Of a DNA stretch of 10,941 nt, positions 1-10,941 are shown in pieces. The notes under the pieces were generated by a model. It searched no databases. It was given only the letters and a program-made list of their open reading frames with translations, and was not told where the DNA came from. Source of the stretch: Dehalococcoidia bacterium. GTDB lineage: Bacteria > Chloroflexota > Dehalococcoidia > UBA3495. Every line of letters starts with the position of its first letter. The first letter of the stretch is position 1. The position numbers and the translations under genes are program-made. The stretch spans positions 1 through 10,941 of the forward strand of contig PCAH01000173.1 in NCBI GenBank assembly GCA_002730485.1, written 5' to 3'.

Positions 1-1377
1 GCCCTGGTCGTCCAGGATAGCGGCATCGATTCCAGGGAAGGCCTTGGTGGCTGAACCGGGTTTCAAGGTGGTGATTCCAGGCAACGGCGCGATCAGGATG
101 CTGCCGGTCTCGGTCTGCCACCAGGTATCCACCACCGGACATCTACCGCCGCCGATGTTCTCGTGGTACCAGATCCAGGCCTCTGGGTTGATGGGCTCGC
201 CCACTGACCCCAGGAGACGTAGGGAAGACATATCATGCTTTTGCGGGTAGCTCTCGCCCCAGCGCATGAAGGTCCGGATAGCGGTGGGTGCGGTGTATAG
301 GATGCTCACACCGTACTTGGCAACTATTTCCCAGAACCGGTCCCGGTCTGGATAGTCTGGCGAGCCCTCGTACATGACTGAGGTTGCGCCGTTGGAAAGC
401 GGGCCATAGACGATATAGCTGTGTCCGGTGACCCAGCCGATGTCTGCGGTACACCAGTAGGTGTCATTCTCTTTGATGTCGAAGATCCACTTGAATGTGG
501 CGTAGGTGCCCAGGAGATATCCGGCGGATGTGTGGACGATACCCTTGGGTTTGCCGGTGGTGCCGCTGGTATAGAGCAGATAGAGCATGTCCTCGCTGTC
601 CATCTGCTCCGGCTCACAGGTCAGTGGCTGGCCTTCCATGAGGTCATGCCACCAGATGTCGCGTCCATCTACCATCTTGTCGTCTGCGGTCTCGGTGCGT
701 CGCAGGACAATGACTTTTTCAACGCTGGGAGCGCCGCCCTCTTGGTCCAGGGAGTCGTCGGCGTTCTGCTTCAGAGGCACGATTCCACCGCGGCGATATC
801 CGCCATCTGCGGTAATCATGATCTTCGATTCGGAGTCGTTCAGCCGGTCACGTAAGGACTCGGCGCTGAACCCGCCGAAGACCACGCTGTGGGCCGCGCC
901 GATACGGGCGCACGCCAGCATGGATATGGGCAGTTCAGGGACCATGGGTAGGTAGATGGTGACGCGGTCGCCCTTCCCTACGCCCAGGCTTTTTAGTCCA
1001 TTGGCAAACTGACAGACCTCGCGGTAGAGGTCCCAGTAGGTATAGACGCGCCGATCTCCGGGCTCTCCTTCCCAGATGATGGCCGCCTTGTTCTTGCGGT
1101 CGGTGGTCAGGTGACGGTCCAGACAGTTGTAGGAGACGTTCAGCTTGCCGCCGATGAACCACTGAGCGTGGGGCGGTTTCCAGTCCAGTACCGTGTCCCA
1201 TTTCTTGACCCAGTCCAGTTCCTCGGCAAACTTGGCCCAGAATGCTTCAGGGTCACGCATGGCTTCTTCGTAGACATTAGGGTCTGCGATGTTGGCCTGG
1301 GCCTTGAACGCCTCTGTAGGAGGAAAAGTGCGGTCTTCTTGAAGCAGGGCGTCGAATCTTCCGGAATCTTCTACCAC
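1..1377 (-). CDS. acs: Acetyl-CoA synthetase (AMP-forming), 5' part; C-terminus lies beyond the left edge
   Basis: The enzyme activates acetate with ATP to acetyl-AMP and then transfers the acetyl group to CoA, in the cytoplasm. The reverse strand is open without interruption from the start to the window edge, giving 459 of the roughly 650 residues usual for Acs. Visible family features are the N-terminal RTFPP region, [10 protein letters not shown] (a typical Acs block), the adenylation P-loop [11 protein letters not shown] at about residues 268-278, GEPINPEAW at about 391-399 and WWQTETG at about 418-424. The C-terminal lid domain, including the regulatory lysine that is acetylated in this family, is outside the window. 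I chose the GTG start at 1377-1375: AGAGG (complement of 1385-1389) stands 7 nt upstream and the N-terminus then matches family length. The frame stays open further upstream to about 1578 but without a good ATG. It is transcribed divergently from the MFS gene. Family assignment is very secure; the start is less so. Confidence 0.96.
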
Positions 1378-1580
1378 TTGGCGACCTCTACCTAACTGGT
1401 TACTGAGTTTGCTGATCTGAATAATTGGACAGGTGAAAAAGCCCAAACTGCAGGCTAAACACCACCGGAATTTTAAGACAAGCGGCAGGGCATTGCAATC
1501 AGAAAACCGCCGTAAACCGATGGGGCCGCCAAAGCCAAGCGTATCTAATTCCAGCGTTGAAAGAGTAGAATTCGGTACTT
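1378..1580. other. Divergent intergenic region between acs and the MFS gene
   Basis: This 203-bp spacer must hold the promoters for both flanking genes. On the plus strand TCTAAT at 1544-1549 could be a -10 element about 31 bp before the MFS start, but it has no convincing -35. On the minus strand TTGGGC and TATTCA separated by 17 nt, reading toward acs, are each only half matches to the consensus. I see no operator palindrome, RNA gene or extra coding sequence, and the promoters remain unassigned. Confidence 0.4.
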
Positions 1581-3059
1581 ATGAGCGTTTCTCCTGAACA
1601 GCCATCGAAATTAGAGGTGCAGAGCGGGCCCACCAGCCAGAGCAATGTGCTGGTGGGAGTTGCCGCCACCCTGGGCATGTTCTTGGCGGCATTGGACACG
1701 TCCGTCAACGTGGCCCTGCCCTCCATGACCGCCGACCTGGATGCGGACCTGCAGAGGATCCAGTGGGTGATCGTGGCGTTCATCGCCACCCAGGCGGCTT
1801 TGGTCATGGGCGCTGGCAGTTTTGGCGATCGGTTTGGGCTGAAGCCGGTGTACGTCTTCGGCGCAACCACCTATCTGGCTGCCATGTTCTGCATCGCGTT
1901 CTCGCCGAATCTGGAAACGGTGGTCGGATTCCGGGTCCTGCAAGCGGTGGGTACCGGCTGCCTTTTCGCTGTCTCACCGGCAATTGCGGCCAGCGTATTC
2001 CCGGTGGAACGGCGTGGCTTGAGTATGGGATTTGCGGTGGGGAGCCAGGCGTTGGGGATGTTCGCCGGCACCATCGGCGCTGGGTTCCTAGTCGGCTGGC
2101 TCGGGTGGGAATGGATATTCTTGGGGCGGACTCCCTTTGCTGTGATAGCCATCATCCTGGGGATTTGGTTCCTAAAACCGAGCGCGAAAACCACGGGGAG
2201 CGGACCCGCTTTTGATGTCACCGGAGCCGTATTGCTGGTTGCCGGGCTACTATGCCTGATAATTGGATTGAGGCTGGGCCGGTCCAGCGGCTGGACCGAC
2301 CCGGTGGTACTGGTACTGTTGCCATTGGCGCCGGTATTCCTGGCGGCTTTCTGGCAGGTGGAACGTTCTGCGGCTTGGCCGGTGTTGCCTGGCTACCTGT
2401 TGCGGCTCAGGGGTTTTACGATCTCTTGCCTGAGCATGTTCCTGGCAAACTTCGGCGTCTTTGTTATCTGGTTCATCTTTCCCTTCTACATTGCCGATAG
2501 TCTGGCCGGTGGCGCACTCACATTGGGGATGATGCTGGCCACCCTGGCATTCTTCAACACGGTGGCCTCGGGTGCGGGAGGCTGGCTCTGCGATAGGCTC
2601 AGTTACCATCCAGTCGGGGTCGGCGGTTTGGCGGTCATGGCATTCGGGTTATTTATGATGAGCCTGCTGAACACCGAATCTGCTTTCTGGGAAGTGGGGT
2701 TTCGTATCGGGATCGTTGGCGCTGGACTGGGTCTGATCCAGGCGGCGGCCTATTCCTTGATGTTGGGGACGGTTCCTTCAGAGAGGTTTGGCACGGCGGG
2801 GGCTGCACTGTCGCTGTCCCAGTCATGTGGCAGAGTACTTGCCGTGGCGGTGATCGGCGGCATATTCGGTTGGCGAACCGACCACCATCTGGCGGCGTTG
2901 GTCGTTGGCCCAGAGCCTGACGGTTTGGCGTTCATCAGGGCATTCAAGGACGTGTTCACCATTGGGTCGTCGGTTGGCTTGCTGGGAGCATTTGTATTCT
3001 TGATCGGCGCTTGGGGGCTGCCGAAGGCACGGCGAGGCCTAGCGGAAGAATTAGATTAG
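1581..3059 (+). CDS. MFS permease of the drug:H+ antiporter-2 (EmrB/QacA-like) type
   Basis: A 492-residue integral membrane protein with a short hydrophilic N-terminus (about 20 residues) and many hydrophobic segments, the size expected for a 14-TM DHA2-family exporter. Family signals are LDTSVNVALP at residues 38-47 in TM1 (usually one residue longer in this family), the motif A loop GSFGDRFGLKPV at 79-90 between TM2 and TM3, and the motif B arginine in GFRVLQAVGTG at 116-126. A degenerate motif C follows (GMFAGTIGAG, with GT in place of the usual GP), then a second motif-A-like GGWLCDRLSYHPV in the C-terminal half. Such proteins export drugs or other small molecules using the proton gradient; the substrate cannot be read from sequence. 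The ATG lacks a strong Shine-Dalgarno. A flavin oxidoreductase gene follows 75 bp downstream on the same strand with no terminator between, so joint transcription is possible. Confidence 0.88.
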   Translation: MSVSPEQPSKLEVQSGPTSQSNVLVGVAATLGMFLAALDTSVNVALPSMTADLDADLQRIQWVIVAFIATQAALVMGAGSFGDRFGLKPVYVFGATTYLAAMFCIAFSPNLETVVGFRVLQAVGTGCLFAVSPAIAASVFPVERRGLSMGFAVGSQALGMFAGTIGAGFLVGWLGWEWIFLGRTPFAVIAIILGIWFLKPSAKTTGSGPAFDVTGAVLLVAGLLCLIIGLRLGRSSGWTDPVVLVLLPLAPVFLAAFWQVERSAAWPVLPGYLLRLRGFTISCLSMFLANFGVFVIWFIFPFYIADSLAGGALTLGMMLATLAFFNTVASGAGGWLCDRLSYHPVGVGGLAVMAFGLFMMSLLNTESAFWEVGFRIGIVGAGLGLIQAAAYSLMLGTVPSERFGTAGAALSLSQSCGRVLAVAVIGGIFGWRTDHHLAALVVGPEPDGLAFIRAFKDVFTIGSSVGLLGAFVFLIGAWGLPKARRGLAEELD

Positions 3060-3074
3060 TGATGAAACGCTGAT

Positions 3075-3104
3075 TTGACGGCGATAGTAAACTGCGACTG
3101 GAAT
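3075..3104 (+). promoter_or_regulatory. Weak candidate promoter for the luciferase-like oxidoreductase gene
   Basis: TTGACG (3075-3080, five of six consensus bases) is followed after 18 nt by TGGAAT (3099-3104, four of six). It lies just after the MFS stop and about 30 bp before the next start codon, so it could drive the downstream gene independently. Spacing is at the long end and the -10 is poor; treat it as a suggestion only. Confidence 0.25.
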
Positions 3105-3134
3105 ATTCACACGATAGGCGAGGAGATTCGGTAG

Positions 3135-4289
3135 ATGGCCCTTCAATTTGGCGTATTTGACCACATAGAGCCGGTTCCCGGGTTGGGACTTCAGGAAACA
3201 TACAATCTGCGGATTCAGCAGATTGAGGTACTGGACAAAGCTGGCTATTACGCCTATCACCTGGCCGAACATCACACTCCGGCGGTGCACAGCCTGGCTC
3301 CGTCCCAGAACGTATTTCTGGCGGCGGTGTCTCAGCGCACCCAAAACATTCGGTTTGGGCCGGGCATCTGTGTGCTGCCACTCCACCATCCTGTCCAGTT
3401 GATCGAGGAATACTGCATGCTGGATCACCTCAGCGGTGGACGCCTTGAGATCGGTGTCGGACGCGGTGGTGTCTTTGAAGCCTACTTCTGGGGGCAAGAC
3501 TCGGACGTGGAGACCAACTACGCCCGCTACCGGGAGACTCTGGAGGCGGTGCAGAACGGCCTCAGCCATGATGTACTGACTCATAGAGGCGAGTTCTACG
3601 ATTTTGACGATCTCCCCATGCGGTTACGACCCATGCAGCAGCCGATGCCACCCTTCTGGTACATGAGAAATGTGGAGACGGCGGCGATCGATGGCATGAA
3701 TACGATAATCGTTGGCGGTTTGGACAGCTTTGAGGCCAACGTCAAGCGTTACCGCGAGGAGTGGTCCAAGCATCAGGGCGTGGGCGCTCTCACGGCCCAA
3801 GGCACAGAGCCAAAGATCGGTCTGGTGGTGCATCTACTACTGGCTGATACCGACGAAGAGGCAATGGCCCAGGCCAAACCGGCTTGGGACCATTACTCCT
3901 GGAACTTGGGAACCCCCCGGAGACTGGAGGCTGAAAGGCGCGGCCTGACCCAGTTTCAAGGCGAGGGCATGAACCCCCGACCAGCCGCCATCCCAGAAAG
4001 AGATATTCCCCACGAAGAACGCCGCGACCTGGCAGCCACCTTGGAGGATGAAGAGCGCATCGAGCGTCGGCAGAATCTCCAGGGTCGTGTGGCGAACCCC
4101 GTCGGTGGCGGAGCGGGGTTTGGATCCGTGGCTGGTTCTCCGGAGACCATCCGAAAGTACATGGATGAGTACGTGGCCACCGGTGCCAACTACTTTGTCG
4201 GCGCGTTCCAGTGGGGTGACCTGTCCCATGAGCAGGCGATGCGGTCCATTGAGTTGTTCACCAATGAGGTGATGCCGCACTACGTTTAA
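3135..4289 (+). CDS. LLM-class (luciferase-like) flavin-dependent oxidoreductase
   Basis: A 384-residue soluble protein of the bacterial luciferase-like monooxygenase family. These TIM-barrel enzymes use reduced FMN (or F420 in some branches) supplied by a partner reductase to oxidise small organic substrates. Family marks are the N-terminal beta strand FGVFDHIEP, YHLAEHH at 41-47 (the AEHH block typical of the family), the HHPVQLIEE helix at 84-92 and SGGRLEIGVGRGG at 100-112. A C-terminal part (VAGSPETIRKYMDEY) resembles the usual 'GSPE.V...L' element. Between about residues 260 and 320 is a charged, Arg/Glu-rich stretch that looks like an insertion or variable loop. GGAG stands 9 nt upstream of the ATG. 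The substrate is unknown. The neighbouring permease could move a related compound, but that is only an inference from gene order. FMN versus F420 dependence is not decidable here. Confidence 0.9.
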   Translation: MALQFGVFDHIEPVPGLGLQETYNLRIQQIEVLDKAGYYAYHLAEHHTPAVHSLAPSQNVFLAAVSQRTQNIRFGPGICVLPLHHPVQLIEEYCMLDHLSGGRLEIGVGRGGVFEAYFWGQDSDVETNYARYRETLEAVQNGLSHDVLTHRGEFYDFDDLPMRLRPMQQPMPPFWYMRNVETAAIDGMNTIIVGGLDSFEANVKRYREEWSKHQGVGALTAQGTEPKIGLVVHLLLADTDEEAMAQAKPAWDHYSWNLGTPRRLEAERRGLTQFQGEGMNPRPAAIPERDIPHEERRDLAATLEDEERIERRQNLQGRVANPVGGGAGFGSVAGSPETIRKYMDEYVATGANYFVGAFQWGDLSHEQAMRSIELFTNEVMPHYV

Positions 4290-4335
4290 GTGGGCGCGGT
4301 TCCTTTTGGTGGGGGTTGGTGGTTGATGGAGAGTA

Positions 4336-4373
4336 GCCCCCACCCTAACCCTCCCCCTGTGAGGGGGAGGGGA
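4336..4373. repeat. G/C-rich palindromic repeat, possible terminator for the upstream plus-strand gene
   Basis: A perfect 10-bp stem, CCCTCCCCCT (4349-4358) with AGGGGGAGGG (4362-4371), encloses a GTG loop and is preceded by a CCCCACCCTAACC flank. Reading on the plus strand the stem is followed by GATTTT, so it may end transcription of the oxidoreductase gene that stops 60 bp earlier. On the minus strand it lies inside the 3' end of the acetyltransferase gene, encodes its last residues (PSPSQGEG) and supplies its TAG. Elements of the form CCCTAACCCTCCCCC...GGGGGAGGG are, to my knowledge, dispersed repeats in many bacterial genomes; copy number here cannot be judged from one window. Confidence 0.65.
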
Positions 4374-4932
4374 TTTTCGTCTGCTTTTGTGTCGATTGGG
4401 ACTCTAGAAGCTGTTTCCTAGATACTCCGTAGAGTTCCAGTTGCTCCATGTTTCCCCATTTGATCGTTGGGCCTAGCTGGGAGCCTTCGTAGAGCATTCC
4501 GGCATTCTTCAGGACTCGGCCCGATGCCGGGTTGCGGGTGAAGTGGGCGGCGTAGATGCGGTCCAATGATAGTTCGGTGAACCCATACTCAACCACCGCC
4601 TTGGCTGCTTCCGAGGCATAACCCCGGTTCCAATAGGGTTTGCCAACCCAATATCCTATCTCGGCGTGTCCTTCAGTCTCCTGGAAATGGATGCCTATAG
4701 CTCCCAAGAAATTGCCATCGGTCTGGAGAGTGATGGCGAAATTGATCAATTCCCCGGAGTCGGCCATCTTCTGGCAGGAAGTGATCCATTTCTCAGCCAT
4801 ACCATCTTCGTAGGGGTGTTCGATATTCAGGGTGGTGGACGCCACATCTTTGTCGCCAGCCAGCCGTTGTATGTCCGGTGCGTCGGACATCTCCAGCGGG
4901 CGCAAAAGTAAGCGTGTGGTTTTGATGGTCAC
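4345..4932 (-). CDS. GNAT-family N-acetyltransferase, RimJ/RimL-like
   Basis: A 195-residue acetyltransferase that uses acetyl-CoA. It resembles the RimJ/RimL-type branch (Acetyltransf_3), which includes ribosomal-protein N-acetyltransferases and enzymes acting on other amines; the substrate is not determinable. The N-terminus TTRLLLRPLEMSDAPDI is the standard opening of this branch. GYWVGKPYWNRGYASEAAKA at about 93-112 contains the acetyl-CoA pyrophosphate-binding motif (W-N-R-G-Y-A), and NPASGRVLKNAGM at about 134-146 is the conserved N..S..V....G block. The start is GTG at 4932-4930: an in-frame TAG lies 12 nt upstream and no in-frame ATG fits. The ribosome-binding site is weak. The last residues (PSPSQGEG) come from a palindromic repeat rather than from the family fold, suggesting that the original 3' end was replaced or extended. 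It is convergent with the oxidoreductase gene. Confidence 0.88.
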   Translation of the reverse strand: MTIKTTRLLLRPLEMSDAPDIQRLAGDKDVASTTLNIEHPYEDGMAEKWITSCQKMADSGELINFAITLQTDGNFLGAIGIHFQETEGHAEIGYWVGKPYWNRGYASEAAKAVVEYGFTELSLDRIYAAHFTRNPASGRVLKNAGMLYEGSQLGPTIKWGNMEQLELYGVSRKQLLESQSTQKQTKIPSPSQGEG

Positions 4933-4994
4933 AGTGGTTTCATACTAGCATGCGACGGGGCATGTGCTGGTGTCGTGTGAAGACAGGCGTTGTC

Positions 4995-5024
4995 TTGACT
5001 GGCGAAAGCGGCCCTTGTTACACT
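4995..5024 (+). promoter_or_regulatory. Sigma-70-type promoter with extended -10 for tRNA-Val
   Basis: TTGACT (4995-5000, five of six consensus bases) is separated by 18 nt from TACACT (5019-5024, four of six). TG at 5016-5017, one base before the hexamer, gives an extended -10. Transcription would start near 5031, about 5 bp before the mature tRNA end, a normal layout for a tRNA gene. Confidence 0.6.
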
Positions 5025-5035
5025 GCTTTAGGTGC

Positions 5036-5112
5036 GGGCGGTTAGCTCAGTTGGTTAGAGTACTTGCTCGACACGCAAGAGGTCAGTGGTTCGAGTCCAC
5101 TACCGCCCACCA
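5036..5112 (+). tRNA. tRNA-Val (anticodon GAC), with encoded CCA and an unusual C33
   Basis: A complete 77-nt cloverleaf. The acceptor stem is GGGCGGT (5036-5042) with ACCGCCC (5102-5108). The D stem is 5045-5048 with 5058-5061 (one G-U pair). The anticodon stem is CTTGC (5063-5067) with GCAAG (5075-5079), and the T stem is AGTGG (5085-5089) with CCACT (5097-5101) around TTCGAGT. Discriminator A5109 and an encoded CCA (5110-5112) follow. The anticodon loop is T-C-G-A-C-A-C (5068-5074), so positions 34-36 are GAC, reading Val codons GUC and GUU. Position 33 is C (5069), where U is almost universal. All stems are otherwise sound, so the gene does not look decayed. It has its own promoter and lies 146 bp before rplS. 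Confidence 0.95.
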
Positions 5113-5258
5113 CTAAAAAGGGCAACCGCACACGGACCTCCCGGTGACCAGACCGGCAGACCTTATTCCAAAACCAGAGATACATCGGCGGCGACCTGTG
5201 GCTTAAAACACTGGAGCTTGCCTGGTATTGAAATCGAAATACGAGTTAGTGAGACCAG

Positions 5259-5885
5259 ATGGACGCCGCCCAGTTACTCAAAAAAGCACCCAACCCTAAG
5301 ATCCCGAATTTCAGCGCTGGCGATACCGTCAACGTGAACTTCCGCATTAGGGAAGGCGAACGGGAAAGGATCCAGGTCTTCCAAGGCGTGGTCATCCGGA
5401 TCAACAACGGAAAAGGCCCCGCCGCCAACTTCACAGTGCGCCGCATCACTGCCGGTATCGGTATCGAGCGTGTGTTCCCCCTTCACTCCCCATTGGTCGA
5501 GTCCCTGGAAGTAACCAGGTATGGCTCCGTACGTCGGGCCAGGCTCTACTATCTGCGCGGATTGCAGGGCAGGGCTGCCAGGATTAAGGAACTCAACCCC
5601 GTCCAACGGCGCAAGGTACAGGAAGCTACCGCCGCCGCCATGGCCGAGCTTGAGGAACAAGCGGCTCTGACCAACGCTGAAGCCGAAGAACTGGAAGAGC
5701 TTGAAGCGGAAGAGCAAATCATCGAGTCTGAAGGCCAGGCCACTGATGAGCTGGAAGAGACGGCGGTTGACGAAGCTGAAGACGCTCCCGCTGATGAACC
5801 GGCCGAGGAACCAGCCGAAGAGGCCCCACCCGAAGAGGAAGCAGCAGCTGAAGACCCTCCCGTCGAGGAAACTGAAGAGTCATAA
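5259..5885 (+). CDS. rplS: 50S ribosomal protein L19 with a long acidic C-terminal extension
   Basis: L19 binds 23S rRNA at the subunit interface of the ribosome. Residues 1-115 or so are a clear L19: [29 protein letters not shown] (18-46), the [21 protein letters not shown] block (58-78) and [20 protein letters not shown] (92-111). The family normally ends near here, at about 115 residues, but this protein continues to 208. From residue 120 to the end I count about 37 Asp/Glu and no Lys or Arg, with Ala and Pro making up much of the rest. The first part of the tail (120-160) could be a helix; the last part ([14 protein letters not shown]) looks disordered. The ATG at 5259 gives a normal L19 N-terminus; the Shine-Dalgarno is weak. 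A strong terminator follows 10 bp after the stop, so rplS ends its transcript. Confidence 0.96.
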
Positions 5886-5895
5886 CGAAACAGAT

Positions 5896-5928
5896 CACGG
5901 CCCGCACTCAGCGGGCCGTGTTAGTTTT
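5896..5928 (+). terminator. Intrinsic terminator after rplS
   Basis: A perfect 10-bp G/C-rich stem, CACGGCCCGC (5896-5905) with GCGGGCCGTG (5911-5920), has a 5-nt loop ACTCA and is followed by TTAGTTTT. It lies 10 bp past the rplS stop and separates rplS from priA. Confidence 0.9.
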
Positions 5929-6005
5929 AGGCCAGAACTAAATCAGCTTTCAACCCATCGGCGCCGGTTTTTTTGAGGCATCTTCACCACGGACTCTTGC
6001 CCGGT

Positions 6006-6038
6006 ATTTATGAACAGCATGATTTATGAATAGCTTGA
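6006..6038 (+). repeat. 16-bp tandem duplication carrying a second copy of the priA start codon (micro-ORF)
   Basis: ATTTATGAACAGCATGA (6006-6022) and ATTTATGAATAGCTTGA (6022-6038) are 15/17 identical and offset by 16 bp. Both copies contain an ATG. The second (6026) starts priA. The first (6010) is out of frame and opens a seven-codon reading frame (MNSMIYE) that stops at TAG 6031-6033, overlapping the first codons of priA. Neither ATG has a clear Shine-Dalgarno. The duplication is directly visible; any regulatory role is inference. Confidence 0.7.
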
Positions 6039-8482
6039 GATACGCGGAAGTGGCAGTGGACGCGGTGATGGCCCCTTCGCGGACATTCTCCTACTCCATA
6101 CCGCCAAGATTCACCGTCGAACCCGGCCAACTCGTCTGGGTCCCCTTCGGACGACGCGTGCTCCAGGGTCTGGTGGTGGGACTGGTTGAGATGCCCAACG
6201 TTCCCGAGACCAGGGATATCCTCCAGCCGGTTGAACCTTCGCCACTCATAGGCCCTCACCACCTACAGATGGGACGCTGGATCAGCGAGCACTACCGCTG
6301 TTCCCTCTTCACCGCCATCGCCCCCTTGTTGCCGCCTGGATTTGAAAACCACGTCCGGTCTCGTATCAGCGTCGTGCCTGGTGTGGAGATAGCCGACTCC
6401 AAAGTGAGACCCGAGTGGGTTGTAGCGTTTGGCGATCTGGCCCAGAAGAGGGCCGGCATGCTGGAAGCCGATTTCACCAAGCTGCTGGGCCGGAACGGTG
6501 CCCGTGAATTGACCCGGATGGTCGACCAGAAGCTGGTGCAGCGCGAGTTGACCATGCCCAGGCCACGGGTAGCGCCCAAGTATGAATCGTTCCTCATCCC
6601 GTCGCAAGCTACATCCGACGCGGCCGATGCTGATGAACCAGTGCTGCCAGTGCGACAGGACGGACTGCTCGCCGCCATACGAGAACAGCGCGCTCCGTAT
6701 CCTTCCACCCTGGCCAACAAGGAGTTTGGCAGCGGCGTGGGACAGGCACTATTCAGCAAGGGTTTGGTGGCCATGGAATGGGTACGGGCAGACTCGGAAA
6801 CCGTCACCAGAGCAGACTTACCCACCGACCGTCGACAGCACACTCTCACAACTCACCAGGAAGAAGCTCTCTCACAAATCCAAGCAGCCCTCGAAGACCC
6901 TGAATTACAGCCGCGCAGCTTCCTGCTCCATGGCATCACCGGAAGCGGCAAGACCGAGGTCTATCTGCGGGCCATTGACCAGGTGGTCCGTCGTGGGCAA
7001 CAGGCCATATTCCTGGTGCCCGAGATATCCCTCACGCCCCAGACGTTGGAGCGGGTGAACTCCTGTTTCCCAGGTCGCGTGGCGGTCATGCACAGTCGTC
7101 TGACCGCTCGGCAGCAGGTTGACCAGTGGTGGGATATACGCGAGGGCAAGTATGACGTGGTGGTAGGGCCCCGTAGCTCTCTGTTCGCACCCGTAGCCAA
7201 TCTTGGCCTGATCGTGATCGACGAAGAGCATGAGTGGACCTACAAGCAGATAGAGACCCACCCCCTGTACCACGCCCGGGCCTCCGCTCTGGAGTTGGGA
7301 CGCTTGACCGGGTCGCCGGTGGTCATGGGCAGCGCCACACCGGATGTGGAAACCTACTTTGCCGCCACCCGGGGCAGTCACACCTTATTGGAGCTTCCGG
7401 ATCGGGTGAGCGCAGGCCCAGACCGGGTTTCCCGCCTGGCCCAGGTGCAGGTGTGCGACATGCGGTTGGAGCTTCGGGAAGGTAACCGGAGCATCTTCAG
7501 TCGGGCGTTGGCCCAGGGCCTGAAGGATTGTGTCGCAGAGAAGCACCAGGCGATACTGTTCTTGAACCGGCGAGGTGCTTCGTCCATCGTCCAATGCCGG
7601 GACTGTGGCCACGTGGTTGAGTGCCGTAGCTGTTCCGTCTCATTGACCTTTCATTCGTTTCAAGACCAAGAAAAGGGCAACCAGGCAGAACTGCTCTGCC
7701 ACCGTTGCAATCGCCGGAGCAGAATGCCCAAGACCTGTCCCGAGTGCAAGGGCGCTCACATTCGGCAACTGGGAGCCGGTACCCAGCGGGTTGTGGAAGA
7801 GGTCAGAAAACTGCTGCCTGGTGTGACCGTTGACCGCCTGGATGCCGACACGACCCGCGCCGGACAGGACACCGAGGACACCATGGCCCGCCTGACCAGC
7901 GGCGATACCCAGGTGTTGGTGGGAACCCAGATGGTGGCCAAAGGCCTTGATATCCCGAATGTGACCCTGGTGGGAGTCGTCCTAGCCGACATCGGGATGT
8001 ACCTGCCTGATTTCCGGGCTGGAGAGCGGGCATTTGGTCTGCTGTGCCAAGTGGCTGGGCGGGCTGGTCGGGGCGAAGATATGGGCCAGGTAATAGTCCA
8101 AACCTACAACCCTGAACACTACGCCATCCAGGCCGCAGCCAACCAGGATTACGAAGCTCTCTACGAATACGAGATCGAGTCCAGGCTCGAGCTAGGCAAC
8201 CCGCCGTTTAACGAGCAGATCCACCTGGTGTTCCAAGACCCAAATGATGTCCAGGCCCTGCGTCAGGCTACGGATACGGGAAGAATGTTGACACAACGGG
8301 CTCAGGCCCAAGGGCTGACCGACGTCGATGTGGTCGGTCCGGCACCAGGGGTACCATCGCGCATCAGAGGCCGCTACCGCTGGCACCTGATCCTCCGAGG
8401 GCGTGGGTTGTTGCGGTTCATAGATGGCGTGGAATTCCCCCAGGGATGCACCGTGGATGTGGACCCGGTACACGTCCTCTAG
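6026..8482 (+). CDS. priA: Primosomal protein N' (replication restart helicase PriA)
   Basis: PriA is a 3'-5' DNA helicase that recognises abandoned replication forks and reloads the replisome. The 818-residue protein has all expected parts. The N-terminal DNA-binding domain opens with YAEVAVDAVM.....FSYSIPP and holds GQLVWVPFGRR. The Walker A motif GITGSGKT is at 303-310 and the DEEH box (typical of PriA) at 399-402, followed by GSATPDVET. The zinc module carries all eight cysteines as four CxxC pairs at about 524/527, 533/536, 558/561 and 571/574. The C-terminal helicase lobe holds GTQMVAKGLDIPNVTLVG and QVAGRAGRGE, with the arginine motif near 677-682. It is somewhat longer than the E. coli protein (about 730), mostly in the region between the N-terminal and helicase domains. 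The ATG at 6026 lies in a short tandem duplication. It follows the rplS terminator, so it begins a new transcription unit. Confidence 0.97.
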   Translation: MNSLRYAEVAVDAVMAPSRTFSYSIPPRFTVEPGQLVWVPFGRRVLQGLVVGLVEMPNVPETRDILQPVEPSPLIGPHHLQMGRWISEHYRCSLFTAIAPLLPPGFENHVRSRISVVPGVEIADSKVRPEWVVAFGDLAQKRAGMLEADFTKLLGRNGARELTRMVDQKLVQRELTMPRPRVAPKYESFLIPSQATSDAADADEPVLPVRQDGLLAAIREQRAPYPSTLANKEFGSGVGQALFSKGLVAMEWVRADSETVTRADLPTDRRQHTLTTHQEEALSQIQAALEDPELQPRSFLLHGITGSGKTEVYLRAIDQVVRRGQQAIFLVPEISLTPQTLERVNSCFPGRVAVMHSRLTARQQVDQWWDIREGKYDVVVGPRSSLFAPVANLGLIVIDEEHEWTYKQIETHPLYHARASALELGRLTGSPVVMGSATPDVETYFAATRGSHTLLELPDRVSAGPDRVSRLAQVQVCDMRLELREGNRSIFSRALAQGLKDCVAEKHQAILFLNRRGASSIVQCRDCGHVVECRSCSVSLTFHSFQDQEKGNQAELLCHRCNRRSRMPKTCPECKGAHIRQLGAGTQRVVEEVRKLLPGVTVDRLDADTTRAGQDTEDTMARLTSGDTQVLVGTQMVAKGLDIPNVTLVGVVLADIGMYLPDFRAGERAFGLLCQVAGRAGRGEDMGQVIVQTYNPEHYAIQAAANQDYEALYEYEIESRLELGNPPFNEQIHLVFQDPNDVQALRQATDTGRMLTQRAQAQGLTDVDVVGPAPGVPSRIRGRYRWHLILRGRGLLRFIDGVEFPQGCTVDVDPVHVL

Positions 8483-8492
8483 GCACGTTGAG

Positions 8493-8543
8493 GTTGGCGC
8501 TCCTTTACCTCACAAGAGTTGGCGCTCCTTTACCTCACAAGAG
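8493..8543 (+). repeat. 25-bp perfect tandem repeat, two copies, upstream of def
   Basis: The unit at 8493-8517 is repeated exactly at 8518-8542, and the match extends one further base. It begins 10 bp after the priA stop. Each unit contains TTTACC (8504-8509 and 8529-8534); the second copy sits at the -35 position relative to the TATAAT at 8552-8557. The repeat thus lies in and just above the def promoter. Confidence 0.9.
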
Positions 8544-8557
8544 GGGTTGAATATAAT
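8529..8557 (+). promoter_or_regulatory. Sigma-70-type promoter for def
   Basis: TTTACC (8529-8534, four of six consensus bases) is followed after exactly 17 nt by a perfect TATAAT (8552-8557). Transcription would begin near 8564, leaving a leader of about 80 nt before the def start. The -35 lies inside the second copy of the tandem repeat. Confidence 0.65.
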
Positions 8558-8624
8558 GGTTAACGTCTCGATATTCCTGGGACAGAGCCTCATGGACAGA
8601 GGCCTCCGGCAACCTGAATCTCCA

Positions 8625-8637
8625 CACCTGAGAGGTG
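8625..8637 (+). promoter_or_regulatory. Small hairpin covering the def Shine-Dalgarno
   Basis: CACCT (8625-8629), loop GAG and AGGTG (8633-8637) form a 5-bp hairpin that includes most of the GAGAGG ribosome-binding sequence (8630-8635), which stands 8 nt before the TTG start at 8644. It might lower or tune translation of def. The stem is short and the tight loop may weaken it; chance is a fair alternative. Confidence 0.3.
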
Positions 8638-8643
8638 GCCCCC

Positions 8644-9243
8644 TTGGCAATCTTGGACATGCGCCTGCTGCCTGATCCGATTCTGCGCAGAAAGACCAGT
8701 AAGGTGGCGAAAGTCACCCCCCAACTGAAGACGTTGGTTGAAGACATGATCGATACCATGCGATCCCAGTTCGGTGTTGGTTTGGCTGCCAATCAGGTGG
8801 GTTCCCTTCAGAAGGTCGCGGTTGTCGAGACCCCAGAGTTGGAAGAGCCGTTGGTGCTTATCAACCCAGAGGTCATGAAGACGGAGGGTGAGCGCGAAGT
8901 TGTAGAAGGTTGACTGAGCGTTCCTGGCTATCGTGGTATGGTCATACGCTCCGAGAAAGTAAGGGTCAAACACATGGGACTGGACGGGAAGATCCACCGA
9001 TTCAATGCCGAGGATCTTTTGGCCCAGGCTCTGGAACATGAGATTGACCACTTGAACGGCATCTTGTACATCGACCATCTGGTCGATCACGAGAGTCTTC
9101 AAAAGATCACCTACGAACACGACCCAGAAGAAGGCGAGTTTGACGGCGAGTTGGAAGAAGAATACGTACACGACGAGGAAGAAAACAGCGAATTGGATCA
9201 GGCGTTGGCTGCGGAGATCTCCGCAAAAGACGATCAAAATTAA
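8644..9243 (+). CDS. def: Peptide deformylase with in-frame TGA at the active-site Cys (candidate selenoprotein; otherwise a nonsense-disrupted gene)
   Basis: Peptide deformylase removes the formyl group from the N-terminal Met of new proteins at the ribosome, using a metal held by one Cys and two His. All three family motifs are present. Motif 1 is GVGLAANQ at residues 44-51. Motif 2, normally EGCLS, here reads E-G-TGA-L-S-V-P-G at 88-95, and motif 3 is HEIDH at 132-136. TGA (8911-8913) occupies residue 90, the metal-ligand Cys position, and the protein has no other Cys. Both sides stay in one frame with no other damage, ending at TAA 9241-9243. I chose the TTG start at 8644 (MAILDMR.LPDPILR): GAGAGG stands 8 nt upstream, while the in-frame GTG at 8635 would overlap that site. 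Read through, it is 199 residues against about 170 in E. coli; the excess is an acidic tail from about 158. If TGA were a plain stop, the 89-residue product would lack two of the three metal ligands. Selenocysteine insertion, a recent nonsense mutation and a sequencing error all remain possible. Confidence 0.85.
8914..8951 (+). promoter_or_regulatory. Candidate bacterial SECIS-like hairpin just after the in-frame TGA of def
   Basis: The lower stem GAGCGT (8916-8921) pairs perfectly with ACGCTC (8946-8951). After an asymmetric internal loop (TCC / T), the upper stem TGGCTAT (8925-8931) pairs with ATGGTCA (8938-8944) through seven pairs, two of them G-U. The apical loop is CGTGGT (8932-8937). 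The loop starts 18 nt after the TGA and has G at its second position. This agrees with the general description of bacterial SECIS elements: a hairpin directly downstream, an apical loop some 16-37 nt from the UGA, and an early G in the loop. The same bases also encode conserved deformylase residues (SVPGYRG), so a chance fold is possible. SelB binding is inference. Confidence 0.5.
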
Positions 9244-9339
9244 ATCCTGTTTAATTCAGCGCTTCCAAACTCAGCCCAGCATCACCCTGCGTCCTATTGG
9301 CAATCAATTCCCACGCTTTGACGCTTATGCTGTACACCC

Positions 9340-10872
9340 ATGCTAAATAAACTCGCTGATTGTTGCGCCGCTCTGGGCGTAGATATCTATTTGGTGGGCG
9401 GGTTTGTCCGTGACTGGCTGCTCTACAACAAGCCTGGTCACGATATAGACATAGCAGTGTCCGGTGACCCCACGGTTGTGGCCCAAGCCATCTCCGATAA
9501 ATTTGGCGGCACCGTGATTCCCCTTGGCGCGGCCCACGGTGTGATTCGCGTGGTGACTTCAGGCATTCAGGACTCCAACCAGAACGAGACCGAACAGGGC
9601 TGGGCGGGCCATGAGGTGTCCGAACAGGATCTGGCCCCCTGGACCATCGATGTGGACGGGTATTCCGGGACCATCGAAGAAGACCTGCAGCGTCGGGATT
9701 TCTCCGTAAACGCCATGGCCATACGGCTGGAAGATTGGCCGGCCATGGACAAGGTGATCGACCCCCTTGGCGGTCGTGCTGACTTGGTTCAGAAGTCCAT
9801 TCGTGCCTTGGGCCCCACGGTCTTTCAAGACGACCCAGGCCGTTTGCTGAGGGCCATCCGCTTTGCCGGGCAGTTGAAATTTCGCATAAACCCTGACACC
9901 TCCAAGTTGATCGCCGCCGACGCCAGCCTCCTGGCCAAGGTCTCTCCGGAGCGGGTCAGAGAAGAGTTCCTGAACATACTATCTCTGGACGGTGCCATGG
10001 CTCAGCTGGAGGTCTTGGACCATTTTGGCCTCTTTGAGCAGGTGATACCGGAACTTCAGACCGCCAAGGGGGTGGACCAGCCAAACGCCCACTACTGGGA
10101 CGTTTGGGGGCACACCATGCACACGGTGGAGTTTGCGGAACTTGTCACCAAGGGACACCAGAATTCGCCCGTCTACTCCTGCGTGCCCTGGACCCCGGAG
10201 AGCAAGGTCCACTTTGAACAGCACGCTACCGACGGGCACAACCGGGCCACAGTGCTGAAATTGGCGGCGCTGTTCCACGACATCGCCAAACCCCAGACCA
10301 AATTCGAGGACGAGACCGGCCGTACCAGGTTCTTCGGCCACTCCGAGGAGGGTGCCGAGATTGCAGCCTCCCGTCTGGGCCATCTTCGTGTCAGCACCAA
10401 GGGCATAGAGATGGTGAGCAAGATGGTGGAGCAGCACCTACGTCCCACAGGGATGAAAGACGGTGACGAATGGCCCACCAATCGGGCGATTCACCGATAC
10501 TTCCGGGACGTAGGCGATGTTGCCATAGATACATTGTTCCTGTGTATGGCGGATTATTTGGGCGCAAAAGGGCCCAACTTGGTACATGAGGAATGGCTGA
10601 ACCATGCTAGAATGGTCGGACATATCCTCCACGTAGGCACCAGCGAGCCGGTTTCACCGACAACCGCTCGCCTCATCACCGGAACAGACCTGATGACCCA
10701 CTTCAATATTCAACCGGGGCCAGAGATTGGCGCCGTGTTGGAACGTGTCGAAGAGGCCCGGGCCGCAGGAGAAATTGAAACCAAGGAGCAAGCCCTGGAA
10801 ATGGCTGCCAATGCACTGAGATATCTGGCCGAACAACTCACGCCGGAAAGCCGCCACAACGGGTCGAAATAG
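9340..10872 (+). CDS. cca: CCA-adding enzyme / tRNA nucleotidyltransferase with HD domain
   Basis: A 510-residue class II nucleotidyltransferase that builds or repairs the 3' CCA end of tRNAs with CTP and ATP. The head domain shows LVGGFVRD at 18-25 and the catalytic metal ligands HDIDIAV (D35, D37). RRDFSVNAMA at 118-127 is the conserved nucleotide-binding block, and DPGRLLRAIRFA follows in the neck region. The C-terminal half carries an HD phosphohydrolase domain with LAALFHDIAKP (H313, D314), seen in one branch of this family. The ATG at 9340 gives the usual N-terminal length, but no Shine-Dalgarno is visible. TATGCT at 9326-9331 lies so close that a leaderless transcript is conceivable. 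The gene may supply the poly(A)-polymerase-like or CCA-adding activity; the distinction cannot be made by eye. The tRNA-Val in this window already encodes its CCA, so for that tRNA the role would be repair. Confidence 0.93.
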   Translation: MLNKLADCCAALGVDIYLVGGFVRDWLLYNKPGHDIDIAVSGDPTVVAQAISDKFGGTVIPLGAAHGVIRVVTSGIQDSNQNETEQGWAGHEVSEQDLAPWTIDVDGYSGTIEEDLQRRDFSVNAMAIRLEDWPAMDKVIDPLGGRADLVQKSIRALGPTVFQDDPGRLLRAIRFAGQLKFRINPDTSKLIAADASLLAKVSPERVREEFLNILSLDGAMAQLEVLDHFGLFEQVIPELQTAKGVDQPNAHYWDVWGHTMHTVEFAELVTKGHQNSPVYSCVPWTPESKVHFEQHATDGHNRATVLKLAALFHDIAKPQTKFEDETGRTRFFGHSEEGAEIAASRLGHLRVSTKGIEMVSKMVEQHLRPTGMKDGDEWPTNRAIHRYFRDVGDVAIDTLFLCMADYLGAKGPNLVHEEWLNHARMVGHILHVGTSEPVSPTTARLITGTDLMTHFNIQPGPEIGAVLERVEEARAAGEIETKEQALEMAANALRYLAEQLTPESRHNGSK

Positions 10873-10875
10873 CCG

Positions 10876-10941
10876 ATGCGCTCCCGCAGCATACGCCTTT
10901 CTATTACCATCCTTCTGATCCTGGGCATCGCCGTAGGGGCC
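10876..10941 (+). CDS. Start of an unidentified membrane or exported protein, cut by the right edge
   Basis: Three bases after the cca stop an ATG opens a frame that runs to the window end (22 codons). The peptide begins MRSRSIRLS and continues into the hydrophobic run ITILLILGIAVGA: a basic start followed by a hydrophobic core. This is the pattern of a signal peptide or first transmembrane segment. The very short gap suggests translational coupling to cca in one operon. The first membrane segment of a Sec accessory protein such as SecD would look like this, but so would many others; I do not assign a function. Confidence 0.55.
   Translation, partial: MRSRSIRLSITILLILGIAVGA

What the first reader, a model, noticed from the sequence alone, without database searches (positions are those of the whole stretch)
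8644..9243. Possible selenocysteine-containing peptide deformylase: TGA replaces the metal-binding Cys
Seen: the def frame is intact on both sides of a single TGA (8911-8913). That TGA falls exactly in the EG-C-LS motif, at residue 90, with the other ligands in HEIDH at 132 and 136. No other Cys is present. Known: in selenoproteins UGA typically stands at a catalytic or metal-binding redox Cys, and deformylase needs this ligand. Inference: a random nonsense mutation would hit this one codon of about 200 only by chance, so recoding is a serious possibility. Cys codons TGC/TGT are one base from TGA, so a mutation or base-call error is the main rival. I am not aware of a characterised selenocysteine deformylase, but I cannot search.
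Basis: partly seen in the sequence, partly recalled or inferred. Interest (0 to 1): 0.93.

Follow-up and report, generated by a model that had tools for sequence, protein, structure and literature searches.

The report
Selenocysteine peptide deformylase in SAR202 bacteria
In three related bacteria the gene for peptide deformylase, the enzyme that removes the formyl group from new proteins, carries a TGA stop codon exactly where its metal-holding cysteine codon belongs, and that TGA is likely read as selenocysteine, which would make the maturation of most of the cell's proteins depend on selenium.

Summary
The def frame (8644-9243) is intact except for one TGA (8911-8913) at the metal-ligand Cys of the EG-C-LS motif. 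In each of those assemblies it is the only deformylase found, and fmt is present. Both also hold tRNA-Sec (TCA), SelA, SelB and a SelD with its own in-frame TGA. TGA also ends ordinary ORFs there and RF2 is present, so the code is standard. Ten database ORFs end exactly before this codon. A hairpin 18 nt after the TGA pairs fully in 3 of 3 TGA genes and 0 of 10 Cys genes, but its stability does not beat synonymous shuffles. Published tables of prokaryotic selenoproteins (119 families/subfamilies in a 2026 review) list no deformylase, and my library searches found no earlier report. Selenium has not been shown in the protein, and the window's own genome is not held.

The parts
8644..9243 (+). 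def (peptide deformylase) with one in-frame TGA; likely start TTG 8644 (GTG 8635 is also possible); stop TAA 9241-9243
   Evidence: TIGR00079 144.9 bits; database ORFs of this gene begin MAILDMR, i.e. at 8644
8911..8913 (+). TGA at the metal-ligand Cys position (residue 90); predicted Sec codon
   Evidence: TGA also in L001 and L002, TGC/TGT in the 27 other loci where the motif was found; alignment to solved deformylases
8916..8951 (+). predicted SECIS hairpin: lower stem 8916-8921/8946-8951, upper stem 8925-8931/8938-8944, loop CGUGGU 8932-8937
   Evidence: upper stem 7 of 7 pairs in 3 of 3 TGA genes, 0 of 10 Cys genes; stability not beyond synonymous shuffles
8773..8796 (+). motif 1, GVGLAANQ
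   Evidence: motif name recalled
9037..9051 (+). motif 3, HEIDH, with the two His ligands (132, 136)
   Evidence: HEXXH as metal-binding motif in PMC7683392 passages

Best explanation
The in-frame TGA at 8911-8913 is likely read as selenocysteine, giving a full-length peptide deformylase that is predicted to hold its catalytic metal through selenium instead of sulfur. Shown: the TGA, its conservation in two further genomes, purifying selection on both sides, one def match per genome, and the bacterial Sec machinery in those genomes. Inferred: the hairpin 8916-8951 would bind SelB with Sec-tRNA(UCA) and so outcompete release factor 2; Sec90 would join His132 and His136 in binding the metal (iron in the Salmonella enzyme). 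The likely advantage, untested, is recovery from oxidation: Fe-deformylase is very sensitive to peroxide and its Cys90 is a site of modification, and a selenolate ligand could be reduced again. As it is the only deformylase found and fmt is present, N-terminal maturation of the proteome would depend on selenium.
For: Same TGA in L001 and L002 at 84-85% protein identity; pairwise NG86 dS among the three 1.13-2.14 upstream and 0.44-1.03 downstream of the TGA, dN/dS 0.03-0.10 and 0.01-0.17. Single def in each, fmt present. tRNA-Sec with anticodon TCA, SelB, SelA, SelD with in-frame TGA. TGA ends 42 of 235 and 10 of 110 long ORFs in parts of G001 and G002 and RF2 is present, so no general reassignment. 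Ten database ORFs end exactly before the site. Upper hairpin stem complete in 3 of 3 TGA genes and 0 of 10 Cys genes, loop 18 nt from the TGA, inside the 16-37 nt range of PMC10778597 (passage). 8 of 9 informative hairpin codons identical in the three against 50 of 118 overall, p 0.004 uncorrected.
Against: No direct proof of selenium. The window's own genome is not held. Hairpin energy is no lower than in synonymous shuffles (p 0.15, 0.18, 0.49) and the longest run of identical codons has permutation p 0.079; a Cys gene (L079) reaches -12.1 kcal/mol in the same named structure, level with L001 (-11.5) and L002 (-10.6), and several Cys genes have lower minimum energies. The lower stem loses pairs in L001 and L002. 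U17 of the E. coli element is absent. No Rfam SECIS family matches at E up to 1. The relatives are assemblies from metagenomes of unstated completeness, so a second def may be missing.
Confidence: 0.92

Rival explanations
1. Sequencing error or nonsense mutation: the gene is an ordinary Cys deformylase miscalled, or a decaying copy.
For: TGC/TGT are one base from TGA, and close relatives L003-L008 carry them. Truncated def ORFs with ends elsewhere do occur in metagenome data.
Against: TGA at the same codon in two other genomes that differ from the window at about half or more of upstream fourfold sites; low dN/dS on both sides; no other def in those genomes; ten ORFs ending at exactly this place.
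Confidence: 0.02
2. The UGA is read through, but as another residue (Cys or Trp), by tRNA-Sec charged otherwise or by a near-cognate tRNA.
For: One database protein (P0002) shows W at the site, though a gene caller that reads TGA as Trp would give the same; its codon was not seen. Cys would also serve as ligand.
Against: Both TGA genomes hold SelA, SelB, SelD and tRNA-Sec together; TGA is a stop for ordinary ORFs; Trp cannot be the thiol-type ligand (general knowledge); a conserved TGA has no evident reason if Cys is wanted.
Confidence: 0.04
3. Split gene: two polypeptides, the second started at ATG 8938, form the enzyme.
For: ATG 8938 is present in all three TGA genes (M after PGYRG), whereas L003-L008 have L or T there.
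Against: The metal ligand and LSVPGYRG between TGA and ATG would be lost, yet LSVPGYRG is unchanged in all three. Met at that place also occurs in Cys-type proteins, e.g. P0020 and L081. I see no ribosome-binding site just before the ATG (by eye).
Confidence: 0.02

Closest known systems
Bacterial peptide deformylase (PF01327, TIGR00079; e.g. Salmonella Def)
   Same: Fold family, GxGLAAxQ and HEIDH motifs, residue numbering of the ligand (90), place beside priA in SAR202-type relatives
   Different: The Cys ligand codon is TGA; 119 of 120 database relatives listed have Cys there and one has W
Sec-containing SelD (selenophosphate synthetase)
   Same: In-frame TGA at a position that is Cys in homologues (recalled), in the same genomes
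   Different: SelD is part of selenium metabolism and its Sec form is long known; deformylase is a general protein-maturation hydrolase
Selenoenzymes with Sec as metal ligand: formate dehydrogenase and [NiFeSe] hydrogenase
   Same: Sec bound directly to the catalytic metal, thought to limit damage by oxidation (PMC13188914, section 7 parts 1-2)
   Different: Those are redox enzymes; deformylase is a hydrolase that does no redox chemistry and acts on new proteins in general

Membership tests
Bacterial selenoprotein | In-frame TGA aligned with Cys of homologues, conserved flanks | tested here: met
Bacterial selenoprotein | TGA kept in more than one species | tested here: met
   Window, L001, L002
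Bacterial selenoprotein | tRNA-Sec, SelA, SelB and SelD in the genome | tested here: met
   Met in G001 and G002; the window's own genome is not held
Bacterial selenoprotein | SECIS hairpin just after the TGA | tested here: inconclusive
   Geometry and upper stem fit in 3 of 3; energy not beyond synonymous shuffles; U17 absent; no Rfam SECIS match
Bacterial selenoprotein | Selenium shown in the protein | not testable with these tools
   Needs mass spectrometry or 75Se labelling
Peptide deformylase | Match to the family profile over its cut-off | tested here: met
   TIGR00079 144.9 bits, cut-off 103.95; NF001159 150.8, cut-off 125 (read-through protein)
Peptide deformylase | HEXXH motif with two His ligands | tested here: met
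   HEIDH 132-136
Peptide deformylase | Third ligand, Cys of EGCLS | tested here: inconclusive
   The codon is TGA; the residue inserted is not known from sequence
Peptide deformylase | Deformylase activity | not testable with these tools
   Needs an assay

The most novel reading that the evidence does not exclude
The sole peptide deformylase of a clade of SAR202-type bacteria is a selenoenzyme whose Sec selenolate ligates the catalytic metal, so that N-terminal maturation of nearly the whole proteome is gated by selenium supply; the Cys-to-Sec switch may have happened more than once in this group.
Probability: 0.85. Interest if true: 0.9.

Novelty: new variant of a known kind. Interest (0 to 1): 0.87.

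Why it matters
Most known selenoproteins are redox enzymes. Here Sec would sit, as a plain metal ligand, in the only copy of a hydrolase that is regarded as essential for bacterial growth. That would tie growth itself to selenium in this clade, give a direct test of what selenium buys at a non-redox metal centre (resistance to oxidation, metal choice, speed), and add a family to the prokaryotic selenoproteome that gene callers now cut at the TGA.

Tried and rejected
Own-genome searches failed: no genome is held for the window. The viral collection gave no relatives and no match to a TGA-def pattern. Rfam at E up to 1 listed a tRNA and one weak antisense family, no SECIS. The hairpin's energy is not exceptional: dinucleotide-shuffle z is -1.9 and -1.8 for the tight 44- and 45-nt stretches, -1.2 and -0.1 for 50 and 61 nt; synonymous shuffles give p 0.15, 0.18 and 0.49, though the exact apical hairpin arises in only 23, 30 and 114 of 5000 of them. 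So the case does not rest on stability. Two more genomes (G030, G037) showed a TGA in the def match, but both have Cys codons at the site; in G030 the first stop after the Cys is TGA 93 residues on, the gene's own end; in G037 it is TAA at 103 residues and a stop lies 90 residues before the Cys, so I take its TGA to be upstream of the start. Rejected: error or pseudogene, genome-wide reassignment of TGA, split gene (see rivals). A profile of seven of the ORFs that end at the site found 456 proteins, of which 120 were listed; of the 101 not listed before, none was seen to end at the site (in one search the site motif was found in 82 of the 101 and absent in 19, some of them broken ORFs). A tree of N-terminal halves puts five stop/TGA rows in one supported clade and the other four outside it, but one origin is not rejected (AU p 0.215; few columns, bootstrap not settled), so several origins stay a possibility only.

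Full report
What is there. By its named relatives the window is a Chloroflexota contig of the SAR202 type: the eight best loci are titled Dehalococcoidia, Chloroflexi or SAR202 cluster bacteria. I read the gene order as acs, MFS, LLM-like, GNAT, rplS, priA, def, CCA enzyme (names from my reading of the translations; only def was put to a family search). That order is kept in full in L001, L002, L003 and L006, and rplS-priA-def-CCA in L004, L005, L007 and L008. The def frame runs 8644-9243, is open but for TGA 8911-8913, and ends in TAA. Read through, it is a clear peptide deformylase. The TGA is residue 90, in EG-U-LS; the His ligands are 132 and 136; the gene has no Cys codon.

Is it an error? 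No. A scan of the genome collection brought 41 def loci. My motif expression found the site in 29 of them: TGA in L001 and L002, TGC/TGT in the other 27, including L003-L008 at 77-84% identity. Of 50 genomes in the family of L001's genome, 48 have a def match. Four rows show a TGA inside; of the 30 loci read, only those of G001 and G002 have it at the site, and the 18 matches without a locus show no stop inside. A tight TGA pattern occurs in 2 of 250 genomes of the order (the same two) and in 1 of 400 drawn from the phylum (G001; G002 was not in that draw), with no hit of the reversed control. The pattern asks for EG-TGA-LS[V/I]PG and would miss variants.

Metagenome proteins add to it. With the full read-through protein as query, 119 of the 120 listed relatives have Cys at the site and one, P0002, has W. 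P0002 is on an 820-base contig, its codon was not seen, and its N-terminal end differs from the others; a gene caller that reads TGA as Trp would give this W. With the N-terminal half as query, 23 proteins were found; 10 of them end exactly at the EG before the site (P0122, P0123, P0124, P0125, P0128-P0131, P0138, P0144). P0122 is the window's own cluster; P0123 is on 34 contigs. Some of the ten are shorter or longer forms of the same lineages. Which stop codon follows is not seen for these. Other truncated ORFs in the same list end elsewhere.

Selection. Between the three TGA genes, fourfold sites upstream of the TGA differ at 25 of 44, 20 of 39 and 29 of 40. NG86 dS is 1.13-2.14 upstream and 0.44-1.03 downstream; dN/dS is 0.03-0.10 upstream and 0.01-0.17 downstream; YN00, where it ran, gives up to 0.12 and 0.28. 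The part after the TGA is thus under protein selection, so it is very likely translated in frame, and the TGA has outlived heavy synonymous change.

Can the cell decode it? The window's genome is not held, so the two TGA relatives stand in. Both have tRNA-Sec (66-67 bits, cut-off 47; anticodon TCA by ARAGORN), SelB (348 and 350 bits, cut-off 242), SelA (557 and 563, cut-off 268) and SelD (377 and 375, cut-off 125). In one search all 12 genomes searched have SelD over the cut-off, with one TGA in the best match of each; the site is HCAG-U-AAKLS in 7 of the 8 loci that I gave to a script (the expression missed L108). Sec-type SelD is a known selenoprotein (PMC13188914 table), hence an internal sign that UGA is decoded as Sec in this group. 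The machinery is not peculiar to the TGA genomes: several Cys-def relatives have it too. TGA also ends ordinary ORFs: 42 of 235 of at least 250 aa in 421 kb of G001 and 10 of 110 in 198 kb of G002 (mechanical ORFs), and RF2 is present. So recoding must be local to the gene.

Is the gene needed? Each of the 10 genomes searched has one def match, and fmt is present in the three searched. Salmonella deformylase is called essential (PMC7683392, passages). No second deformylase is in the two TGA assemblies, but their completeness is not stated.

The hairpin. Counting U of UGA as 1, nt 15-21 pair with 28-34 around the loop CGUGGU, and 6-11 with 36-41. The upper seven pairs form in 3 of 3 TGA genes and in 0 of 10 Cys genes. 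The 18 nt between UGA and loop lie in the 16-37 nt given for bacterial SECIS (PMC10778597, passages). G23 and U24, named as key in the E. coli element, are there; U17 is not (PMC8659212, passages). In the hairpin codons 8 of 9 informative codons are identical in the three genes, against 50 of 118 overall (hypergeometric p 0.004, uncorrected); but the longest run of identical codons has permutation p 0.079, and the fold energy does not beat synonymous shuffles. The lower stem loses one pair in L001 and two in L002; the Cys gene L079, with five of seven upper pairs, reaches -12.1 kcal/mol in the same structure, against -14.5, -11.5 and -10.6 for the TGA genes; and several Cys genes have lower minimum energies in other folds. 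I count the SECIS as likely, not shown.

Evolution. In a tree of N-terminal halves (91 rows, 89 columns) the window's cluster, L001, L002, P0123 and P0125 form one supported clade (98/96); the other four rows that stop at the site fall outside it. Three changes are the fewest on the tree, but one origin is not rejected (AU p 0.215).

Literature. 'selenocysteine' with 'peptide deformylase' gave 8 papers, 'selenoprotein' with 'deformylase' 10, 'selenoproteins' with 'SAR202' none, and a broader mix 10 (listings and starts of abstracts only); none of these, by title, reports a Sec deformylase. 'Deformylase' does not occur in the held main texts of PMC12013277, PMC13188914, PMC9312934, PMC2398784, PMC1088965 or PMC1794560. 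The table of PMC13188914 (119 families/subfamilies by its own count; section 7 parts 1 and 2) and that of PMC9312934 list none. NCBIfam of June 2026 matched general deformylase models only. Supplements, most subscription papers and preprints were not searched.

Mechanism and rationale. In Salmonella, Cys90 takes part in metal binding and is required for activity, iron-bound deformylase is highly sensitive to peroxide, and Cys90 is S-nitrosylated (PMC7683392, passages). A selenolate there would keep the ligand set similar and could be reduced again after oxidation; Sec is thought to protect the metal in [NiFeSe] hydrogenase (PMC13188914). That this is the advantage here is inference.

Noticed in passing
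window 8493-8543: Perfect tandem duplication of a 25-base unit (TTGGCGCTCCTTTACCTCACAAGAG) between priA and def, not found in L001 or L002 at up to 4 mismatches.
   Followed up: partly
window about 8528-8556; L001 and L002 between priA and def: CTTTACCTCACAA followed by GTTGAATATAAT is kept upstream of def in all three (printout), a promoter-like or regulatory element.
   Followed up: no
L106, L107, L109-L113 (selD loci): SelD has an in-frame TGA at HCAG-U-AAKLS, with a predicted hairpin GGACCU..AGGUCC type after it: the expected Sec-type SelD of this group.
   Followed up: partly
P0002 (820-base metagenome contig): Deformylase with W at the Cys site and an N-terminal end unlike the others; perhaps a chimeric contig translated with TGA as Trp.
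   Followed up: no
window 8590-9237, minus strand: A mechanical 215-aa ORF runs antisense to def; taken as chance.
   Followed up: no
G001, G002, G003 (parts sampled): TGA is the rarest stop of long ORFs: 18%, 9% and 24% (in G003 narrowly below TAA at 26%).
   Followed up: no
G049:C45:106196-107117: SelD matches as two adjacent pieces, the first with a TGA, as if frame-shifted or misassembled.
   Followed up: no
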